From Candidatus Accumulibacter regalis (GTDB lineage Bacteria > Pseudomonadota > Gammaproteobacteria > Burkholderiales > Rhodocyclaceae): 64,000 bases of DNA. Of this stretch, positions 1-64,000 are shown one piece after another. The notes beneath the pieces are model-generated. The model searched no databases, had not been told where the DNA came from, and saw only the letters and a program-made list of their open reading frames with translations. Within the stretch, counting starts at the first letter, position 1, and each line of letters opens with the position of its first letter. The stretch spans positions 62,001 through 126,000 of the forward strand of contig JEMY01000013.1 in NCBI GenBank assembly GCA_000585075.1. Direction: 5' to 3'. The translations under genes and the position numbers were made by a program.

Positions 1-2733
1 GGCGACCTGCAACTGCCGTGGCCTGCCGCCGAGAAGAGCGGCAGCGTTGGCGGCCAGGGCGAAGATACTGAAAATGCCGGCGCCGGCGCTGAGCTCGCCC
101 TCACCGGACGCTTCGCGCTTGAACTCGGCGCGCAGGTTCCCGGTCGCCTGGTGACCAGCGCCAAGAGCTGGCTGTCGCATGCCTCGGTCGACCGCATGGC
201 GGCCATCCTGCCCTGGGGTGCCGAAGAAGGCGTCGCCAGGGTCTCGCCGGTCGCCGCCAGCGCCAGCTATCTGGCACATGTCCGCGCCGCCTGGGGGCAT
301 CGCTTTGCGCAGGCGCCACTGGAACAGCAGCAGGTCATCCTGACGGTTCCCGCGTCATTCGACGAAGGCGCGCGGGCGCTGACGCTGGAAGCCGCGCGCC
401 AGGCCGGACTGCCCAGGCTGCGCCTGCTCGAGGAACCGCAGGCAGCGTTCTACGACTGGCTTTTCCGCCATCGGCAGACGCTCGACGCGGAACTCGCCGG
501 AACGCGGCTGCTGATGGTCTGCGACATCGGCGGCGGCACCACCGACCTGACGCTGATCCAGGTGACGTTCAAGGACGGCGAGCCGGAACTGACGCGCATC
601 GGTGTCGGCGACCACCTGATGCTCGGTGGCGACAACATGGATCTGGCGTTGGCGCACCTGGTCGAATCACGTCTGCCGGAGAGCGGCGGCAAGAAGCTCT
701 CGGCAGCGCGTTTTTCGCAGCTCACCGCGCGTTGCCGGGCGGCCAAGGAGCAACTGCTGGCCCCCGGCGCACCGGAATCGGTCTTGCTGACGCTGCTCGG
801 CGGTGGCGCCAGGCTGATCGGCGGCGCACGCAGCATCGAATTGCACCGCGACGAAGTGCTGAACATGATCGTCGACGGCTTCATGCCACGCGTCGCCGCG
901 GACCAGCCGGTACTGCAGCGGCGTTCCGGGCTGGTCGAATTCGGCCTGCCCTACCCGGCCGACGCGGGGATCACCCGCCATGTCGCCGCCTTTCTCCGCC
1001 GGCACAGGGAGGCTGCACGCCGGGCACTCGGCGAGCAGGGCGAGCGGCTCGAACCGCCCGCGGCGCAGCCAGCCGGCAACGAACAGGCGCTGCCCGGTGA
1101 GCAGCGCCTGCCGGTGCCCGATAGCGTGCTCTTCAATGGCGGCGTGTTTCGTGCAGAGGCGCTTAGCGAACGTCTGCAGGCGACGCTCGCCGACTGGCGC
1201 GGAGCGCCGCTGCGCCTGCTGCACAACGAAAACCCCGATGTCGCTGTCGCCCGTGGCGCCGTCGCCTACGCCCTGGTCCGCCAGGGACACGGACAGCGCA
1301 TCGGTGGCGGCTCGGCACGCAGCTACTTCCTGGTCCTCGAAGATGGCAGCAAGCAGCGACAGGGCATCTGCATCCTGCCGCGCGGCAGCGAGGAAGGGCA
1401 CGAAATCCGCCTCCCGGAACGGACCTTCAGCCTGCGGCTGGGCCAGCCGGTGCGCTTCTACCTCGCCTCGTCGGTCGCCGACACGGCCTATCAGCCGGGC
1501 CAGATCGCGTCCCTCGACAATGAAGATTTCGTCCGCCTGCCGCCAATCGCCACCGTTGTCCAGCCGCAGGCCGGCAGCAGCCAGCGCGAAGTACGCGTCG
1601 AGCTGATCACCGGCATCACCGAGGTCGGCAGCCTGGAACTGCACTGCGTCAGCATCGACAACCCGGCCCGCCGCTGGCTGCTCGAATTTCAGTTGCGTGG
1701 CGACGGGGAAGCGACGACGGCGTCGTCGGAAGTCCTGCCGCCGCGCTTCGCAGACGCGGTGAAATCGATCGAGAACATCTTCGGCGGCCGCTCGCAGGCG
1801 GTCGACAGCAAGGAAGTCCGCCGCCTGCGCGGCCACCTCGAACACCTGCTCGGCAAACGCGACGACTGGGAAATGCCGCTGCTGCGCGCCCTCTTCGACG
1901 CCCTGCTGCAACGCGCCCGACGGCGGCGGCGCTCGCCGGAACACGAGCGTCTGTGGCTCAACCTAGCCGGCTACTGCCTGCGGCCGGGCTTTGGCGACGC
2001 CATCGACGACTGGCGGATCGAGCAGCTGAGTGCCCTCTTGTCGCAGGGTATTCAATACGTGAATGAGAGCCAGAACTGGTCCGAGTGGTGGACGCTCTGG
2101 CGACGCGCTGCCGGTGGCTTGCCGGCAGAGACGCAGGAGCTTCTGCTCGCCGAACTCGTCCCGCCGTTGCAAAGCGAGGCCGGCAAAGCGCGCAACCGCC
2201 CGCCGGCACCGATCAGCGGCAGCCACGACGACATGCTGCGCCTGGTCGCCTCGCTCGAACGGCTGCCCGTCGAACGCAAGATCGAGGTCGGCGACTGGCT
2301 GCTCGAGAGGCTTTCCCGGGCCTCGGAAAAGCCACTGGGCTGGTGGGCACTCGGCCGCATCGGTGCGCGCCAACCGTTTTACGGCAGCACCCACCAGGTG
2401 GTCGCCGCCGCCGACGCCTGCCGCTGGCTCGAAGGCCTGCTCGCCGTGGACTGGAAAAAGCTCGAACCGGCGGCCTTTGCGGCTACCCAACTCGCCCGCC
2501 TGACCGGCGATCGATCGCGCGACCTGCCCGATGAGGTGCGCGAAGAGGTCGTTGCGCGGTTGACTGCGATCGGCGCCAGCAGCCACTGGATCGAACAGCT
2601 CAGGACCGTCGTGGAACTCGATAAGGCTGACGAACGCCGCGCTTTCGGCGAGTCGCTGCCGGCCGGATTGCGCCTGGTAAACGACGGCTGCCGGACGCCG
2701 CAGACGCCCGCCGCGGCGACCGCCGGGAGCTGA
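1..2733 (+). CDS. Hsp70-family (DnaK-like) ATPase with DUF3731-type C-terminus, 5'-truncated by window edge
   Basis: The reading frame is open from base 1, so the true start lies upstream; 910 residues are visible. An actin-fold ATPase region is clear. The phosphate-binding motif CDIGGGTTDLTLI lies near window residue 172, followed by GGDNMDLALAHL, and the adenosine-side motif LFNGGVFRAEAL lies further on. The family is therefore Hsp70-like, but the sequence is too divergent and too long for housekeeping DnaK. After about residue 600 comes a roughly 280-residue helical region (RRLRGHLEHLLGKRDDWEMP, then WALGRIGARQPFYGS) resembling the DUF3731 extension found on large proteobacterial Hsp70-like proteins. 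Such proteins are usually cytoplasmic and their clients are unknown. The C-terminus is intact (stop TGA). No partner gene is visible inside the window; any operon partner would be upstream. Confidence 0.88.
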   Translation, partial: GDLQLPWPAAEKSGSVGGQGEDTENAGAGAELALTGRFALELGAQVPGRLVTSAKSWLSHASVDRMAAILPWGAEEGVARVSPVAASASYLAHVRAAWGHRFAQAPLEQQQVILTVPASFDEGARALTLEAARQAGLPRLRLLEEPQAAFYDWLFRHRQTLDAELAGTRLLMVCDIGGGTTDLTLIQVTFKDGEPELTRIGVGDHLMLGGDNMDLALAHLVESRLPESGGKKLSAARFSQLTARCRAAKEQLLAPGAPESVLLTLLGGGARLIGGARSIELHRDEVLNMIVDGFMPRVAADQPVLQRRSGLVEFGLPYPADAGITRHVAAFLRRHREAARRALGEQGERLEPPAAQPAGNEQALPGEQRLPVPDSVLFNGGVFRAEALSERLQATLADWRGAPLRLLHNENPDVAVARGAVAYALVRQGHGQRIGGGSARSYFLVLEDGSKQRQGICILPRGSEEGHEIRLPERTFSLRLGQPVRFYLASSVADTAYQPGQIASLDNEDFVRLPPIATVVQPQAGSSQREVRVELITGITEVGSLELHCVSIDNPARRWLLEFQLRGDGEATTASSEVLPPRFADAVKSIENIFGGRSQAVDSKEVRRLRGHLEHLLGKRDDWEMPLLRALFDALLQRARRRRRSPEHERLWLNLAGYCLRPGFGDAIDDWRIEQLSALLSQGIQYVNESQNWSEWWTLWRRAAGGLPAETQELLLAELVPPLQSEAGKARNRPPAPISGSHDDMLRLVASLERLPVERKIEVGDWLLERLSRASEKPLGWWALGRIGARQPFYGSTHQVVAAADACRWLEGLLAVDWKKLEPAAFAATQLARLTGDRSRDLPDEVREEVVARLTAIGASSHWIEQLRTVVELDKADERRAFGESLPAGLRLVNDGCRTPQTPAAATAGS

Positions 2734-3035
2734 TTGGCGCCGGTCGCGCAGGCAACAGATGGCCGGCATTCGTGGCTCATCGACAACAGGCTGATATAAT
2801 GCCAATAAGCGAAGTTTCTCGGGCATAAGCTTACTGGATTGGCAGGCAACAGCCGTTTTCCGGATAATGCCGCTGGATAAGCTGCATGAGCAGTAGTGGC
2901 AATCGGCGGTGACGCGCCGCCATCGCGGTTGCGCAGGGGGAGATACTTCTTTCTGGTTTGCTGAACGGCCGGCGACCCGCCTTCCGAGTACCCTGGCACT
3001 ACGGCAATGATGTGGCGACTTTCAAGGAGTGAGCA
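2734..3035. other. Intergenic stretch, no gene seen
   Basis: 302 bases between the Hsp70-like gene and a small ORF. A perfect TATAAT lies at 2795-2800, but no good -35 box sits at 16-18 bp, so it is at most a weak promoter candidate for the small downstream gene. No RNA gene or repeat was recognised. Confidence 0.4.
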
Positions 3036-3254
3036 ATGCGCACGCAAAGAGGACCTGACCGACGCCAGAAACAAGTGCAGCGGCCATCCGGTTCGCCTGA
3101 ACGCCGCTGCGGTAGCGACCGTCGCAGGCTCCAGTTCTCCGACCAGTCGATCGTCGAAATGGAAGCGCGTCTGGCGGCACTCGGGCAGCGCAAGAAAACC
3201 GACGGCGACGACGACGGATCAGGCTGGGACAAACTGATCATCTCCATCGATTAG
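3036..3254 (+). CDS. Small arginine-rich hypothetical protein (72 aa)
   Basis: The ATG at 3036 is preceded by AAGGAG at 3023-3028, a good ribosome-binding site at normal spacing; this decides the start and frame over an overlapping frame at 3007. The product is highly charged. Its N-terminal half is rich in Arg with repeated DRR/ERR motifs (GPDRRQ, PERRCGSDRRR), then comes a short predicted helix (FSDQSIVEMEARLAAL) and an acidic stretch ending in WDKLIISID. There is no signal peptide, membrane segment or recognised domain. It could bind nucleic acid or be a small regulator, but nothing shows this. It stands alone, convergent with the reductase genes that end at 3323. Confidence 0.5.
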   Translation: MRTQRGPDRRQKQVQRPSGSPERRCGSDRRRLQFSDQSIVEMEARLAALGQRKKTDGDDDGSGWDKLIISID

Positions 3255-3322
3255 CGTCGCCGCGCCCAGCTTCGTTCCAACCCCGGCGCCAGCGCTATCT
3301 TGCCCGACGACGGCGTGCTTGC

Positions 3323-4225
3323 TCATCGGGCAGCGCCCCGGGTCGCTTCCAGAACGCGCAGCAGAGAGGAGGTATCGGAAGCCCCCCCGCCCATGGCCAT
3401 CAGTGCGTTGAGTTGCTGCCAGACCTGTGCAGCCAGCGGCAGGGGGACGCCGAGACGATGCGCCTCAGCCATCAGGATGCCGTAATCCTTGTGATGCAGG
3501 CGCGCCTCCACACCGGCGGTGAAATCCCGATCGACCATCCGGCCCCCCATGATTTCAAGTACACGGCTGGCGGCCGAGCCACCCGCCAGTGCCTGCCGCA
3601 CCTTGACCGGATCGGCGCCGGCCGTGGCACTGAAGTGCAAGGCCTCGGCGACCGCCTGAATCGCCCCGACCATGATCATCTGATTGCACGCCTTGGCGAC
3701 CTGCCCGGCACCGTTGTCGCCAACATGGACGATCGTCTTGCCGAGAAGCGCCAGCAGCGGACGTGCGCGATCGAATACCGCGGCCTGACCACCGACCATG
3801 ATCGCCAGGCTTGCCGCGGCGGCGGCCTGGCTACCGCCGGAAACCGGCGCGTCGAGCATGTCGATGCCGCGCGCGTCCAGGCGCCGGGCAAGCGAGCGCG
3901 CCATCTCCGGCGCAATGGTACTCATGTCGACCAGCAGCGACGCCGCGGCGAGCCCGTCGACCAGGCCATCGAGCCCCAGTGTCACGCGCTCGACGTCGGC
4001 ACCCGCCGTGAGCATCGTGTCGGCACCCGCCGTGAGCATCGTAAACACCACTTCGCTGCGTTGCCCGACGGCGGCCGGCGTTGCGCAGCCGACGGCACCG
4101 GCGGCCAGCAGCGGCGCCAGCGTTTCCGGTCGGCGCGCCCAGAGCGCCAGCTGGTGCCCGCCGCGCAGCAGGTTCAGCGCCATTGGCCGGCCCATCACGC
4201 CAAGGCCGACGAAACCGATGTGCAT
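3323..4225 (-). CDS. 2-hydroxy-3-oxopropionate (tartronate semialdehyde) reductase-like protein, copy 2
   Basis: A 300-residue member of the beta-hydroxyacid dehydrogenase family (GarR/GlxR, 3-hydroxyisobutyrate dehydrogenase). It has the N-terminal Rossmann motif IGFVGLGVMGRPMALNLLRG, the substrate-binding signature DAPVSGGSQAA, and the catalytic-lysine region GAGQVAKACNQM. These enzymes reduce tartronate semialdehyde or related acids with NAD(P)H, linking glyoxylate or glycolate carbon to glycerate. The ATG at 4225 overlaps the upstream stop in a TGATG junction, so translation is probably coupled to the preceding paralogue. An internal 24-bp tandem duplication adds eight residues (TMLTAGAD) between the Rossmann fold and the next strand. 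The substrate is not certain; copy 2 may have diverged from copy 1. Confidence 0.85.
   Translation of the reverse strand: MHIGFVGLGVMGRPMALNLLRGGHQLALWARRPETLAPLLAAGAVGCATPAAVGQRSEVVFTMLTAGADTMLTAGADVERVTLGLDGLVDGLAAASLLVDMSTIAPEMARSLARRLDARGIDMLDAPVSGGSQAAAAASLAIMVGGQAAVFDRARPLLALLGKTIVHVGDNGAGQVAKACNQMIMVGAIQAVAEALHFSATAGADPVKVRQALAGGSAASRVLEIMGGRMVDRDFTAGVEARLHHKDYGILMAEAHRLGVPLPLAAQVWQQLNALMAMGGGASDTSSLLRVLEATRGAAR
3995..4042. repeat. Perfect 24-bp tandem duplication inside a reductase gene
   Basis: The 24-base unit at 3995-4018 is repeated exactly at 4019-4042. It is in frame and duplicates an eight-residue segment (MLTAGADT/MLTAGADV). The copies are identical, so the duplication is recent or polymorphic. 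Confidence 0.95.
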
Positions 4226-5103
4226 CAGTCTTCGCCGCCCGACAGGCGCTCGAGCAGCTTGAGAATGGCGATCGAATCCTCCTCGCCCAGTCCCGACCCG
4301 ACCATCGCGTTGTACATCTGCGCCGTCACCGCAGCCACCGGCAGGCACATGCCCAGTTCGTGTGCGCTCTGCATGACGATGTTCATGTCCTTCTGGTGCA
4401 TCCACGACTTGAAGCCCGGCTTGAAGTTGCGGTCGAGCATGCGCTGGCCATGATTCTCGAGAATCTTCGAATAGGCGAAGCCGCCGAGCAGCGCCTCGCG
4501 CACCTTGGCCGGGTCGACACCGCTGCGGGCGGCGAAGTTGAGCGCCTCGGCAACGGTCAGCACGCCGGCGCCGGTGACGATCTGGTTGGCGGCCTTGGCC
4601 ACCTGGCCGGCGCCCGAATCGCCGACATGGACGATATTCCTGCCCATGCACTCGAAAGCCGGTCGCGCCGTAACGAAGGCGGCAACGCTGCCGCCGACCA
4701 TGATCGAAAGGCTGCCGGCAATGGCGCCGACTTCGCCACCCGAAACCGGCGCATCGAGGAAGTCGACGCCCTGTTCGCGCAGCCGCGCACCGATGTCACG
4801 CGCCGCCGCCGGCCGGATGGTGCTCATGTCGACCGCCACCAGCCCTGCCCGGCCGGCGCTGGCCACGCCGTCCTCGCCGAGCATCACCTGCTCGACGTCG
4901 GGGGCATCGGCGACGATCGATATGGCCAGATCGACCGCGCCGGCGACGCCGGCAGGACTGTCGGCGCCGCTCGCCCCGGCTTCGAGCAAGGGCTGCATTG
5001 ACTCGGCGCGGCGCGCCCAGACGGTCAGTTCGTGCCCGGCGCGCAGCAGGTTCAGCGCCATCGGGCGCCCCATGATGCCCAGACCGATGAATCCGATTTT
5101 CAT
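4225..5103 (-). CDS. garR: 2-hydroxy-3-oxopropionate reductase (GarR/GlxR-like), copy 1
   Basis: A 292-residue beta-hydroxyacid dehydrogenase. It opens with MKIGFIGLGIMGRPMALNLL (NAD(P)-binding), followed by VDMSTI, DAPVSGGEVGA (substrate loop), GAGQVAKAANQI (catalytic lysine) and a C-terminal helical domain with KDMNIVMQSAHELG. This is the canonical length and motif order of tartronate semialdehyde reductase, which makes D-glycerate in the glyoxylate/glycerate route. The start is the ATG at 5103, preceded on the minus strand by GAGGAAGA. The neighbouring paralogue overlaps its stop by one base, giving a tandem two-gene operon. No glyoxylate carboligase or hydroxypyruvate isomerase is adjacent, so the exact substrate is inferred from family only. 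Confidence 0.88.
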   Translation of the reverse strand: MKIGFIGLGIMGRPMALNLLRAGHELTVWARRAESMQPLLEAGASGADSPAGVAGAVDLAISIVADAPDVEQVMLGEDGVASAGRAGLVAVDMSTIRPAAARDIGARLREQGVDFLDAPVSGGEVGAIAGSLSIMVGGSVAAFVTARPAFECMGRNIVHVGDSGAGQVAKAANQIVTGAGVLTVAEALNFAARSGVDPAKVREALLGGFAYSKILENHGQRMLDRNFKPGFKSWMHQKDMNIVMQSAHELGMCLPVAAVTAQMYNAMVGSGLGEEDSIAILKLLERLSGGED

Positions 5104-5161
5104 TGTTCTTCCTCTTCCAGTCACGAAACGATCAAGCCGCCGAGTGTAGCAAATACAGTCA

Positions 5162-5575
5162 TCAGCCGACGACGGTGACCAGCACCCGGCGGCGGTGCGC
5201 GATCGTGCGGTGTTCCCAGAGGTAAATCCCCTGCCAGGTGCCGAGCAGCATCGCGCCACCGGCGACCGGGACGCTCAGCGAGCAACCGGCCAGAATGTTG
5301 CGCCCGTGTGCGGCCATGTCGTCGTCGCCCTCGCTGTCGTGATGATAGGCTGCGTCGCCATCGGGCGCCCAGCGCGCAGCCAGCGTTTCCAGATCGCGGC
5401 GCACCGACGGATCGGCGTTCTCGGTCACGACCACCGAGCAACTGGTGTGCTGGACGAAGACGTTGGCCAGGCCGATCGACACCCCCGAGGCGCGGACGAT
5501 GCGCGCCACCTCGGCCGTGATCTCGATCGTTCCACGGCCGCGGCTACTGACGTCAAAGCTCTGTTGATAAGCCAC
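5162..5575 (-). CDS. yjbQ: YjbQ/UPF0047 family protein
   Basis: A 137-residue protein of the UPF0047 (YjbQ) family. Visible hallmarks are the RGTIEITAEVARIV strand, the metal-site region FVQHTSCSVVVTENAD, and the C-terminal HGRNILAGCSLSVPVAGG, LGTWQGIYLWEHR and RRRVLVTVVG. The E. coli relative has been linked to a weak thiamine-phosphate-synthase activity, but the physiological role is unsettled. The start is taken as GTG at 5575 because GAGGAGGG lies just upstream and family proteins are about 138 residues; the frame runs on upstream without support. It follows the HxlR gene on the same strand by about 40 bp. Confidence 0.85.
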   Translation of the reverse strand: MAYQQSFDVSSRGRGTIEITAEVARIVRASGVSIGLANVFVQHTSCSVVVTENADPSVRRDLETLAARWAPDGDAAYHHDSEGDDDMAAHGRNILAGCSLSVPVAGGAMLLGTWQGIYLWEHRTIAHRRRVLVTVVG

Positions 5576-5616
5576 CTTTCCCTCCTCGCTCGCCGTACCC
5601 GACGGGTGGACGCGCC

Positions 5617-5949
5617 TTACTGCGGTGTACCGATCTGACTGTCCAGCCTCTTGATCTGACTGATGATCTCGATCAGTTTCTGGCCATTCGCCGTCAGCGA
5701 ATACGTCGTCCGCGGCGGCACCTCGGCATAGACATGCTTGTCCAGCAGACGATACAGGGTCAGCTTGCGCAAGCGCTCCGCCAGAATCTTCTTGGAAATT
5801 CCTGCCACATGACGTTCCAGCTCGCCAGGGCGTGCAATGCCGTCGGCAATGGCAATCAGGACGGAAACCGACCATTTGCAGCCCACCACCTCTTCAAGGT
5901 GGCGGTAGGCCGAGGGCGTCGATCGAGACGAATTATTTATTTCGTTCAT
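5617..5949 (-). CDS. HxlR-family winged-helix transcriptional regulator
   Basis: About 110 residues with the HxlR fold: the CKWSVSVLIAIADG helix around the family's conserved Cys, GISKKILAERLRKL (recognition helix), then the wing and YAEVPPRTTYSLTANGQ. HxlR proteins are dimeric DNA-binding proteins that often sense thiol-reactive or aldehyde stress through the N-terminal cysteine. The start is placed at ATG 5949 (MNEINNSS) to match family length; no strong ribosome-binding site is visible. It is divergent from the small CPVC redoxin gene at 6075 and probably regulates it from the shared intergenic region. Confidence 0.85.
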   Translation of the reverse strand: MNEINNSSRSTPSAYRHLEEVVGCKWSVSVLIAIADGIARPGELERHVAGISKKILAERLRKLTLYRLLDKHVYAEVPPRTTYSLTANGQKLIEIISQIKRLDSQIGTPQ

Positions 5950-5970
5950 GGCCAACGATTTACACCAGAA

Positions 5971-6027
5971 GGTTACCGGGGAACCGAAAAGTGCCTGCTT
6001 TTGGAGCACAGACACCGTACCTACAAT
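5971..6027. promoter_or_regulatory. Candidate HxlR operator and promoter region
   Basis: The divergent intergenic region contains two short dyads. One is AAAAG-N6-CTTTT (5987-5991 and 5998-6002); the other is GGTT-N7-AACC (5971-5974 and 5982-5985). A TACAAT at 6022-6027 could be a -10 box for the redoxin gene, which would put the AAAAG dyad at the -35 position. Assignment to the adjacent regulator is inference from position. Confidence 0.4.
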
Positions 6028-6074
6028 GATCGTGTGCTTCTCGCACGACCCCATCCACTGAGGAGGAAACGATC

Positions 6075-6311
6075 ATGAAAACCACCGCCACCTTTTATCA
6101 CGCCGGTTGCCCGGTGTGTGTAGCCGCCGAACAAAACCTGGCCAACGCGCTTGATCCCTCACGCTACAACGTCGAGGTCGTCCACCTCGGCGAGAAGAAG
6201 TCGCGGGTCCAGGAAGCCGAAGCCGCCGGTGTCCAGTCGGTACCGGCGCTGGTACTCGATGGCGCCGTGTTCCATATCAATTTTGGTGCCGGCCTCGAGG
6301 CGCTGAAATAG
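6075..6311 (+). CDS. Small thioredoxin/glutaredoxin-like protein with CPVC active site
   Basis: A 78-residue redoxin. FYHAGCPVCVAAEQNL carries the CxxC dithiol after the first strand, and VQSVPALVLDGAVFHINFGAGLEAL gives the cis-proline (VP) and the following hairpin. GAGGAGGAAACGATC before the ATG is a strong ribosome-binding site. It is smaller than E. coli thioredoxin and closest to the mini-thioredoxin/glutaredoxin group. With no signal peptide it acts in the cytoplasm. It is divergent from an HxlR regulator, which suggests induction by thiol or electrophile stress. The partner protein is unknown. Confidence 0.82.
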   Translation: MKTTATFYHAGCPVCVAAEQNLANALDPSRYNVEVVHLGEKKSRVQEAEAAGVQSVPALVLDGAVFHINFGAGLEALK

Positions 6312-6386
6312 GCCTTCGATACCCTGGCTTGGTCGATCCGCATGAGAAAGACGGTAGGCCACGAAGTGCACTCGATACGGCCGGCT

Positions 6387-6926
6387 CTAGAACGCCGACC
6401 CCGGCGTCTGCAGGAACTCGACCTCGTCCGCGGTCGACTGCCGCCCGAGGATCGCATTGCGATGCGGGTAGCGGCCGAAGCGGTCGATGATCGCCTGGTG
6501 GCGAAGTTCGAAGGCGAGGTTGTTCTCCATCCCTGGCGCAGCGAAGAGCTTGACCGCCTGCGCGTGGATCAGCGGCGACTCGCTGTGCATGTAGGGCATA
6601 TAGAGGAAGGCGCGACGCGCCGGATCGAGGCTGCTGTCGGCGCCGGCGGCGACCGCTTCCTGGGCAAGAACCAGCGCCAGCGCGTCGGTGGCGAAGGATT
6701 GCGGGCGATCGCGGAAAATGTTGCGCGCGAACTGGTCGAGGACGATGATCTCGGCCAGCCGGCCGTCGGCGCGGCTGCGCCAGGCGTACAGCTCACAACG
6801 GCTGGCGGCGGCGTGCAGCGTGCCGAAGCGGGTCTCGATCAGGCGGTCGAAAGCGGCGGCCTTCGACCACCATTGCGCCGGAGTCGCCTCATTGAACCAG
6901 AAGGCAAGAACGTCGGCCGGAGTCAT
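6387..6926 (-). CDS. DUF924 family protein
   Basis: A 179-residue protein. It begins MTPADVLAFWF and contains WWSKAAAFDRLIETRFG, LAEIIVLDQFARNIFRDR, FLYMPYMHSESPLIHAQAV and RFGRYPHRNAILGRQSTADE, all diagnostic of DUF924. The helical fold resembles TPR-like proteins and the biochemical role is unknown. The start at ATG 6926 is chosen from the family N-terminus; the frame is open to an ATG at 6962. No strong ribosome-binding site decides it. Confidence 0.82.
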   Translation of the reverse strand: MTPADVLAFWFNEATPAQWWSKAAAFDRLIETRFGTLHAAASRCELYAWRSRADGRLAEIIVLDQFARNIFRDRPQSFATDALALVLAQEAVAAGADSSLDPARRAFLYMPYMHSESPLIHAQAVKLFAAPGMENNLAFELRHQAIIDRFGRYPHRNAILGRQSTADEVEFLQTPGSAF

Positions 6927-7003
6927 GCGTCGGCACGCACTGCTGAATGGCACGCCATACACATCGCCGCATCCTCGTCGGCCCTGCTTCTTTCGATCAT
7001 CGG

Positions 7004-7414
7004 TCAGTGCTCGTCGACCCGCCCACGCAGCAGCTTGACCGCGCCACGCTTCACTTTGCTGTCGACGCGCCTGACCTGCGAGCCGCGCGTCGGCCGGGTC
7101 GGGCGCCGCGGCGTCGGCGTGAACGCCGCCCGGGCGATCAGTTCGCGCAGGCGGGTGAGCGCGTCGAGGCGGTTGCGGTCCAGGCTGCGATGCGCTTGCG
7201 CCTTGATGATCACCACGCCGTCGGCGCTGATCCGCTGGTCGCGCAGCTGCCGCAGGCGCTCCTTGATTTCGTCGGGCAGCGACGAGGCGCCGATGTCGAA
7301 GCGCAGGTGGATGGCGTTCGCTACCTTGTTGACGTTTTGGCCACCGGCGCCCTGCGCGCGGATAGCGATGAACTCGACTTCGCTCTCGCGCAATTCGATG
7401 CGTGGCGCCGACAT
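7004..7414 (-). CDS. arfB: Alternative ribosome-rescue factor ArfB (peptidyl-tRNA hydrolase, YaeJ)
   Basis: A 136-residue class I release-factor-like protein. The catalytic GGQ is at residues 24-26 in IRAQGAGGQNVNKVANAIHL, followed by the compact catalytic domain. A basic C-terminal tail (RRPTRPTRGSQVRR, VDSKVKRGAVKLLRGR) is the segment that enters the empty mRNA channel of stalled ribosomes in known ArfB. Length and tail separate it from RF1, RF2 and PrfH. It hydrolyses peptidyl-tRNA on non-stop ribosomes independently of tmRNA. It lies 7 bp downstream of the DUF1415 gene and is likely co-transcribed with it. Confidence 0.92.
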   Translation of the reverse strand: MSAPRIELRESEVEFIAIRAQGAGGQNVNKVANAIHLRFDIGASSLPDEIKERLRQLRDQRISADGVVIIKAQAHRSLDRNRLDALTRLRELIARAAFTPTPRRPTRPTRGSQVRRVDSKVKRGAVKLLRGRVDEH

Positions 7415-7421
7415 CTGTGCC

Positions 7422-8021
7422 CTACTTGCCTTCGCCCGGCGGCGCGCCAACGCCCAGCGCCTGCCAGCCTGCGCTGCCGAGTTGGCGTAGCGTCTGCAGG
7501 TTGCGCTCGTAGATCAGGGCGGCGTCGGGAAAGGCGGCCACGGCACGGTCAAGGCTGGCCTCGCGCAGCAGGTGCAGCGTCGGGAACGGTGCGCGGTTGG
7601 TGCAGTTGGTGATGTCGTCGGCGTCGGTATCGGCGAAGGCGTACTGCGGATGGAAACTGGCCACCTGCAGAACGCCTTCGAGCTGCTGCATTCGCAGCAC
7701 GACATTGACCAGATCGAGAAAGGCGACGAAGTCGTCGAAGTCGTTGAGGACCCAGGGGTGGATGAGCAGCGTCGTGTCGATTTCTTCCGGCGCCACCACC
7801 CGCAGCGCGTGCAGTTCGCGTTCCAGATCGGCGAGCAGGCTCTCGTCATCCGTCGCATCGCTGACCACGTAGCGCACCTGCCCCTTGCTGTGCACGCCCT
7901 TGGCAAAGGGACAGAGGTTGAGGCCGATCACCGCCTGTTCCAGCCAGCGACGCGTCGTGGCAATGGCTTGCTCGTGGCTGGCGTTGGTGGGGGGGAGCAT
8001 GGGCAGGCGTTCTCTCGTCAT
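7422..8021 (-). CDS. DUF1415 family protein
   Basis: About 199 residues. TTRRWLEQAVIGLNLCPFAK, followed by VRYVVSDATDDESLLADL, TTLLIHPWVLNDFDDFVAFL and LHLLREASLDRAVAAFPDA, is typical of DUF1415. The NLCPFAK cysteine is the family signature; no activity is established. Start choice is uncertain: ATG 8021 (MTRERLPM) is used, ATG 8000 (MLPPTNASHEQ) fits the family about as well, and the frame is open to 8111. It is the first gene of a two-gene unit with arfB. Confidence 0.78.
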   Translation of the reverse strand: MTRERLPMLPPTNASHEQAIATTRRWLEQAVIGLNLCPFAKGVHSKGQVRYVVSDATDDESLLADLERELHALRVVAPEEIDTTLLIHPWVLNDFDDFVAFLDLVNVVLRMQQLEGVLQVASFHPQYAFADTDADDITNCTNRAPFPTLHLLREASLDRAVAAFPDAALIYERNLQTLRQLGSAGWQALGVGAPPGEGK

Positions 8022-8343
8022 TGCGTCGTGGCGATCGCGTCGTCGCGTCGGTCGGCTTGGCAAGGCGTGGTAGGCCGACATCGGTCCACTTTCGTCGTCA
8101 GGCTGCAGCACCCCGCCAGTGTAGCGATTCAGCGCACAACGGGCAAAATGTCGATCGGCAACGAATGCGTGGCGACACGCTGCAACACTGCGCCCGACCC
8201 TTCACCAGGACGATGTTTCCGCGCCGGCGCCCGGCGGCTTCGCCAACTTGGCGCACCGGAAATGCGATCTCTGCCGGGCGCAGAACGGAAACGGCCCGCG
8301 CAGCGCGGGCCGTCTTGCCGTTCAACGGGTGCCTGAGCGATGC
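8022..8343 (-). terminator. Gene-free 322-bp stretch with a terminator-like hairpin after actP
   Basis: The stretch between actP and DUF1415 contains a perfect 11-bp inverted repeat at 8291-8301 and 8303-8313 (ACGGCCCGCGC paired with its complement). On the minus strand a TTCCGTT tract follows, fitting an end for the actP transcript, although the T-run is poor. The rest of the stretch (8022-8290) presumably holds the DUF1415 promoter; no clear boxes were seen. Confidence 0.55.
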
Positions 8344-10035
8344 TCAGTGACCAGATGCACCTGCGGCACCGATGCCGGTTTCCGAGCGCACCTTCTGCGC
8401 CGGGTAAAGCGAGCGTTCGAGCTGTGCTTGCTTGCCGGTATCCATCTTGGAAACCAGGTAGATGGTCAGGAAAGCAGCCGACATCGAGAACAGGCCCGGC
8501 GACGAGTACGGGAACAGCGCCGAGCCCTTCGGATTGCCCATGACGGCCTCCCACACCGAAGCCGAAACGATGGTCAGGCCAACCGACGAGATCAGGCCGA
8601 CGAAACCACCCGCCACGGCCCCCTTGGTCGTGCAGTCCTTCCATAGTACCGACATGAAGAGCACCGGGAAGTTGGCCGAGCAGGCGATGGCAAAAGCGAG
8701 CATCACCATGTAGGCGACGTTCTGCTTCTCGAAGGCGATACCGAGAATCACGGCGATGATGCCCAGGCAGACGGTGGTGATCTTCGACACGCGCAGTTCC
8801 GCAGCCGAATCGGCCTTGCCCTTGCAGAACACCGTCGCGTACAGATCGTGCGACACCGCCGACGCGCCGGACAGCGTGAGACCGGCAACCACTGCCAGGA
8901 TGGTGGCAAAAGCGACCGCCGAGATGAAGCCGAGGAAGACGTTGCCACCGACGGCGTTGGCCAGGTGGATGGCGGCCATGTTGCCGCCGCCCTTCAAACC
9001 CTTGGCCAGATCGCCATCGACGTAGTACGCGCCGGGATCCTGGGTGAGAAGGACGACCGCGCCAAAGCCGATGATGAAGGTGAGGATGTAGAAGTAGCCG
9101 ATCCAGGTAGTCGCCCAACCCACTGACTTGCGTGCTTCCTTGGCGCTCGGAACGGTGAAGAAGCGCATCAGGATATGCGGCAGGCCGGCGGTACCGAACA
9201 TCAGCGTCATGCCGACCGAGATCGCCGAGATCGGATCCTTGATCAGCGCACCGGGCCCCATGATGGCGTCGTGCTTGGAGTGGATTTCAACCGCCTTGGC
9301 AAAGAGTGCCTCGGGATTGAAATTGAACTGCCAGAGCACGGCCAGGGCCATGAAGCTTGCGCCACAGAGCAGCATGATCGCCTTGATGATCTGCACCCAG
9401 GTGGTTGCCGTCATGCCGCCAAACAGCACGTAGCACATCATCAGTACGCCGACGATGACCACTGCGTAGTGGTACTCGAGACCAAAGAGGACCTTGATCA
9501 GCTGACCCGCACCGACCATCTGCGCAATCATGTAGAAGCAGACGACGACCAGCGAACCGGACGCCGCGAAGATGCGGATCGGCGTCTGCGAGAAGCGGTA
9601 GGCGGCGACGTCGGCGAAGGTGAACTTGCCGAGGTTGCGCAGGCGTTCGGCCATCAGGAAGGTAATCACCGGCCAGCCGACCAGCCAGCCGATCGAGAAG
9701 ATCAGGCCGTCAAAACCGTTGGCAAATACGAGACCGGAGATTCCCAGGAAGGACGCCGCAGACATGTAGTCGCCGGCAATCGCCAGACCGTTCTGGAAGC
9801 CGGTAATGCCGCCGCCGGCGGTATAGAAGTCAGCCGCCGTCTTGGTCTTGCTTGCTGCCCACTTGGTGATGAACAGGGTCATGATCACAAAGGCGCCAAA
9901 CATGGCGATCGCAACCCAGTTGGTTTCCTGCTTTACCGTGGTCCCGAGGTCGCCGCCAGCAGCCACGGCCACGCCGGCGATCAGCAAGCCGAGCAGGATC
10001 ACCGGGCTGTTGCGGATGGTCTTGGCAATCATCAT
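8344..10035 (-). CDS. actP: Cation/acetate symporter ActP (SSS family)
   Basis: A 563-residue sodium/solute symporter family protein with an N-terminal hydrophobic leader ([19 protein letters not shown]) and about 13 membrane segments. Diagnostic stretches are [77 protein letters not shown], and [19 protein letters not shown]. In E. coli ActP carries acetate, glycolate and related short acids. The first ATG (10035) overlaps the stop of the DUF485 gene (ATGA), the standard yjcH-actP arrangement. No acs gene is adjacent. The divergent two-component system beyond yjcH is a plausible regulator. Confidence 0.95.
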
Positions 10036-10346
10036 TGATGGGCCTCGTGGATGATCTCGGCGGTCAGGTCGTCGAACTCCGAGTTGGCACGGCGGACGTA
10101 GATATTGGTGATGATGATGGTCAGCAGGATGACCCCGACCCCCATCGGAATACCGATCGAAGTGACCATGCCATCGGCCAGTTTCCTGGCCAGAAACTCC
10201 TTGTCGAAGGCAATCAGCAGGATGTATCCATAGTAGATAGCCATGATCAGGACGGTCATGACGATGCTGTAGGTCGAGCGCATGCTCACCAGTTTCTTGT
10301 ACTTGGGGTTGGCGGTAATACGCGCCACCACGTCGTCGTCTTTCAT
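10032..10346 (-). CDS. yjcH: DUF485 membrane protein YjcH
   Basis: A 104-residue inner-membrane protein with two hydrophobic segments ([20 protein letters not shown] and [20 protein letters not shown]) joined by the short loop containing LARKLADG, as in DUF485. CGGAGGCAAC before the ATG gives a strong ribosome-binding site. It is co-encoded with actP by a 4-base overlap, as in enterobacterial acs-yjcH-actP. Its function is unknown; it may assist ActP. Confidence 0.92.
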
Positions 10347-10710
10347 GTTGCCTCCGCGGAAGGGAAGGGTTCGTCGAATCGTTCACGCTGACTGCCGCGC
10401 TGAAGGTAGGCTTGCGAACTTACGCCGGGCTTACAAAGTCTTATTTTTTCTGTTTATTAACAGTGACTTACATGACACTGAGCAAAGGCTTAACAGGCGC
10501 TTACAAGGGGCAAGAATGTTCTGATCGCTGGCGCCCGGCCGACTGCCGCGGGATGCTGCTGGTGCACGTCAAGGCCACCTGCTGCGCACTGCATTCGCCG
10601 GGTACAATCGCTGACGCGCGGCTGGCCAGCACGCTGCCCGAGGCCTGTTTCCAGGGCGAGCCGCGCCCCCTTACCCCTGTCCTTTGCCCGCCTGCCGATC
10701 GAGGTCCTTG
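10347..10710. other. Divergent intergenic region between yjcH and the response regulator
   Basis: 364 bases without a gene. The notable content is the CTTA half-site array at 10419-10504, described separately, in a locally AT-rich patch (10436-10475) that probably includes the yjcH-actP promoter. GAGG at 10701-10704 serves as the ribosome-binding site of the response regulator. Confidence 0.6.
10419..10504. promoter_or_regulatory. Phased CTTA direct-repeat array, candidate OmpR-family operator
   Basis: CTTA half-sites begin at 10419, 10430, 10440, 10467, 10489 and 10500. The first pair and the last pair are exactly 11 bp apart, and 10467 to 10489 is 22 bp, so most sites lie on one helical face. 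PmrA/QseB-type OmpR regulators bind direct CTTAA-like repeats with an 11-bp period. The adjacent regulator at 10711 belongs to that family. The array lies between the divergent yjcH-actP operon and the regulator gene, so control of either or both is plausible. Confidence 0.6.
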
Positions 10711-11394
10711 ATGCTTGTCCTGTTGATAGAAGATGATCCGGAGCTCTCTGATGGCGTCGCCACATTTCTTGCCGGGCAAGGCGACAGCGTTGTCGTCGAA
10801 TCCAATGGCATGGCAGCGGATCGCTTGTTGCAGGAGAGGAAGTTCGACTTCGTTCTCGTCGATGTCGGCCTGCCAGGACTGAGCGGCTACGAAATCGTGC
10901 GCCGCATCCGGGAGCGTCGCCAATCGCTGCCGGTGATCATGATCACCGCACGTGATGCCCTAGACGATCGAATCTACGGGCTGGACCTCGGCGCGGACGA
11001 CTACCTGTCGAAGCCCTTCGAGCTGGCCGAACTGACCGCGCGCATGCGCGCGACCACGCGTCGTGGTGCCAACAGCGTTGCCCGGCGAATCGAATTTGGC
11101 CCGCTGTCGATGGACATACAGGGGCGACACGCCTCGCTGGCCGAGCAGCCCCTGATCGTTTCCAGCCGCGAATGGGATCTGCTCAGCACTCTCGCCGCGG
11201 CTGACGGGCACACGGTGCCGAAGGAACGGCTGCAAGGCGATGGCAGCGTCAACGCCCTGGAAGTCTACGTCCACCGCCTGCGCCGTCGACTGGAACCAGC
11301 CGGCCTGAACATCCGCACCGTGCGCGGCTTCGGCTACCGTCTGGAAATCACCGCGGGCGTAGCCATCAAGACGCGGCCCGATGCCAACCGTTAA
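10711..11394 (+). CDS. OmpR-family response regulator (QseB/TctD-like)
   Basis: A 227-residue two-domain regulator. The receiver domain has acidic residues EDD at 7-9, the phosphoacceptor Asp51 in FVLVDVGLPG, the switch Thr in VIMITARDA, and Lys in DDYLSKPFE. The C-terminal winged helix shows LIVSSREWDLLSTLA and NALEVYVHRLRRRLEPAGLNIRTVRGFGYRLE. The start is ATG 10711 with GAGG upstream; longer frames add an unsupported leader. Its 3' end overlaps the sensor kinase by 14 bp. The overall pattern is that of the TctD/QseB group that senses carboxylates or metals, but the ligand is unknown. Confidence 0.9.
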   Translation: MLVLLIEDDPELSDGVATFLAGQGDSVVVESNGMAADRLLQERKFDFVLVDVGLPGLSGYEIVRRIRERRQSLPVIMITARDALDDRIYGLDLGADDYLSKPFELAELTARMRATTRRGANSVARRIEFGPLSMDIQGRHASLAEQPLIVSSREWDLLSTLAAADGHTVPKERLQGDGSVNALEVYVHRLRRRLEPAGLNIRTVRGFGYRLEITAGVAIKTRPDANR

Positions 11395-12901
11395 CGCCAG
11401 CAAGGCAGGAGGCGGAAGCCATTCGGGCGCACCGGGCAGCGAGGTCCGCGCGACGACAAGGCGGGCGGGGACCAGTCTCCGGCGCAGCCTGCTGCGAGCG
11501 CTGGTACTGCCGATCGCCGCCGCCCTGCTGACGGGTGGCGTGTTCGGCTATCGAGCGGCCGAGAAAGTGGTCAGCAGTGCCTACGACCAGAGTCTGTCGA
11601 ACCTGGCAAACGGCATCGCCAACCGTGCCCGGGTGGAAAACGGTGAAATCACCATCACCCTGTCGCCTGAGGCAGACGCCCTCCTGCGCACCGACACGGT
11701 GGACAACATCTATTTCCGGGTACGCGACGACTTCGGCCGAATCATCGCCGGCGACGCCGATCTGCCGCCGCCCGAGATTCCCGGGAGCGACTCGCCGGCA
11801 CCGTCGCGGGAGACCCCGGCGAGCGATGAAGCCACCGCCAGTGGGCCGAGAATTTCGTTCTTTGACGCCCACTTCCGTGATCAGACGATACGCGGGGTGC
11901 GTTTCCACCCGATCGTCGACGGGCAAGGCATCTACGTCACGGTCGCCGAAACACTGGGCAAGCGCCGTGCGGCCATTCGCGACCTGTTGCTCGGCTTCGG
12001 TCTGGCCGTTTTTCTGGTACTCGCCGCCATCGCTGCCGTCGTACGCTACGGAATCACCTCCGGCCTGGCATCGCTGGATCACCTGCAATCGGAGCTTGCC
12101 GACCGTTCCGGCGAGGATCTCGCCCCGGTCGATCTGAACCAGGTGCCCGTCGAAATCCACGCGTTGGTGCGTGCGCTGAACGCCCTCCTGACGCGCTTGC
12201 AGGATGCGCACACCGCGCAACGGGAATTTCTGCAGAATGCTGCGCATCAATTGCGCACGCCCCTCGCCGGTCTGCAAGTCCAGGTCGAATTGCTCCGCAG
12301 CCAGCAGACTGACCAGACGGTGGCGGAGAATTTGCGCCAGTCGGTCAAGCGCGTCACTCGCCTGGCCAATCAGTTTCTGGCGCTGGCCCGAGCCGAGGGC
12401 GGTCAGCATCTGATGGCGAATGCGTCGTCGGTCGATCTGGCCAAGCTGATCGACGAGATGCTCGACGACTGGCTGCGCATCGCCGACGAGAAGAAGATCG
12501 ATTTCGGCATGCAGCGCGATCTTTCGACGATGGCCGGCGATCCGACGCTGCTCCGGGAACTGATCGCCAACCTGGTCGACAACGCACTCAAATACACGCC
12601 CGCCGGCGGACAGGTCACCCTGCGCTGCGAACGCGTCGCTGACGTCGTCGAGATTGACGTCAGCGACAACGGCCCCGGTATTCCCGAGCACGAGCGCGAA
12701 CGCGTATTCGAGCGTTTTCATCGCTTGCCCGACGCGCCGGCGACCGGCAGTGGCCTGGGTTTGGCGATTGCGCGGGAAACGGTTGGCGGTCACCGCGGTT
12801 CGATCGCCATCGTCGGCGCGGCCGACGGCGAAGGCACCTGCGTCCAGGTGCGCTTGCCAGCCAAGCCGGCGACCGCTTCGCTGGCCAGCCGCTCTGCCTG
12901 A
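11381..12901 (+). CDS. Sensor histidine kinase (QseC/TctE-like)
   Basis: A 506-residue membrane histidine kinase. The first transmembrane segment (LLRALVLPIAAALLTGGVFG) is near residues 33-55. A periplasmic domain of about 150 residues follows (2CSK_N-like: NIYFRVRDDFGRIIAGDADL, IRGVRFHPIVDGQGIYVTVA). The second transmembrane segment (LLLGFGLAVFLVLAAIAAVV) comes before a HAMP-like linker. The H-box is NAAHQLRTPLAGLQVQ with His289. The N, G1 and G2 boxes are LIANLVDNALKYTP, VSDNGPGIP and GSGLGLAI. It overlaps the response-regulator gene and the two form a two-component pair. Position beside yjcH-actP suggests that a short-chain acid or acetate is sensed (inference). Confidence 0.9.
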   Translation: MPTVNASKAGGGSHSGAPGSEVRATTRRAGTSLRRSLLRALVLPIAAALLTGGVFGYRAAEKVVSSAYDQSLSNLANGIANRARVENGEITITLSPEADALLRTDTVDNIYFRVRDDFGRIIAGDADLPPPEIPGSDSPAPSRETPASDEATASGPRISFFDAHFRDQTIRGVRFHPIVDGQGIYVTVAETLGKRRAAIRDLLLGFGLAVFLVLAAIAAVVRYGITSGLASLDHLQSELADRSGEDLAPVDLNQVPVEIHALVRALNALLTRLQDAHTAQREFLQNAAHQLRTPLAGLQVQVELLRSQQTDQTVAENLRQSVKRVTRLANQFLALARAEGGQHLMANASSVDLAKLIDEMLDDWLRIADEKKIDFGMQRDLSTMAGDPTLLRELIANLVDNALKYTPAGGQVTLRCERVADVVEIDVSDNGPGIPEHERERVFERFHRLPDAPATGSGLGLAIARETVGGHRGSIAIVGAADGEGTCVQVRLPAKPATASLASRSA

Positions 12902-12955
12902 GCAGCAGCGACAGCCAGCGCTTACAATGCCCGCTCAGTAGCGGGAGAGTGAGCA

Positions 12956-14122
12956 ATGGAAAGCATCGAAGCGGTGGTCATCGGTGCCGGCGTCGTCGGC
13001 CTGGCCTGCGCGCGCGAGTTGGCGCGGCGCGGATTCGAAACGGTGATTCTCGAACGGCACGGCGCCTTCGGCACTGAGACCAGCGCGCGCAACAGCGAGG
13101 TCATCCACGCCGGGCTCTACTACCCGACGGATTCGCTGAAGGCAAGGCTCTGCGTGGCCGGTCGACAACAGCTCTACGCCTTCTGCGCCACACACGCGAT
13201 CAGCCACCAACGCTGTGGCAAGCTGGTCGTCGCCACTTCGCCGGCGCAGGAGAGCAGGCTGGCAGCCCTGCAGAAGCAGGGCGAAGCCAACGGCGTCGAC
13301 GATCTGCAGCGCCTGAGCGCCGCCGAGGCGCGCGCGCTCGAACCCGGGCTGGCCTGTACGGCAGCTCTCCTCTCGCCTTCCACCGGCATCGTCGACAGCC
13401 ACGGCCTGATGCTCGCCCTGCTTGGCGACGCCGAGACCGCCGGCGCGGCGCTGGCCCTGCACAGCCCCTTGCTGCGCGGATCGCTGGACGCGAACACGCC
13501 GGGCATCGTGCTCGAAAGCGGCGGTGCTGACGGCCTGCGCTTCAAGGCCAGGCGGGTGATCAACGCCGCCGGCCTGTGGGCGCCGCAGGTGGCGGCGTCG
13601 CTGGCCGGCTTCCCGAGGACGCTGATCCCGGCCAACTTCCACGCCAAGGGCAGTTACTACGCCTTGACGGGTCGCACGCCGTTCTCGCGACTGGTTTACC
13701 CGCTCCCCGAAGCCGGCGGCCTGGGAGTGCACCTGACGCTCGATCTCGGTGGCCAGGCGCGCTTCGGCCCGGACGTCGAGTGGTTGCCGGACCCGACCCC
13801 TGGCCAGCCGATCGACGAACCCGACTATCGCGTCGACCCGGCGCGCGCCGACGCCTTCTACGCCGAGATCCGCCGCTACTGGCCGGCCTTGCCGGACGCG
13901 GCATTGACGCCGGCCTACGCCGGAATCCGGCCCAAGATCGTCGGACCCGGCGCACCGGCGGCCGACTTCCTCATCCAGGGTCCGGCGCAACACGGCATTG
14001 CCGGGCTGGTCAACCTGTTCGGCATCGAATCGCCCGGTTTGACGGCGTGTCTGGCGATCGCCGAGCGTGCCGCCGATGCCGCCGACGGGACCCGCGAGCG
14101 GCAATTCCGCGCACACGGCTGA
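12956..14122 (+). CDS. FAD-dependent oxidoreductase (DAO family, L-2-hydroxyglutarate oxidase-like)
   Basis: A 388-residue D-amino-acid-oxidase-fold flavoprotein. The FAD dinucleotide motif is [20 protein letters not shown] at the N-terminus. [21 protein letters not shown] follows, a segment shared with LhgO-like L-2-hydroxyglutarate dehydrogenases. [16 protein letters not shown] and the C-terminal [16 protein letters not shown] complete the fold. GGGAGAG precedes the ATG. Family members oxidise 2-hydroxy or amino acids and pass electrons to quinone or oxygen. The substrate is not determined by sequence alone. It follows the two-component genes by 54 bp and precedes a PIN-domain gene by 4 bp. 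Confidence 0.85.
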
Positions 14123-14126
14123 CGCC

Positions 14127-14645
14127 ATGCGCGCGGTCCTCGACACGAATGTAATCATCGACCTGCTGCACTTCGCCGATCCCGAGGCGCTGCTACTGCG
14201 CGCCGCCATCGACAACGGCTCGCTGCACTGCTTCAGCGACCGGCAGTGCCTGGACGAACTGGAACGTGTTGCGGCCTACGCGCAGTTTTCGCTCGATGGT
14301 GCGGCGCAGGAGGCGCTGATCGAGCGCTACCGCGGCTTCGTGAGCTTCTGCGAGCCGGCCGGGGATGAGGATGGTGACGCGTATCGGCTGCCGCGCTGTC
14401 GCGACGCTGACGATCAGAAATTCCTGATCCTCGCGCTCCGCTGCCGGGCCGACCTGCTGATTACCCGCGACCGCGAGTTGCTCAGACTGGCCGGGCGCCG
14501 TCACCCAGCGCCACCGTGTGCGATTGTTGGCGCCGCGCCGGCAGCGGCATTGCTGGCGGCGGGCACCGCCTTGCAACCGGCAGGCGCGACACCCGGGGAA
14601 ACACCGGCGTCGGCGAAGACGCGCTCGCCGAGCCGGTCAGTGTGA
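14127..14645 (+). CDS. PIN-domain protein (putative toxin component, COG1569-like)
   Basis: 172 residues. The PIN nuclease fold is seen from the N-terminus: MRAVLDTNVIIDLLHF (first acidic residue), CLDELERVAAYAQF (Glu), RDADDQKFLILAL (Asp cluster), and ADLLITRDRELLRLA (last Asp). Such proteins are metal-dependent RNases, commonly toxins, but no antitoxin gene is adjacent, so it may be solitary or have another role. The C-terminal 45 residues are Ala/Pro/Ser-rich and probably disordered. It starts 4 bp after the flavoprotein gene and is convergent with yaaA. Confidence 0.8.
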   Translation: MRAVLDTNVIIDLLHFADPEALLLRAAIDNGSLHCFSDRQCLDELERVAAYAQFSLDGAAQEALIERYRGFVSFCEPAGDEDGDAYRLPRCRDADDQKFLILALRCRADLLITRDRELLRLAGRRHPAPPCAIVGAAPAAALLAAGTALQPAGATPGETPASAKTRSPSRSV

Positions 14646-14690
14646 CGACCCGGAACCCCGCCTCGCGCAGTTGGGCTTGCGCGACGGCGC

Positions 14691-15461
14691 CTACTGGCCG
14701 CGCCGGAACACCCAGACGCTCTCGCTGGACGCCTCTTCGGCGTAGGCATAGCCACCGACGGTGAAATCCTTCAACGCAGCCGGCCCGGGAAGCCGGTTGA
14801 TGATCGCAAAACGCGCCATCAGGCCACGCGCGCGCTTGGCGAAGAAGCTGACGACGCGGAACTTGCCACCGCCCCAATCCTCGAACACCGGCCGCACGAC
14901 CGGCAGCGACAGCTTTTTCGGTTTGATTGCCTTGAAGTATTCCTCCGACGCCAGGTTGACCAGCACCGACGCGTTGGCGTCGGCCAGGGCGACGTTGAGC
15001 GCTTCGGTGATGCGCTCGTCCCAGAAAGCGTAGAGGTCCTTGCCGGCCGGGTTGGCCAGCCGCGTCCCCATCTCCAGCCGATAGGCCTGGATCAGGTCGA
15101 GCGGCCGCAGCAGGCCATAGAGTCCGGAGAGAATGCGCACGCGCTGCTGCGCAAACTGCAGGTCGTCCGCGGACAGCGTCTCGGCGTCGACGCCCGCGTA
15201 AACGTCGCCGTTGAAGGCCAGTATGGCCTGCCTGGCGTTGTCCAGAGTGAAAGGCTGCGACCACTCGGCATAGCGGGTCGCGTTCAGGGCAGCGAGCTTG
15301 TCACTGATCTTCATCAGACTGGCAAGCGCCGATGGAGACAGCTCACGCAGGCGCTCGATGAGCAGCTGTGACTGCTCGAGAAATTGCGCTTGCGAGTAAG
15401 CGGCAAGCGTCGATGGCGTCTGGTAATCGAAGGTCTTGGCGGGCGAGAGAACGATGATCAT
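14691..15461 (-). CDS. yaaA: Peroxide stress protein YaaA
   Basis: A 256-residue YaaA/DUF328 protein with the family N-terminus [16 protein letters not shown] and core motifs [52 protein letters not shown] and [13 protein letters not shown]. In E. coli YaaA lowers free iron under peroxide stress and is OxyR-controlled; it binds DNA of unusual structure in vitro. A GGAG lies upstream of the ATG at 15461. It is divergent from the Gcr-family gene; no OxyR site was identified. Confidence 0.93.
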
Positions 15462-15580
15462 CGGCTGGCTCCGGCGGCAGAAGTCTCGAGATGAATGTTT
15501 GCTACTATTCCGCCATTGTAATCGACGTCGTCAGCGGGCACGACTCTGCGCAGCACTTCACCTGCCTGAATGCCAAAGCA

Positions 15581-17620
15581 ATGGAAGAGATCCTCAGCCA
15601 ACTGCGCAGTCCGGACGCCAATTCGACGCAACTGCTGACCCAGTTGATCGACGAGATTCGACCCGCCGACGCGCACGACATCGCCTTCGCCAAGGGGCGC
15701 ATGGAAACCCTCAGCGGGATCCTGCACGCGCAACCCGAGCTGCGCGCGCGTTTGCGCGACACGCTGACCGAACTCGCCCAGACCCACCGTCATGGCGAGC
15801 TGTATACGGTCACCGGCATCCTGCCCAACACCGGCTTCGTCAGCGAAGCGCTGCGCCGCATCGGCCACAAGCTGCTGCCCGAAGTGCTCGACCGCGGGCT
15901 TTTGCGCACGGTCCTGCGGCGCATGTTTCACCAGGCGAGCGACCGCTACTGGGTCAACGGCGTCGGAGAAGATGCCTGGCTGCAGCTGATCGCCGCCATG
16001 CGCTTCGATGAGGTTCCGGCCAGCGGGCAAATGCCGGCCGCGGTCGGCGAAATCCTGCGCTCGCTGCGTGTCCTCTCGTACTGGATCGCCGCCGGCGGCA
16101 TGGAGCCGGAACTGCTGCGCCTGGAACCGTCGCTCGAAACCTACGAATCGCCTTTCGTCGCCCAGAACGTCGAGATGGCGGCCTACATCGATGCCTTCCC
16201 CGAGCACTGGGGCAAGCCGGTCGACGGCGACACCGACGACCGCCAGTCGCGCGTCCTCTTCAGCCAGTGCCTGGAAGTGATCGAACGTGTGCGCAGGAAG
16301 GCGGCCCGCGACGGCACCAGCATCCGCCTCACCTATCACCTGCGGCGCCTGCGGCAGCTGCTGCGCCGCAGCGAGCAGCTCCTCGACATTCTCGCCGGCC
16401 TGCAGAGCGACCGCAGCGGCGTCGCCGCCTATCCGCCGATCGTCACCCTGGCCATGCAGATCATCTGCGACGAGTGCCTGCGCGACAACCTCGCCCGCCA
16501 CCTGCGCCAGAACACCGAACTGATCGCCCTGCGGGTGACCGACAACGCCAGCCAGCGTGGCGAACACTACATCACCGAGACGGCGCCGGAATACTGGTCG
16601 ATGGCGCGCTCGGCGGCGATTGGCGGTGCGGTCATTGCGCTCATGGCCTGCCTGAAACTGGCCCTCGTCGAAACGCACATGCCGCCGCTGACCGGGGCGA
16701 TTCTTTTCTGCCTCAACTACGGACTGGGCTTCTGCCTGATCCACCTCCTACACGGCACCGTCGCCACCAAACAACCGGCGATGACCGCCAACGCCATCGC
16801 CGCCGGCATCGAGGAGGCCGGCGGCCGGTTGCGCAACGTCGAAGCGATGACCGACCTCATCGCGCGCGCCCTGCGCACTCAGGTCATCGCCATTCTCGGC
16901 AACGTCTTCATCGCCATCCCGCTCTCGGCGCTGCTCGCCTGGACCTTTCTTACGCTCAGCGGCACGCCCTTCGCCGGTCGCGAGGAATCGCTCTATCTCC
17001 TGAAGGCGCAAAGCCCGCTCCACGGCGGTGCCCTCTTCTACGCGGCGATTGCCGGCGTCTGCCTGTTCATCTCCGGCCTGATCAGCGGCTACTACGACAA
17101 CTACGCCGCCTACAACCGCGTCCCCGAGCGCATCCTGCAACTCGCCTGGCCGAAACGCCTGGTCGGCGAATCGCGCCGGCGCCGCTTCGCCACCTACGTC
17201 GGAGAAAACCTCGGCGCCCTCGCCGGCAACTTCCTCTTCGGCGTCCTGCTCGGCGGCACCACGCTCTTCGGCCTCCTCCTCGGCCTGCCGATCGACATCC
17301 GCCACGTCGCCTTCTCCTCGGCCTTCGTCGGCATCGCCTTTGTCGGGCTGGATTTCGGCGAACACCTGCTCCTCTTCGTCGCCGCGCTGATCGGCGTCGC
17401 CGCCATCGGCTTCATCAACCTGGCAGTCAGTTTCACGCTCGCGCTCAACATCGCGCTGCGCTCGCGCCAGGTTTCCGACCCGCAGTGGAAACTCCTGGCA
17501 CGATCGGTGTTCACTCACCTGCGCCGCAAGCCGGCGGACTTTTTCCTGCCGCCGCGGCGCAACGCTGAAGACGATGCGGTCCCGGCTGACGAACGGGGCG
17601 CGTCCGACAACAGCAAGTGA
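15581..17620 (+). CDS. Gcr-family putative site-specific recombinase (SpecificRecomb domain) membrane protein
   Basis: About 679 residues matching the Gcr family of Betaproteobacteria, annotated historically as site-specific recombinases. The N-terminal half is soluble and helical (IGHKLLPEVLDRGLLRTVLR, then GIEEAGGRLRNVEAM later). The second half has several membrane segments (AIGGAVIALMACLKLAL, ILFCLNYGLGFCLIHLLHG, AIAGVCLFISGLISGYYDN, LFGVLLGGTTLFGLLLGLPI, FVGIAFVGLDFGEHLLLFVA). A recombinase role is doubtful for a polytopic membrane protein and the real function is unknown. The start is placed at ATG 15581; an in-frame ATG at 15491 would leave only 29 bp to the divergent yaaA start. Confidence 0.8.
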   Translation: MEEILSQLRSPDANSTQLLTQLIDEIRPADAHDIAFAKGRMETLSGILHAQPELRARLRDTLTELAQTHRHGELYTVTGILPNTGFVSEALRRIGHKLLPEVLDRGLLRTVLRRMFHQASDRYWVNGVGEDAWLQLIAAMRFDEVPASGQMPAAVGEILRSLRVLSYWIAAGGMEPELLRLEPSLETYESPFVAQNVEMAAYIDAFPEHWGKPVDGDTDDRQSRVLFSQCLEVIERVRRKAARDGTSIRLTYHLRRLRQLLRRSEQLLDILAGLQSDRSGVAAYPPIVTLAMQIICDECLRDNLARHLRQNTELIALRVTDNASQRGEHYITETAPEYWSMARSAAIGGAVIALMACLKLALVETHMPPLTGAILFCLNYGLGFCLIHLLHGTVATKQPAMTANAIAAGIEEAGGRLRNVEAMTDLIARALRTQVIAILGNVFIAIPLSALLAWTFLTLSGTPFAGREESLYLLKAQSPLHGGALFYAAIAGVCLFISGLISGYYDNYAAYNRVPERILQLAWPKRLVGESRRRRFATYVGENLGALAGNFLFGVLLGGTTLFGLLLGLPIDIRHVAFSSAFVGIAFVGLDFGEHLLLFVAALIGVAAIGFINLAVSFTLALNIALRSRQVSDPQWKLLARSVFTHLRRKPADFFLPPRRNAEDDAVPADERGASDNSK

Positions 17621-17740
17621 TGTGCCAGGGGCTGGGTTAGCCACACGCCCAGAGCGTTGCGGCGGTGGTGAAATAGCGCTCACGCCTGTTGCCAAACCGC
17701 TTATGGTAGATTTCGCACGAACACCTGAAGAGGCTGAGCA

Positions 17741-18031
17741 TTGATCCCATCAGAGCTACTCCGACAGAACCGGCAACAAATCATGCAGATCGTCGCCGCT
17801 CACCGCGCCGCAAGACCGCGCGTTTTCGGCTCGGTTCTGCGTGGCGAGGATAGCGAAAAGAGTGACCTGGACCTGCTGGTTGATGCCCTACCGGGGGCGA
17901 CCCTGCTCGATCTCGGGAGTATCCAGATTGACCTTGAAGAACTCCTTGGCATCCGGGTAGACGTACTGACGCCAGGCGATCTGCCAACCCGGTTTCGCCA
18001 ACAGGTATTGCGGGAAGCACGGCCACTGTGA
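17741..18031 (+). CDS. MNT-domain nucleotidyltransferase, antitoxin of HEPN/MNT pair
   Basis: A 96-residue minimal nucleotidyltransferase. The signature GSVLRGEDSEKSDLDLLVD (residues about 30-48) contains GS and the DxD metal pair. A TTG start at 17741 is used because GAAGAGG lies 6-12 bp upstream and the family N-terminus fits. MNT proteins partnered with HEPN RNases act as antitoxins, in the Shewanella system by polyadenylylating a HEPN tyrosine. The stop overlaps the GTG of the HEPN gene (GTGA), so the pair is translationally coupled. Confidence 0.9.
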   Translation: MIPSELLRQNRQQIMQIVAAHRAARPRVFGSVLRGEDSEKSDLDLLVDALPGATLLDLGSIQIDLEELLGIRVDVLTPGDLPTRFRQQVLREARPL

Positions 18032-18405
18032 ATGCCAATGACACCAAGCTGCGGCAGCTGGACTACGTTGAGCACATGCTCGAGGCGATTCGCCTGGTCC
18101 GCAGTTACGTTAAAGGCATGAGCCGTGACGCCTTCTTCGCAGACAAGAAAACCCAGCAAGCGGTCGTCCTGAACATTCTGATTATTGGCGAGGCGGCCGC
18201 TCAGACTGCCAAGGAATACCCGGAATGGGCAAACCGACACCCGGAGGTTCCGTGGCGAGCCATGCGCGGCATGAGAAATCGTCTGGCACACGGCTACTTC
18301 GACATCAATCTGGAGTTGGTTTGGGATACGGTGCAGGGTCCCTTGCTTGAACTTCGAAGCCAGTTGCTTGGAGTCCTGAGCGAGGAATCTGCGGCCAAGA
18401 AATAA
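18028..18405 (+). CDS. HEPN-domain RNase toxin (DUF86) of HEPN/MNT pair
   Basis: A 125-residue all-helical HEPN protein. The active-site motif RNRLAHGY near residues 84-91 fits R-x4-H-x-Y, in which Arg and His form the RNase centre at the dimer interface and Tyr is the residue modified by the MNT partner in studied systems. A GTG start overlaps the MNT stop by 4 bp. Upstream helix VLNILIIGEAAAQTAKEYPE is typical of DUF86. The catalytic residues are intact, so the toxin is likely active. Its 3' side abuts remnants of another toxin-antitoxin module on the opposite strand. Confidence 0.9.
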   Translation: MNANDTKLRQLDYVEHMLEAIRLVRSYVKGMSRDAFFADKKTQQAVVLNILIIGEAAAQTAKEYPEWANRHPEVPWRAMRGMRNRLAHGYFDINLELVWDTVQGPLLELRSQLLGVLSEESAAKK

Positions 18406-18419
18406 ACGACAATGGGCGA

Positions 18420-18568
18420 GCAAGGGGGCCCGCGGCCGGAGTGACAGCGATGTGCGCGACTGAAGACTGGACGGCGCCGATGAAGCGTCCACCGAGTCCG
18501 CGCTGCCTGCTCTCGTAATAGACAGCGCCCTCACGCAACTCCGCCAGCGCGTCCCGGTGATACTCGAC
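18420..18568 (-). pseudogene. Remnant of a ParE/RelE-family toxin gene
   Basis: Minus-strand translation gives VEYHRDALAELREGAVYYES followed by RQRGLGGRFIGAVQSSVAHI and AVTP, which matches the N-terminal half of ParE/RelE-type toxins found next to addiction-module antitoxins. No start codon lies in this frame before VEYH, and the C-terminal half is missing: the frame runs into unrelated sequence and then antisense to the HEPN gene. The gene is dead. It sits just downstream of the antitoxin remnant, in the usual order. Confidence 0.7.
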
Positions 18569-18591
18569 TCCCGTCGAGCGCTGGCATTGCT

Positions 18592-18768
18592 CACCCTGGA
18601 AAGCACTTCGTCGGCAGCAAGCGAATTTATGTCACCAGCACGAACGTCATCGAAGCGGCGGCGCGCCTCACGTAACCAGAGTGGGCTTATCTCGGCGGCA
18701 TCCAGGCTTTCCACGACGCAATCAGCCAAGCTTGCCCGCGCTTCGTTGGCCATTTCTTCTGGCGACAA
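18592..18768 (-). pseudogene. Remnant of an addiction-module component antitoxin gene
   Basis: The minus-strand frame reads LSPEEMANEARASLADCVVE followed by SLDAAEISPLWLREARRRFD and a short stretch to AADEVLSRV. This is the typical pattern of the putative addiction-module component family (PF09720-type): LSPEER, ADRLLESLD, W-x-E-E-xxRR and E-EV-xxRL. The proper N-terminus and its stop are lost; the frame runs on into the toxin remnant out of register. Together with the toxin piece this is a decayed type II toxin-antitoxin module. Confidence 0.65.
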
Positions 18769-18864
18769 GTGCACGCGAGAAACCCTTGTCGCCGCTGAAA
18801 TTCCACCGGTTCTCGCGCCGCTGCCCCGGTCGCAAAGAACCGGGCAACCACCGCCCACACACCG

Positions 18865-18988
18865 TCATTGCGAGGAGGCGCAGCCGACGCGGCAATCCAG
18901 TTCCATCCTCTCACCTTTTTCCGCCGCATTGGCAACGCAAAAAGCCAAACCTCTGGATTGCCGCGTCGGCTGCGCCTCCTCGCAATGA
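18865..18988. repeat. MITE-like element with perfect 36-bp inverted repeats
   Basis: Bases 18865-18900 and 18953-18988 are exact reverse complements over 36 bp (arm begins TCATTGCGAGGAGGCGCAGC), separated by a 52-bp loop that has its own CTTTTT/AAAAAG ends. CATTGCGAG...GCAATCC palindromes are widespread non-autonomous repeats in bacteria. The transcript would form a very long hairpin. No transposase is inside. The surrounding 18.4-19.2 kb holds no intact gene. Confidence 0.92.
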
Positions 18989-19176
18989 CCCGCGGGCTGG
19001 TGTGGCGCCGCCTTCCCGGCGAGACATTCGGCCAAGCCGAAAACGGCGCGACACCCTGCGCTCGCTTGACTTCATCGCTTCCCGACGGCGTGCGACACTA
19101 CACTGCTCCCCAGCGATTGAAGGCCGGACCTGGATATGCTCCAATCAAGTCGTTTTCCGATGGCATTTTTCGTCAA

Positions 19177-19932
19177 ATGGTGATGACCTCCCCGCCGTTC
19201 GCGCCGCGATGTCTGTGCCTGGGTATCGAAACCGCTTTCGATGACCTTCTCTCCATTCACAAACTGGCCGGCTGGCGAGCGGACACCAACGAAGGCGTTT
19301 CCCTGGCCGGGCAGCAGATCGCCGCCGCTGCCGACCGCCTCGACGAACTCACCGAGGGCGCGGCCTTCGTCCTCGGACACAATGTCGTGCGCCATGACCT
19401 CCCGGCACTCGCCAGGGTCTATCCACAGCTGAAACTGAACAAGCTGCCAGCCGTCGATACGCTGGAACTTTCCCCGCTCGCTTTCCCCGCCAACCCGTAC
19501 CACAGCCTGGTCAAGGACTACAAGCTCGTCCGTGACGCACGCAACGACCCGCTCAAGGACGCGCAGCTGGCGCTGAAGCTCTGGCAGGACCAGTACGCGG
19601 CCTTTGCCGCACTTGCTGTCTCGTCTCCCGACGAGATCGCCTGCCACCATTTCTTCCTCGCGCGTGACACCAGGGGAGGCGTCGGCAGCTTCTTCGCCAA
19701 GCTCCGGGCGGCGATGCCGCCGAAGCCTGGCGAGGTCCGTGAGGCCGTCGGCCGCCTCGCGGCGGGCAAGGTTTGTCCCGCTCATCTTGCCGAGATCCTC
19801 GACCAGGCGCTCGTCGATCCAGGCGTCGGGCGGGCATTCTCCTACGTGCTCGCCTGGCTGCGCGTCAGTGGCGGCAACTCCGTCCTGCCCCCTGGGTACG
19901 CCTGCAATACCCGGCAACGACCGAGCAGATAG
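19177..19932 (+). CDS. DEDD exonuclease-like N-terminal part of a frameshifted giant helicase gene
   Basis: This frame encodes the front domain of the protein continued at 19888. It resembles a DnaQ-type DEDD exonuclease: LCLGIETAF (motif I), LTEGAAFVLGHNVVRHDLPA (motif II) and RNDPLKDAQLALKLWQDQ (motif III). Motif I normally reads DxE; here the first Asp is Gly (GGT, one transition from GAT). The frame is lost in a run of five C at 19888-19892: with six C the protein would read SVLPPWVRLQYPATTE straight into the helicase frame. A single-base deletion or a sequencing error is the simplest cause. Start at ATG 19177 or 19183 is uncertain; no ribosome-binding site is clear. Confidence 0.62.
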   Translation: MVMTSPPFAPRCLCLGIETAFDDLLSIHKLAGWRADTNEGVSLAGQQIAAAADRLDELTEGAAFVLGHNVVRHDLPALARVYPQLKLNKLPAVDTLELSPLAFPANPYHSLVKDYKLVRDARNDPLKDAQLALKLWQDQYAAFAALAVSSPDEIACHHFFLARDTRGGVGSFFAKLRAAMPPKPGEVREAVGRLAAGKVCPAHLAEILDQALVDPGVGRAFSYVLAWLRVSGGNSVLPPGYACNTRQRPSR

Positions 19933-22900
19933 AGAAGTTGCGCGAGACACGCTGCGCCGACCCGGCCTGCCCGTACTGCGCCGTCTATCTGGACCCCGGC
20001 AGGGAACTGGAACGCTACTTCGCCTTTTCCGCCTTTCGCCCGGAGCCCGCGAACGCCGCGGGAGGCTCGCTGCAGGAGGACCTCGTCCGCGCCGGGTACG
20101 GCGAAGAAAGCCTCCTCGCCATCCTGCCTACCGGCGGCGGCAAGTCGATCTGCTATCAGCTGCCGGCATTGTCGCGGCACTGGCGTAACGGCGCTCTCAC
20201 GGTGATCGTCTCGCCGCTGCAGTCGCTGATGAAGGACCAGGTCGACAACCTGATCAAGGTGGGGATCTACAGCGCAGCGACCCTCAACGGACTGCTGACC
20301 ATGCCGGAACGACGCGACGTTCTGGAGAAGATCCGCCTCGGTGATGCCGGAATCCTCCTCGTGTCCCCGGAACAGTTCAGAAACCGGGCCTTTGTCGAAG
20401 CCATCCGGCAGCGACAGATAGGCGCCTGGGTATTCGACGAGGCCCACTGCCTCTCCAAGTGGGGCAACGACTTCCGCCCGGACTACCTGTACGTCTCGCG
20501 CTTCATTCGCGAGCGCCACGCGCGCAGGCCGGACGACCGCGCGCCGGTCAGTTGTTACACGGCAACCGCGAAACGCGAGGTCATCGAGGATATCCGCAGC
20601 CACTTTCTGGATTCGCTTGGCGTCGAGCTGCGAATCTTTGACGGCGGGCACGAACGGCAGAACCTGCAGTACGAGGTGATGGCGGTGACCAAGCCGGAAA
20701 AACAGCCTCTGATCCATCGGCTTCTCGAGAAGGAGTTCGGCGACGCCGCCAATGCTGACCGCCACGGCGGCGCCGTCGTCTTCACGGGCCGTCGCAAGGG
20801 CGCAGAAGAGATATCCGGTTTTCTGCGCGACATGGGCTGGGCCTGCGCGCACTTCCACGCCGGCCTCGACCCAGGCATCAAGAAGGACGTGCAACAGGCG
20901 TTCATCGAAGGCGAGCTCAGGGTCATCGTCGCCACCAACGCTTTCGGGATGGGGGTCGACAAGCCCGACCTGCGCATCGTCATCCACGCCGACATTCCAG
21001 GCTCGCTTGAAAACTACCTCCAGGAGGCGGGCCGCGCAGGGCGTGATCGGCAGGACGCGCGCTGCGTGCTGCTCTACGACGAGGAGGACGTCGAGTCCCA
21101 GTTCAACCTGTCGTCCCGCTCCCGCCTCTCGCGCAGTGACATCGCCGCCATTCTGCGCACGCTTCGCCGCTACGCCGGAAAAACGAAGAGCAGCGAGATC
21201 GTCGTCACGCCCGGTGAAATCCTCGCTGACGACGATCTGGAAAGCAGCATTGACGCCGACAATCCGGACGCCGACACCAAGGTCAGAACGGCCATTTCCT
21301 GGCTGGAACGCGCGCGATTTCTGGAGCGCAACGAGAATCACACGCGCGTCTTTCCCGGCAGCCTCAAGGTGCCGACAGTCGAGGCGGCCGCGCAGCGTCT
21401 GGACAAGGCGAACCTCTCCAATGACATGCGACGCAAGTACCTCGGTCTGGTGTCGCTGTTGATCAATGCACGCGACGACGAAGGCGTCAGCACCGACGAA
21501 CTGATGGCCGCGCTGGGCGAGTCCAGCGACAACATCATCCGCATGCTTCATCAACTCGAGCAGATGGGCGTTCTCAGCAACGACCTGGCGCTGACGGTTC
21601 TGCTGCGCAAGGGCGTCAGGGACGCCAGCAGTGATCGGCTTGCCCGCGTGGCGGAAATGGAAAAGGCGGTGCTGGCGCTGCTCCCCGAACTGGCGCCCGA
21701 CGCCGACAGCGGCGAGTGGCAGGACGGCAATCTGCGGGGGCTGTGCCAGGATCTCAAGCTGCGCAGTGGCGTCGACTTCATCCCCGAGCAGCTGATGAAA
21801 CTGTTGCACTCGCTGGCGCGGCCTTTTGGCGATGGCGAAAAGGGTCGGCGGGCGTCCTTTGACGTCAGGTTGCTGCGCCGCGAAATCCTCAAGGTTCGCC
21901 TGCGGCGCAGCTGGTCCAACATCCGCGGGATCAGCGACAGGCGCCGGGCGGTGGCTGGCGTTCTGTTGCAGACGCTGCTCGGCAAGCTCGACGACAAGCT
22001 GCGCGGCGTCGACCTGCGCGTGCAATGCACGCTCGGCGATCTGGCCGGGGCGCTGCGCTCCGATCTTGAAATCGGGCCACAGCTGAAGGACGAGTTGACC
22101 GCCATCGACGCCGGCCTGCTCTACCTGCACGACAACGGCGTCCTGATCCTCGATCGCGGCAAGACGGTCTTCCGCTCGGCAATGACGATCCGCATCAACC
22201 CGGAAGAAAAGTCGCGTGGCTTCACCAACGCGGATTTCGAGCCGCTCAAGGAACACTACAGCGAGAAGAACTTCCAGATTCACGTCATCCACGAATACGC
22301 GAAGCTGGGCCTGAACAAGCTGTCTGCCGCATTGAGCTTCGTTCTCGCCTATTTTTCCCTGCCCAAGCTCGACTTCATTCGCCGCTACTTTGCCGGCCGC
22401 AAGGAAATTCTGGAGCGGGCAACGACGGAAGAGTCGTATCGGCGCATCGTCGAAAGCCTGCGACACCCCCTGCAACAGCGCATCGTTGCCGAAAAACCGG
22501 ACGCCAACCGCCTGATCCTTGCCGGTCCCGGGTCGGGCAAGACACGCGTCATCGTGCATCGCGTGGCGTACCTGGCCCGTGTTCTGCGCGAACCCGCGTC
22601 GAGCATCATCGTCCTGGCGTTCAACCGCGGCGCGGCGTGGGAGATCCGTCACCGCCTGCGCAGTCTCATCGGCGCCGAAGCGGGCGCGGTGACCGTGCTC
22701 ACCTACCATGCCCTGGCACTTCGCCTGACCGGCACGAGTCTTGCCGCCCTGGCCGAGAACAGCGGAGAAGAACCCGCACGGCAAGGTCTCGACCAGATCC
22801 TCGACGAGGCCGTCGCCCTGCTGCAGGGGAAAACCGCTCCGGGCGGAGTCGATGGCGAAGGCGACGAACTGCGCGAGCGCCTGCTCGCCGGCTATCGCTA

Positions 22901-24395
22901 CATCCTGGTCGACGAGTACCAGGACATCGACCAGCGCCAGTACGAGCTGATCAGCGCCCTCGCCGGCCGCCAGACCCAGGACAGGGATGCCCGCCTGACC
23001 GTCCTCGCCGTCGGCGACGACGACCAGAACATCTATACCTTCCGGGGCACCAGCAACACCTTCATCCATCGCTTCCAGCTGGACTACCAGGCGACGGTCG
23101 AGTATCTGGTCGAAAACTATCGCTCCAGCGCCCATATCGTCGCCGCCGCCAATACGCTCATCGCGCCGCATCGCGAGCGGATGAAGATCAGCCACCCGAT
23201 TCGCATCAACCATTCGCGCAAGGACGACCCGCCGGGAGGACGCTGGCAGCAACTCGACCCCGCAGCCCAGGGCCGCGTACAGGCGCTTCGTGTCCCCAGG
23301 GATGCGATCGGCCAGGCCGTCGTCGTGATGGCCGAGCTCGCGCGGCTGAAAGCGCTCGACCCGACCGGCGACTGGTCCGATTTCGCCGTGCTGGCGAGAA
23401 ACCGGGCGACCCTCGACCCCGTCCGCGCCTGGTGTCACCAGAACGACGTCGCCTTCCGCATGTCCGAGCGCGACAGCTCCGGACCGAAATTCCACCAGAC
23501 GCGCGAGGCCTGCCGTCTTCTCGACCTGTTGCGCAACAAGCCTAAGCGGCGATGCAAGGCGGCCACCCTGGCGCGCTGGTTCGAGGCTCGTTTCTCGGAT
23601 GCGCAGCACGCCAACCCCTGGCTGGTGTTGCTCGCCCAGTTCATTGACGAGCTGAACTGCGTGTGGGGCGATCTGTCTCTGCCCAGCGGCACCATCGTCG
23701 ACGAGCTCTACGAGTTCGCCACCGACGCGGCGAGGTCCGAGCAGGGCCGCCTGACACTATCGACGGTGCACTCGGCCAAGGGGCGCGAGTTCCGCCATGT
23801 CGTGATCCTCGACAACGGCGACTGGCAGGATGCGTCCGACGACGAACGCCGTCTCTACTACGTCGGCATGACCCGCGCAAGGGAACTGCTCCTGCTGTGC
23901 GAATCCATGGGTGCGACGAACCCGTTCCCCCCACGCCTGTCGCACCCCGGCATCACCCGGGTTCCCCTGCCCCAGGGCATCGAACGCCCGGAAGCCCTTG
24001 CCTGGCGCTACGTTTCGCTCGGGCTGGCGGACGTCGACCTCAGCTTTGCCGGGCGACAGCCTCCAGGCCATGCGATCCACCGAGCGCTGGAACGGCTCGA
24101 TCACGATTCGGCGCTGCGAGTCGTTCAAACGGGCAAGCGAATCGAACTTTGCGCCGCCGAGGACGGACAGCCAGTGGGCGCCATTGCAAAAAACTGCCGC
24201 CTTCCCGCTGGTCAGATAATAGCCATCAAGGTCGACACCCTCGCCCGGCGATTCAGGAAGCAGTCGAATCCGGATTTTGCCCACCAGCTCAAGGTCGACG
24301 CCTGGTGGGTGCCGCTCGCCACCGTGACGATTGCGCCGAATGGGGAGATTCAGAGCGGTCAAATCCGTAGACCATGGAACTCGAACGCCCAGTAA
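19773..24395 (+). CDS. RecQ-like plus UvrD-like double helicase (main part, frameshifted at 5' end)
   Basis: Homology begins about 19888, after the frameshift; the upstream part of this open frame is not the natural N-terminus. First comes a Cys cluster (CADPACPYC). The SF2 RecQ core follows: Walker A LPTGGGKSICYQLPAL, DEAH box FDEAHCLSKWGNDFRPDYL, and motif VI QEAGRAGRDRQDARCVLLY. A helical/winged linker follows. A complete SF1 UvrD/Rep core comes next: LAGPGSGKTRVIVHR, VTVLTYHALALRLTG, ILVDEYQDIDQRQYELI, GDDDQNIYTFRGTS, LVENYRSSAHIVAAANTLI, TVHSAKGREFRHVVIL and RLYYVGMTRARELLLL. Both ATPase sites look intact. With the exonuclease domain upstream the ancestral protein would be about 1,740 residues. 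Its position in an island with toxin-antitoxin and SirTM genes suggests a DNA-targeting or defence role (inference). Confidence 0.85.
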   Translation: MSRSSCRDPRPGARRSRRRAGILLRARLAARQWRQLRPAPWVRLQYPATTEQIEKLRETRCADPACPYCAVYLDPGRELERYFAFSAFRPEPANAAGGSLQEDLVRAGYGEESLLAILPTGGGKSICYQLPALSRHWRNGALTVIVSPLQSLMKDQVDNLIKVGIYSAATLNGLLTMPERRDVLEKIRLGDAGILLVSPEQFRNRAFVEAIRQRQIGAWVFDEAHCLSKWGNDFRPDYLYVSRFIRERHARRPDDRAPVSCYTATAKREVIEDIRSHFLDSLGVELRIFDGGHERQNLQYEVMAVTKPEKQPLIHRLLEKEFGDAANADRHGGAVVFTGRRKGAEEISGFLRDMGWACAHFHAGLDPGIKKDVQQAFIEGELRVIVATNAFGMGVDKPDLRIVIHADIPGSLENYLQEAGRAGRDRQDARCVLLYDEEDVESQFNLSSRSRLSRSDIAAILRTLRRYAGKTKSSEIVVTPGEILADDDLESSIDADNPDADTKVRTAISWLERARFLERNENHTRVFPGSLKVPTVEAAAQRLDKANLSNDMRRKYLGLVSLLINARDDEGVSTDELMAALGESSDNIIRMLHQLEQMGVLSNDLALTVLLRKGVRDASSDRLARVAEMEKAVLALLPELAPDADSGEWQDGNLRGLCQDLKLRSGVDFIPEQLMKLLHSLARPFGDGEKGRRASFDVRLLRREILKVRLRRSWSNIRGISDRRRAVAGVLLQTLLGKLDDKLRGVDLRVQCTLGDLAGALRSDLEIGPQLKDELTAIDAGLLYLHDNGVLILDRGKTVFRSAMTIRINPEEKSRGFTNADFEPLKEHYSEKNFQIHVIHEYAKLGLNKLSAALSFVLAYFSLPKLDFIRRYFAGRKEILERATTEESYRRIVESLRHPLQQRIVAEKPDANRLILAGPGSGKTRVIVHRVAYLARVLREPASSIIVLAFNRGAAWEIRHRLRSLIGAEAGAVTVLTYHALALRLTGTSLAALAENSGEEPARQGLDQILDEAVALLQGKTAPGGVDGEGDELRERLLAGYRYILVDEYQDIDQRQYELISALAGRQTQDRDARLTVLAVGDDDQNIYTFRGTSNTFIHRFQLDYQATVEYLVENYRSSAHIVAAANTLIAPHRERMKISHPIRINHSRKDDPPGGRWQQLDPAAQGRVQALRVPRDAIGQAVVVMAELARLKALDPTGDWSDFAVLARNRATLDPVRAWCHQNDVAFRMSERDSSGPKFHQTREACRLLDLLRNKPKRRCKAATLARWFEARFSDAQHANPWLVLLAQFIDELNCVWGDLSLPSGTIVDELYEFATDAARSEQGRLTLSTVHSAKGREFRHVVILDNGDWQDASDDERRLYYVGMTRARELLLLCESMGATNPFPPRLSHPGITRVPLPQGIERPEALAWRYVSLGLADVDLSFAGRQPPGHAIHRALERLDHDSALRVVQTGKRIELCAAEDGQPVGAIAKNCRLPAGQIIAIKVDTLARRFRKQSNPDFAHQLKVDAWWVPLATVTIAPNGEIQSGQIRRPWNSNAQ

Positions 24396-24434
24396 CGAAA
24401 AGCCAATCCTTGGGCAGATTTTATGCGCTTTCTT

Positions 24435-25286
24435 TCAGGTTCCCCCTTGCGAGGTCTGCTCGATGAATTCAGAAATATCACCTTTAATGCAGATGCTTTT
24501 GTGAGCAATCTGTCGGGGCACGTCGGCATGCTCCATGTTAACGCGAATCAGCGCTGAATTCGCAAACGAGTCGGTGATCCTTTCCATTGGCAGGCGAATA
24601 ACTGCGGGTGTGTTGTACCCTGAACCAAGGTCCAACAGCAGCAGCTTCTTGCCGTTCATGTCCTCCAGCCAACGGAGCAGTCGTTCACGCTGCGGAGCGA
24701 AATGGCCATCCACCATCGACCCGTCAACGCGAACGTTCGGAAACATGGTTCCTCCGCAATTCGGGCACACCGGAACGGCCGCTTCATCAACAATAATCTG
24801 CTCAACCGGATCCAGCGCATTGTTCAGCCGATCAAAGAACGGCTTCATGTCCCAGGCCTGCTGGCAGCAGGGAATCGTACACTGAATTTTTCCATAACTG
24901 CCCTGCGGTGAATAAATGCGCTGCGTATCAAATCCGTTCTTGTGAAACAGCTCGTCAACGTTGGAAGTCATGACGAAGCAGTTTCTGTCGCCAATTAAAC
25001 TGCGCAGCTTTTGGTATAGAGGATTCGTTGATTGGCTGTAGTAGACATAGTTCAGCTGTGTCGCCCAGTAACCCCACATTTCCAACGGCGTCCAATTCCG
25101 GTAGCCGACAAGATCATACTGCCTCAAAAAACCGCGCCTTTTCCAGGCGGGAAAGACTCGGGCGAACGCTTCGCGGTCGGAATAGTTCAGGCCCGCGGCG
25201 GCAGTAAGCCCTGCGCCCGCACCAATCAAAATCCCGTCGCTTTCTTTTATCAGAACGCAGGTGTCTTTTATATTCTCATTAATCAT
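24435..25286 (-). CDS. SirTM-class (class M) sirtuin, putative protein ADP-ribosyltransferase
   Basis: A 283-residue Sir2-fold protein. GILIGAGAGLTAAAGLNYS is the NAD-binding GAGxS-like loop in the SirTM form. TSNVDELFHKNGF carries the conserved Asn, and YSPQGSYGKIQC carries Gln in place of the deacetylase catalytic His. Zinc ligands are CTIPC and CPNC. This pattern matches SirTM enzymes of Staphylococcus and Streptococcus, which ADP-ribosylate a lipoylated GcvH-like carrier and lack strong deacetylase activity. Its ATG overlaps the macrodomain stop (ATGA). The usual partners (lipoate ligase LplA2, GcvH-L) are absent nearby. Base composition is lower in G+C than the surroundings, suggesting transfer, probably from Firmicutes. 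Confidence 0.88.
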   Translation of the reverse strand: MINENIKDTCVLIKESDGILIGAGAGLTAAAGLNYSDREAFARVFPAWKRRGFLRQYDLVGYRNWTPLEMWGYWATQLNYVYYSQSTNPLYQKLRSLIGDRNCFVMTSNVDELFHKNGFDTQRIYSPQGSYGKIQCTIPCCQQAWDMKPFFDRLNNALDPVEQIIVDEAAVPVCPNCGGTMFPNVRVDGSMVDGHFAPQRERLLRWLEDMNGKKLLLLDLGSGYNTPAVIRLPMERITDSFANSALIRVNMEHADVPRQIAHKSICIKGDISEFIEQTSQGGT

Positions 25287-26164
25287 AATACTTCCATCAG
25301 CTTTTTATAAAGAGCGCAATCCTTATCGGTGAAAACGTTGAAAACGACGTGGTCCAGATCGGCCGCATGTTGCTGCAACCAGGAAATAACCGTTGAAAAC
25401 GCCGCCTCGGCCGCTTCGGCCTGTGGATAACCAAAAACACCGGTGGAAACACAGCAGAATGCCACGCTTCTAATCTGCGGCATTGCTGCGCTCAGCTCCA
25501 GGCAATTGGTATAGACCTCCCGCAACTGCCGTTCGCTCTCCTCATCCAAGCTATCACTGACAATGGGCCCGACCGTGTGCAGGACAAATTTGGACGGGAG
25601 ATTGTAGGCTCTGGTAATTTTGGCCTGTCCCGTCGGTTCAGGAAATCCTTGCCTGCGCATGATGGCATCGCAGTCATCCCTGAGTTGAACGCCTGCGGCA
25701 GTATGTATGGCATTATCGATGCACTTGTGCAGCGGCTGAAAGCACCCGAGCATTTGATTATTTGCCGCATTGACAATTGAATCAATTCTAAGCTTGGTGA
25801 TATCGCCTTGAAAAATGGAAACACGAGTGGAGCCTACGCGCTTAGCGTTCCGGACAAGGTCATTCACGTCAACGATCTTCTTTTCGGTCAGCTCAGTCTG
25901 CAGCAGCCGATTGAGGGCCTCGATTTCGGTTTCCTTCAGAAAGCCGGGTTGAAGAATGTTGAGGGCGGCGTGGAGCAACCTCCTTCGATCCTCATAACCA
26001 ATCGCCGCGGGGGCTCGGAGCCGCGAGAGCGGATCCTTAACGGCAGACAACAAGACATCGAGTGCCGAACACTTTTCAGCCTCGCTGTCAAACGGCAGTG
26101 CCGCTTTATATTCCTCAAACAGAGAAAGATCATCCGCATAATCGGTGTGAAGGAGCAGTTTCAT
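25283..26164 (-). CDS. Zinc-type macrodomain protein-ADP-ribose hydrolase (SirTM partner)
   Basis: 293 residues. The N-terminal 110 residues are helical. The macrodomain follows: VSIFQGDITKLRIDSIVNAA (ADP-ribose pocket), NNQMLGCFQPLHKCIDNAIH, TGQAKITRAYNLPSKFVLHT, and CCVSTGVFGYPQAEAAEAAF (diphosphate loop). The C-x4-H-x-C cluster in GCFQPLHKC is typical of the zinc-containing macrodomains found with SirTM; these remove the ADP-ribose that SirTM adds. AAGGAG about 10 bp before the ATG at 26164 is a good ribosome-binding site. This is the first gene of a two-gene operon with the sirtuin. G+C is lower than flanking core genes. Confidence 0.9.
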   Translation of the reverse strand: MKLLLHTDYADDLSLFEEYKAALPFDSEAEKCSALDVLLSAVKDPLSRLRAPAAIGYEDRRRLLHAALNILQPGFLKETEIEALNRLLQTELTEKKIVDVNDLVRNAKRVGSTRVSIFQGDITKLRIDSIVNAANNQMLGCFQPLHKCIDNAIHTAAGVQLRDDCDAIMRRQGFPEPTGQAKITRAYNLPSKFVLHTVGPIVSDSLDEESERQLREVYTNCLELSAAMPQIRSVAFCCVSTGVFGYPQAEAAEAAFSTVISWLQQHAADLDHVVFNVFTDKDCALYKKLMEVL

Positions 26165-26370
26165 ATTTATAGTTTCTCCTTGTTACTTTTTTCTTTACCG
26201 CCCCATGAATTGCTTCAACGGTGCCCCAGCTCTCGAATAGCTTACCGCTTTCACTCCGGAACAGGTGGCAGAGGGCAAGGCTGCGCTACCCGGAGGATGG
26301 GCGAGCCCGCCCGTTGGGCTTCAGAGCGACTGCCACGGATCTCATCACGTCGCCAATCATACCTGCCAAG

Positions 26371-26406
26371 AAAAAAGCCCCCGCCAGCTTGCCGGCGAGG
26401 GCTTTT
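26371..26406 (-). terminator. Bidirectional rho-independent terminator downstream of acnB
   Basis: A GC-rich hairpin (AGCCCCCGCC pairing imperfectly with GGCGAGGGCT) is flanked by an A-run at 26371-26376 and a T-run at 26403-26406, so it can end acnB transcription on the minus strand and also works in the plus direction. Confidence 0.8.
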
Positions 26407-26429
26407 TCCACTGTCGCTTACGGCGAAGG

Positions 26430-29024
26430 TCAGACGGTTACGGTATCCGCCACGTCGCTGAACTCCTTGATCTGGTCGAAGTTCATGTAGCGATAGACAT
26501 CGGCAGCCTTGGCGTTCACCACCTTCACCTGTTCCATGTACTCGGCGACGGTCGGGATGCGTCCGAGCAGAGCGCAGATCGATGCCAGTTCGGCGGAGCC
26601 GAGATAGACGAAGGTATCGATGCCGAGGCGGTTCGGGAAGTTGCGTGTCGAGGTCGACATCGCCGTGCTGCCCTTCTTGATCTGCGCCTGGTTGCCCATG
26701 CACAGCGAGCAGCCGGGCATTTCCATGCGCGCGCCGGATTTGCCGAGGATCGCGTAGTAGCCTTCCTCGTTGAGGATCGCGGCGTCCATCTTGGTCGGCG
26801 GCGCGACCCACAGGCGGGTCGGGATGTCGGTCTTGCCTTCGAGGACCTTGCCGGCGGCACGGAAGTGGCCGATGTTGGTCATGCACGAGCCGATGAACAC
26901 CTCGTCGATCTTGGCGCCGGCGACTTCGGAGAGGAGCTTGGCGTCGTCCGGGTCGTTCGGGCAGGCGACGACCGGCTCCTTGACGTCGGCGAGGTCGATC
27001 TCGATTACCGCGGCGTACTCGGCGCCGGCGTCGGCCTTGAGCAGTTCGGGCTTGGCGATCCACGCTTCCATGGCCTTGATGCGTCGGCCGAGCGTGCGCT
27101 TGTCTTCGTAGCCGGTGGCGATCATCCACTTCATCAGCGTGATGTTCGAGCGCATGTACTCGATGATCGGCGCCTTGTCGAGCTGGATCGCGCAGGCGGC
27201 GGCGGAGCGCTCGGCAGCGGCGTCGGAGAGCTCGAACGCCTGTTCGATCTTGAGATCCGGCAGGCCTTCGATTTCCAGAATGCGGCCGGAGAAGATGTTC
27301 TTCTTGCCTTTCTTCTCGACGGTCAGCAGGCCGGCCTTGATGGCGTAGTAGGGAATGGCGTTGACCAGGTCACGCAGGGTGACGCCGTCCTGCAGCTTGC
27401 CCTTGAAGCGGACGAGCACCGATTCCGGCATGTCCAGCGGCATCACACCCGTCGCGGCGGCGAAGGCGACCAGGCCGGAGCCGGCGGGGAACGAAATGCC
27501 GATCGGGAAACGGGTGTGAGAGTCGCCGCCGGTACCGACGGTGTCGGGCAGCAGCAGGCGGTTCAGCCAGGAGTGGATGATGCCGTCGCCGGGACGCAGC
27601 GAGACACCGCCACGGGTGCTGATGAAAGCCGGCAGTTCGCGGTGCGTACGCACATCGACCAGCTTCGGATAGGCAGCGGTGTGGCAGAACGACTGCATCA
27701 CCATGTCCGCCGAGAAACCGAGGCAGGCGAGATCCTTGAGTTCGTCGCGGGTCATCGGGCCGGTGGTGTCCTGCGAGCCGACGGTGGTCATGCGCGGTTC
27801 GCAATAGGTACCCGGCAAAACGCCCTTGCCTTCCGGCAGGCCGCAGGCCCGTCCGACCATTTTCTGCGCCAGCGTGTAGCCCTTGCCCGGGTCGGCAGGA
27901 TTGTGCGGCACCCGGAACAGCGTCGAGACCGGCAGGCCGAGCGCTTCGCGTGCCCGGGTGGTGAGGCCACGGCCGATGATCAGCGGGATGCGTCCGCCGG
28001 CACGCACTTCGTCGAGGATCACCGGCGTCTTCAGCTGCGATTCGGCGATGACGGCACCGTTCTTCGTCGCGGTGACCTTGGTCGTCACGGTATCGATCTG
28101 CAGTTCGATCTCGTCGCCCATTTCCATTTGCTCGACGTCGAGTTCGATCGGCAGCGCGCCGGCGTCTTCCATCGTGTTGAAGAAGATCGGGGCGATCTTC
28201 GAACCGAGGCAGAAGCCGCCGAAACGCTTGTTGGGAACGAAGGGGATATCTTCGCCGGTGAACCAGAGCACGGAGTTGGTCGCCGATTTGCGCGACGAAC
28301 CGGTGCCGACGACGTCGCCGACGTAGGCGATCAGGTTCCCTTTCTTGGCCAGCGCTTCGAGCTGCTTGATCGGGCCGCGCTCGCCCGCGACGTCGGCTTC
28401 GATTCCCGGACGCGGGTTCTTGAGCATCGCCAGCGCGTGCAGCGGGATGTCCGGACGCGACCAGGCGTCGGGTGCCGGCGACAGGTCGTCGGTGTTGGTT
28501 TCGCCGGTGACCTTGAAAACGGTCAGCTTCTGCGACGCGGGAACTTCCGGACGCGAGGTGAACCACTCGCCGTCGGCCCAGCTCTGCAGCACTGACCTGG
28601 CGTTGGCGTCGCCCTTGTCGGCGAGATCCTTGACGTCGTGGAAGAAGTCGAAGACCAGCAGGGTTTTCTTGAGGGCCTCGGCGGCGATGGCGCCGGTCGG
28701 GCCGCTGAGGAGGTCGATCAGCGGCTTGACGTTGTAACCGCCGAGCATCGTGCCGAGCAGTTCCGTGGCCTTCTCGCGCGAAACCAGCGCGCAGATCTCC
28801 TCGCCCTTGGCGACCTTGGCCAGAAACACGGCCTTGACCTTGGCGGCATCATCGACACCCGCTGGAACCCGGTAGGTCAGCAGTTCGACCAGAGCCGCCT
28901 CTTCACCTTGCAGCGGATTCTTCAGCAGGCCGACAAGTTCCTCGGTCTGCTGCGCGGTCAGCGGCAGGGGCGGAATGCCAAGCGCAGCGCGCTCGGCGAC
29001 GTGGGCACGATAGGATTCCAGCAC
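26430..29024 (-). CDS. acnB: Aconitate hydratase B (bifunctional aconitase/2-methylisocitrate dehydratase)
   Basis: 864 residues, essentially the E. coli AcnB length. The N-terminus [20 protein letters not shown] and the HEAT-like domain are AcnB-specific. The swivel domain shows [20 protein letters not shown] and [16 protein letters not shown]. The catalytic domains include [47 protein letters not shown] and the 4Fe-4S ligands in CSLCMGNQ. It interconverts citrate and isocitrate and serves the TCA, glyoxylate and possibly methylcitrate cycles. GTG at 29024 is used as start: AAAGGA is well placed and the family N-terminus begins there, while an upstream extension is unsupported. A near-consensus promoter lies at 29168-29196. 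Confidence 0.97.
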
Positions 29025-29161
29025 GGCGACGTCCTTTCTCAAAAGTGGTGGCAGCAAAGCGGCAATTGTACTGCAAGGCCGTAGCGGCGAACGACCTCGC
29101 GGCGGGCAGGCTCCTGGCCCCGCCGGCAGAAACATCCGCTGCCGACAGCCCCGCTTGATTG

Positions 29162-29196
29162 GTATGTATTATATAAGACATACGACTCGCTGTGAA
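29162..29196 (-). promoter_or_regulatory. acnB promoter with overlapping dyad
   Basis: On the minus strand TTCACA (29196-29191) and TATAAT (29173-29168) are separated by 17 bp, one mismatch from the sigma-70 consensus. A GTATGT-N10-ACATAC inverted repeat (29162-29167 and 29178-29183) covers the -10 box, a likely operator for an unidentified repressor. The leader to the GTG start is about 135 nt. Confidence 0.75.
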
Positions 29197-29265
29197 GTAG
29201 GGCTCCCGAACAACAGCCCCGCGCTCGCAGCGCCGGCGGCGCCAGGCGGTGGTCGGCGCCCGCCC

Positions 29266-29967
29266 TCAAGTCAGATCGGTGACGCTACGAAACAGGCCAT
29301 GCCCTGACTCCAGATACTTGCGCTCGAAGGGCGTCATCGGCTGCTCCGGGACGAAGGACTGGCAAACCGCCGCCCGGCCGGTAAGCTGCTCCACCGCCAG
29401 ACAGTGCTCGGCGATATAGATCGGCCAGTTGCTGCGGCACTCGAGCACGCCGCCGAGAGCAAGCAGTGCGGGAAAGACCGCGTGCCCATGCCAGCGGCGG
29501 CGCAGATGGCCGACCTTCGGCCAGGGGTTGGGATAGAGCAGGTAATGCCGATCGAGCCGCAGGCCGGCGTCGAGCAACAAGCGCCAGTAGTCGACCAGAT
29601 CGGCGCGAACCAGATCGAGGTTGGCTGGCCAGGCACGCTGTTCGCCGCCCTGCTCGCGCTGCGTTTGCGGGCGCTGCTGGCCGCGCTGCAGGCGTACGGC
29701 CGACTGGTCGACGCCGATCACGTAGTGCGTCGGGAACGCTCTGGCGAGTGCGACGCTGCTCTCGCCGACGCCGCAGCAGGCGTCAAGGATCAGGGGGGCA
29801 CCCGGCGCGCGGCGCTGATAGCGCTCGAAACTTGCGGCAAAGGCGACGCGATTGTAGTCGGCATAGGGCTTGCGGAAAGGCGCGCTCGCGTGTCGTGCGA
29901 GAACCATCGCCAACTGCTCGTGGATGCCACTCTGGGCGCTGCTCGGGACGCGGGAGTTGCCTTGCAT
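29266..29967 (-). CDS. TrmB-like SAM-dependent methyltransferase
   Basis: 233 residues. The SAM-binding motif is LILDACCGVGESSVALARAF with VIGVDQSAVRL. LLYPNPWPKVGHLRRRWHGH corresponds to the FPDPWPKxxHxxRR signature of tRNA (guanine-46-N7) methyltransferase, and MTPFERKYLESGHGLFR to its C-terminal TxFExK motif. The protein is divergent (YPNPWPK instead of FPDPWPK, an Arg/Gln-rich insertion after the first Rossmann strand), so it may be a second, specialised paralogue of TrmB. It starts 12 bp after the dihydrouridine synthase gene; both are tRNA-modification genes in one unit. Confidence 0.78.
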   Translation of the reverse strand: MQGNSRVPSSAQSGIHEQLAMVLARHASAPFRKPYADYNRVAFAASFERYQRRAPGAPLILDACCGVGESSVALARAFPTHYVIGVDQSAVRLQRGQQRPQTQREQGGEQRAWPANLDLVRADLVDYWRLLLDAGLRLDRHYLLYPNPWPKVGHLRRRWHGHAVFPALLALGGVLECRSNWPIYIAEHCLAVEQLTGRAAVCQSFVPEQPMTPFERKYLESGHGLFRSVTDLT

Positions 29968-29979
29968 CTTCTGGCGCGG

Positions 29980-30963
29980 CTAGCCCAGCGGCCGCTGCAC
30001 CGGGATTCCATGCAGCTCGAGCACACGGCTGATTTCTTCCACGCCAGCCAGTGCTCTGACCGCCATGAACAGAGCCTCGGCTTCGACAAAGTTGCGCCGC
30101 AGGGAGCCCAACCAGAGCTTGAGCCGTCCCGGCGCATGCCGCGCCACGACCTTGGCACAGACCTGCTGCCAGTATGACGCCAGCAGCGGCTGCAACCGGC
30201 GCCAGTCGTCGCAGCGATCGGCGGCGACCCCCTCGCCGGCCGCCTGCGCACGAATACGCCGCGCGAGAAAGGGATCGGCAACTGCACCGCGGCCGATCAT
30301 CACGTCGTCGCTGCTGCTCACCGCACAGCAGCGCAGGTGATCGGCAACCGTCCATACCTCGCCGTTGGCGATCACCGGTTGTTGCACCACCGCCCGGATG
30401 CGCGCGATCCATTCCCAATGCGCCGGCGGTCGATAGCCGTCGGCGCGGGTGCGCGCATGCACCACCAGCGCCACGATACCGCCGGCGGCCAGCGCCCGCG
30501 CGCAGTCCAGAGTTTTCTCGGTATCGCGCACGCCGAGCCGCATCTTGGCGGTGAATGGAATTTCCGGAGGCACGACGCGGCGCACCGCCGCGACGATGCG
30601 CAAGAGCTGTTCGGGGTCGGCGAGCAGCATCGCGCCGCCGCCGTGGCGATTGACCGTCGGTGCCGGACAACCGAAGTTCAGATCGATCCCCGCCGGGGCA
30701 AGCTCGACGAGCTGCGCCGCATTCTCGGCCAGGCACCCGGGATCGCTGCCGAGAAGCTGCACCACCAGCGGCGTTCCGGCACGCGTTCGGCTGCCGTTAC
30801 CAAGCTCGGGGCAAAGCCGCTGAAAGGCGCGCGGCGGCAGCAGATTGCCAGAGACCCGGACGAACTCGCTGACTGCCAGATCATAACCGCCGACGCGCGT
30901 CAGCACGTCGCGCAGAACGTCGTCGACCAGACCCTCCATCGGCGCCAGCAGCAGTCTTGCCAT
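29980..30963 (-). CDS. dusC: tRNA-dihydrouridine synthase, DusC-like
   Basis: A 327-residue FMN-dependent Dus protein. LLLAPMEGLVDDVLRDVLT opens the TIM barrel and LNFGCPAPTVNRHGGGAMLL holds the catalytic Cys. FTAKMRLGV, VHARTRADGYRPPAHWEWI, VIANGEVWTV and MIGRGAVADPFLARRI complete the FMN site. MEGLVD and the C-terminal helical domain favour DusC, which reduces U16 of tRNA. ATG 30963 has GGAG about 8 bp upstream; codons further upstream are out of family. It is co-oriented with the TrmB-like gene downstream. Confidence 0.9.
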   Translation of the reverse strand: MARLLLAPMEGLVDDVLRDVLTRVGGYDLAVSEFVRVSGNLLPPRAFQRLCPELGNGSRTRAGTPLVVQLLGSDPGCLAENAAQLVELAPAGIDLNFGCPAPTVNRHGGGAMLLADPEQLLRIVAAVRRVVPPEIPFTAKMRLGVRDTEKTLDCARALAAGGIVALVVHARTRADGYRPPAHWEWIARIRAVVQQPVIANGEVWTVADHLRCCAVSSSDDVMIGRGAVADPFLARRIRAQAAGEGVAADRCDDWRRLQPLLASYWQQVCAKVVARHAPGRLKLWLGSLRRNFVEAEALFMAVRALAGVEEISRVLELHGIPVQRPLG

Positions 30964-31107
30964 CACCCATTCTCCATCCCGCTTCGAGCCTGAAGCGGAC
31001 ATTCCAAGCGACCGGGTACCCGCCATGGAGCAGCGTCGTGGCGGCGGGCGAAGCGTTCGCGCCGCACACGCGGCGTCGGCAGACCGCCTTCGCTCTCGCA
31101 AAATACA

Positions 31108-31132
31108 GAGGCCGGACACGCCGGCCTCTTTT
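31108..31132. terminator. Rho-independent terminator after the CsgG-like lipoprotein gene
   Basis: A perfect 8-bp stem (GAGGCCGG and CCGGCCTC, 31108-31115 and 31121-31128) with a 5-nt loop is flanked by TTTT on the plus side and GTATTTT on the minus side; it works for the minus-strand gene ending at 31149. Confidence 0.8.
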
Positions 31133-31148
31133 CCGTTGCTCGCGGTGC

Positions 31149-32021
31149 TCAGTTGGTCTTCTTGCTCTTCTTCTTGGCAGGCTGTGCCGCCTCGGCCCCC
31201 TGCACACCCAGGTTGCCTCCGGTTCCCAGGCCACCCTGGACCTCTTGCGCCTTGTAGCTGCGCACCGCGCGTACCAGATTGTTGTACGAGTCCGTAAAGG
31301 CGGCGACGATCACCTTGCCCTGCGCGGTGTTCGCGTAACCACCGGCCGCCCCCCCCATGCCGCGGCCAAAAAGACTGCCGACGGCGCCGAAGTCCATGTT
31401 GCTGGCGCTGCCTTCCGCCGCCGCCAGCTGCACACCGGAGCGGTTGTCCACCAGCGTCAGCAGCGTGCTCGCCTCCTTGACGTTCACACTTCCGGCAATC
31501 GCACCGATCACGCCGAGCGCGCCGCTCATGCCGCCAAGTGCGCCGCCCGCACCGCCCGCATTGCTGTTGCTGAAGGTAATCGATGGACTCATCGAATAGT
31601 CGGCCGAAACCATCTGCCCCTTCTGGAACTTGGAACCCTTGCGCAGCTCCCCGGAGTCTTCCAGGGCGCGCTCCTGCATCATGTTGTTCATCGCCCGGCC
31701 GCGTTCGACGACGACAAAACAGTTCGATTGCTGGACCATCAGCTTGAGCACCGGCGTCGTCGATCCCAGGCCCCACTGGCCGGTCAGGATGCCGTACCAC
31801 GGCGCCTGCGTATCCTCGACCACGGCAAGCGTCCCGAGCGAGCGATCGCACCTTTCGAGCTGGCTGTTGGCATTCTGGGCGTTCGCTCCGCCGGCCGACC
31901 CGGTGGCGGTCGTCTTCGCGTCTTGCGACCCCATCTGCATGTTCGAGCAAGCGGCCAGAAGTGCAGTTGCAGCGGAAGCGACGACCAGGCGTGCCGTACC
32001 GCGAGAACTCGTTAGAGCCAT
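31149..32021 (-). CDS. CsgG-like outer-membrane or periplasmic lipoprotein
   Basis: A 290-residue lipoprotein precursor. A signal peptide (ARLVVASAATALLAAC) ends in a lipobox with Cys25. The mature part resembles the CsgG/curli-assembly family: LGTLAVVEDTQAPWY, PVLKLMVQQSNCFVVVERGR, MMQERALEDSGELR, QMVSADYSMSPSITFS. A Gly-rich segment (GGAGGALGGMSGALGVIGAI) replaces the CsgG transmembrane hairpin region. SVNVKEASTLLTLVDNRSG and VAAFTDSYNNLVRAVRSYK follow, then a Lys-rich tail (AKKKSKKTN). AAGGGAG precedes the ATG. No csgA, csgB, csgE or csgF is present, so a true curli exporter is unlikely; it may be a peptidoglycan-associated or general CsgG-domain lipoprotein. Confidence 0.8.
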   Translation of the reverse strand: MALTSSRGTARLVVASAATALLAACSNMQMGSQDAKTTATGSAGGANAQNANSQLERCDRSLGTLAVVEDTQAPWYGILTGQWGLGSTTPVLKLMVQQSNCFVVVERGRAMNNMMQERALEDSGELRKGSKFQKGQMVSADYSMSPSITFSNSNAGGAGGALGGMSGALGVIGAIAGSVNVKEASTLLTLVDNRSGVQLAAAEGSASNMDFGAVGSLFGRGMGGAAGGYANTAQGKVIVAAFTDSYNNLVRAVRSYKAQEVQGGLGTGGNLGVQGAEAAQPAKKKSKKTN

Positions 32022-32350
32022 GAATCTTCTCCCTTCTCAATTGGCAATTGGCTGAATGCGGCGTGGCATCCCACCGACAGCGGCGCCCTCCACACCGGCC
32101 GCCACTATAACAGCACGGATACGACCTGCGCAGCCGGCCTGCAACCGCTCCCCAAGTGCCTGGGACTCAGCGGCTGCCGGACGGGCTGACGCCAATGCCA
32201 GCAAAGGCTATCGTTTCCCCGCTGCAGACGTCATTCACGCGGCAGGTCCGCTCTGGCGCGGTGGCAGCACTGCGAGCGCGAACTTCTGGCCTCGTGCTAT
32301 CTCGTACTATCGCCGCGCAAGCGGGATCGTTGCCCCCAGGCTGCACGCGC
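32022..32350. other. Intergenic, no gene recognised
   Basis: 329 bases between two minus-strand genes. The part next to 32022 carries the AAGGGAG ribosome-binding site of the lipoprotein gene and a CAATTGGCAATTGG direct repeat (minus CCAATTGCCAATTG). Nothing else was recognised. Confidence 0.4.
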
Positions 32351-32797
32351 TCAGCAGCGAGAACCGGCCGGGCACTGGGCCAGGGTGCTGGCCAACGGGG
32401 TCAGCGGCCGCCCTTCCTGCACCCAGGAGCGCATCCCGTCCTTGACGTTGTACACCCGCTGGTAGCCCGCCTGCTGCGAGAGAAGCTGGCTTGCCGCCCG
32501 CGTGCGGTTGCCGCTACGGCAAATGACGATCACCGGCTGGTCGGGTTTGGCTACGCCCTGCACCTTTGCCAGCCAGGCCGGCGCATCGACGCGGCCCTGC
32601 TCATCAACGTAGGTAATCAATTTGCTGCCCGCGACGACGCCACTTTGCTGCCATTCGCCGGCAGTACGGATGTCGATCACCGGCACCCCTGCAGCCATCA
32701 GGCGCGCCAGCTCGGCGTTGTCGATATCGAACACTTCAGCGTCGGCCGCGCTCGCGAGCAGCAAGGAAGAAAACGCGCAAGCCATCATCCGGATCAT
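32351..32797 (-). CDS. Secreted rhodanese-like sulfurtransferase
   Basis: 148 residues with a short signal peptide (MMACAFSSLLLASAADA) and one rhodanese domain: ELARLMAAGVPVIDIRTAGEW, the active-site loop VICRSGNRTRAAS with catalytic Cys, and VYNVKDGMRSWVQEGRPL. A single-domain periplasmic rhodanese may transfer sulfane sulfur or act in thiol or cyanide handling; no partner is visible. It is divergent from the KGOR cluster. Confidence 0.88.
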   Translation of the reverse strand: MIRMMACAFSSLLLASAADAEVFDIDNAELARLMAAGVPVIDIRTAGEWQQSGVVAGSKLITYVDEQGRVDAPAWLAKVQGVAKPDQPVIVICRSGNRTRAASQLLSQQAGYQRVYNVKDGMRSWVQEGRPLTPLASTLAQCPAGSRC

Positions 32798-33008
32798 GAT
32801 CAGAACTCCTGTAACCTCGTTCCGGCCATTTTACAGTGATCGCCCGGCAATGGGGGCAAGGCAGCCGCGTCGCGGCACGAGCTTACGCTGACATCGCACT
32901 GAAAAATAACCCTTTTCAGGCTCCCAGCGGCGCGCTAGTATGGACGCTCTTTTTTTGGGGCCGGCAACCGCGACCCCGGACTGCTGCCGAAGAAAGGAGT
33001 CGCTCGTC

Positions 33009-34928
33009 TTGAAACCGACCGATATCAGCGTCCCCGACTATTTCCACAAAGTCGTCGATTGCCAGTGGGCATGCCCGGCCCACACCCCGGTTCCCGAATA
33101 CATTCGCCTGATCGCTGCCGGTCGCTACAGCGAGGCCTACATGGTCAACTGGGTATCGAACGTCTTTCCGGGAATCCTCGGGCGAACCTGTGACCGCCCC
33201 TGCGAACCCGCGTGCCGCCGCGGCCGCGTCGAGGACGAAACCCCGGACGGCCACGGCGAGCGCAAGGCGCCGGTCGCGATCTGCCGTCTGAAGCGCGTCG
33301 CCGCCGACTACAAGGAGGACATTCGCCACCTCCTGCCGCCGCCAGCGGCGCAGAAAAACGGCCGGCGCATCGCCTGCGTCGGCGCCGGGCCGGCATCGCT
33401 GACCGTAGCGCGCGACCTGGCGCCGCTCGGCTACGAGGTGGTGATCTACGACGGCGACGCTCTCGCCGGCGGCATGATGCGCACGCAGATCCCGAAGTTC
33501 CGCCTGCCAGAAGAAGTCATCGACGAGGAAACCGGTTACGTCCTCGACCTCGGCGTCGAGCTGCGCGGCGGCCAGTACGTCAGTTCGCTGAAGAACCTGC
33601 TAAGCGAAGGCTACGACGCGATTTTCGTCGGTTCCGGCGCGCCACGTGGCCACGACCTCGACATCCCCGGACGCAAGGAAGCAGCGAAGTCTATCCACCT
33701 GGGTATCGACTGGCTGGCCAGCGTCGCTTTCGGGCATACCACTTCGATCGGCAAGCGGGTGATCGTCCTCGGCGGCGGCAACACTGCGATGGACTGCTGC
33801 CGCTCGTCGCGCCGGCTTGGCGGCGAGGATGTCAAGGTCATCGTCCGCTCCGGCTTCGAGCAGATGAAGGCCAGCCCCTGGGAAAAGGAGGACGCGATGC
33901 ACGAAGGCATCCCGATCCTCAACAACCTGGTCCCCAAGGCCTTCACGCACATCGGCGGACGGCTCACCGGCGCCACCTTCGAGAAGGTACGGGTGGAATT
34001 CGACGACAAGGGCCGCCGCAGCCTGGTACCGACCGGCGAACCCGACGCTCATTTCGATTGTGACGAGGTGCTGGTCGCCGTTGGCCAGGACAACTCCTTC
34101 CCGTGGATCGAGCGCGACATCGGCATCGAATTCGACAAGTGGGGCCTGCCCAAGGTCAATGAGGAGACCATGCAATCGACCGTGCCCAACGTCTTCTTCG
34201 GCGGTGACGCTGCCTTCGGGCCGAAAAACATCATCTGGGCGGTTGCCCACGGCCACCAGGCGGCGGTCTCCATCGACCGCATGCTCAACGGCGAGGACCT
34301 TGCCGAGCGGCCCGCACCGCAGACTTCACTGGTCTCGCAAAAGATGGGCATCCATCAGTGGATGTACGACAACGCCATCTCGGCCGATCGGCGCCTGCGC
34401 GTGCCGCTGCGCGACCTGAACGCCGCGTTGAAGAACATCAAGATCGAAGTCGAGCTGGGCTTCGATCCGCAGCTGGCTTTCCAGGAGGCGCAGCGCTGCC
34501 TGAACTGCGACGTGCAGACGGTCTTTGCACCCAAGCTGTGCATCGAATGCGACGCGTGCATGGACATCTGCCCCATGGACAGCATCTCCTTCACCCTCAA
34601 CGGTGACGAGGAAGACCTGCGCCAGCGGCTGAGCGCGCCGGCACTGGATGCGAGCCAGGATCTCTATGTGTCGGATGCGCTGAAGACCGGGCGGGTGATG
34701 GTCAAGGACGAGGATGTCTGCCTGCACTGCGGACTCTGTGCCGAACGCTGTCCGACCGGCGCCTGGGACATGCAGAAATTCCTCTTCGCAAGCACCTACG
34801 CCGGACCTGGTTGCCGCAATGCAGGCTCTCCCCCGCCTTTGCCCGAGCCCGCGGGCACACCTTCACCCGAGAAAAGGCCAAGGGCAAGGCAAAAGCCAGC
34901 GCCGGCTCCCGACCAGCAAACCGCCTGA
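33009..34928 (+). CDS. korC: FAD/iron-sulfur NAD(P)H-dependent oxidoreductase subunit of 2-oxoglutarate:ferredoxin oxidoreductase (KorC-like)
   Basis: About 639 residues, similar to glutamate synthase small subunit with extra ferredoxin modules. Order: N-terminal FeS cysteines (CQWACPAHTPVPEY, CDRPCEPACRRG), FAD motif IACVGAGPASLTVARDL, NAD(P) motif VIVLGGGNTAMDCCRSSRR, second FAD motif VFFGGDAAFGPKNIIWAVAH, then two 4Fe-4S sets (CIECDACMDICPMD and CLHCGLCAERCPTGAW). A TTG at 33009 is preferred because AAAGGAG (32993-32999) is correctly spaced; an in-frame ATG at 32940 has no such site. It lies 9 bp before the alpha subunit. In Thauera a comparable third subunit couples KGOR to NAD(P); that role here is inferred. 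Confidence 0.85.
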   Translation: MKPTDISVPDYFHKVVDCQWACPAHTPVPEYIRLIAAGRYSEAYMVNWVSNVFPGILGRTCDRPCEPACRRGRVEDETPDGHGERKAPVAICRLKRVAADYKEDIRHLLPPPAAQKNGRRIACVGAGPASLTVARDLAPLGYEVVIYDGDALAGGMMRTQIPKFRLPEEVIDEETGYVLDLGVELRGGQYVSSLKNLLSEGYDAIFVGSGAPRGHDLDIPGRKEAAKSIHLGIDWLASVAFGHTTSIGKRVIVLGGGNTAMDCCRSSRRLGGEDVKVIVRSGFEQMKASPWEKEDAMHEGIPILNNLVPKAFTHIGGRLTGATFEKVRVEFDDKGRRSLVPTGEPDAHFDCDEVLVAVGQDNSFPWIERDIGIEFDKWGLPKVNEETMQSTVPNVFFGGDAAFGPKNIIWAVAHGHQAAVSIDRMLNGEDLAERPAPQTSLVSQKMGIHQWMYDNAISADRRLRVPLRDLNAALKNIKIEVELGFDPQLAFQEAQRCLNCDVQTVFAPKLCIECDACMDICPMDSISFTLNGDEEDLRQRLSAPALDASQDLYVSDALKTGRVMVKDEDVCLHCGLCAERCPTGAWDMQKFLFASTYAGPGCRNAGSPPPLPEPAGTPSPEKRPRARQKPAPAPDQQTA

Positions 34929-34937
34929 GGAACGAAA

Positions 34938-36776
34938 ATGCAGAAGATCGAAGCGGTCAATGATTTCGTCATCAAGTTTGCCAACATCAATGGCTCGGGA
35001 TCGGCGTCGGCGAACGAACTCGTCGCGCGTGCCATCCTGCGCATGGGAGTGCCGGTCTCGCCGCGCAACATCTTCCCGTCGAACATCCAGGGGCTGCCGA
35101 CCTGGTTCGAAGTACGCGTCACCGAGCGCGGCTACCTCGGCCGGCGCGGTGGCGTCGATATGATGGTGGCCATGAACCCGCAGACCTGGGACCAGGACGT
35201 CCGCGAGATCGAGATGGGCGGCTACCTGTTCTACGACAGTTCGCGGCCACTGCCCCGCTCGCGGTCGCGCGACGACATCCACGTCATCGGCATGCCGCTC
35301 ACCGAACTGTGCAACAACACGTACAGCGACCCGCGCCAGCGACAGCTGTTCAGGAACATCCTCTACGTCGGCGCCCTGGCGCACCTGCTGGACATCGAGA
35401 CGGGCGAAATCGAGAAACTTTTCGGGCAGCAGTTCAAGGGCAAGGAGAAGCTGCTCGATTCCAACATCCAGGCGCTCAACGTCGGCCGCGACTACGCGCG
35501 CGAACACCTCAAGCCGATCGGTCTCAAGGTCGAGCGCCGTGACAAGGTCGGCGACCACATCTTCGTCGATGGCAACACCGCCGCCGCGCTGGGCTGCGTC
35601 TATGGCGGCGCGACGGTCTGCGCCTGGTACCCGATAACCCCGTCATCGTCGGTCGCCGAGGCCTTCATCCGCTTCACGCAGAAGTTGCGCGCCGACCCGC
35701 AGACCGGCAAGCAGCGCTGCGCAGTGGTGCAGGCCGAGGACGAACTGGCGTCGATCGGCATGGTCGTCGGCGCCGGCTGGAACGGCGCACGTGCCTTTAC
35801 CGCGACTTCGGGACCGGGCATCTCGCTGATGTCCGAGTTCATCGGCCTTGCCTTCTTCGCCGAGATCCCGGCCGTACTGATCAATGTCCAGCGTGGCGGC
35901 CCTTCCACCGGCATGCCGACGCGCACCCAGCAATCCGACATCCTTGCCTGCGCCTACGCCTCGCACGGCGACACCCGGCACGTGCTGCTTTTTCCGGAAG
36001 ATCCCTACGAGTGCTTCGAGATGTCGGCGCAGGCGCTCGACCTCGCCGAGCGCCTGCAGACGCCGGTCTTCGTCATGAGCGACCTGGACATCGGCATGAA
36101 CCAGCGGCTGTGCCGCCCGTTCGCCTGGGACGACAGCGTCGAATACGACCGCGGCAAGGTGATGACCCGCGAGGCACTCGACGCCGGCAGCGAATTCGGC
36201 CGCTACCTGGACGTCGACGGCGACGGCATCACCTACCGCACCTATCCGGGAACGCACCCGACCAAGGGCGGCTATTTCACGCGCGGAACGACCAAGAACG
36301 CTTACGCCGGCTACTCCGAAGCGGGCCCGGACTACGTCGACAACATGCAGCGCCTGCTGCGCAAGTTCGAAACCGCCAAGTCGCTGGTGCCGCTGCCGGT
36401 GCTCACCGCCGCCAGGTACCCGGCACGCTTCGCCGTCCTCTTCTACGGCTCGACCAGTCCGGCGATGCACGAAGCACTCGACGCGCTGGCCGAACACGGC
36501 ATCTATCTCAACGCCCTGCGCATACGCGCTTTCCCGTTCCAGAACGAGATCGTCGACTTCGTCGCGGCGCACAGCAAGGTCTTCGTCTTCGAGCAGAACC
36601 TGGACGGACAGCTGACCACCCTGCTGATCAACGAGGCCGGGGTACGTCCGGCGAGCCTGGTGACGGTCGTTCATTACGACGGAACGCCGATCACCGCGCG
36701 CTTCATTACGCAGGAAATCGCCGACCGCGTCGCACGCCTGAACGTGCATTCCTTCAAAGAAGACAGAGTGGCCTGA
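34938..36776 (+). CDS. korA: 2-oxoglutarate:ferredoxin oxidoreductase, alpha subunit (fused gamma-alpha type)
   Basis: 612 residues. The N-terminal gamma-like domain (NGSGSASANELVARAILRMG, FPSNIQGLPTWFEVRVTERG) is followed by the alpha domain: DGNTAAALGCVYGGATVCAW, YPITPSSSVAEAFI, VQAEDELASIGMVVGAGWNG, TATSGPGISLMSEFIGLAFF, and NVQRGGPSTGMPTRTQQSDI. The YPITPSS and SGPGISLM motifs are diagnostic of 2-oxoacid:acceptor oxidoreductases. Reaction: 2-oxoglutarate + CoA gives succinyl-CoA + CO2 + two electrons to ferredoxin. GAGGAACGAAA precedes the ATG. Substrate is assigned by cluster type; pyruvate or another oxoacid is not excluded. Confidence 0.9.
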   Translation: MQKIEAVNDFVIKFANINGSGSASANELVARAILRMGVPVSPRNIFPSNIQGLPTWFEVRVTERGYLGRRGGVDMMVAMNPQTWDQDVREIEMGGYLFYDSSRPLPRSRSRDDIHVIGMPLTELCNNTYSDPRQRQLFRNILYVGALAHLLDIETGEIEKLFGQQFKGKEKLLDSNIQALNVGRDYAREHLKPIGLKVERRDKVGDHIFVDGNTAAALGCVYGGATVCAWYPITPSSSVAEAFIRFTQKLRADPQTGKQRCAVVQAEDELASIGMVVGAGWNGARAFTATSGPGISLMSEFIGLAFFAEIPAVLINVQRGGPSTGMPTRTQQSDILACAYASHGDTRHVLLFPEDPYECFEMSAQALDLAERLQTPVFVMSDLDIGMNQRLCRPFAWDDSVEYDRGKVMTREALDAGSEFGRYLDVDGDGITYRTYPGTHPTKGGYFTRGTTKNAYAGYSEAGPDYVDNMQRLLRKFETAKSLVPLPVLTAARYPARFAVLFYGSTSPAMHEALDALAEHGIYLNALRIRAFPFQNEIVDFVAAHSKVFVFEQNLDGQLTTLLINEAGVRPASLVTVVHYDGTPITARFITQEIADRVARLNVHSFKEDRVA

Positions 36777-36777
36777 C

Positions 36778-37833
36778 ATGACCTACCTCGCCAAACCCAG
36801 ACTTCACCACCCGACCCTGGCCAAGAACCGCGTCGGTTACACGCGCCGCGACTACGAAGGCAAGATATCGACCCTCTGTGCCGGTTGCGGGCACGACTCG
36901 ATCTCGGCGGCGATCATCCAGGCCTGCTGGGAACTCGACATCGAGCCGCACCGCGTCGCCAAGCTCTCGGGAATCGGCTGCTCATCGAAAACACCGGACT
37001 ACTTTCTCGGCAATTCGCATGGCTTCAACACCGTGCACGGGCGCATGCCGTCGGTTCTCACCGGCGCCAACCTGGCCAACCGCGAACTGATCTACCTCGG
37101 CGTGTCCGGGGACGGCGACTCGGCGTCGATCGGCCTGGGCCAGTTCGCGCACGTCCTTCGCCGCGGCGTCAACATGACCTATATCGTCGAGAACAACGGC
37201 GTCTACGGGCTGACCAAGGGACAGTTCTCGGCGACCGCCGACAAGGGCTCGAAGTCCAAACGCGGCCAGGCCAACAACGACACGCCGATCGACCTCGCCA
37301 GCCTGGCGCTGGTGATGGGCGCAACCTTCATCGGGCGCAGCTTCTCGGGCGACAAGGCGCAACTGGTGCCGCTGATCCGGGCAGCGATCGCCCACCCCGG
37401 CGCTGCGGTGATCGACGTCGTCTCGCCCTGCGTCGCCTTCAACAACCACTCCGGCAGCACCAAGAGTTACGACTATGTGCGTGAGCACAACGAAGCGGTC
37501 AACCGCCTTGATTTCTTCCCGCAGCGCGACGAGATCACCACCGAGTACGGCGAGGGAGAGGTCATCGATGTCCGCCAGCACGACGGCTCGATCCTCCGCC
37601 TGCGCAAGCTGCACGCCGAGTACGACCCGGGTGACCGGGTACGCGCGATGGCCTACGTGCAGGAGCACGCCGCGCGCGGCGAAGTGGTCACCGGGCTGCT
37701 CTACGTCGACAACGACGCCTGCGATCTGCACGAGCAGATCAACAGCGTTGAGCAGCCCCTGAACACTCTGACCGCCGCCGAACTGTGCCCCGGCTCGGCC
37801 GTCCTTGAGAAGATCAACGCCTCGCTACGCTAA
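36778..37833 (+). CDS. korB: 2-oxoglutarate:ferredoxin oxidoreductase, beta subunit
   Basis: 351 residues, the thiamine-diphosphate subunit. STLCAGCGHDSISAAIIQA and GIGCSSKTPDYFL give cluster or ThDP ligands; GVSGDGDSASIGLGQFAHVL with NMTYIVENNGVYGLTKGQFS is the ThDP/Mg site (GDGDxxxIG...NNxVYGLTKGQ). VIDVVSPCVAFNNHSGSTKS supplies a further Cys. It begins one base after the alpha stop codon, so the three genes form one operon. The subunit is slightly longer at its C-terminus than minimal beta subunits. Confidence 0.92.
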   Translation: MTYLAKPRLHHPTLAKNRVGYTRRDYEGKISTLCAGCGHDSISAAIIQACWELDIEPHRVAKLSGIGCSSKTPDYFLGNSHGFNTVHGRMPSVLTGANLANRELIYLGVSGDGDSASIGLGQFAHVLRRGVNMTYIVENNGVYGLTKGQFSATADKGSKSKRGQANNDTPIDLASLALVMGATFIGRSFSGDKAQLVPLIRAAIAHPGAAVIDVVSPCVAFNNHSGSTKSYDYVREHNEAVNRLDFFPQRDEITTEYGEGEVIDVRQHDGSILRLRKLHAEYDPGDRVRAMAYVQEHAARGEVVTGLLYVDNDACDLHEQINSVEQPLNTLTAAELCPGSAVLEKINASLR

Positions 37834-37938
37834 GTGCCGCATGGGCTCGCCGGCGCCCTGTCGTGCCGATCGACAGGGTGCCGCTGTCGCCATTCCCAGC
37901 GGCTATAATCGCGGCTTGTTCATCTCCCTGGCGCACCC

Positions 37939-38793
37939 GTGTCCGACCGTCTTGCCGTACTGGCCCAGTACCTGCTGCCCAAGCAGGCCCTCACCACCCT
38001 CGCCGGCAGCTTCGCCGGCGCACAGGCAGGCGCGCTTACCACCGGGGTCATCCGCTGGTTTGTCAAGCGTTACCGCGTCGATCTGAGCGAGGCCGCCGAT
38101 GCCGACCCCGGCAGCTACAAGAGTTTCAACGACTTCTTCACGCGTGCCCTGCGTGCCGATGCGCGGCCGCTCTCCAGGGCCGACTTTCTCTGTCCGGTCG
38201 ACGGCGCGATCAGCCAGTTCGGGGGCATCGAAGGCGAGCAGATTTTTCAGGCCAAGGGGCACCACTACTCGACGACGGCGCTGGTCGGCGGCGATGCCAA
38301 ACTGGCAGCCGGCTTCACCGATGGCGCTTTTGCGACGCTCTACCTCAGCCCGCGCGACTATCACCGCATCCACATGCCGGTCGGCGGACGACTGATGCGA
38401 ATGATCCACGTCCCCGGCGAACTGTTCTCGGTCAATCCGGCGACCGCCCGCGGCGTACCCGGCCTGTTCGCGCGCAACGAACGCGTGGTCTGCGTTTTCG
38501 AAGGCGACTGGGGCAGCTTCGTTATGGTCCTTGTCGGCGCCACCATCGTCGGCAGCATGGCCACCGTCTGGCATGGCCGGGTCAACCCGCCGCGCAGCGG
38601 GAAGATCCGCGAATGGTCTTACGCGGGGCAGCAGATCGTGCTCGGCAAAGGAGAGGAAATGGGACGCTTCCTGCTCGGCTCAACGGTGGTCATGCTCTTC
38701 CCCAAGGACCTGCTACGCTTCAATCCGGCCTGGGCGCCGGGCGGCGCCGTGCGCCTGGGCGAGAGCATGGGCTGCAGCGCGCAGCCGTGCTGA
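37939..38793 (+). CDS. psd: Phosphatidylserine decarboxylase proenzyme
   Basis: 284 residues of the type I Psd family. YKSFNDFFTRALRADARPL is a family hallmark; PVDGAISQFG (Asp), LSPRDYHRIHMPVGG and VHVPGELFSVNP-like segments follow. LGST at residues 246-249 (FLLGSTVVMLFPKD) is the self-cleavage site that gives the pyruvoyl group from Ser248. It makes phosphatidylethanolamine at the inner membrane. The start is GTG 37939; no strong ribosome-binding site is seen. The intergenic gap to korB is about 100 bp, so it is probably a separate unit, followed after 7 bp by a pentapeptide-repeat gene. Confidence 0.93.
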   Translation: MSDRLAVLAQYLLPKQALTTLAGSFAGAQAGALTTGVIRWFVKRYRVDLSEAADADPGSYKSFNDFFTRALRADARPLSRADFLCPVDGAISQFGGIEGEQIFQAKGHHYSTTALVGGDAKLAAGFTDGAFATLYLSPRDYHRIHMPVGGRLMRMIHVPGELFSVNPATARGVPGLFARNERVVCVFEGDWGSFVMVLVGATIVGSMATVWHGRVNPPRSGKIREWSYAGQQIVLGKGEEMGRFLLGSTVVMLFPKDLLRFNPAWAPGGAVRLGESMGCSAQPC

Positions 38794-38800
38794 GTCGCCG

Positions 38801-39607
38801 ATGAAGCTGCTCTCGGCATTCTCGGCATTCTCGGCATTCTCGGCATTCCCGGCGCTCGCCGCGCTCGCTCTCGCCAGCGCAGCCCCCGACGGCCTGGCGG
38901 ACGCATTGCCCGCCGGCAACTGCGCGGATCCGCAAGCGGCGACCGATCTCTCGCAGTGCGATTTTTCGCGTCAGAAACTGGTCGGCAGGAACCTGCGCGG
39001 TGCACGCCTGGCGGGCGCGCGAATGGAAAGCACGGACTTCCGCCAGGCCGATCTGCGCGACGCCGACTTGCGCGGCAGCAACGCCAAGTGGGCCAACTTC
39101 AGTGCCGCCAACCTGGCCGCTGCCGACTTTCGCGAGGCGGACCTTTTTCACGCCACTTTCGACGACGCCAACCTGAGCAACGGCAATCTGCAGCGCGCCA
39201 ATCTGTTCGGCGCCAACCTGATCAACGCCAAGGCCCAGGGTGCCGATTTCTCGGGGGCGTACCTCAAGGACATCCTGATGGAAGGGATCGACCTCAGCGG
39301 CGGCTCGATCCGCAACTGCAACGCCTTGCGTGGCGTCTTTTCGGATGCGCGACTGGTCGGCACCGACCTCTCCGGCGCCGACCTGACCGGCGCCGCCATG
39401 GACAGTGCCGATCTCACCAACAGCACGCTCAAGGGAACCCGCCTCGCCGGCGCGACCTTGCGCCACGCGCTCTTCAGAGGTGCCAATCTGGACTCTGCCG
39501 ACTTCAGCAACGCCGACCTCTGGGACGCCAATTTCCAGCAGGCGACGAACCTCGATGATTCCGTACGCGCGGCACTGGCCGAGCCTTTCGTGGTCAGGGG
39601 ACGCTGA
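38801..39607 (+). CDS. Secreted pentapeptide-repeat protein
   Basis: 268 residues. A signal peptide (to about ASAAPDGLADA) is built on a 9-bp tandem repeat. About 190 residues of A(D/N)LxX pentapeptides follow: LRGARLAGARMESTDFRQAD, LRDADLRGSNAKWANFSAAN, then ANLSNGNLQRANLFGANLIN and DLSGADLTGAAMDSADLTNS. These fold as a right-handed quadrilateral beta-helix. CADPQAATDLSQCDF gives two cysteines before the helix, perhaps a disulfide. Secreted pentapeptide proteins have no common function. It starts 7 bp after psd and may share its transcript. Confidence 0.88.
   Translation: MKLLSAFSAFSAFSAFPALAALALASAAPDGLADALPAGNCADPQAATDLSQCDFSRQKLVGRNLRGARLAGARMESTDFRQADLRDADLRGSNAKWANFSAANLAAADFREADLFHATFDDANLSNGNLQRANLFGANLINAKAQGADFSGAYLKDILMEGIDLSGGSIRNCNALRGVFSDARLVGTDLSGADLTGAAMDSADLTNSTLKGTRLAGATLRHALFRGANLDSADFSNADLWDANFQQATNLDDSVRAALAEPFVVRGR
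38813..38848. repeat. 9-bp tandem repeat (four copies) in a signal-peptide coding region
   Basis: TCGGCATTC is repeated four times without mismatch at 38813-38848, encoding SAFSAFSAFSAF in the hydrophobic core of the signal peptide. Copy changes would stay in frame. Confidence 0.95.
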
Positions 39608-39833
39608 ATGCTGGATGGCCTCCGGACGCCAGTTTCCCGCTTGCCCGACGCCGGCAAGCGGCCGCGTGCAGCAATTCGGGAAAAGGCGACCTTCGTTCGC
39701 TTTTTTTCCGTACGGCGGACGGGTAAACGTGACCAAGGCGCCGCCGCCCTGTGTATCCTGGACGCCGTTTGACCTGCCTGGCTTTTTTCACCACGCAGCC
39801 ACGACCATCAGCCGCGGTTGACGGGAGGACGAG

Positions 39834-40394
39834 ATGATTTTCGGAAGCCGGGAGAAAGTCCGCAGCCTTGACGCGTGCCTCGGCGAGCTCGAGACGCAGA
39901 ATGAAGCACTGCCCGGGCAACTGGCGTCGGCGCCGACCGCGCACGCCGAGTCTCGGCAGGCTTCCGAGGCCACGCAGAAGCGTGGTCGGGAACTACCGCG
40001 GCTATTCCTGACCCTCGACACGGCTACCCGCGCGCGTGAAGCCGGTCGCGGTTTCGCCGTCGTTGCCGACGAAGTGCGCAAGCTCGCCGACCGAACAAGG
40101 AACGCCGAAGACTTTGCCTCGCATACCGGCTGCCGTCCGGGCCGATGGTATTATGCGGGCGACGGAAAACGCCACTGCACTCGACTTGACGGTTACCGGG
40201 CGATCGAAACGCCGCACCGGGACGTTCACCGACATGGCCGGGCAGCCGTCGAGGCCCGTCGTACCGGCGACTTCGCGCGCGGAGTGGACGCCAGCGAGCA
40301 CATGGAAACCGCCAGCAAGGCTGTGCTGCTGGGCCTCGAACGACTGGCCCAGGACGGCGAAGCGAGCCCCGATACCCTTTTCCTGAAACACTGA
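39834..40394 (+). CDS. Collapsed methyl-accepting chemotaxis protein retaining a CZB zinc-sensing domain
   Basis: 186 residues pieced from a cytoplasmic chemoreceptor. The N-terminus MIFGSREKVRSLDACLGELE is the coiled start of such receptors. The fragment AREAGRGFAVVADEVRKLAD is the conserved hairpin tip of the MCP signalling domain. A chemoreceptor zinc-binding (CZB) domain then follows: HTGCRPGRWYYAGDG with the His-x2-Cys ligands, PHRDVHRHG with further His, and MEASK-like METASKAVLLGLERL. A full receptor of this type needs some 200 more residues between these blocks, so internal deletions have removed most of the signalling domain. The frame is still open and GGGAGGACGAG precedes the ATG, but receptor function is very unlikely. 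Confidence 0.72.
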   Translation: MIFGSREKVRSLDACLGELETQNEALPGQLASAPTAHAESRQASEATQKRGRELPRLFLTLDTATRAREAGRGFAVVADEVRKLADRTRNAEDFASHTGCRPGRWYYAGDGKRHCTRLDGYRAIETPHRDVHRHGRAAVEARRTGDFARGVDASEHMETASKAVLLGLERLAQDGEASPDTLFLKH

Positions 40395-40418
40395 CCCGGC
40401 ATCATTTGCCGTCTTTTC

Positions 40419-41072
40419 ATGTCTGCACGCACTACCCTCACCGCAGCCCGCCACATCGTGGTCGAGGGCCCCATCGGCGCCGGCAAGACCAGTCTTGCGC
40501 GACGCCTCGGCGCGCACATCGACGCGCAACTGCTGCTCGAGCAACCCGAGCTGAACCCCTTCCTGAGCCGCTTTTACCAGGACCAGCAGCGCTTTGCCCT
40601 GCAGACGCAACTCTTCTTCCTGTTCCAGCGCCTCGACAAGCTGCGCGATCTGGCTCAACCCGATTTCTTCACGCGCCCAGTGGTTGCGGACTACCTGCTC
40701 GAGAAAGATCCGCTGTTTGCACTGCTGACACTCAATGAAGACGACTACGGGCTGTACCGAAAAATCTACGAGCATCTGTCACCCACGGCGACGCCACCCG
40801 ATCTGGTGATCTACCTGCAGGCCAACCCGGAAACGCTGATCGCCCGCGTGCGCAAGCGCGGTGTGGACATGGAGCGGCGGATCAGTGACTCCTATCTGAC
40901 CGTCCTCGCGGAAAGCTATATGCGTTTTTTCCACAATTACGATGCGGCGCCGGTGATGGTCGTGAACTCGGAAAACATCAACTTCGTCGACTCAGACGAC
41001 GACTTTCAACTACTCGTCAAGCGCATCGAGTTGATGCGTGGACACCGCGAGTATTTCAACCGGGGAGAGTAA
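40419..41072 (+). CDS. Deoxynucleoside kinase (dGK/dAK-type)
   Basis: 217 residues with the P-loop IVVEGPIGAGKTSLARRLG, DYLLEKDPLFALLTLNEDDY (the ExDR-like region is relaxed), PDLVIYLQANPETLIARVRK and the lid RGVDMERRISDSYL. This is the bacterial deoxyadenosine/deoxyguanosine kinase family, which salvages deoxynucleosides. It lies 4 bp before panB, an arrangement common in Betaproteobacteria, where folK often precedes it; here the upstream neighbour is the chemoreceptor remnant instead. Confidence 0.88.
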   Translation: MSARTTLTAARHIVVEGPIGAGKTSLARRLGAHIDAQLLLEQPELNPFLSRFYQDQQRFALQTQLFFLFQRLDKLRDLAQPDFFTRPVVADYLLEKDPLFALLTLNEDDYGLYRKIYEHLSPTATPPDLVIYLQANPETLIARVRKRGVDMERRISDSYLTVLAESYMRFFHNYDAAPVMVVNSENINFVDSDDDFQLLVKRIELMRGHREYFNRGE

Positions 41073-41076
41073 ACCC

Positions 41077-41889
41077 ATGTCCACCCATGTCGCGACGCGC
41101 AGGCGCACGCACGTCGACCTCGCCAAAATGCGTGCCGATGGCGAGAAAATCGCCATGCTCACGTGTTACGACGCGAGCTTCGCGCAGCTCTGCGACACCG
41201 CCGACGTAGATGTGCTGCTGATCGGCGACTCGCTCGGTATGGTGCTGCAAGGCCGTGATTCGACGCTGGCGGTGACGCTGGCCGACGTCGCCTACCACAC
41301 GGCGTGTGTCGTGCGCGGCAGCCATCGTCCGATGATCATCGCCGACATGCCCTTCGGCAGCTTCCAGGAAAGCCCGCAGCAGGCGCTGCGCAACGCCGTC
41401 CCTCTGGTTGCCAGTGGCGCACAGATGGTCAAGATCGAAGGCGGCGCCGAGATGGCCGAAACGACGCGCTTCCTGAGCAGCAGAGGCATTCCGGTCTGCG
41501 GCCACGTCGGGCTCACCCCGCAGTCGGTACACCAGATCGGCGGCTATCGCGTCCAGGGCAGAGACAATTCCGGAGCCGTCCGGCTGCTGGCCGACGCGCT
41601 CGCCCAGCAGGAAGCCGGTGCAACGCTGATCGTTCTCGAGGCCATCCCCGAGGCGCTGGCCGCTGAAGTCACTTCCAGCCTCGCCATCCCGACCATCGGC
41701 ATCGGTGCCAGCCGCGAATGCTCGGGGCAGGTGCTGGTCCTGCACGACATGCTCGACATCTCGACCGGCAGGAAGGCACGCTTCGTCAGGAACTTCATGG
41801 CTGGCGAGACGACGATCGCCGGGGCCATCGTCGCCTACGTTGCCGCGGTCAAGAACGGCAGTTTTCCGGGGCCCGAGCACTGCTACTGA
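41077..41889 (+). CDS. panB: 3-methyl-2-oxobutanoate hydroxymethyltransferase
   Basis: 270 residues with all KPHMT motifs: IAMLTCYDASFAQLCDTADV, LLIGDSLGMVLQGRDSTLAV (Mg-binding Asp), VADMPFGSF-like IADMPFGSF, VKIEGGAEM, GHVGLTPQSVHQIGGYRVQG (catalytic Glu lies further on in VLEAIPEALA) and IGIGASRECSGQVLVLHDML. It transfers a one-carbon unit from methylene-THF to 2-oxoisovalerate, the first pantothenate step. Start ATG 41077 with GGGGAGAG upstream; an in-frame upstream ATG at 41038 lies inside the kinase gene. Confidence 0.97.
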   Translation: MSTHVATRRRTHVDLAKMRADGEKIAMLTCYDASFAQLCDTADVDVLLIGDSLGMVLQGRDSTLAVTLADVAYHTACVVRGSHRPMIIADMPFGSFQESPQQALRNAVPLVASGAQMVKIEGGAEMAETTRFLSSRGIPVCGHVGLTPQSVHQIGGYRVQGRDNSGAVRLLADALAQQEAGATLIVLEAIPEALAAEVTSSLAIPTIGIGASRECSGQVLVLHDMLDISTGRKARFVRNFMAGETTIAGAIVAYVAAVKNGSFPGPEHCY

Positions 41890-41907
41890 CGGCACGCCTG
41901 CCAGTGA

Positions 41908-42813
<906 letters not shown>

Positions 42814-42872
42814 CAGGCAGCGATTAGCCGCTACAATGCCCTTCCCCCTTTAACTCAAAACCCGGTGATTCC

Positions 42873-43256
42873 ATGCAGAGGACAATGCTGAAGTCGAAGC
42901 TGCACCGCGTCAGCACCACACACGCCGAGCTCCACTATGAAGGTTCTTGCGCCATTGACGAGGACCTTCTGGATGCGGCGAATATCCGTGAGTACGAACA
43001 GATCGACATCTGGAACGTCAACAACGGCGAGCGGTTCACGACCTACAGCCTGCGTGCCGAGCGCGGCTCTGGTGTCATCTCGGTGAATGGTTCCGCTGCA
43101 CGCCGTGCCGCGCCGGGCGACATCCTGATCATCGCCAGCTTCGCGCTGTATAACGAAGTCGAGCTGGCCAAGTACGCGCCGAAACTGATTTACGTGGACA
43201 CCCAGAACCGCATCGTCCGCACCGCCGGCATGATTCCGACGCAGGCAGCTGCCTGA
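42873..43256 (+). CDS. panD: Aspartate 1-decarboxylase proenzyme
   Basis: 127 residues. The self-processing site Gly24-Ser25 in YEGSCAID yields the pyruvoyl cofactor; [40 protein letters not shown] and YVDTQNRIV are family hallmarks. It makes the beta-alanine used by PanC. It is last in the panBCD cluster and is followed by a strong terminator. Confidence 0.97.
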
Positions 43257-43280
43257 GCGGCGAGTCATCTGCTGCAGTGA

Positions 43281-43313
43281 AAAAAAAGCCGCGACCGAGT
43301 CGCGGCTTTTTTT
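43281..43313 (+). terminator. Rho-independent terminator after panD
   Basis: AGCCGCGAC-cga-GTCGCGGCT hairpin flanked by an A-run (43281-43287) and a seven-T run (43307-43313). It is effective on the plus strand for panBCD and could also act on the minus strand. Confidence 0.93.
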
Positions 43314-43413
43314 GTTCAGGCGCTCGTCGGGAGCGCATTATTGACCGTTCGCACCCTGCACGGCGTCGTCAAGGCGTGCCCGGCTTGGCGGGCGGCCTCG
43401 CGCCGCCTGGTCA

Positions 43414-44940
43414 TCACGCCGTTTCCGGCCCAGCCTTGGGCTTGCGCGGCCGACGTGGCCGCGGCGCCGGCTTCTTGACCGGCGCCAGCTCCGTCGCATC
43501 GCTGCTGGCCGTGGCCGCGGCCGTTTCGACAACGACCACAGTCGACCCCGACTCCAGCGCCGGCTCGGGAGAAGGTTGCGCACCTGGCTCAGCAGACGCG
43601 GCAACACTGGCAACCGTTTTTGCAGCGGTCCGGCGGCGCCCCGGAGTACGTGGTCTAGCGGCCGGCTGGCGATCCTCGCTGTCCCGACCGGGACTCCCGG
43701 CCGCGCTGGCCACGTCGACCGGCGGTAGCGACGCCGAGGCGTCTGGCGACACAAGAGGTTCGGGCGCTGACGACGATTGCCGCGCATCTGCGCCTTCCGC
43801 GGACGCCGACACCTGTGGCGCTGCGGGTAGCACCGGCGCATCGACGGAGTCTGCGCCGGCAGCAGCGTCTTCCCGACCCTGACCGTCAGCACTTTCCCCA
43901 CCGTCATCCGTGGCAGCGGCCTCTTCCTTGCCCGCCTTCGGCTCACGCTCCCGCTTGGCACCTTTCTCGCCACCCTTTCGGCGGCCCTGCCCCTTGCGCC
44001 GCCCAGCCGCCTGCTCGCCCTGTTCATCGACGCTTGTTGCGCCGTCCACGGGCACTGCCGGCACCGCCGGCGGCAAGCCCTCGACGCCGAGCTCGGCGGG
44101 TGCTTCAGCGGCAGCGTCACCGCCGTTGCTGCGATAGACGTAAGTGCCCGACTTTTCGTCACGACCAATGACCAGCAGCCCGCGCTTCTGCGCTTCTTCG
44201 AGCAGGTTGCCAAAAACCCGGAAACCGTAGTACGACTCGTTGAAATCGGGCTTGCGCCGCTTGATCGCTTCCTTGAGCATCGACGCCCAGATCTTGCCGC
44301 TGTCACCACGCTCGCCGATCAGGGCGTCGAAGGTCGCCACGGCCAGCTCGACGGCCTTGCTGCGGCGCGCCTCGAGTTCCGCCCTGCGTTGCGCATCCTC
44401 CTCCGGCGAGCGCCTGACTACCGGCTGGGCTTCCTTCGAGTCGCGCCGCGCCGAGCGCTGAATCTCGCGCACCAGGTCGTCGTAGAAAATGAACTCGTCG
44501 CAATTGGCGATCAGGAGATCCGAGGTTGACTGCTTGACGCCAACACCAATTACATATTTCGCGTTCTCGCGCAGCTTGGAAACCAGCGGCGAGAAATCCG
44601 AGTCACCACTGATTATGACAAAGGTGTCGACGTGCGATTTGGTGTAACAGAGGTCGAGGGCATCGACGACCAGGCGAATATCGGCTGAATTCTTGCCCGA
44701 TTGACGCAGGTGCGGAATCTCGATCAGCTCGAAGTTCGCCTCGTGCATCGCGGCCTTGAAGCCCTTGTATCTCTCCCAGTCGCAATAGGCTTTCTTGACG
44801 ACGATACTGCCCTTGAGCAACAGGCGTTCGAGGACCGGCTTGATATCGAACTTGTCGTAGTTTGCATCGCGAACACCGAGGGCGACGTTCTCGAAGTCAC
44901 AATAAAGCGCCATGATGGCGGTTTCGGGCGCGACGGCCAT
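43414..44940 (-). CDS. NYN-domain ribonuclease-like protein with LOTUS/OST-HTH domain and long disordered tail
   Basis: 508 residues. The N-terminal NYN (PIN-like) domain shows IMALYCDFENVALG (catalytic Asp), NSADIRLVVDALDLCYTKSH and FVIISGDSDFSPLVSKLREN. A LOTUS/OST-HTH domain follows at about residues 200-260 (SKIWASMLKEAI-like GKIWASMLKEAIKRRKPDFN, YGFRVFGNLLEEAQKRGLL, DEKSGTYVYR). The remaining 230 residues are Ala/Pro/Glu/Lys-rich and low complexity, ending in basic KKPAPRPRRPRKPKAGP. NYN-LOTUS proteins are thought to act on structured RNA; the substrate is unknown. GGAGAAAC precedes the ATG at 44940. Confidence 0.88.
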   Translation of the reverse strand: MAVAPETAIMALYCDFENVALGVRDANYDKFDIKPVLERLLLKGSIVVKKAYCDWERYKGFKAAMHEANFELIEIPHLRQSGKNSADIRLVVDALDLCYTKSHVDTFVIISGDSDFSPLVSKLRENAKYVIGVGVKQSTSDLLIANCDEFIFYDDLVREIQRSARRDSKEAQPVVRRSPEEDAQRRAELEARRSKAVELAVATFDALIGERGDSGKIWASMLKEAIKRRKPDFNESYYGFRVFGNLLEEAQKRGLLVIGRDEKSGTYVYRSNGGDAAAEAPAELGVEGLPPAVPAVPVDGATSVDEQGEQAAGRRKGQGRRKGGEKGAKREREPKAGKEEAAATDDGGESADGQGREDAAAGADSVDAPVLPAAPQVSASAEGADARQSSSAPEPLVSPDASASLPPVDVASAAGSPGRDSEDRQPAARPRTPGRRRTAAKTVASVAASAEPGAQPSPEPALESGSTVVVVETAAATASSDATELAPVKKPAPRPRRPRKPKAGPETA

Positions 44941-45349
44941 GATTTTGTTTCTCCAGTGATTGCGGCGCTACGCCTGAGCGTGGCGGCTTGAGGGTCTGAT
45001 CGGAAAGCGCGAGGAAGTCGAGAGGGACTGGCCACAACACACGCGGCCAGCACGGAACGATCGACCGACTGTCAGGAAATGATCCGGGGCGCGACTTTCA
45101 GACGGCAGGTTCAAGAGACTCGGGATCCAGAGCCCATTCGCGATGGTAAACAATTGCCTGCAGGAAGCAAGGAAAGTCTTTCTCAGGCGACGCCGATGGC
45201 GGGATCTGCCGTGAAGTCGTACCATTGCCGCTCGAACTCGCGCAGCCCGGCGCGCGAACCGGGATCGCTCCGTCGCCAACGCCGACCCGCTGCGACCAAA
45301 TCCGGTACCGTCGGTGGCGACAAACGATCTCCAAGAAGAAGGGAACACC
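44941..45349. other. Divergent intergenic region, no gene recognised
   Basis: 409 bases between the NYN gene and the patatin-like gene. It should hold both promoters; no consensus boxes, RNA gene or repeat stood out. Several overlapping open frames here look like chance products of high G+C. Confidence 0.4.
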
Positions 45350-46216
45350 ATGATGCGTCAGCTGCTGCTTATTGTTGCCCTTGCCACGCTCGCCGTCAGC
45401 GGCTGCGCGAGCAAGCCCACGGTCCAGACCACCGGCAAGCCGGTCAAGCTGGCCCTGGCGCTTGGCGGCGGTGCGGCGCGCGGTTTTGCCCACGTCGGCG
45501 TGATCAAGGCCCTGGAAAGCCAGGGTATCGTGCCGGATATCGTCGTCGGCACCAGCGCCGGCGCCGTCGTCGGCGCGCTCTACGCTGCCGGCAACGGCGG
45601 TTTCGAACTGCAGAAGCTCGCACACCGCCTCGACGAAACGAAAATCAGCGACTGGTCGCTGCCCGACCGCGGCGTGCTGAAGGGAGATTCCTTGCAGCAG
45701 TTCATCAATGACGCGGTCGGCCAGCGTCCGCTGGAGGCCCTGAACAAGCCTTTCGGGGCGGTCGCCACCGACCTGCGCAACGGCGACAGCGTCGTCTTTC
45801 GCACCGGCAACACGGGCATGGCGGTACGTGCTTCGGCGACCGTCCCCGGAATCTTCCAGCCGGTACGCATCAACGGCCGGGAATACGTCGATGGCGGTCT
45901 GAGCAGCCTGATTCCGGTGCGCGCGGCGCGCGAAATGGGCGCCGACGTGGTCATCGCCGTCGACATCTCGGCGCGCCCCGGTAACCAGCCGGTACGCAGC
46001 ACCTTCGACATTCTCATGCAGACTTTCACCATCATGGGCCAGAGCCTCGCCCGCTACGAGCTCCAGGAGGCCGACGTGGTGATTCGTCCACAAGTCGGCG
46101 CCGTCGGCTCGACCGAGTTCCAGGCGCGCCACGACGCCATCCTGGAAGGCGAAAAAGCGGCGCAGGCGGCACTGCCGAAGATTCGCGAAGCGTTGAAGAA
46201 AGCGGGCCGCAGCTGA
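45350..46216 (+). CDS. Patatin-like phospholipase lipoprotein (RssA/NTE family)
   Basis: 288 residues. A lipoprotein signal (QLLLIVALATLAVSGC) is followed by the patatin fold: LALGGGAARGFAHVGVI (oxyanion hole), VVGTSAGAVVGALYAAG (nucleophile Ser in GTSAG) and VDGGLSSLIPV (catalytic Asp in DGG). The dyad is intact, so it should be an active serine lipase or esterase anchored at the envelope. AAGGGA lies upstream of the double ATG at 45350. The protein is smaller than RssA homologues with a beta-barrel. It is convergent with the ABC-F gene. Confidence 0.9.
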   Translation: MMRQLLLIVALATLAVSGCASKPTVQTTGKPVKLALALGGGAARGFAHVGVIKALESQGIVPDIVVGTSAGAVVGALYAAGNGGFELQKLAHRLDETKISDWSLPDRGVLKGDSLQQFINDAVGQRPLEALNKPFGAVATDLRNGDSVVFRTGNTGMAVRASATVPGIFQPVRINGREYVDGGLSSLIPVRAAREMGADVVIAVDISARPGNQPVRSTFDILMQTFTIMGQSLARYELQEADVVIRPQVGAVGSTEFQARHDAILEGEKAAQAALPKIREALKKAGRS

Positions 46217-46239
46217 GCCTCTCGACGAACCGCCCAGCC

Positions 46240-48162
46240 CTACCCTTCTAGCGCCTCCCAGCGTTCGAGCAAGCGCAGCAGCTGATCGTCGATTTCGCTC
46301 AGCCGAGCGGCCAGCCGCTGTGCTTCGTCGGGCTGTTCCCGGTAGAGGTCAGCGTCGGCCAGGCGTTCGCCGACGGCCTTCTGCTCGTTTTCCAGCGCGC
46401 TGATCCGCTGCGGCAACTCCTCCAGTTCGCGCGCTTCCTTCCACGACAGCTTGCTGCCGCCCGGTTTTTGAGCAGCCGCCCTGGCGCTGGCTACGGTCTC
46501 GGCCGCGCGCGCGTCGCTGCGCTTGCCGCTGCTCGCCGCCAGCGCCTCGTCACGCAACCACGCCGCCTGATAGTCGGCCCAGTCCTGATAGCCACCGGCG
46601 TACTCGCGCCAGACACCGTCGCCGTCCGAGGCGATGGTCTGGGTCACCACGTTGTCGATGAACGCCCGGTCGTGGCTGACCAGGAACAGCGTGCCGCTGT
46701 ACTCCTGCAGCAACTCCTCGAGGAGTTCCAGCGTCTCGATGTCGAGGTCGTTGGTCGGCTCGTCGAGCACCAGGACGTTCGCCGGCCGCGCAAAAAGCCG
46801 TGCCAGCAGCAGGCGGTTGCGTTCGCCACCGGACAGCGAGCTGACCAGCGAACGCGCGCGCTGTGGCGCAAAGAGGAAATCGCCGAGGTAGCTGATCACG
46901 TGCTTCCGCTGGTTGCCGATCTCGACGAAGTCCGAGCCCGGCGAGATCACGTCGATCAGGGTTGCCTCGTCGTCGAGCGCGCTGCGGAACTGGTCGAAGT
47001 AGGCCACCTCCACCTTCGTCCCCAGGTACACCTTGCCCTGGTCGGGTGCCAGCTCGCCGAGAATCAGGCGCAACAGGGTCGTCTTGCCGGCGCCGTTCGG
47101 GCCGATGACGCCGATCTTGTCGCCACGCTGCAGGCGACACGAGAAATCCCGCACCACCGCCTTCTCGCCGTAGCTCTTGCTGACGTGCTCGAGCGCCGCC
47201 ACCAGCTTGCCGCTCTTCACCCCTGCATCGAGCGCCAACTCGACCTTGCCCTGGCGCTCGCGTCTCGCCGCCCGGTCACGCCGCAGCTGTTCCAGTCGCA
47301 ACACACGTCCCTCGTTGCGCGTGCGCCGAGCCTTGATGCCCTGGCGAATCCAGACTTCCTCCTGGGCCAGGAATTTGTCCGAGCGGGCATTATTCACCGC
47401 CTCGTCGTGCAGCATTGCTTCCTTGCGCGACTGGTACTCGCTGAAGCTGCCCGGACAGGAAAGCAGGCGGCCACGGTCGAGTTCGACGATACGCGTCGCC
47501 ACGCGCTCGAGAAAGCGGCGATCGTGAGTGATGAAGGCCAGCGTCACCCCCGACGAGACGAGCATTTCCTCCAGCCACTCGATGGCGCCGATGTCCAGGT
47601 GGTTGGTCGGCTCGTCGAGCAGCAACAGCTCAGGCGAAACGGCGAGCGCCTGGGCCAGCGCCAGGCGCTTCTTCTGGCCGCCGGAAAGTGTTCCCACCAG
47701 CGCGTCGGCGTCGAGCGAAAAGCGCTGGATGACGCGCTCGGCCTGCGCCTCGAACGACCAGGCATCGCGTGCTTCGAGCTCCGTCTGCAGGACCTGCATG
47801 CGCTCAAGCAGCGCGTCGTGATCGGCATCGGCTTCACCCAGTGCGTGCGATACCGCGTGGTACTCGGCGAGCAGCGCCGACAGATCACCCATGCCGGCAA
47901 CCACCGCCTCGAAAACCGTCAACGCTGCGTCAAACGGTGGTTCCTGTGGAACGTAACCGACGCGCAGACCCGGCTGCCGCCACACCGTCCCGTCGTCAAG
48001 AGCGCCGGTGCCCGCCAGCGCGCAGAGCAGCGAGGACTTTCCGGTGCCGTTGCGACCGATCAGCGCCACCCGTTCGCCAGGGTCGAGCTGGAATTCGGCG
48101 TGATCGAGAAGCGGCACGTGGCCAAAGGCAAGCGAGGCGTCGGAGAGGATCAGGTACGGCAT
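46240..48162 (-). CDS. uup: ABC-F family ATPase Uup
   Basis: 640 residues, two ABC modules with no membrane segments. Module 1: ALIGRNGTGKSSLLCALAGT, LSGGQKKRLALAQAL, LLLDEPTNHLDIGAIEWLEE. A linker with KARRTRNEGRVLRLEQLRRD follows. Module 2: GVIGPNGAGKTTLLRLILGE, SLSGGERNRLLLARLFARP, VLVLDEPTNDLDIETLELLE. The C-terminal coiled coil (about the last 75 residues: ALENEQKAVGERLADADLYR) is the Uup DNA-binding-type tail. ABC-F proteins act on ribosomes; Uup also affects transposon excision and branched DNA in E. coli. Start ATG 48162 (MPYLILSDASLAFG); the upstream extension lacks support. Confidence 0.92.
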   Translation of the reverse strand: MPYLILSDASLAFGHVPLLDHAEFQLDPGERVALIGRNGTGKSSLLCALAGTGALDDGTVWRQPGLRVGYVPQEPPFDAALTVFEAVVAGMGDLSALLAEYHAVSHALGEADADHDALLERMQVLQTELEARDAWSFEAQAERVIQRFSLDADALVGTLSGGQKKRLALAQALAVSPELLLLDEPTNHLDIGAIEWLEEMLVSSGVTLAFITHDRRFLERVATRIVELDRGRLLSCPGSFSEYQSRKEAMLHDEAVNNARSDKFLAQEEVWIRQGIKARRTRNEGRVLRLEQLRRDRAARRERQGKVELALDAGVKSGKLVAALEHVSKSYGEKAVVRDFSCRLQRGDKIGVIGPNGAGKTTLLRLILGELAPDQGKVYLGTKVEVAYFDQFRSALDDEATLIDVISPGSDFVEIGNQRKHVISYLGDFLFAPQRARSLVSSLSGGERNRLLLARLFARPANVLVLDEPTNDLDIETLELLEELLQEYSGTLFLVSHDRAFIDNVVTQTIASDGDGVWREYAGGYQDWADYQAAWLRDEALAASSGKRSDARAAETVASARAAAQKPGGSKLSWKEARELEELPQRISALENEQKAVGERLADADLYREQPDEAQRLAARLSEIDDQLLRLLERWEALEG

Positions 48163-48415
48163 GAGGGCGGATAGCTTTCCTGTGGGGGGTGCTGCGCAAA
48201 AAAACGCGCGCTGGCCGGAGCCGAGAACCCGGTGACCATCGGGAGCGCACGGCAAGAGCGCGCGATTTTACTCCGATGCGTGCCCGGGCAGGTCCGAATC
48301 GGGCCACGGCGGTGCACGCGGGTCGCGCACCACGACGCGCCGGGCTCGCGCATCCGCCTTCGAATCCGCAGTCGAATTGGCGAAATCAAAGGCAGCGGCT
48401 ACAATAGCCGCCCCT

Positions 48416-48490
48416 CTCCTCGTAGCACAATGGATAGTGCACGCGCCTCCTAAGCGTGGGATACAGGTTCGATTCCTGTCGAGGGGACCA
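48416..48490 (+). tRNA. tRNA-Arg (anticodon CCU)
   Basis: A complete cloverleaf is visible. The acceptor stem CTCCTCG pairs with CGAGGGG (one U-G pair). The D-arm is GCAC/GTGC, and the anticodon stem CGCGC/GCGTG encloses CTCCTAA with anticodon CCT. The T-arm is ACAGG-TTCGATT-CCTGT, then discriminator A and encoded CCA (48488-48490). A TACAATAG at 48400-48407 fits a -10 box just upstream. The 3' end borders an IS3 remnant. Confidence 0.95.
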
Positions 48491-48599
48491 ATCAAGCCTC
48501 TGGCGCCCTCTAAACAAGTTCAATAACCTTGGTAAATTCCAGACGTCCGGCAGCTTTCGAGGCTCAAATCTCTAAGCGCGTCTATTGCAGCAGGCGTTG

Positions 48600-49282
48600 A
48601 TTGGAGGTCAATGACCCATCCGGCGGCACGGTCCAAAAAGCTGATGCGAATCCACGGCCCACGACCTGCCTGGAAACGAAAGTTCATCCACACCACCGAT
48701 AGTCGCTATACCCTGCCGATCGCCAACAACCTGCTCAACAGGCAGTTCGACCCGGCCAAGGGCGAATACCGCTTGGGTCTCCGACATCACCTACATCCGC
48801 ACGGGGAGCGGCTGGTTGCACTTGGCCGCCGTGATGGACCTGTTCTCGCGCAAGATCGTGGGCTGGGCGACGGCCCCAAACATGCCTGCCGAACTGGTCT
48901 GCGCGGCATTGCAGATGGCCATCACCCAGCCGCAACCTCCGGGGGGTTTGCTGGTGCATTCGGATCGCGGCAGCCAGTACGCCAGCGACGCCCACCGCGC
49001 CTTGGCGACCCGGCACCATTTGCAAGCCAGCATGAGCCGCAAGGCCAATTGCTGGGACAACGCCGTCATGGAGCGCTTCTTCCTGGATCTCAAGATGGAG
49101 CGCGTCTGGCCGAACAACTATGCCAACCATGCCGAGGCTACTCGCGAGGTGACCGACTACATCGTCGGCTTCTACAACAGCGCCCGCCTGCACTCAAAAC
49201 TCGGTTACCTGCCGCCGAATGTCTATGAACAGCAAATGGCAGAAAGACGACCCATCCCGGTGTCCGAAATAACTTGACCCCT
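48600..49282 (+). mobile_element. Degenerate IS3-family insertion downstream of tRNA-Arg
   Basis: A truncated insertion sequence: the 3' two-thirds of a DDE transposase with no orfA and a damaged 5' end. The right end probably lies near TTGACCCC (49274-49281), a sequence often close to IS3-family ends; the left end is not recognisable. It lies about 110 bp after a tRNA gene and 50 bp before fadD. Confidence 0.65.
48611..49277 (+). pseudogene. IS3-family transposase OrfB, frameshifted and 5'-truncated
   Basis: The first part (KRKFIHTTDSRYTLPIANNL, LNRQFDPAK) reads in one frame and the rest (WVSDITYIRTGSGWLHLAAV, MDLFSRKIVGWA) in another, so one base has been gained near 48760-48775. The DDE residues are still present: Asp in SDITYI, Asp in HSDRGSQYASD, Glu in DNAVMERFFLDLK. 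The C-terminus YNSARLHSKLGYLPPNVYE is intact. Without orfA and with a frameshift the element is dead. An ATG at 48816 would give a 153-residue C-terminal fragment. Confidence 0.88.
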
Positions 49283-49333
49283 ACAGGTATCGACACCGAA
49301 TCGATGATCTCTATACCCACAGGCGACCCGACC

Positions 49334-51022
49334 ATGAGCGAAAAAGTCTGGCTTGACAGCTATCCGGCAAATATTCCCGCAGAAATTGCCAGCTCACCTT
49401 TTTCATCGTTACCCGAACTGATCGATAACACGGTTCGCAAATTCGCCGACAAGCCGGCTTTCAGCAACCTCGGCCAGACACTGACCTTCAGCGAACTGGA
49501 TCGCCTGTCGCGCGATTTTGCTGTGTTTCTGCAAGGACTCCCCGGCGTCTCGCAAGGCGATCGCGTGGCCATCATGTTGCCCAACCTTCTGCAATATCCG
49601 GTGGCGCTTTTCGGCATCCTTCGCGCCGGCATGACCGTGGTCAACGTCAATCCGCTGTACACCGCACGCGAACTGCGAGTCCAGTTGAAGGATTCAGGCG
49701 CCAAAGCGATTGTCGTCGTCGAAAACTTTGCACGGACGCTGCAGGAAGCTTTGCCCGGCCTGGGGGTCGAGCACGTGATCACGACGCAAATCGGCGACCT
49801 GTTGCCGGCGCCAAAACGCTGGCTCGTAAACTTCGCCATCAAATATGTGAAGAAAATGGTGCCCGGCTGGCGGATCGACAAGGCCTGCTCCTTCAACCGG
49901 GCGCTCGCCGATGGGGCCAAGTCGGAACTTTCGCCCGTGAAGATCGGCCCGGAGGACCTCGCCTTCCTGCAATACACCGGCGGCACCACCGGCATCGCGA
50001 AGGGGGCAATGCTCACCCACGGCAACCTGCTGGCCAATCTGGAGCAGGTCAGCCTGTGGATCTCGGCGAGCTTCAAGGAAGGCCGCGAGATTGCCATTGC
50101 CCCCTTGCCGATGTACCACATCTTCTGTCTCACCTCGACGCTGGGTTTCATGAAGTGGGGAAGCCTGATCGTCTTGATCGCCAATCCGCGTGATCTCCCG
50201 GGCCTGGTCAAGGAACTCGGGCGATGGAAGTTCAGCGTCCTGACCGGCGTCAACACGCTGTTCAATGCGCTGCTGAATACATCCGGTTTCGACAAGCTCG
50301 ATTTTTCCGCGCTGAAAGTGGTGGTCGGCGGCGGCGCCGCGGTGCAGGAAAGCGTCGCCAAACGTTGGCAGGAGGTGACCGGCACCCACCTTACCGAAGC
50401 CTATGGCCTGACGGAAACCTCACCGGGTGTTTGCTGCACACCGCTTGGCGACCCCTGGAACGGCACCATTGGTCTTCCGGTCACTTCGACCGAAGTCAGC
50501 ATCCGCGACGAAGACTTCAAGAAGTTGCCGCTGTGGAATGGCGAAGGCGATATCGCTCGACACACCGGCGAAATCTGCGTTCGTGGCCCGCAAGTGATGC
50601 GCGGCTACTGGAACAAGCCGGAGGAAACCGCAAAGGTCATCCACGACGGCTGGCTCAAGACGGGTGATGTTGGCCACATGAACGTCCGCGGCTACATCAC
50701 CCTCACGGACCGCAAGAAAGACATGATTCTGGTGTCCGGCTTCAACGTTTATCCCAACGAGATCGAGAACATCGTGATGATGCATCCGGGGGTCGAGGAA
50801 TGCGCCGTCATCGGCGTGCCCGATGAAAAATCCGGCGAGGCGGTCAAACTGGTCATCGTCAGGAAAGACTCCAAGCTGAGCAAAGGCGACGTCGTCAAGT
50901 ACTGCGACACGCAATTGACCGGTTACAAGCGCCCACGCCATATCGAGTTCCGCGACAGCTTGCCGAAGACACCCATCGGCAAGATCCTGCGTCGTGAACT
51001 GAGGGACGAACCGGCTGACTAG
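49334..51022 (+). CDS. fadD: Long-chain acyl-CoA synthetase
   Basis: 562 residues of the AMP-forming ligase superfamily. FLQYTGGTTGIAKGAMLTHG is the P-loop, AYGLTETSPGVCCTPLG the A5 motif, GWLKTGDVGHMNVRGYITL the A7 motif, DRKKDMILVSGFNVYPNEIE the FadD signature and A8, and PKTPIGKILRRELRD the C-terminal catalytic Lys. It activates fatty acids for beta-oxidation or lipid synthesis. Start ATG 49334 is chosen by homology (MSEKVWLDSYPANIPAEI). The IS remnant ends about 50 bp upstream, so the native promoter may have been replaced or displaced. Confidence 0.95.
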   Translation: MSEKVWLDSYPANIPAEIASSPFSSLPELIDNTVRKFADKPAFSNLGQTLTFSELDRLSRDFAVFLQGLPGVSQGDRVAIMLPNLLQYPVALFGILRAGMTVVNVNPLYTARELRVQLKDSGAKAIVVVENFARTLQEALPGLGVEHVITTQIGDLLPAPKRWLVNFAIKYVKKMVPGWRIDKACSFNRALADGAKSELSPVKIGPEDLAFLQYTGGTTGIAKGAMLTHGNLLANLEQVSLWISASFKEGREIAIAPLPMYHIFCLTSTLGFMKWGSLIVLIANPRDLPGLVKELGRWKFSVLTGVNTLFNALLNTSGFDKLDFSALKVVVGGGAAVQESVAKRWQEVTGTHLTEAYGLTETSPGVCCTPLGDPWNGTIGLPVTSTEVSIRDEDFKKLPLWNGEGDIARHTGEICVRGPQVMRGYWNKPEETAKVIHDGWLKTGDVGHMNVRGYITLTDRKKDMILVSGFNVYPNEIENIVMMHPGVEECAVIGVPDEKSGEAVKLVIVRKDSKLSKGDVVKYCDTQLTGYKRPRHIEFRDSLPKTPIGKILRRELRDEPAD

Positions 51023-51165
51023 TCAGAGAACTTCCACTCGCAAGCGACTATCGCGAAGTACCTCGGTCGGGGTTTTCTAACGGCAGGACTAACCGAGATC
51101 AGTGCACTGGGGGATGAGCGCATGGACTGATGCTCGGCGAGGCTCAGCAGCAATGCCTTTTTGTC

Positions 51166-51681
51166 CTATTGTGCGGTCTTTTTCGTTTCGTGGGGTGATT
51201 CACTCTTCAGCGTGGCAAGCGCCTCTTGCGCTTTGAGCGCTCCTCCTCCCGCCCGATCCCAGTAAGCGTCGACACCGATGTGTTCGACGAGAAAGTCGAT
51301 GAACACCGGAACCTTGCTCGGCAGGTGTCGCGTCGGCAGGTACACGGCGTATGCGTAGCGGTCGACCGGAATGTAGTCGGAGAGTACGGCCAGCAGCCTC
51401 CCTTCCTGCAAATCCTTGCCGATGACGAAGGTCGGCAGCAGTCCGAGGCCGAGGCCGCCGAGCACGGCCTGCGACAGCGCCTCGACGAACGGAGTCGCCG
51501 CCTGGCAATGCGGGCAGTTCCGGGTCCAGAAAAAGTACAAATGCACCTGCCGTTCGCCAGCGGCGTCGTGGTCAATCCACAGCGACGCATCGGCAGTAAC
51601 TGGCGAGCAATAGACAGCGGCGACAGTGAGCAGGCAGATCAGGCGCAAGACCCGAAGCAAGCCGGTGAGTCGTGTTCTCAT
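51166..51681 (-). CDS. Chimeric protein: secreted thioredoxin-like N-half joined to LysR effector-domain C-half
   Basis: 171 residues made of two unrelated families. Residues 1-70 are a signal peptide (LLRVLRLICLLTVAAVYCSP) and the first part of a thioredoxin fold, VHLYFFWTRNCPHCQAATPF, with CPHC. From about residue 72 the sequence AVLGGLGLGLLPTFVIGKDL, QEGRLLAVLSDYIPVD, YAYAVYLPTRHLPSKVPVFI and DFLVEHIG is the C-terminal end of a LysR substrate-binding domain. The join falls in VEALSQAVLGG. An in-frame deletion between a thioredoxin gene and a LysR gene explains it. The frame is open and AAGG precedes the ATG, but neither fold is complete, so a normal function is unlikely. Confidence 0.8.
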   Translation of the reverse strand: MRTRLTGLLRVLRLICLLTVAAVYCSPVTADASLWIDHDAAGERQVHLYFFWTRNCPHCQAATPFVEALSQAVLGGLGLGLLPTFVIGKDLQEGRLLAVLSDYIPVDRYAYAVYLPTRHLPSKVPVFIDFLVEHIGVDAYWDRAGGGALKAQEALATLKSESPHETKKTAQ

Positions 51682-52134
51682 CGCGTACCTTGCCGATAGT
51701 GAGCCGGCCTTGCTGGCTGGCTGAATGCCGCCTCGTCGTGTTTGGAGCTTCGACAGGCACGGCGGAAGCTTTCAGACTGCGCCTGTCATTCGCGTCCGGC
51801 CCAGTCCCTTTCTTCGCTCTTTCTTCTCTGGCGCTGGTCGATGCAGTGCCAGGGCCATCAAGGCAGTCTTGAAGAACTGCAGACGTACCTCCGTGGAAAG
51901 CGGGTGGAACACTCGATCGTCGGAAATCACGACGAACGACTATCCCAAGCATGCCCGGCCGGCGACCAATCGTCGTGTGGCATCCTGTCGCATCTCAGGC
52001 CCGAAAGAGTGGGCCCGACGTTCAGGCGGTCCTGCGCTTGACGACGGGATCCTTACCCCGGCGCAATCATCGATATCACCGTGCGCAGTCACCGTGCCAG
52101 GAGTCTCGCAAGCTCCTCCCGGTTGACGGCAAGC
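51682..52134. other. Intergenic stretch, no gene recognised
   Basis: 453 bases between the chimeric gene and the MBL hydrolase gene. Overlapping short frames on both strands show no family resemblance. Given the neighbouring chimera this is probably deletion-scarred DNA. No terminator or promoter was identified. Confidence 0.4.
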
Positions 52135-53091
52135 TCAGGGGTTCGATGCACGTTCCTGTCCCAGATCCAGCACGTCGCCGTTACCCAGGAACAAATCGGT
52201 CTGTGAACCGTTTCGGGCGCTTCCCCGCTGTACCGGCAAGCCGCTGGCCAGCATCTTCTCGACGGCCGTACGGCCGGTGCAATGGTTGCAGCCGATCCTG
52301 GCGATGCCATAGCCGGCCAGGGCCTTGACGATCTCGTCGCGTTGGCTGTCCCAATCTTCCAGGGGCGACAGGTGCAGCCCGCCATAGATCGCGTGGATGT
52401 GCTCGCCACCGGCGAAGGTACGGCGCGCGTAATCCAGAAGATTGAGGACGCCGCCGTGGCCGCAGCCGGTGATCATCGTCAAACCCTGATTCTGCAGCTT
52501 GGCGTAGAGGACGTTTTCCCCGTGCACCTGTAACAGCGTGCTCATCGGGAAACTGGCCAGAGCCAGACCCGGAAGCAGCACCAGCGGTTGCTCGCTGGGC
52601 ACGGTGATCACGCTGCCGGTATGCCCCTGTTGCTGGATGAACGCCAGACCGGCGGGATGGAAGCCTTCCGGCAGGTAGATCGGAATATCCGGACAGTGCT
52701 TGAGCGTCGAGCCAATCCCCCAGAAATGATCGAAATGCTCGTGGCTGACGATCAAGGCCTCGATCTTGCCCTCCTGCAGCAGGCGGTCGATGCCCTCGTC
52801 GGCGAAGCGGCGGTCCATCCAGTCGGGGTTCCAACCGGTATCGAAAAGCAGGCGGCGCACGCTGCCATCGAGTCCCTCGGCTTCCAGCAGCGCCGAGAAG
52901 CCGGCGGCGTTCTCGGCGTGCAGTGATCCAAACGGCGGCCAGGGGATGGCGTATTGATCGGTCTGGGCACCACCGGCGGCGCGGATGTCGTCGAAGACAG
53001 TGGCCGTATCAAACCAGCCGGTTTCCGAGACACAGAGGATTCGTAGGCGCTTCAGGGCGCCAATATCAAGCTTCGGAGAAGTCGTGGCCAT
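52135..53091 (-). CDS. MBL-fold metallohydrolase (MptA/RFAP-synthase-like COG1237 type)
   Basis: 318 residues. VSHEHFDHFWGIGSTL is the metallo-beta-lactamase motif HxHxDH in the variant HEHFDH. LLFDTGWNPDWMDRRF precedes it, and ITGCGHGGVLNLLDYAR and IYGGLHL contain the later metal-binding His residues; NHCTG is near the C-terminus. This layout matches the COG1237 group, annotated as dihydropterin or ribofuranosylaminobenzene-phosphate-related hydrolases; the true substrate is unknown. It begins 5 bp after the NifX-like gene and is third in the Rieske/NifX/MBL operon. Confidence 0.85.
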   Translation of the reverse strand: MATTSPKLDIGALKRLRILCVSETGWFDTATVFDDIRAAGGAQTDQYAIPWPPFGSLHAENAAGFSALLEAEGLDGSVRRLLFDTGWNPDWMDRRFADEGIDRLLQEGKIEALIVSHEHFDHFWGIGSTLKHCPDIPIYLPEGFHPAGLAFIQQQGHTGSVITVPSEQPLVLLPGLALASFPMSTLLQVHGENVLYAKLQNQGLTMITGCGHGGVLNLLDYARRTFAGGEHIHAIYGGLHLSPLEDWDSQRDEIVKALAGYGIARIGCNHCTGRTAVEKMLASGLPVQRGSARNGSQTDLFLGNGDVLDLGQERASNP

Positions 53092-53096
53092 TGTCG

Positions 53097-53477
53097 TTAC
53101 CTCGCGCCGTGGGAGAAATGGCCGCGCTCATGGCAGTGACCGCCTCGTGGAACAGGCAAGCGTTCGAGGCGATTGCCGAGCATCGCCGATACCGCGGCAT
53201 CGGGATCCTCCTCCATCGTGACCACGGGAAGGATTCCGCTCTGCATCAGGCGTTCGAAAAGCCCCGGGCCCATGCCGCCCGTAATCAGCGTATTGATTCC
53301 GGCCAGCGGTTCGGCAAGCTGGTGGTGGCTGGCGTGCAAGCTCTGTTCGATGGAAAGCTCGACCAGGCGCTTTCCGCTCACCACGCCCTTTTCAACATCG
53401 TAGATCCAGAATTTGCGGCACTTGCCGGCGTGCTCGGTGATGGTCTTGAGGTTCTGGCTGGTGACTGCGATTTTCAT
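53097..53477 (-). CDS. NifX/NifB-like dinitrogenase cofactor-binding domain protein
   Basis: 126 residues. MKIAVTSQNLKTITEHAGKC, FWIYDVEKGVV and a LITGGMGPGLFERL loop are typical of the NifX/NafY/MTH1175 family that binds iron-sulfur or FeMo-type clusters. No nitrogenase gene is nearby. The C-terminus is His-rich (RGGHCHERGHFSHGAR), a possible metal site. Start ATG 53477 has AAAGGA upstream. Stand-alone family members often sit near sigma-54 regulators and FeS proteins, as here. Its role may be FeS or molybdenum cofactor handling for the adjacent Rieske protein (inference). Confidence 0.85.
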   Translation of the reverse strand: MKIAVTSQNLKTITEHAGKCRKFWIYDVEKGVVSGKRLVELSIEQSLHASHHQLAEPLAGINTLITGGMGPGLFERLMQSGILPVVTMEEDPDAAVSAMLGNRLERLPVPRGGHCHERGHFSHGAR

Positions 53478-53560
53478 GATTTGTCCTTTCATAGGCGTTT
53501 TGTAGCGTCATGACGAAGTGGCCGCGTGCTGTTGCGAATGCGGTGTCATTGGCGGGGAAC

Positions 53561-54181
53561 TCAGACTTGCCCGCGCGTGTCGCCACCGATCAGGAGGCGG
53601 CTGTCGCTGAGATAACTGTGGGGAGGAATCTCCAGGTTGGTCGGCGCCGGTTTGTCCTTGAAGACGCGGCCGGCAAAATCGAAGGTCGATCCGTGGCAGG
53701 GGCAGAGGAAGCCGCCGGGCCAGTCCGAGCCCAGAGCCGGGTCGCCAGCCTCGAAAGCCTTGCTCGGCGAGCAGCCGAGATGCGTGCAGATGCCCACTGC
53801 GACGAGATACTCCGGCTTGAGCGAGCGCTGGTGGTTGTGCGCGTAGTCCGGTTGTTGTGGTGCCTTCGAGCCTGGATCGGCGAGCCTCGCTTCGGCCTTC
53901 TCGAGAGAGGCGAGCATTTCCGGCGTACGGTGCAGAATCCATACCGGTTTGCCGCGCCATTCGACGACCATCATTTCACCGGGCGCAAGCGTGCCGATGT
54001 CGACTTCCACCGGCGCGCCGGCGGCCTTTGCCCGTTCGGAAGGCAGCAGGCTGGCGACGAAAGGAACGACTGCTGTCAAGGTCAGCGCGCCGCCGAGTCC
54101 GGCGGTAGCCAGCAACCATCGCCGACGAGACGGACCGTCGGTGACGACGAATGAAGCGCCTTGGCAGGCAGTTTGGTTCAT
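53561..54181 (-). CDS. Rieske iron-sulfur protein (PetA-like), stand-alone
   Basis: 206 residues. A twin-arginine-like N-terminus (SRRRWLLATAGLGGALTLTA) anchors the protein. The Rieske fold has CTHLGCSP and CPCHGSTFDFAGRVF, giving the two Cys and two His ligands of the 2Fe-2S cluster. GKPVWILHRTPEML is the PetA-type lead-in, so it resembles the ubiquinol-cytochrome c reductase Rieske subunit. No cytochrome b or c1 gene follows; instead NifX-like and MBL genes do. It may be a paralogue exchanged into the bc1 complex under particular conditions. AGGGAAA lies before the ATG. A sigma-54 promoter is at 54272-54288. Confidence 0.88.
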   Translation of the reverse strand: MNQTACQGASFVVTDGPSRRRWLLATAGLGGALTLTAVVPFVASLLPSERAKAAGAPVEVDIGTLAPGEMMVVEWRGKPVWILHRTPEMLASLEKAEARLADPGSKAPQQPDYAHNHQRSLKPEYLVAVGICTHLGCSPSKAFEAGDPALGSDWPGGFLCPCHGSTFDFAGRVFKDKPAPTNLEIPPHSYLSDSRLLIGGDTRGQV

Positions 54182-54271
54182 GTTGATTTCCCTGGTAGGT
54201 GGTCTATTCGCGATCGCCGGTCTCGCTGATTTTTTCAACCGACTCAAAAGAGCCAATATCAGCAAATACTA

Positions 54272-54288
54272 ATCAAGATTCGTGCCAA
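54272..54288 (-). promoter_or_regulatory. Sigma-54 (RpoN) promoter of the Rieske/NifX/MBL operon
   Basis: Minus-strand TTGGCACGAATCTTGAT matches the sigma-54 consensus (YTGGCACGRNNNTTGCW) at every defined position except the C of the -12 element (A here). It points toward the Rieske gene with a leader of about 80 nt. A sigma-54 activator gene is divergent on the other side. Confidence 0.8.
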
Positions 54289-54360
54289 CCTTCAAGAAAG
54301 ATAACGAATGCAAAAAAACAACGGCTTGCGAGTCCGTCGCCCAAACGCTGACGATTTTTT

Positions 54361-54418
54361 TGCCACGCTCCTCTGCCGGTATGGCAGTATTTGGCAGTCG
54401 AATTGGCAGAATTGGCGG
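54361..54418. promoter_or_regulatory. Candidate upstream activator sites for the sigma-54 activator
   Basis: CTGCC-N5-GGCAG (54373-54377 and 54383-54387) is a perfect dyad nested inside TGCCA (54361-54365)/TGGCA (54392-54396). Further TGGCAG copies start at 54392 and 54404, and TGGCGG at 54413. The block lies about 75-130 bp upstream of the sigma-54 promoter, a normal enhancer distance, and just before the activator start codon. Confidence 0.6.
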
Positions 54419-54424
54419 CATCGC

Positions 54425-55747
54425 ATGGCAGTCGATCAGGCGTCCCTGGCAGAACTGGTTTCGTTCCTGGAGACCTTTCCCGAACCGCACATCCTGTGTG
54501 ACCGCGACTATCGGATCCTGGCCGCAAACGCGGCTTATCGAGCCAACTGGGTCGATCAAATAGAGGTCGTGGGCCGCAAGTGCTTCGAGGTGTCGCATCG
54601 ATACACGGTGCCCTGCGATCAGGCGGGCGAGTCGTGTCCGCTACAGCGCAGCCTGCAATCGGGGCGGCGCGAGCGTGTGCTGCATCTTCATTACACGTCG
54701 CGCGGCGAGAGCTTCGAGAACATCGAGCTGTCGCCGATCCGCGACGCCAGTGGCGCCATCGTGTATTACGTCGAGAAGCTGGAGCCCTTGCCGGGAGCAT
54801 CCAGTCTTGGTGACGTCCAGGGTCTGATCGGTCGCTCGCCAGCCTTCGTGAAGATGATGGAACTGGTCGCGCGGGTGGCGCCTTCGGACGCCTCCGTGTT
54901 GCTGCAGGGGGAGTCGGGTACCGGCAAGGAACTGGTCGCCAATGCCATCCATCAGCTCAGCCGGCGCGCCAAACACCCTTTCGTTGCCGTTGATTGCTCG
55001 GGATTGCCGGAAACGCTGTTCGAGAGCGCCTTGTTTGGCCATGAGCGAGGGGCCTTCACCGGTGCGACGACACGAACGACCGGGCTGGTCGAGGCGGCGT
55101 CGGGCGGCACGCTGTTTCTCGACGAACTGGGCGATATCCCGCTCTCGATCCAGGTCAAGCTGTTGCGGCTACTGGAAACCGGCACCTATCGTCGGGTGGG
55201 TTCCCCGGAGCTGCGCAAGGCCGAAGTCCGGGTCGTCTCCGCCACCCATCGTCCGCTGACCGACATGGTGAGCGAAGGTCTTTTCCGGCAGGACTTGTTC
55301 TACCGGCTGAACATCTTCCCGATCCACCTGCCGCCGTTGCGCCAGCGCGGTCATGACGTCCTGCTGCTAGCTGAGACCTTGCTCGATCGCGTCTCTGGTG
55401 GCCGCCTCCGCAGCCGCCTGTCAGCGGAGGCGGCCGCCTGGCTGCGCGGCTACCACTATCCGGGCAATGTGCGCGAACTGCGCAACATTCTCGAACGCGC
55501 CTGCCTGCTCTGCGATGGCGATGAAATACATCTGCAGCACTTGCCAGTGGAGTTGGCGGCGGCCAGGTCGTTGCCGACATCATCCGACGGTCCACCGCCA
55601 GCGACGCGCGACTTTCCGGATAGCCATTCGCTGTCCTTCGAGGAAGTGGTACGCGACTTCAAAGGCAGCCGGAAAGCGCTCGCCAGTCACCTTGGCCTGT
55701 CAGAGCGGACCCTCTACCGTCGCCTGAAAACGGTGGATGGGCAGTAG
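54425..55747 (+). CDS. Sigma-54-dependent Fis-family transcriptional activator with Cys-containing PAS domain
   Basis: About 440 residues: PAS domain (FPEPHILCDRDYRILAANAA) with a cysteine set in VGRKCFEVSHRYTVPCDQAG and SCPLQ. A complete AAA+ domain follows: VLLQGESGTGKELVANAIHQ, FGHERGAFTGATTRTTGLVE (GAFTGA loop contacting sigma-54), GGTLFLDELGDIPL, and the arginine finger region FRQDLFYRLNIFPIHLPPLR. A C-terminal Fis HTH (GSRKALASHLGLSERTLYRR) ends the protein. The PAS cysteines could bind an FeS cluster or sense redox state. Start ATG 54425 is favoured because the in-frame upstream extension (to 54308) runs through the repeated TGGCAG sites. It is divergent from the Rieske operon, which it most likely activates. 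Confidence 0.9.
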   Translation: MAVDQASLAELVSFLETFPEPHILCDRDYRILAANAAYRANWVDQIEVVGRKCFEVSHRYTVPCDQAGESCPLQRSLQSGRRERVLHLHYTSRGESFENIELSPIRDASGAIVYYVEKLEPLPGASSLGDVQGLIGRSPAFVKMMELVARVAPSDASVLLQGESGTGKELVANAIHQLSRRAKHPFVAVDCSGLPETLFESALFGHERGAFTGATTRTTGLVEAASGGTLFLDELGDIPLSIQVKLLRLLETGTYRRVGSPELRKAEVRVVSATHRPLTDMVSEGLFRQDLFYRLNIFPIHLPPLRQRGHDVLLLAETLLDRVSGGRLRSRLSAEAAAWLRGYHYPGNVRELRNILERACLLCDGDEIHLQHLPVELAAARSLPTSSDGPPPATRDFPDSHSLSFEEVVRDFKGSRKALASHLGLSERTLYRRLKTVDGQ

Positions 55748-56055
55748 CGCTGAGGGCCTGGCGTTCCACGCCGGGCTTCATCGTGTGACGGCGATCGCGC
55801 TCCTCTGATCGCTCAGCGGTATCTCCTCAGGTACAGACCTGCGAAGAAGCGCTTCGCCCAATGGAACAGCCGCGACGAGGGCAGGATGATCTGGCGCCGG
55901 GGATTGCGAAACACCAGCCTGCCGCGGCGGCAGCCTGCAGGTCGGTCTTGGGGTTTGGCAGGCTCTCGTCAGGTGCGCAAAGAACAGTTGTACGGCAGAA
56001 CGAGGCGCTGCGAAGGTCACGGACCCTCGCAGCGGAGCCCTCCTCTGATCTGGAG
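55748..56055. other. Intergenic stretch between convergent genes, no gene recognised
   Basis: 308 bases between the ends of the sigma-54 activator and norB. Short frames on the minus strand have no recognised family. Neither a strong terminator nor a repeat was found. Confidence 0.4.
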
Positions 56056-58344
56056 CTAGATTGTCTTGCCGGCCAGCGCGTCGGCGCTGCCGATCGCCGC
56101 CGGATCAGGGTCACGCCGAACGATCAACAGACGGACGGCAAAAAGCGCCAGGAGCAGCGTGCCGACGGCAAAGACAATGTCGCCGGGAACGCGCAGCCAG
56201 ACAAAGGTCTCCATCCACGCCGAGTGAACGAACCCCGGTGAACGAGCAAACCACACCCCCTCGCTGAGGCTCGCCCAGGCCTGGTAGATGCCGGCCGGGA
56301 CGAGCGACATGAAGACCATCATCGCCAGTCCGACATTCAGCGACCAGAACGTCAGGCCGACCAGTTTGTCCGACCACGCCGTCCGGTTCGAGAGACCGCG
56401 CAGGCAGAACAGCAACAGGCCGATGCCGAGCATGCCATAGACACCGAACAGTGCGGCATGACCGTGCGCCGCAGTCATGTTCATGCCTTGCATATAGTAG
56501 AGAGCGATCGGTGTGTTGAGCGTGAAGCCCAGAAGGCCGGCGCCGACGATGTTCCAGAAACCGACGGCGATAAAGCACAGGATCGGCCACTTGTACGCCT
56601 GCACCCAGGGAGCAGCCTTGGAACGCTGATAATTGCGCCAGGCTTCGACGCCGATCATCGCCAGCGGCACCACTTCCAGTGCCGAGAACATCGCCCCAAT
56701 GGCGATCACCGAAGTCGGCGTACCGGTGAAGTAGAGGTGATGCAGTGTGCCGAGAATGCCACCGAACAGGAAGACGATGGTTTCCAGGATGATCGCGCTG
56801 TTGGCGGTCGCCGCGCGAATAAGTCCGAGACGGGTGAACAGCAGGGCGATGACGGCGGTGGCGAAGACCTCGAAGAAGCCCTCGACCCACAGGTGCACCA
56901 GCCACCAGCGCCAGTATTCGACCATCGCGTAGTGTGTTTTCTGACCCCAGGCCAGCGAAGTGGCGTAGAAGCCGCCGATGCACAGCGCAGCAAGGAAGAC
57001 CATGGCGATCAGCCCGCGGCTTTCGGAGGGTTTGCGCAGCGCCGGCATCAGAGCGCGACCGAGCAGCGTCACCCAGATCAGCAGGCCAGCGAACAACAGG
57101 ATCTGCCAGACACGGCCCATGCTGGTGTACTCGAGACCCTGGTTGCCGATCCAGAAACTGTAGTCGTTGCCCATATTCTGCAAGCTGCCCAGCCAGCCGG
57201 TGACCGTCGACCCGGCGACGATGATCAGTAGGGCATAGAACAGCAAATCGACGCCCAGGCGCTGGTATTTCGGTTCGCTGCCGGAAATCGCCGGCGCGAT
57301 ATAGAGGCCGGTGGCCAGCCAGGCGGTGGCGATCCACAGCACGGCAAACTGCGTATGGATGGTACGACTGACGGTAAAGGGCAGGATGTCGCCGAGCGCG
57401 ATACCGAAGAAGCTCGTCCCCTCGACCGCATAGTGCGCGGTGATGACGCCCATGCCAACTTGCGCCAGGATCAGCGCGATGACCACATAGAAATACTTAC
57501 GGGTGGCCAGCATCGATGGCGTTGCCTTGAGCTTGAAGAGCGGGTCAGCCTTTGGCGGGCTTGGGTCACCTGCTTCATGGCTGGTCGAGTGGAAGAAGAT
57601 CATCGCGGCGATCGCGCCGAGCATGAGAATAACGCTGGCAATCGACCAGATGCCGGTACCGGTAGTCGGCGTATTGCCGACCAGCGGCTCGTGCGGCCAA
57701 TTACTGGTGTAGCTCAAGTTGCTTTCACCTGGGCGGTCGGTCACTGCCGACCAAGCGCTCCAGAAGAAGAAGGCCGTCAGGTCCTGCCGATCGGCCGCGT
57801 CGCGCAGAATGTTGGCTGGCATCGCGTACTGCTCGCGCAAGGCGTCGAGCGCAGGCTCGCCACCAAAGAGATCGGCGTAGTGCTTCGCCACCTGCGCCAC
57901 GGCGGCAGCCCGATCAGCACTCAGGCTGATCGAGCCGCTGGCAGCGTCGTAGGTATTGCGCCGGAGCTCGGTCTTCAACTGCGCATCGAGTTGCGCTTGC
58001 TGGCTGGGCTGAAGGTGCTCGTAGGCGGCGCCGAAATAACGCTGTGCCCAGATCGCCCGCAGCGCAAGCGCTTCGCGGTGCAGCCAGTCGGCCGACCAGT
58101 CCGGCGCGAGATAGCTGCCGTGCCCCCAGACCGAGCCCAGTTGCTGGCCGCCGGCCGAGAGCCAGGATTGCTGGCCACGCTGCACCTGCCCCGTGGAGAA
58201 GAGAACCTGGCCGTCACTGCTGACCACCTGCGTCGGAATGGGCGGCGCGTGCACGAAAATCTCGCGGCCAACCCAGCCCAGCGCGGCGAAGGAAAGCACG
58301 CAGATCAGTGCTAGCCAGATCCACAGCTTGCGTGTGTTATGCAT
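56056..58344 (-). CDS. norB: Quinol-dependent nitric oxide reductase
   Basis: 762 residues, the long qNOR form. An N-terminal extension (LWIWLALICVLSFAALGWVG, then a roughly 200-residue periplasmic cytochrome-c-like domain without a haem motif, including GQQLGSVWGHGSYLAPDW) is fused to a 12-helix haem-copper-oxidase-like core. Core His ligands fall in FTVSRTIHTQFAVLW, VHLWVEGFFEVFATA, LGTLHHLYFTGTP and TAAHGHAALFGVYG; Glu in VEGFFE and YYMQGMN-type segments support NOR. It reduces NO to N2O using quinol, for denitrification or NO detoxification. AAAGGAG precedes the ATG. NsrR boxes lie at 58407-58456. Confidence 0.95.
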   Translation of the reverse strand: MHNTRKLWIWLALICVLSFAALGWVGREIFVHAPPIPTQVVSSDGQVLFSTGQVQRGQQSWLSAGGQQLGSVWGHGSYLAPDWSADWLHREALALRAIWAQRYFGAAYEHLQPSQQAQLDAQLKTELRRNTYDAASGSISLSADRAAAVAQVAKHYADLFGGEPALDALREQYAMPANILRDAADRQDLTAFFFWSAWSAVTDRPGESNLSYTSNWPHEPLVGNTPTTGTGIWSIASVILMLGAIAAMIFFHSTSHEAGDPSPPKADPLFKLKATPSMLATRKYFYVVIALILAQVGMGVITAHYAVEGTSFFGIALGDILPFTVSRTIHTQFAVLWIATAWLATGLYIAPAISGSEPKYQRLGVDLLFYALLIIVAGSTVTGWLGSLQNMGNDYSFWIGNQGLEYTSMGRVWQILLFAGLLIWVTLLGRALMPALRKPSESRGLIAMVFLAALCIGGFYATSLAWGQKTHYAMVEYWRWWLVHLWVEGFFEVFATAVIALLFTRLGLIRAATANSAIILETIVFLFGGILGTLHHLYFTGTPTSVIAIGAMFSALEVVPLAMIGVEAWRNYQRSKAAPWVQAYKWPILCFIAVGFWNIVGAGLLGFTLNTPIALYYMQGMNMTAAHGHAALFGVYGMLGIGLLLFCLRGLSNRTAWSDKLVGLTFWSLNVGLAMMVFMSLVPAGIYQAWASLSEGVWFARSPGFVHSAWMETFVWLRVPGDIVFAVGTLLLALFAVRLLIVRRDPDPAAIGSADALAGKTI

Positions 58345-58406
58345 GATGAAGCTCCTTTACGGTAGCGGTAGAACCAATGTAAGAGAACGCGACGACAACC
58401 TTCTTT

Positions 58407-58429
58407 AAGCGGCATTTTAAATGCCTCTT
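58407..58429. promoter_or_regulatory. NsrR operator (strong) upstream of norB
   Basis: A 23-bp near-perfect palindrome of form 11-1-11: the left arm is AAGCGGCATTT, the right arm AAATGCCTCTT. Only the fourth base of each arm breaks symmetry. It matches the NsrR-type consensus (AAGNTGCATTT-N-AAATGCANCTT) closely. It sits about 63 bp upstream of the norB start, between norB and nsrR, and predicts NO-relieved repression. Confidence 0.85.
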
Positions 58430-58433
58430 CTTA

Positions 58434-58456
58434 AAGATGCAAGCACAATGCTTCTT
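58434..58456. promoter_or_regulatory. Second, weaker NsrR-like site
   Basis: AAGATGCAAGC on the left and CAATGCTTCTT on the right, centred 27 bp from the strong site. Outer bases match the NsrR pattern while the centre is degenerate; it may give cooperative binding. Confidence 0.5.
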
Positions 58457-58511
58457 CTGTGGCGACAGAAGCGAAGCAAATTGGCGACGATTGTCGCCAA
58501 GTGCGGAGGAG

Positions 58512-58961
58512 CTACTTGGGAATGGCTCGCACAGGTCGCAGGACGTGAAGAATCACACGTTCGCTCTTGCCGAGCAGATCGGCAAGCGTGACGCCATCCA
58601 GCACCTTGAGGAACGCAGCGAGGGCCTCTGAAAGCGCAAGCTTCAGCTGGCAATCGGGGTCCAGAATGCAGGTAGAGTTCTTGCCGAAGCACTCGACCAG
58701 GTCCATGCCCGACTCCATATGGCGCATAACATCGCCGACAACGATGGTCGTGGCTGGACAGGCAAGGCGCAAGCCACCGCCCTTGCCGCGCAAGCCATCG
58801 ACATAGCCGCCACGGATCAAGCGACTGACGACTTTCATCAAGTGGTTGCGCGACACGGCGAAGCGGTCAGCAATCTCCTGGATGGTCACCAGGCGGTCCT
58901 CGTTGGTCCCGAGGTAGATCAGTACGCGTAGTGCATAGTCAGTGTGCTGGGTGATGTGCAT
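58512..58961 (-). CDS. nsrR: NO-sensing Rrf2-family repressor NsrR
   Basis: 149 residues. The HTH is QEIADRFAVSRNHLMKVVSR with the wing LRGKGGGLRLA, and the cluster ligands lie in CFGKNSTCILDPDC. Spacing C-x7-C-x5-C is that of NsrR rather than IscR. It holds an FeS cluster destroyed by NO. It is upstream of norB on the same strand with 167 bp between, in which the NsrR boxes are found, so it is expected to control norB. Confidence 0.92.
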   Translation of the reverse strand: MHITQHTDYALRVLIYLGTNEDRLVTIQEIADRFAVSRNHLMKVVSRLIRGGYVDGLRGKGGGLRLACPATTIVVGDVMRHMESGMDLVECFGKNSTCILDPDCQLKLALSEALAAFLKVLDGVTLADLLGKSERVILHVLRPVRAIPK

Positions 58962-59603
58962 GGCAGGTTCTCGGTTCGCCCGGTGGCATCGCCATCACTG
59001 GCGACCCCGCCTGCGGATGACAGCAACGGACAAATTGCGAACTCTACCGGACGGCGCCTTCTGGGGTAAGCCTATCTTCATCGTCTTGCCGCGCGCGAGG
59101 GGAATCGCCGCGACCTTGCTTGGACTATCACGCCCGGCGCTCAACACGCGCCTTTCACGGCGTGCGCTGCAAACGAAAGCCGGAGCCGGAACTGCTCGCA
59201 GGTGTTACGTTTCGCACTTCCGGAGAAAGCCCTTGATCGCCTCGTAAGTCCCTGTATAACGGCGCTATTGTTTCTACTCGACAGAACGACCAAGTGATAT
59301 GCGATCTGTTTGTTGCACCCCATGTGGGCTTCTCCCGGCTCGGCGGTTCACGGCCAGGTGTCTGATTCACCGGGAGAACTGCGCGCAGTTTGTCTTTGGC
59401 ACGATGTGTGCTTTAATGTCATGCCAAAAAGCCGTCAGCTACTCTTTCCCGTTCGCCTATCCAGGGCTTTGAGCGGCTGTACCTCCAAGAGCACCCGACG
59501 CAGCCTGAGCAACGTGGCCCTGGCTGCTTTTTCTTTTCGCCCTGCAAGACACCGATGATCCGTAGCAGGGCAAGTTCTGCGTGTATGGCGGGAGGCCTAG
59601 GAC
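58962..59603. other. Long intergenic stretch, no gene recognised
   Basis: 642 bases between divergent nsrR and the SulP gene. Short open frames (for example 59310-59558 plus) have no family resemblance. The nsrR promoter and the SulP promoter should lie here. No further NsrR-type palindrome was noticed. The SulP gene has GGAGGCC 10-16 bp before its ATG. Confidence 0.4.
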
Positions 59604-61817
59604 ATGGAAATTGCATTAAATCTCAAGAACGACAAGCTCGTCGGTGATTTCTGGGGCGGTCTTGCGTCGATGCTCGTCGCCCTGCCGTCGGCGATCGCTT
59701 TTGGCGTCACCATCTACGCTGCTATCGGCCCCGAGTACGCCGGCCTGGGCGCATTGGCCGGCATTCTCGGAACGACCGCTCTTGGCCTGGTCGCACCGAC
59801 GCTCGGTGGCACCAATCGCCTGATCACCGCGCCCTGTGCGCCGGCGGCGGCGGTATGCTCGGCCTTTGCCATCGAACTGGTGCAGAACGGCGTTCCGGCC
59901 ACCTTCATCGTGCTCATGTTGACGGCTCTCGGCCTGGTCTGCGGGATCGTGCAACTACTGCTCGGCTTTCTCGGCGTCGGCGGCCTGATCAAGTACATCC
60001 CGTTTCCGGTTGTCAGTGGCTACCTCAGTGGCGTCGGCCTGATCATCATCGGCAGCCAGATCCCCAAATTCATGGGGGTAATGGATGGCACGTCCTGGTG
60101 GCGGGTGTTGATCGCACCCGACCTGTGGCACTGGCAAACCGCGCTCATTGGTGCCGTCACCATGGCCGTGATGCTCGGCGCGCCGCGCGTCACGCGCCTG
60201 GTGCCGGCAGCCATCCTCGGCTTGCTGGGCGGGCTGATCACCTACTTTGCGATCGCCTACGCGGTCGACGATTCCCTGCTGGTCATGGACGGCAACCCGC
60301 TGATCATCGGCCCGCTCGGGGGCACGGCGTCGAGCATGCTGGAGGCGATCACCGGCCGCTGGCACGAAATCGGCGAACTGAAGCTCAGCCAGATCGGCGC
60401 GCTGCTGGGAACGGCGCTGACGCTGGGCGTCTTGCTCTCGATCGACACCTTGAAGACCTGCGTCGTGCTCGACACCATGACCCGCAGCCGCCACGATTCG
60501 AACCGCGAGTTGATCGCGCAGGGTTCCGGCAACATTGCTTCCGCCTGCGTCGGCGGCATGCCGGGTGCCGGACAGATGGGGGCAACGCTGGTCAATCTCA
60601 CCAGCGGTGGACAGACGCGCGTTTCCGGCGTCATCGAAGGGGTGCTGTCGCTGATCACCTTTCTCGCCCTGGGCAGCTTCATCGCCTGGATTCCGGTCGC
60701 TTCCCTGGCGGCCATCCTGATCATCGTCGGCGTGCGCATGATCGACCGCCACAGCCTGCACCTACTCGACTCGCCATGGACGCGCTTTGACTTTTTCGTC
60801 GTCCTGACGGTGGTCGGCGTGGCCCTTGGCTACAGCCTGATCGCGGCGTCGGGTGTGGGCATCGTTCTGGCCATGCTGCTGTTTATCCGCGAGCAACTGA
60901 GCAGTACGGTGATCCGCAGCAAGGTCGACGGCGGTAGTCGCTTCTCGAAGCGGGTGCGCCTGCCCGAGGAGATGGAATTGCTCGAAAAGGAGGGGCAGCA
61001 GACGGCCATTCTGGAACTGCAAGGTAGCCTATTCTTCGGCACCAAGGATCAGTTGTACCTGGCGCTCGAGCAGGAAGTCGGCACGCGAAAGTACCTCGTT
61101 CTGGACATGCGGCGCGTGCAGTCGGTCGACGTCACTGCCGTGCACCTGCTCGAGCAGATCAGGGACTCGCTGATCGAACGCGACGCCTTCCTGATTTTCA
61201 GCAACCTGTCGCAGGCCCTGCCCAACGGCCGCAGGATCGGCGAGCTCTTCGATCAGATGGCACTTACGACGCAGAGCGAGCATGTCAAGATCTTCCCCGA
61301 ACTCGATGACGCGGTCGAGTGGATTGAAGACCAGATCCTGGGCCACGATCTGGAACAGGAAGCCCGGATCGCGCCGCTGGAACTCGCCGATATCGAGCTC
61401 CTCAGGGATCACAAGGAGGAAACACTCATCGACCTCGAGGCCTGCTTCGAGCGGCGCTCGGTCGCCAAAGGCGACAAGGTGTACTCGTTCAACGATCCCG
61501 GTAACGAGCTGTTCCTGATTCGCAAGGGCGCCGTGCGCATCACCCTGCCGACCGGCGACGGAACTCCGGGTCATCACGCATTGACCTATGGACGCGGTGA
61601 CTTCTTCGGCGGCATGGCCTTCCTTTCGCAAATGACGCGTTTCAACGATGCCAGGGCGGTTGAAGACACCGAGCTGTTCGTCCTGCAACGCGAGCAGTTC
61701 GACAGAATCAGAGAGGAACACAAGCGACTCGCGTGTCACCTGGTCGAAGCGGTTGCCAAGGTTCTGGCCCTGCGCCTGCGCTACTCGGACAAGGAACTGA
61801 TGGCCATGCAGGATTAG
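59604..61817 (+). CDS. SulP-family anion transporter with STAS and cyclic-nucleotide-binding domains
   Basis: 737 residues. The N-terminal SulP membrane domain has about 12-14 segments (GGLASMLVALPSAIAFGVTI, FPVVSGYLSGVGLIIIGSQI, FLALGSFIAWIPVASLAAIL, VVGVALGYSLIAASGVGIVL). A STAS domain follows at about 465-580 (TAILELQGSLFFGTKDQLYL, YLVLDMRRVQSVDVTAVHLL). A cyclic-nucleotide-binding-like domain is at about 605-725 (CFERRSVAKGDKVYSFNDPG, NELFLIRKGAVRITLPTGDG, GRGDFFGGMAFLS, ARAVEDTELFVLQREQFDRI). It likely carries sulfate, bicarbonate or another anion. Fusion of both cytoplasmic domains suggests gating by a nucleotide or by a partner, although the phosphate-binding Arg of true cNMP sites is not obvious. 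Confidence 0.88.
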   Translation: MEIALNLKNDKLVGDFWGGLASMLVALPSAIAFGVTIYAAIGPEYAGLGALAGILGTTALGLVAPTLGGTNRLITAPCAPAAAVCSAFAIELVQNGVPATFIVLMLTALGLVCGIVQLLLGFLGVGGLIKYIPFPVVSGYLSGVGLIIIGSQIPKFMGVMDGTSWWRVLIAPDLWHWQTALIGAVTMAVMLGAPRVTRLVPAAILGLLGGLITYFAIAYAVDDSLLVMDGNPLIIGPLGGTASSMLEAITGRWHEIGELKLSQIGALLGTALTLGVLLSIDTLKTCVVLDTMTRSRHDSNRELIAQGSGNIASACVGGMPGAGQMGATLVNLTSGGQTRVSGVIEGVLSLITFLALGSFIAWIPVASLAAILIIVGVRMIDRHSLHLLDSPWTRFDFFVVLTVVGVALGYSLIAASGVGIVLAMLLFIREQLSSTVIRSKVDGGSRFSKRVRLPEEMELLEKEGQQTAILELQGSLFFGTKDQLYLALEQEVGTRKYLVLDMRRVQSVDVTAVHLLEQIRDSLIERDAFLIFSNLSQALPNGRRIGELFDQMALTTQSEHVKIFPELDDAVEWIEDQILGHDLEQEARIAPLELADIELLRDHKEETLIDLEACFERRSVAKGDKVYSFNDPGNELFLIRKGAVRITLPTGDGTPGHHALTYGRGDFFGGMAFLSQMTRFNDARAVEDTELFVLQREQFDRIREEHKRLACHLVEAVAKVLALRLRYSDKELMAMQD

Positions 61818-61973
61818 GGGCCTCCGCCCGCGGGAGAACCTGTCTGACGGCGGTTCGGGAGCTCGACGGACCAACCATCATCGATGGCCGTCGTCACATC
61901 ACTGCGGATCTCTGCGGGTTTTCGGTTGGTCGATCTCGGCGTCTGTGGGAGCCGAGGATCCGCGCAAGAAGAC

Positions 61974-62306
61974 CTACTTCCTATGCAGGATCAGCGTAAC
62001 GAGCAGGATGGATTCCTGTTTGCTGTGCAAGGCGTGCGGCGCCGCATCGTTCAGATAAATGAGGCTTCCCGGCCGCAGCGTCCGGGTTCTGCCGTGACAG
62101 CTAAAGTCCACTTCGCCGCTCAGACACTGGACGGTCATCGCGCCGGCGGCGCTGTGCTCCTGCATGGTGGCGCCGGCGTTCAGGACGAGGCGGAAGATTT
62201 CAATGTGATCATCGCGCACCAGTGTCGCCGAACCGTTGCTGGCCAGCGCGTCGGCGACGTCGTTGATGCTCACCAGATCGCCCGACTTGGCGTGTGATAG
62301 CGCCAT
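61974..62306 (-). CDS. Small cupin-domain protein
   Basis: 110 residues, a single cupin barrel: IFRLVLNAGATMQEHSAAGA (motif 1, with Glu-His), MTVQCLSGEVDFSCHGRTRT and LRPGSLIYLNDAAPHALHSK (motif 2, with terminal His). The metal set is incomplete compared with the canonical HxH...E...H pattern. Likely a small-molecule-binding or stress-linked cupin. It is followed upstream on the same strand by a hemerythrin-like stub; in many bacteria such cupins accompany NO or oxygen-stress genes. Confidence 0.82.
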   Translation of the reverse strand: MALSHAKSGDLVSINDVADALASNGSATLVRDDHIEIFRLVLNAGATMQEHSAAGAMTVQCLSGEVDFSCHGRTRTLRPGSLIYLNDAAPHALHSKQESILLVTLILHRK

Positions 62307-62333
62307 GACAAAGCTCCTCAGAAGACGCGATCG

Positions 62334-62648
62334 TCACCCGGCTGAAGCGGGGGCTTTCAGGGCGCGTGAGCCGCTCACAGCGGCGATACAGGGGCGCGAA
62401 CGCGGCCCCCACCAGGTTCCTGGTGCCACCGCCGAGCTTCCCGGTCGCACCTCCGGGCGAACGGGCCAATTCCGGCTTCTGCGCCGCGAGCGTGCCCGCC
62501 CTCGCCTCCCCGCTCCGGGATTCTCGAAACAGTCACAACCGGCTTCTGCGGCAATATGATTCGTATCAACAGGAAGACGATCGAGTCGTTCGACCAGTTT
62601 TCCCAGCTTTCGATGCTCGCTGAGCAGCTGCGAAACGATCTCGTTCAC
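62334..62648 (-). pseudogene. Truncated hemerythrin-like gene start
   Basis: GGAGGATT and a GTG at 62648 start an apparent gene: VNEIVSQLLSEHRKLGKLVE and RLDRLPVD look like the first helix of a hemerythrin/HHE protein (LLxEHRxLxxLL). After about 30 residues the sequence becomes Arg/Gly/Pro-rich and loses all similarity, ending 100 codons later beside the cupin gene. The rest of the domain has been lost. The assignment rests on one helix and is tentative. Confidence 0.4.
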
Positions 62649-62761
62649 GCAATCCTCCGTTACTTGTGGAGCGGCGTCGTCCGGGAAACACCGCTTTCGC
62701 AAATGCTGCCGCAACGACTCCATGGACGCGGCTTCGTAGCACCCTCGCCGCAGCAGTGACT

Positions 62762-64000
62762 TTAGTTCAGATCGCCTTCCTGCCGGTCGACCAGGTCGGC
62801 GAATTCGGGGTGGCGTTCGATGAAACCGGCGACATACGTACAGCGGGGGTCAATCCTCCAGTGCCGTTGGCGCGCCTCCTTCAACGCGACTCCGACCAGT
62901 TCGGCGGCTATTCCGTGTCCGCGAAGTTCGTCGGGCACGAAAGTGCGGTCAAGAATCACACGATCCTCTTCGATGAGGTAGCTCAAATAGGCCGTACCGC
63001 TCTCGCCTACCTGCGACTCAAAGCGCTGGCGAGCAGCGTTGTGCGCCACCGAAGGCAGTGGCGCGCTGGTGGTCGATGTCGGCGGGTCGAACTCAAGGGA
63101 GGACACCGGCCGGCGACGGTTCCAGTCGTCCTGCACCAGCGCCCGGATGTCGCGCGTCGAGTGCACCGACAGAACCTGCCCGGCCAGCTTTTCTGCCTGT
63201 TGCACATCGGTCGAGCGAATGGCGTGCTTGATGTCCAGAAGCCGGCCGGGACTGACGCTGAAGCTTCGGAAGCCGAGGCCGATCAAGAGGTTTGTATAGC
63301 TGGGGTCATTGGCAATTTCGCCACACAGAGAGATCGGTGTTCCCTTGCGCCTGGCCACGCGTGCCAGCGTCGCGAGCACGCGCAGAACGGCTGGATGCAA
63401 GGGATCGTAGGTGGATTTCATTTCGCCACGAATGCGATCGGCAGCGAGCAGAAACTGGACGAGGTCGTTGCTGCCGACGCTGAAGAAGTCGACCTCGTCG
63501 GCAAGTTGTTCGATGAGGATCGCCGCCGACGGCGTTTCGATCATCGCGCCGACCGGGATCAGCGGATCGAACGATTGGCCCGCTGCGACGACTTGCGCCT
63601 TGGCATGGTCAATCGCTGCTTTCGCCGCGCGCAAGTCGTCGATGCCGTCGATCATCGGCAGAAGAATGGCGACCGAATGCGTTGCGCTCAGCCGGAGGAT
63701 GGCCCGCAGTTGCGTGTGCAGCAGGCCGGGATGCGCGAGCAGCAGCCTGATGCCCCGAAAGCCCATGGCCGGGTTGGCTTCGGGTGGTAGCGGGAAATAG
63801 CTGAGCGGTTTGTCACTGCCGACATCGAGAACGCGAATCACCGTTTGCGCCGGTTGCAGGTGCTCCGCCGTGGCGCGGTAGAACTGGTACTGCTCGTCTT
63901 CCGAGGGGAAATGGTCCTGGACGAGAAAGACGAACTCCGTGCGATAGAGTCCGACGCCATCGGCCTTGACGTTCGCCGCCGCCAGCGCGTCGGCAGTCTG
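62762..64000 (-). CDS. PEP-protein phosphotransferase (enzyme I-like) fused to a GNAT-type domain, 5'-truncated by window edge
   Basis: The frame is open to base 64000, so the N-terminus is outside; about 412 residues are visible. The PEP-binding TIM barrel of enzyme I is clear: ANVKADGVGLYRTEFVFLVQ, VIRVLDVGSDKPLSYFPLPP, NPAMGFRGIRLLLAHPGLL, VGAMIETPSAAILIEQLA, DFFSVGSNDLVQFLLAADR and PISLCGEIANDPSYTNLLIG (active-site Cys). After about residue 330 a different domain follows: TAYLSYLIEEDRVILDRTFV, PDELRGHGIAAELVGVALKE, CTYVAGFIERHPEFADLVDR. This is the small YjdJ/GNAT-type acetyltransferase fold (PF14542-like) with acetyl-CoA loop RGHGIA. A fusion of enzyme I with this domain is unusual. The upstream HPr or regulator partner is not seen. 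Confidence 0.85.
   Translation of the reverse strand, partial: QTADALAAANVKADGVGLYRTEFVFLVQDHFPSEDEQYQFYRATAEHLQPAQTVIRVLDVGSDKPLSYFPLPPEANPAMGFRGIRLLLAHPGLLHTQLRAILRLSATHSVAILLPMIDGIDDLRAAKAAIDHAKAQVVAAGQSFDPLIPVGAMIETPSAAILIEQLADEVDFFSVGSNDLVQFLLAADRIRGEMKSTYDPLHPAVLRVLATLARVARRKGTPISLCGEIANDPSYTNLLIGLGFRSFSVSPGRLLDIKHAIRSTDVQQAEKLAGQVLSVHSTRDIRALVQDDWNRRRPVSSLEFDPPTSTTSAPLPSVAHNAARQRFESQVGESGTAYLSYLIEEDRVILDRTFVPDELRGHGIAAELVGVALKEARQRHWRIDPRCTYVAGFIERHPEFADLVDRQEGDLN

Follow-up and report, generated by a model that had tools for sequence, protein, structure and literature searches.

A minimal SirTM/Zn-Macro operon in a variable slot of the Candidatus Accumulibacter regalis genome

Introduction

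Class M sirtuins (SirTM) and zinc macrodomain proteins (Zn-Macro) occur together as a lone gene pair, within an extended operon, or fused in one protein (PMC11490716). In the extended operon of Lactobacillales and Staphylococcaceae they are encoded with GcvH-L, the lipoate ligase LplA2 and the redox partners OYE and LLM (PMC4518038, PMC11490716), and both this operon and the fungal fusion have already been tied to oxidative stress (PMC4518038). The lone pair is likewise in print as an 'independent' or 'minimal' operon (PMC4518038, PMC11490716), one example being that of Methanobrevibacter oralis, whose macrodomain, MorMacro (8rsi), is unable to demodify S. pyogenes GcvH-L (PMC11490716). According to PMC11490716, no SirTM target besides GcvH-L is known, nor are the targets of other SirTM/Zn-Macro systems.

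Here we describe a SirTM/Zn-Macro pair in Candidatus Accumulibacter regalis, in a 64,000-nucleotide stretch of contig JEMY01000013.1 (the window). Judged by its sequence, the pair is an acquired minimal operon of a kind already in print; what is new here is the redox-gene and Rrf2/LysR neighbourhood of comparable minimal pairs in other organisms.

Results

The pair lies on the minus strand between a recQ-uvrD fusion gene and acnB, with the following features in window coordinates:

25283..26164, minus strand: zinc macrodomain (Zn-Macro) gene, 293 aa, the upstream member, whose product is predicted to be a mono-ADP-ribosyl hydrolase (eraser)
24435..25286, minus strand: class M sirtuin (SirTM) gene, 283 aa; predicted protein ADP-ribosyltransferase (writer)
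25283..25286, minus strand: ATGA overlap of 4 bp, macrodomain stop and sirtuin start
26176..26181, minus strand: AAGGAG, Shine-Dalgarno-like, 11 nt upstream of the macrodomain ATG, read directly from the DNA
26372..26407: inverted repeat directly beyond acnB, with 17-nt arms (88% complementary) that end in A/T runs
24390..26348: variable slot between the recQ-uvrD fusion and acnB, from comparison with the relative G008

The ATGA overlap physically links the sirtuin and macrodomain genes and may couple their translation. The recQ-uvrD fusion is convergent with the pair, and acnB stands on the same strand beyond the inverted repeat, a probable acnB terminator that would separate acnB from the pair and that is absent from the output of a consensus terminator scan. 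On this layout the pair appears to form a two-gene operon of its own, of the minimal type; the GcvH-L and LplA2 genes that accompany the pair in the extended SirTM operon are not encoded with it.

The sirtuin scores 25.3 bits against PF02146, just over the cut-off of 24, and matches only 8rsn (130 bits) and 5a3a (102 bits) in the PDB at E <=0.001. The latter, which we take to be the S. pyogenes SirTM, has its Asn and Gln 19 residues apart in our alignment, matching the published N118/Q137 spacing. In the motif TSNVD...SPQGS a Gln takes the place of the His found in ordinary sirtuins (QG for HG); the catalytic positions are Asn109, Gln128 and Arg186, and the structural zinc site is Cys136/140/174/177; N109, Q128, R186, C136, C140, C174 and C177 are invariant in 10 of 10 aligned sirtuins. 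Its pyrophosphate loop, GSGYNTP, is one letter off the class motif GVGx[NT]TP (PMC4518038), from which the Shewanella (SAGFNTP) and Streptomyces (GAGFNTP) sirtuins also depart. The nearest relatives found are only 39-40% identical to the window sirtuin, and the Aerococcus sirtuin 25%. In a tree of 22 rows (11 Q-type class M, 8 HG or His-type, and 3 others), a 100/100 branch divides the Q-type class M rows from the HG rows, and the window sirtuin clusters with its counterparts from Shewanella, Vibrio and Streptomyces on an unstarred branch (87/95).

The three other rows (a Paenibacillus pair and Levilactobacillus), which lack a macrodomain partner, are placed with the class M rows of Bacillota. 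On Paenibacillus and Mesobacillus plasmids (L109 1680-3491, L110 3991-5852), two tandem sirtuins, one bearing Gln and the other Glu at the catalytic His position, are followed by genes for an HD protein, a nicotinate phosphoribosyltransferase and an isochorismatase-family protein. These loci have no annotated macrodomain and may represent a two-sirtuin system linked to NAD. A comparable tandem occurs on Lactobacillaceae plasmids: one (L040 4857-7047) has a Gln-type sirtuin followed by a gene, annotated as a cupin-domain protein, with Glu at this position, and another (L041 3935-6119) has two sirtuin matches, of which the one read has Glu.

The macrodomain protein matches the NCBIfam model NF003163, 'protein-ADP-ribose hydrolase', at 307.1 bits (cut-off 272), and its solved relatives are led by 8rsi (221 bits), with 5kiv at 196 bits. 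It carries NAAN at 132-135, a zinc loop of Cys141/His146/Cys148, and Asp150; after NAAN, the Cys/His loop replaces the Gly-rich stretch, as in Zn-Macro proteins, and N132, N135, C141, H146, C148 and D150 are invariant in all nine aligned macrodomains. Aligned to IRRLPVSK of the S. aureus macrodomain is VSDSLDEES in the window protein, which thus seems to lack the positive patch associated with binding of GcvH-L; this stretch presumably corresponds to the published Arg175/176. The sequence-only reading of this DNA, which had proposed two overlapping genes for a class M sirtuin with a zinc macrodomain and had named ordinary Rhodocyclales genes with deacetylase activity as a counter-possibility, is borne out by the 4-bp overlap, the NF003163 and 8rsn/5a3a matches, the N109/Q128/R186 residues, and a Q-type sequence set apart from the HG rows.

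The pair shares with the minimal operon of M. oralis the two genes, the Gln-type sirtuin and the zinc-loop macrodomain, and its macrodomain finds its best solved match in MorMacro itself (PMC11490716, PMC4518038). It differs in its host, a betaproteobacterium by the sequence-only reading. The extended operon, represented here by an Aerococcus locus (L042), has the same two enzymes in the same order, but the window genome yielded neither GcvH-L nor LplA2 and the sirtuins are distant. The sirtuin's best solved match, 8rsn, is Foc1Mfs1 (PMC11490716), one of the fungal Mfs1 macrodomain-SirTM fusions, which combine the same two domains in one protein, whereas the window has two separate proteins.

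Both composition and context point to a foreign origin. At 52.0%, the G+C content of the 1730-bp stretch of the pair is the lowest in the window, in keeping with the lower G+C noted in the sequence-only reading; stretches of this length average 63.7% (sd 3.0), and none of those outside the pair falls below 58.3%. GC3 is 0.62 and 0.58 in the pair genes, versus 0.85 in acnB and 0.81 in the recQ fusion. In the comparison with G008, shared sequence ends at 24389 and restarts at 26349, and the G008 slot holds 6.36 kb of other DNA with different genes, so that the pair occupies a slot filled by other genes there. A match to acnB was found in 26 of 28 same-genus genomes, and the sequence shared with the closest relatives (93-94% identical) beyond acnB stops between 26434 and 26325. 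The variability of the slot and these breakpoints support, on sequence grounds, acquisition of the pair by horizontal transfer.

The slot between recQ and acnB looks like a site of gene turnover. In G008 (L132 1432-7788) it carries genes that by eye resemble those for IMP dehydrogenase, a ParA-like ATPase and UspA. On the plus strand of the window, 18868-24395 encodes a large DNA-repair-type protein whose gene seems to be broken into two parts that overlap out of frame. The upstream part is presumably DnaQ-like and is matched by neither PADLOC nor NCBIfam, and the other is a helicase frame of 1540 aa that combines RecQ and UvrD. Further upstream, 17741-18405 (plus strand) encodes an MntA-like nucleotidyltransferase (PADLOC PDC-S09) with a partner that we take to be HepT-like, and a stretch related to this region (76% identical) lies just past acnB in the relative G003 (L099).

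The pair looks very rare in its bacterial group. A sirtuin match at E <=1e-10 was found in 41 of 121 related genomes, its own included, and the best match besides the pair reached 94 bits, versus 665 for the pair; over 95 bits, its own genome stood alone among 28 of the genus. All 30 sirtuin places read (L002-L031), of 42 besides the pair, have the HG motif. No other Q-type sirtuin appeared at the thresholds used in 369 genomes of its class (1e-30), 398 of its phylum (1e-35) and 399 of its order (1e-35), samples that overlap and in which alignment-based searches scored at most 6 candidates per genome; the 24 other loci over threshold in the phylum and order samples are all HG. Other scans revealed two further Q-type SirTMs in Pseudomonadota, one in Shewanella nanhaiensis, which was the single locus from a scan of genome contigs with a single-sequence query, and one on a plasmid of Vibrio sp. 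THAF190c.

We found no GcvH-L in the whole of the host genome (4.63 Mb, 85 contigs, listed as 100% complete). An Aerococcus GcvH-L query reached the canonical gcvH beside gcvT and one weak place (E 0.31), and PF01597 (GCV_H) gave one match over its cut-off, the canonical gcvH, and two partial ones under it. Nor did we find LplA2 genome-wide, either with PF21948 (LplA-B_cat), whose one match is the LipB beside lipA and which also matched in 13 of 14 control genomes, or with an Aerococcus LplA query, a search run without a positive control of its own; elsewhere this query does detect the LplA of a Mesomycoplasma locus (L111). In the window itself neither GcvH-L nor LplA2 had a match, and at eight other minimal-pair loci the Aerococcus GcvH-L and LplA queries gave nothing at E <=1 save one 40-residue LplA match in Streptomyces (L034, E 0.49).

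The sequence-only reading was therefore right that these partners are missing, and the distant gcvH-L/lplA2 locus that it had named as a counter-possibility was looked for in the host genome and not found. It had treated their absence as unusual, a view that does not hold: minimal operons have been described as 'independent' or 'minimal' (PMC4518038, PMC11490716), and missing lipoate partners are accordingly no anomaly. Its proposal of a target other than GcvH-L is reasonable, since GcvH-L was not found in the genome, but the question of the target has already been posed in print.

A Mesomycoplasma hyorhinis locus (L111 3643-8081) holds an extended SirTM operon (LLM, GcvH-L, SirTM, LplA, OYE) with no macrodomain annotated. 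A tblastn search within 10.8 kb returned nothing beyond a 24-residue match (E 0.95), and by sequence this locus is a writer without an eraser nearby, that is, within 10.8 kb.

We compiled the neighbours of eight minimal-pair loci from outside the host genome, using reading frames and Pfam on chosen proteins for the unannotated ones (L032, L034, L036, L038); a ninth locus, L080, was left out because it lies near a contig end and has short frames.

Vibrio sp. THAF190c plasmid (L033): flavodoxin-fold oxidoreductase directly upstream, DUF1330 downstream, two LysR genes; further genes for an ABM-family quinol monooxygenase and an aldo/keto reductase
Enterococcus: Rrf2, NmrA, pair, PNPOx, Nudix; flavodoxin-fold reductase further on
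Treponema: NAD(P)H-binding, PNPOx, Rrf2, pair
Niallia: Rrf2, flavodoxin-fold oxidoreductase, NAD(P)H-binding/NmrA, pair
Roseburia and Subdoligranulum: nitroreductase, PNPOx protein with 4Fe-4S domains, pair
Shewanella nanhaiensis (L032): LysR, tandem SnoaL, pair
Streptomyces sp. NBC_01450 plasmid (L034): tandem SnoaL, MoaF-like, pair

At six of these eight loci the gene string adjoining the pair encodes a redox protein of the flavin, NAD(P)H or Fe-S type, Rrf2 standing between the redox genes and the pair in Treponema, and Rrf2 or LysR regulator genes occur at five. For the Vibrio flavodoxin-fold oxidoreductase the nearest NCBIfam model is KefF, below its cut-off. By product name, redox-type genes make up 13 of 39 flanking genes at the four annotated loci, where at most five genes were taken on each side (four upstream in Enterococcus). 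Four arbitrary 45-kb control stretches of the same plasmids have 4 such genes among 162 (Fisher p = 1.2e-7), a p-value that is only a guide because the categories were chosen after the loci had been seen. The tally counts ferritin and thioredoxin and omits radical SAM genes; with glutathione transferase counted as well, the control rises to 5 of 162 (p = 4e-7). The sample is small, at eight loci. Our literature searches on SirTM with nitroreductase, oxidoreductase or Rrf2 gave no description of this pattern for minimal pairs.

The loci with the nearest sirtuins in the tree (L032, L033 and L034) share the macrodomain-then-sirtuin order with the window pair but differ in their neighbours, namely LysR (L032, L033), SnoaL (L032, L034), the flavodoxin-fold oxidoreductase (L033) and the MoaF-like gene (L034), none of which stands at the window pair; indeed, no redox, Rrf2/LysR or SnoaL gene lies beside it. 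The tandem SnoaL protein, found at two of the eight loci (Shewanella and Streptomyces, 45% identical to each other), was considered as a dedicated target and is kept as a lead only: of 24 plasmid records that match it, only Streptomyces NBC_01450 has it beside a pair, most have no SirTM in the plasmid sirtuin search, and none was found in the host genome in a search without a positive control.

A link to phage defence, suggested by the sequence-only reading, found no support in the searches. Neither protein of the pair matches any PADLOC family at E <=1. Of ten proteins encoded near other minimal pairs, nine are without a PADLOC match at E <=0.001, the tenth giving an 18.7-bit BrxP match through its Fe-S part. 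Among viral contigs, a single-sequence scan found no relative of the pair, and profile scans found seven macrodomain loci and five sirtuin loci, one of them Q-type (L080) and four HG; phage records gave one match, a 5.5-kb Staphylococcus entry. The Q-type locus (L080 355-1579, an IMG/VR contig) encodes a SirTM and a Zn-Macro in shortened frames, with a recombinase-like frame adjoining by eye. The 1540-aa helicase beside the pair matches 68 PADLOC models (the best 25 include DpdF, GajB and PsyrT), seemingly through generic helicase domains, and so was not counted for defence.

Discussion

The gene layout, protein family, catalytic residues, missing GcvH-L and LplA2 matches and variable slot are all read from the DNA. 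We think it probable that this pair is a horizontally acquired minimal SirTM/Zn-Macro operon whose products reversibly mono-ADP-ribosylate a host protein with an unlinked gene, probably under redox or electrophile stress. The sirtuin would use NAD+ to attach a single ADP-ribose to an acidic side chain of this protein, whose gene would lie elsewhere in the genome; with Gln128 in place of the catalytic His, deacetylation is not expected of it. The zinc macrodomain would use its zinc to hydrolyse the Asp/Glu-ADP-ribose bond, so that the two enzymes could act as an on/off switch. Both the transferase and the zinc-hydrolase steps are modelled on the biochemistry of the family (PMC4518038, PMC11490716). 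The switch might serve a redox, quinone or electrophile stress response, and the modified protein might be a redox enzyme or a cofactor-carrying protein, as the neighbours of comparable pairs hint. By analogy with those loci, a role in redox or electrophile stress is the best-supported guess for the pair, and against it stand the pair's own neighbours, recQ-uvrD and acnB, and an operon without a redox gene.

We tentatively entertain, as a possible though doubtful extension, that minimal pairs are mobile redox/electrophile switches which elsewhere act on the adjoining flavin- or NAD(P)H-dependent enzymes and here act on an unlinked enzyme of this kind belonging to the host. Candidate substrates would then be PNPOx, PNPOx with 4Fe-4S domains, the KefF-like flavodoxin-fold reductase, NmrA and nitroreductase.

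The same foreign composition, the lack of a linked partner and the restriction of matches over 95 bits to one of 28 genus genomes would also suit a neutral passenger, newly acquired and functionless in its host. We regard this as unlikely, for both frames are intact and overlapping, AAGGAG precedes them, and the catalytic residues are kept. It is likewise improbable, in our judgement, that the pair acts on lipoylated carriers in place of GcvH-L, either the canonical GcvH or E2 subunits made by LipB/LipA. Such lipoylated proteins should exist in this organism, given that gcvT-gcvH and lipB-lipA are present; yet the macrodomain seems to lack the positive patch, GcvH-L and LplA are without a match (E <=1) at the eight minimal-pair loci save that in L034 (E 0.49), and MorMacro, from a minimal operon, cannot demodify S. 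pyogenes GcvH-L (PMC11490716).

Very improbable, finally, is a defence or toxin-antitoxin module in which the eraser holds a toxic writer in check: Sir2 proteins do occur in defence systems, the writer/eraser logic recalls DarT/DarG, the slot is variable, and some 6 kb from the pair lie an MntA-like gene (PADLOC PDC-S09) and its partner, but neither protein has a PADLOC match at E <=1, the SirTM class is presumably catalytically distinct from defence sirtuins with NADase activity, redox genes accompany the pair at comparable loci, and the Mesomycoplasma extended operon keeps its sirtuin with no macrodomain match within 10.8 kb.

Returning to the reading that we favour, a reversible switch on an unlinked host protein, the window pair shows that this module can occur without any linked partner. 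The neighbour pattern of the comparable pairs provides a short, testable list of candidate targets, and, if minimal pairs do act as mobile switches on such enzymes, this list would give the minimal SirTM/Zn-Macro pair its first named candidate targets.
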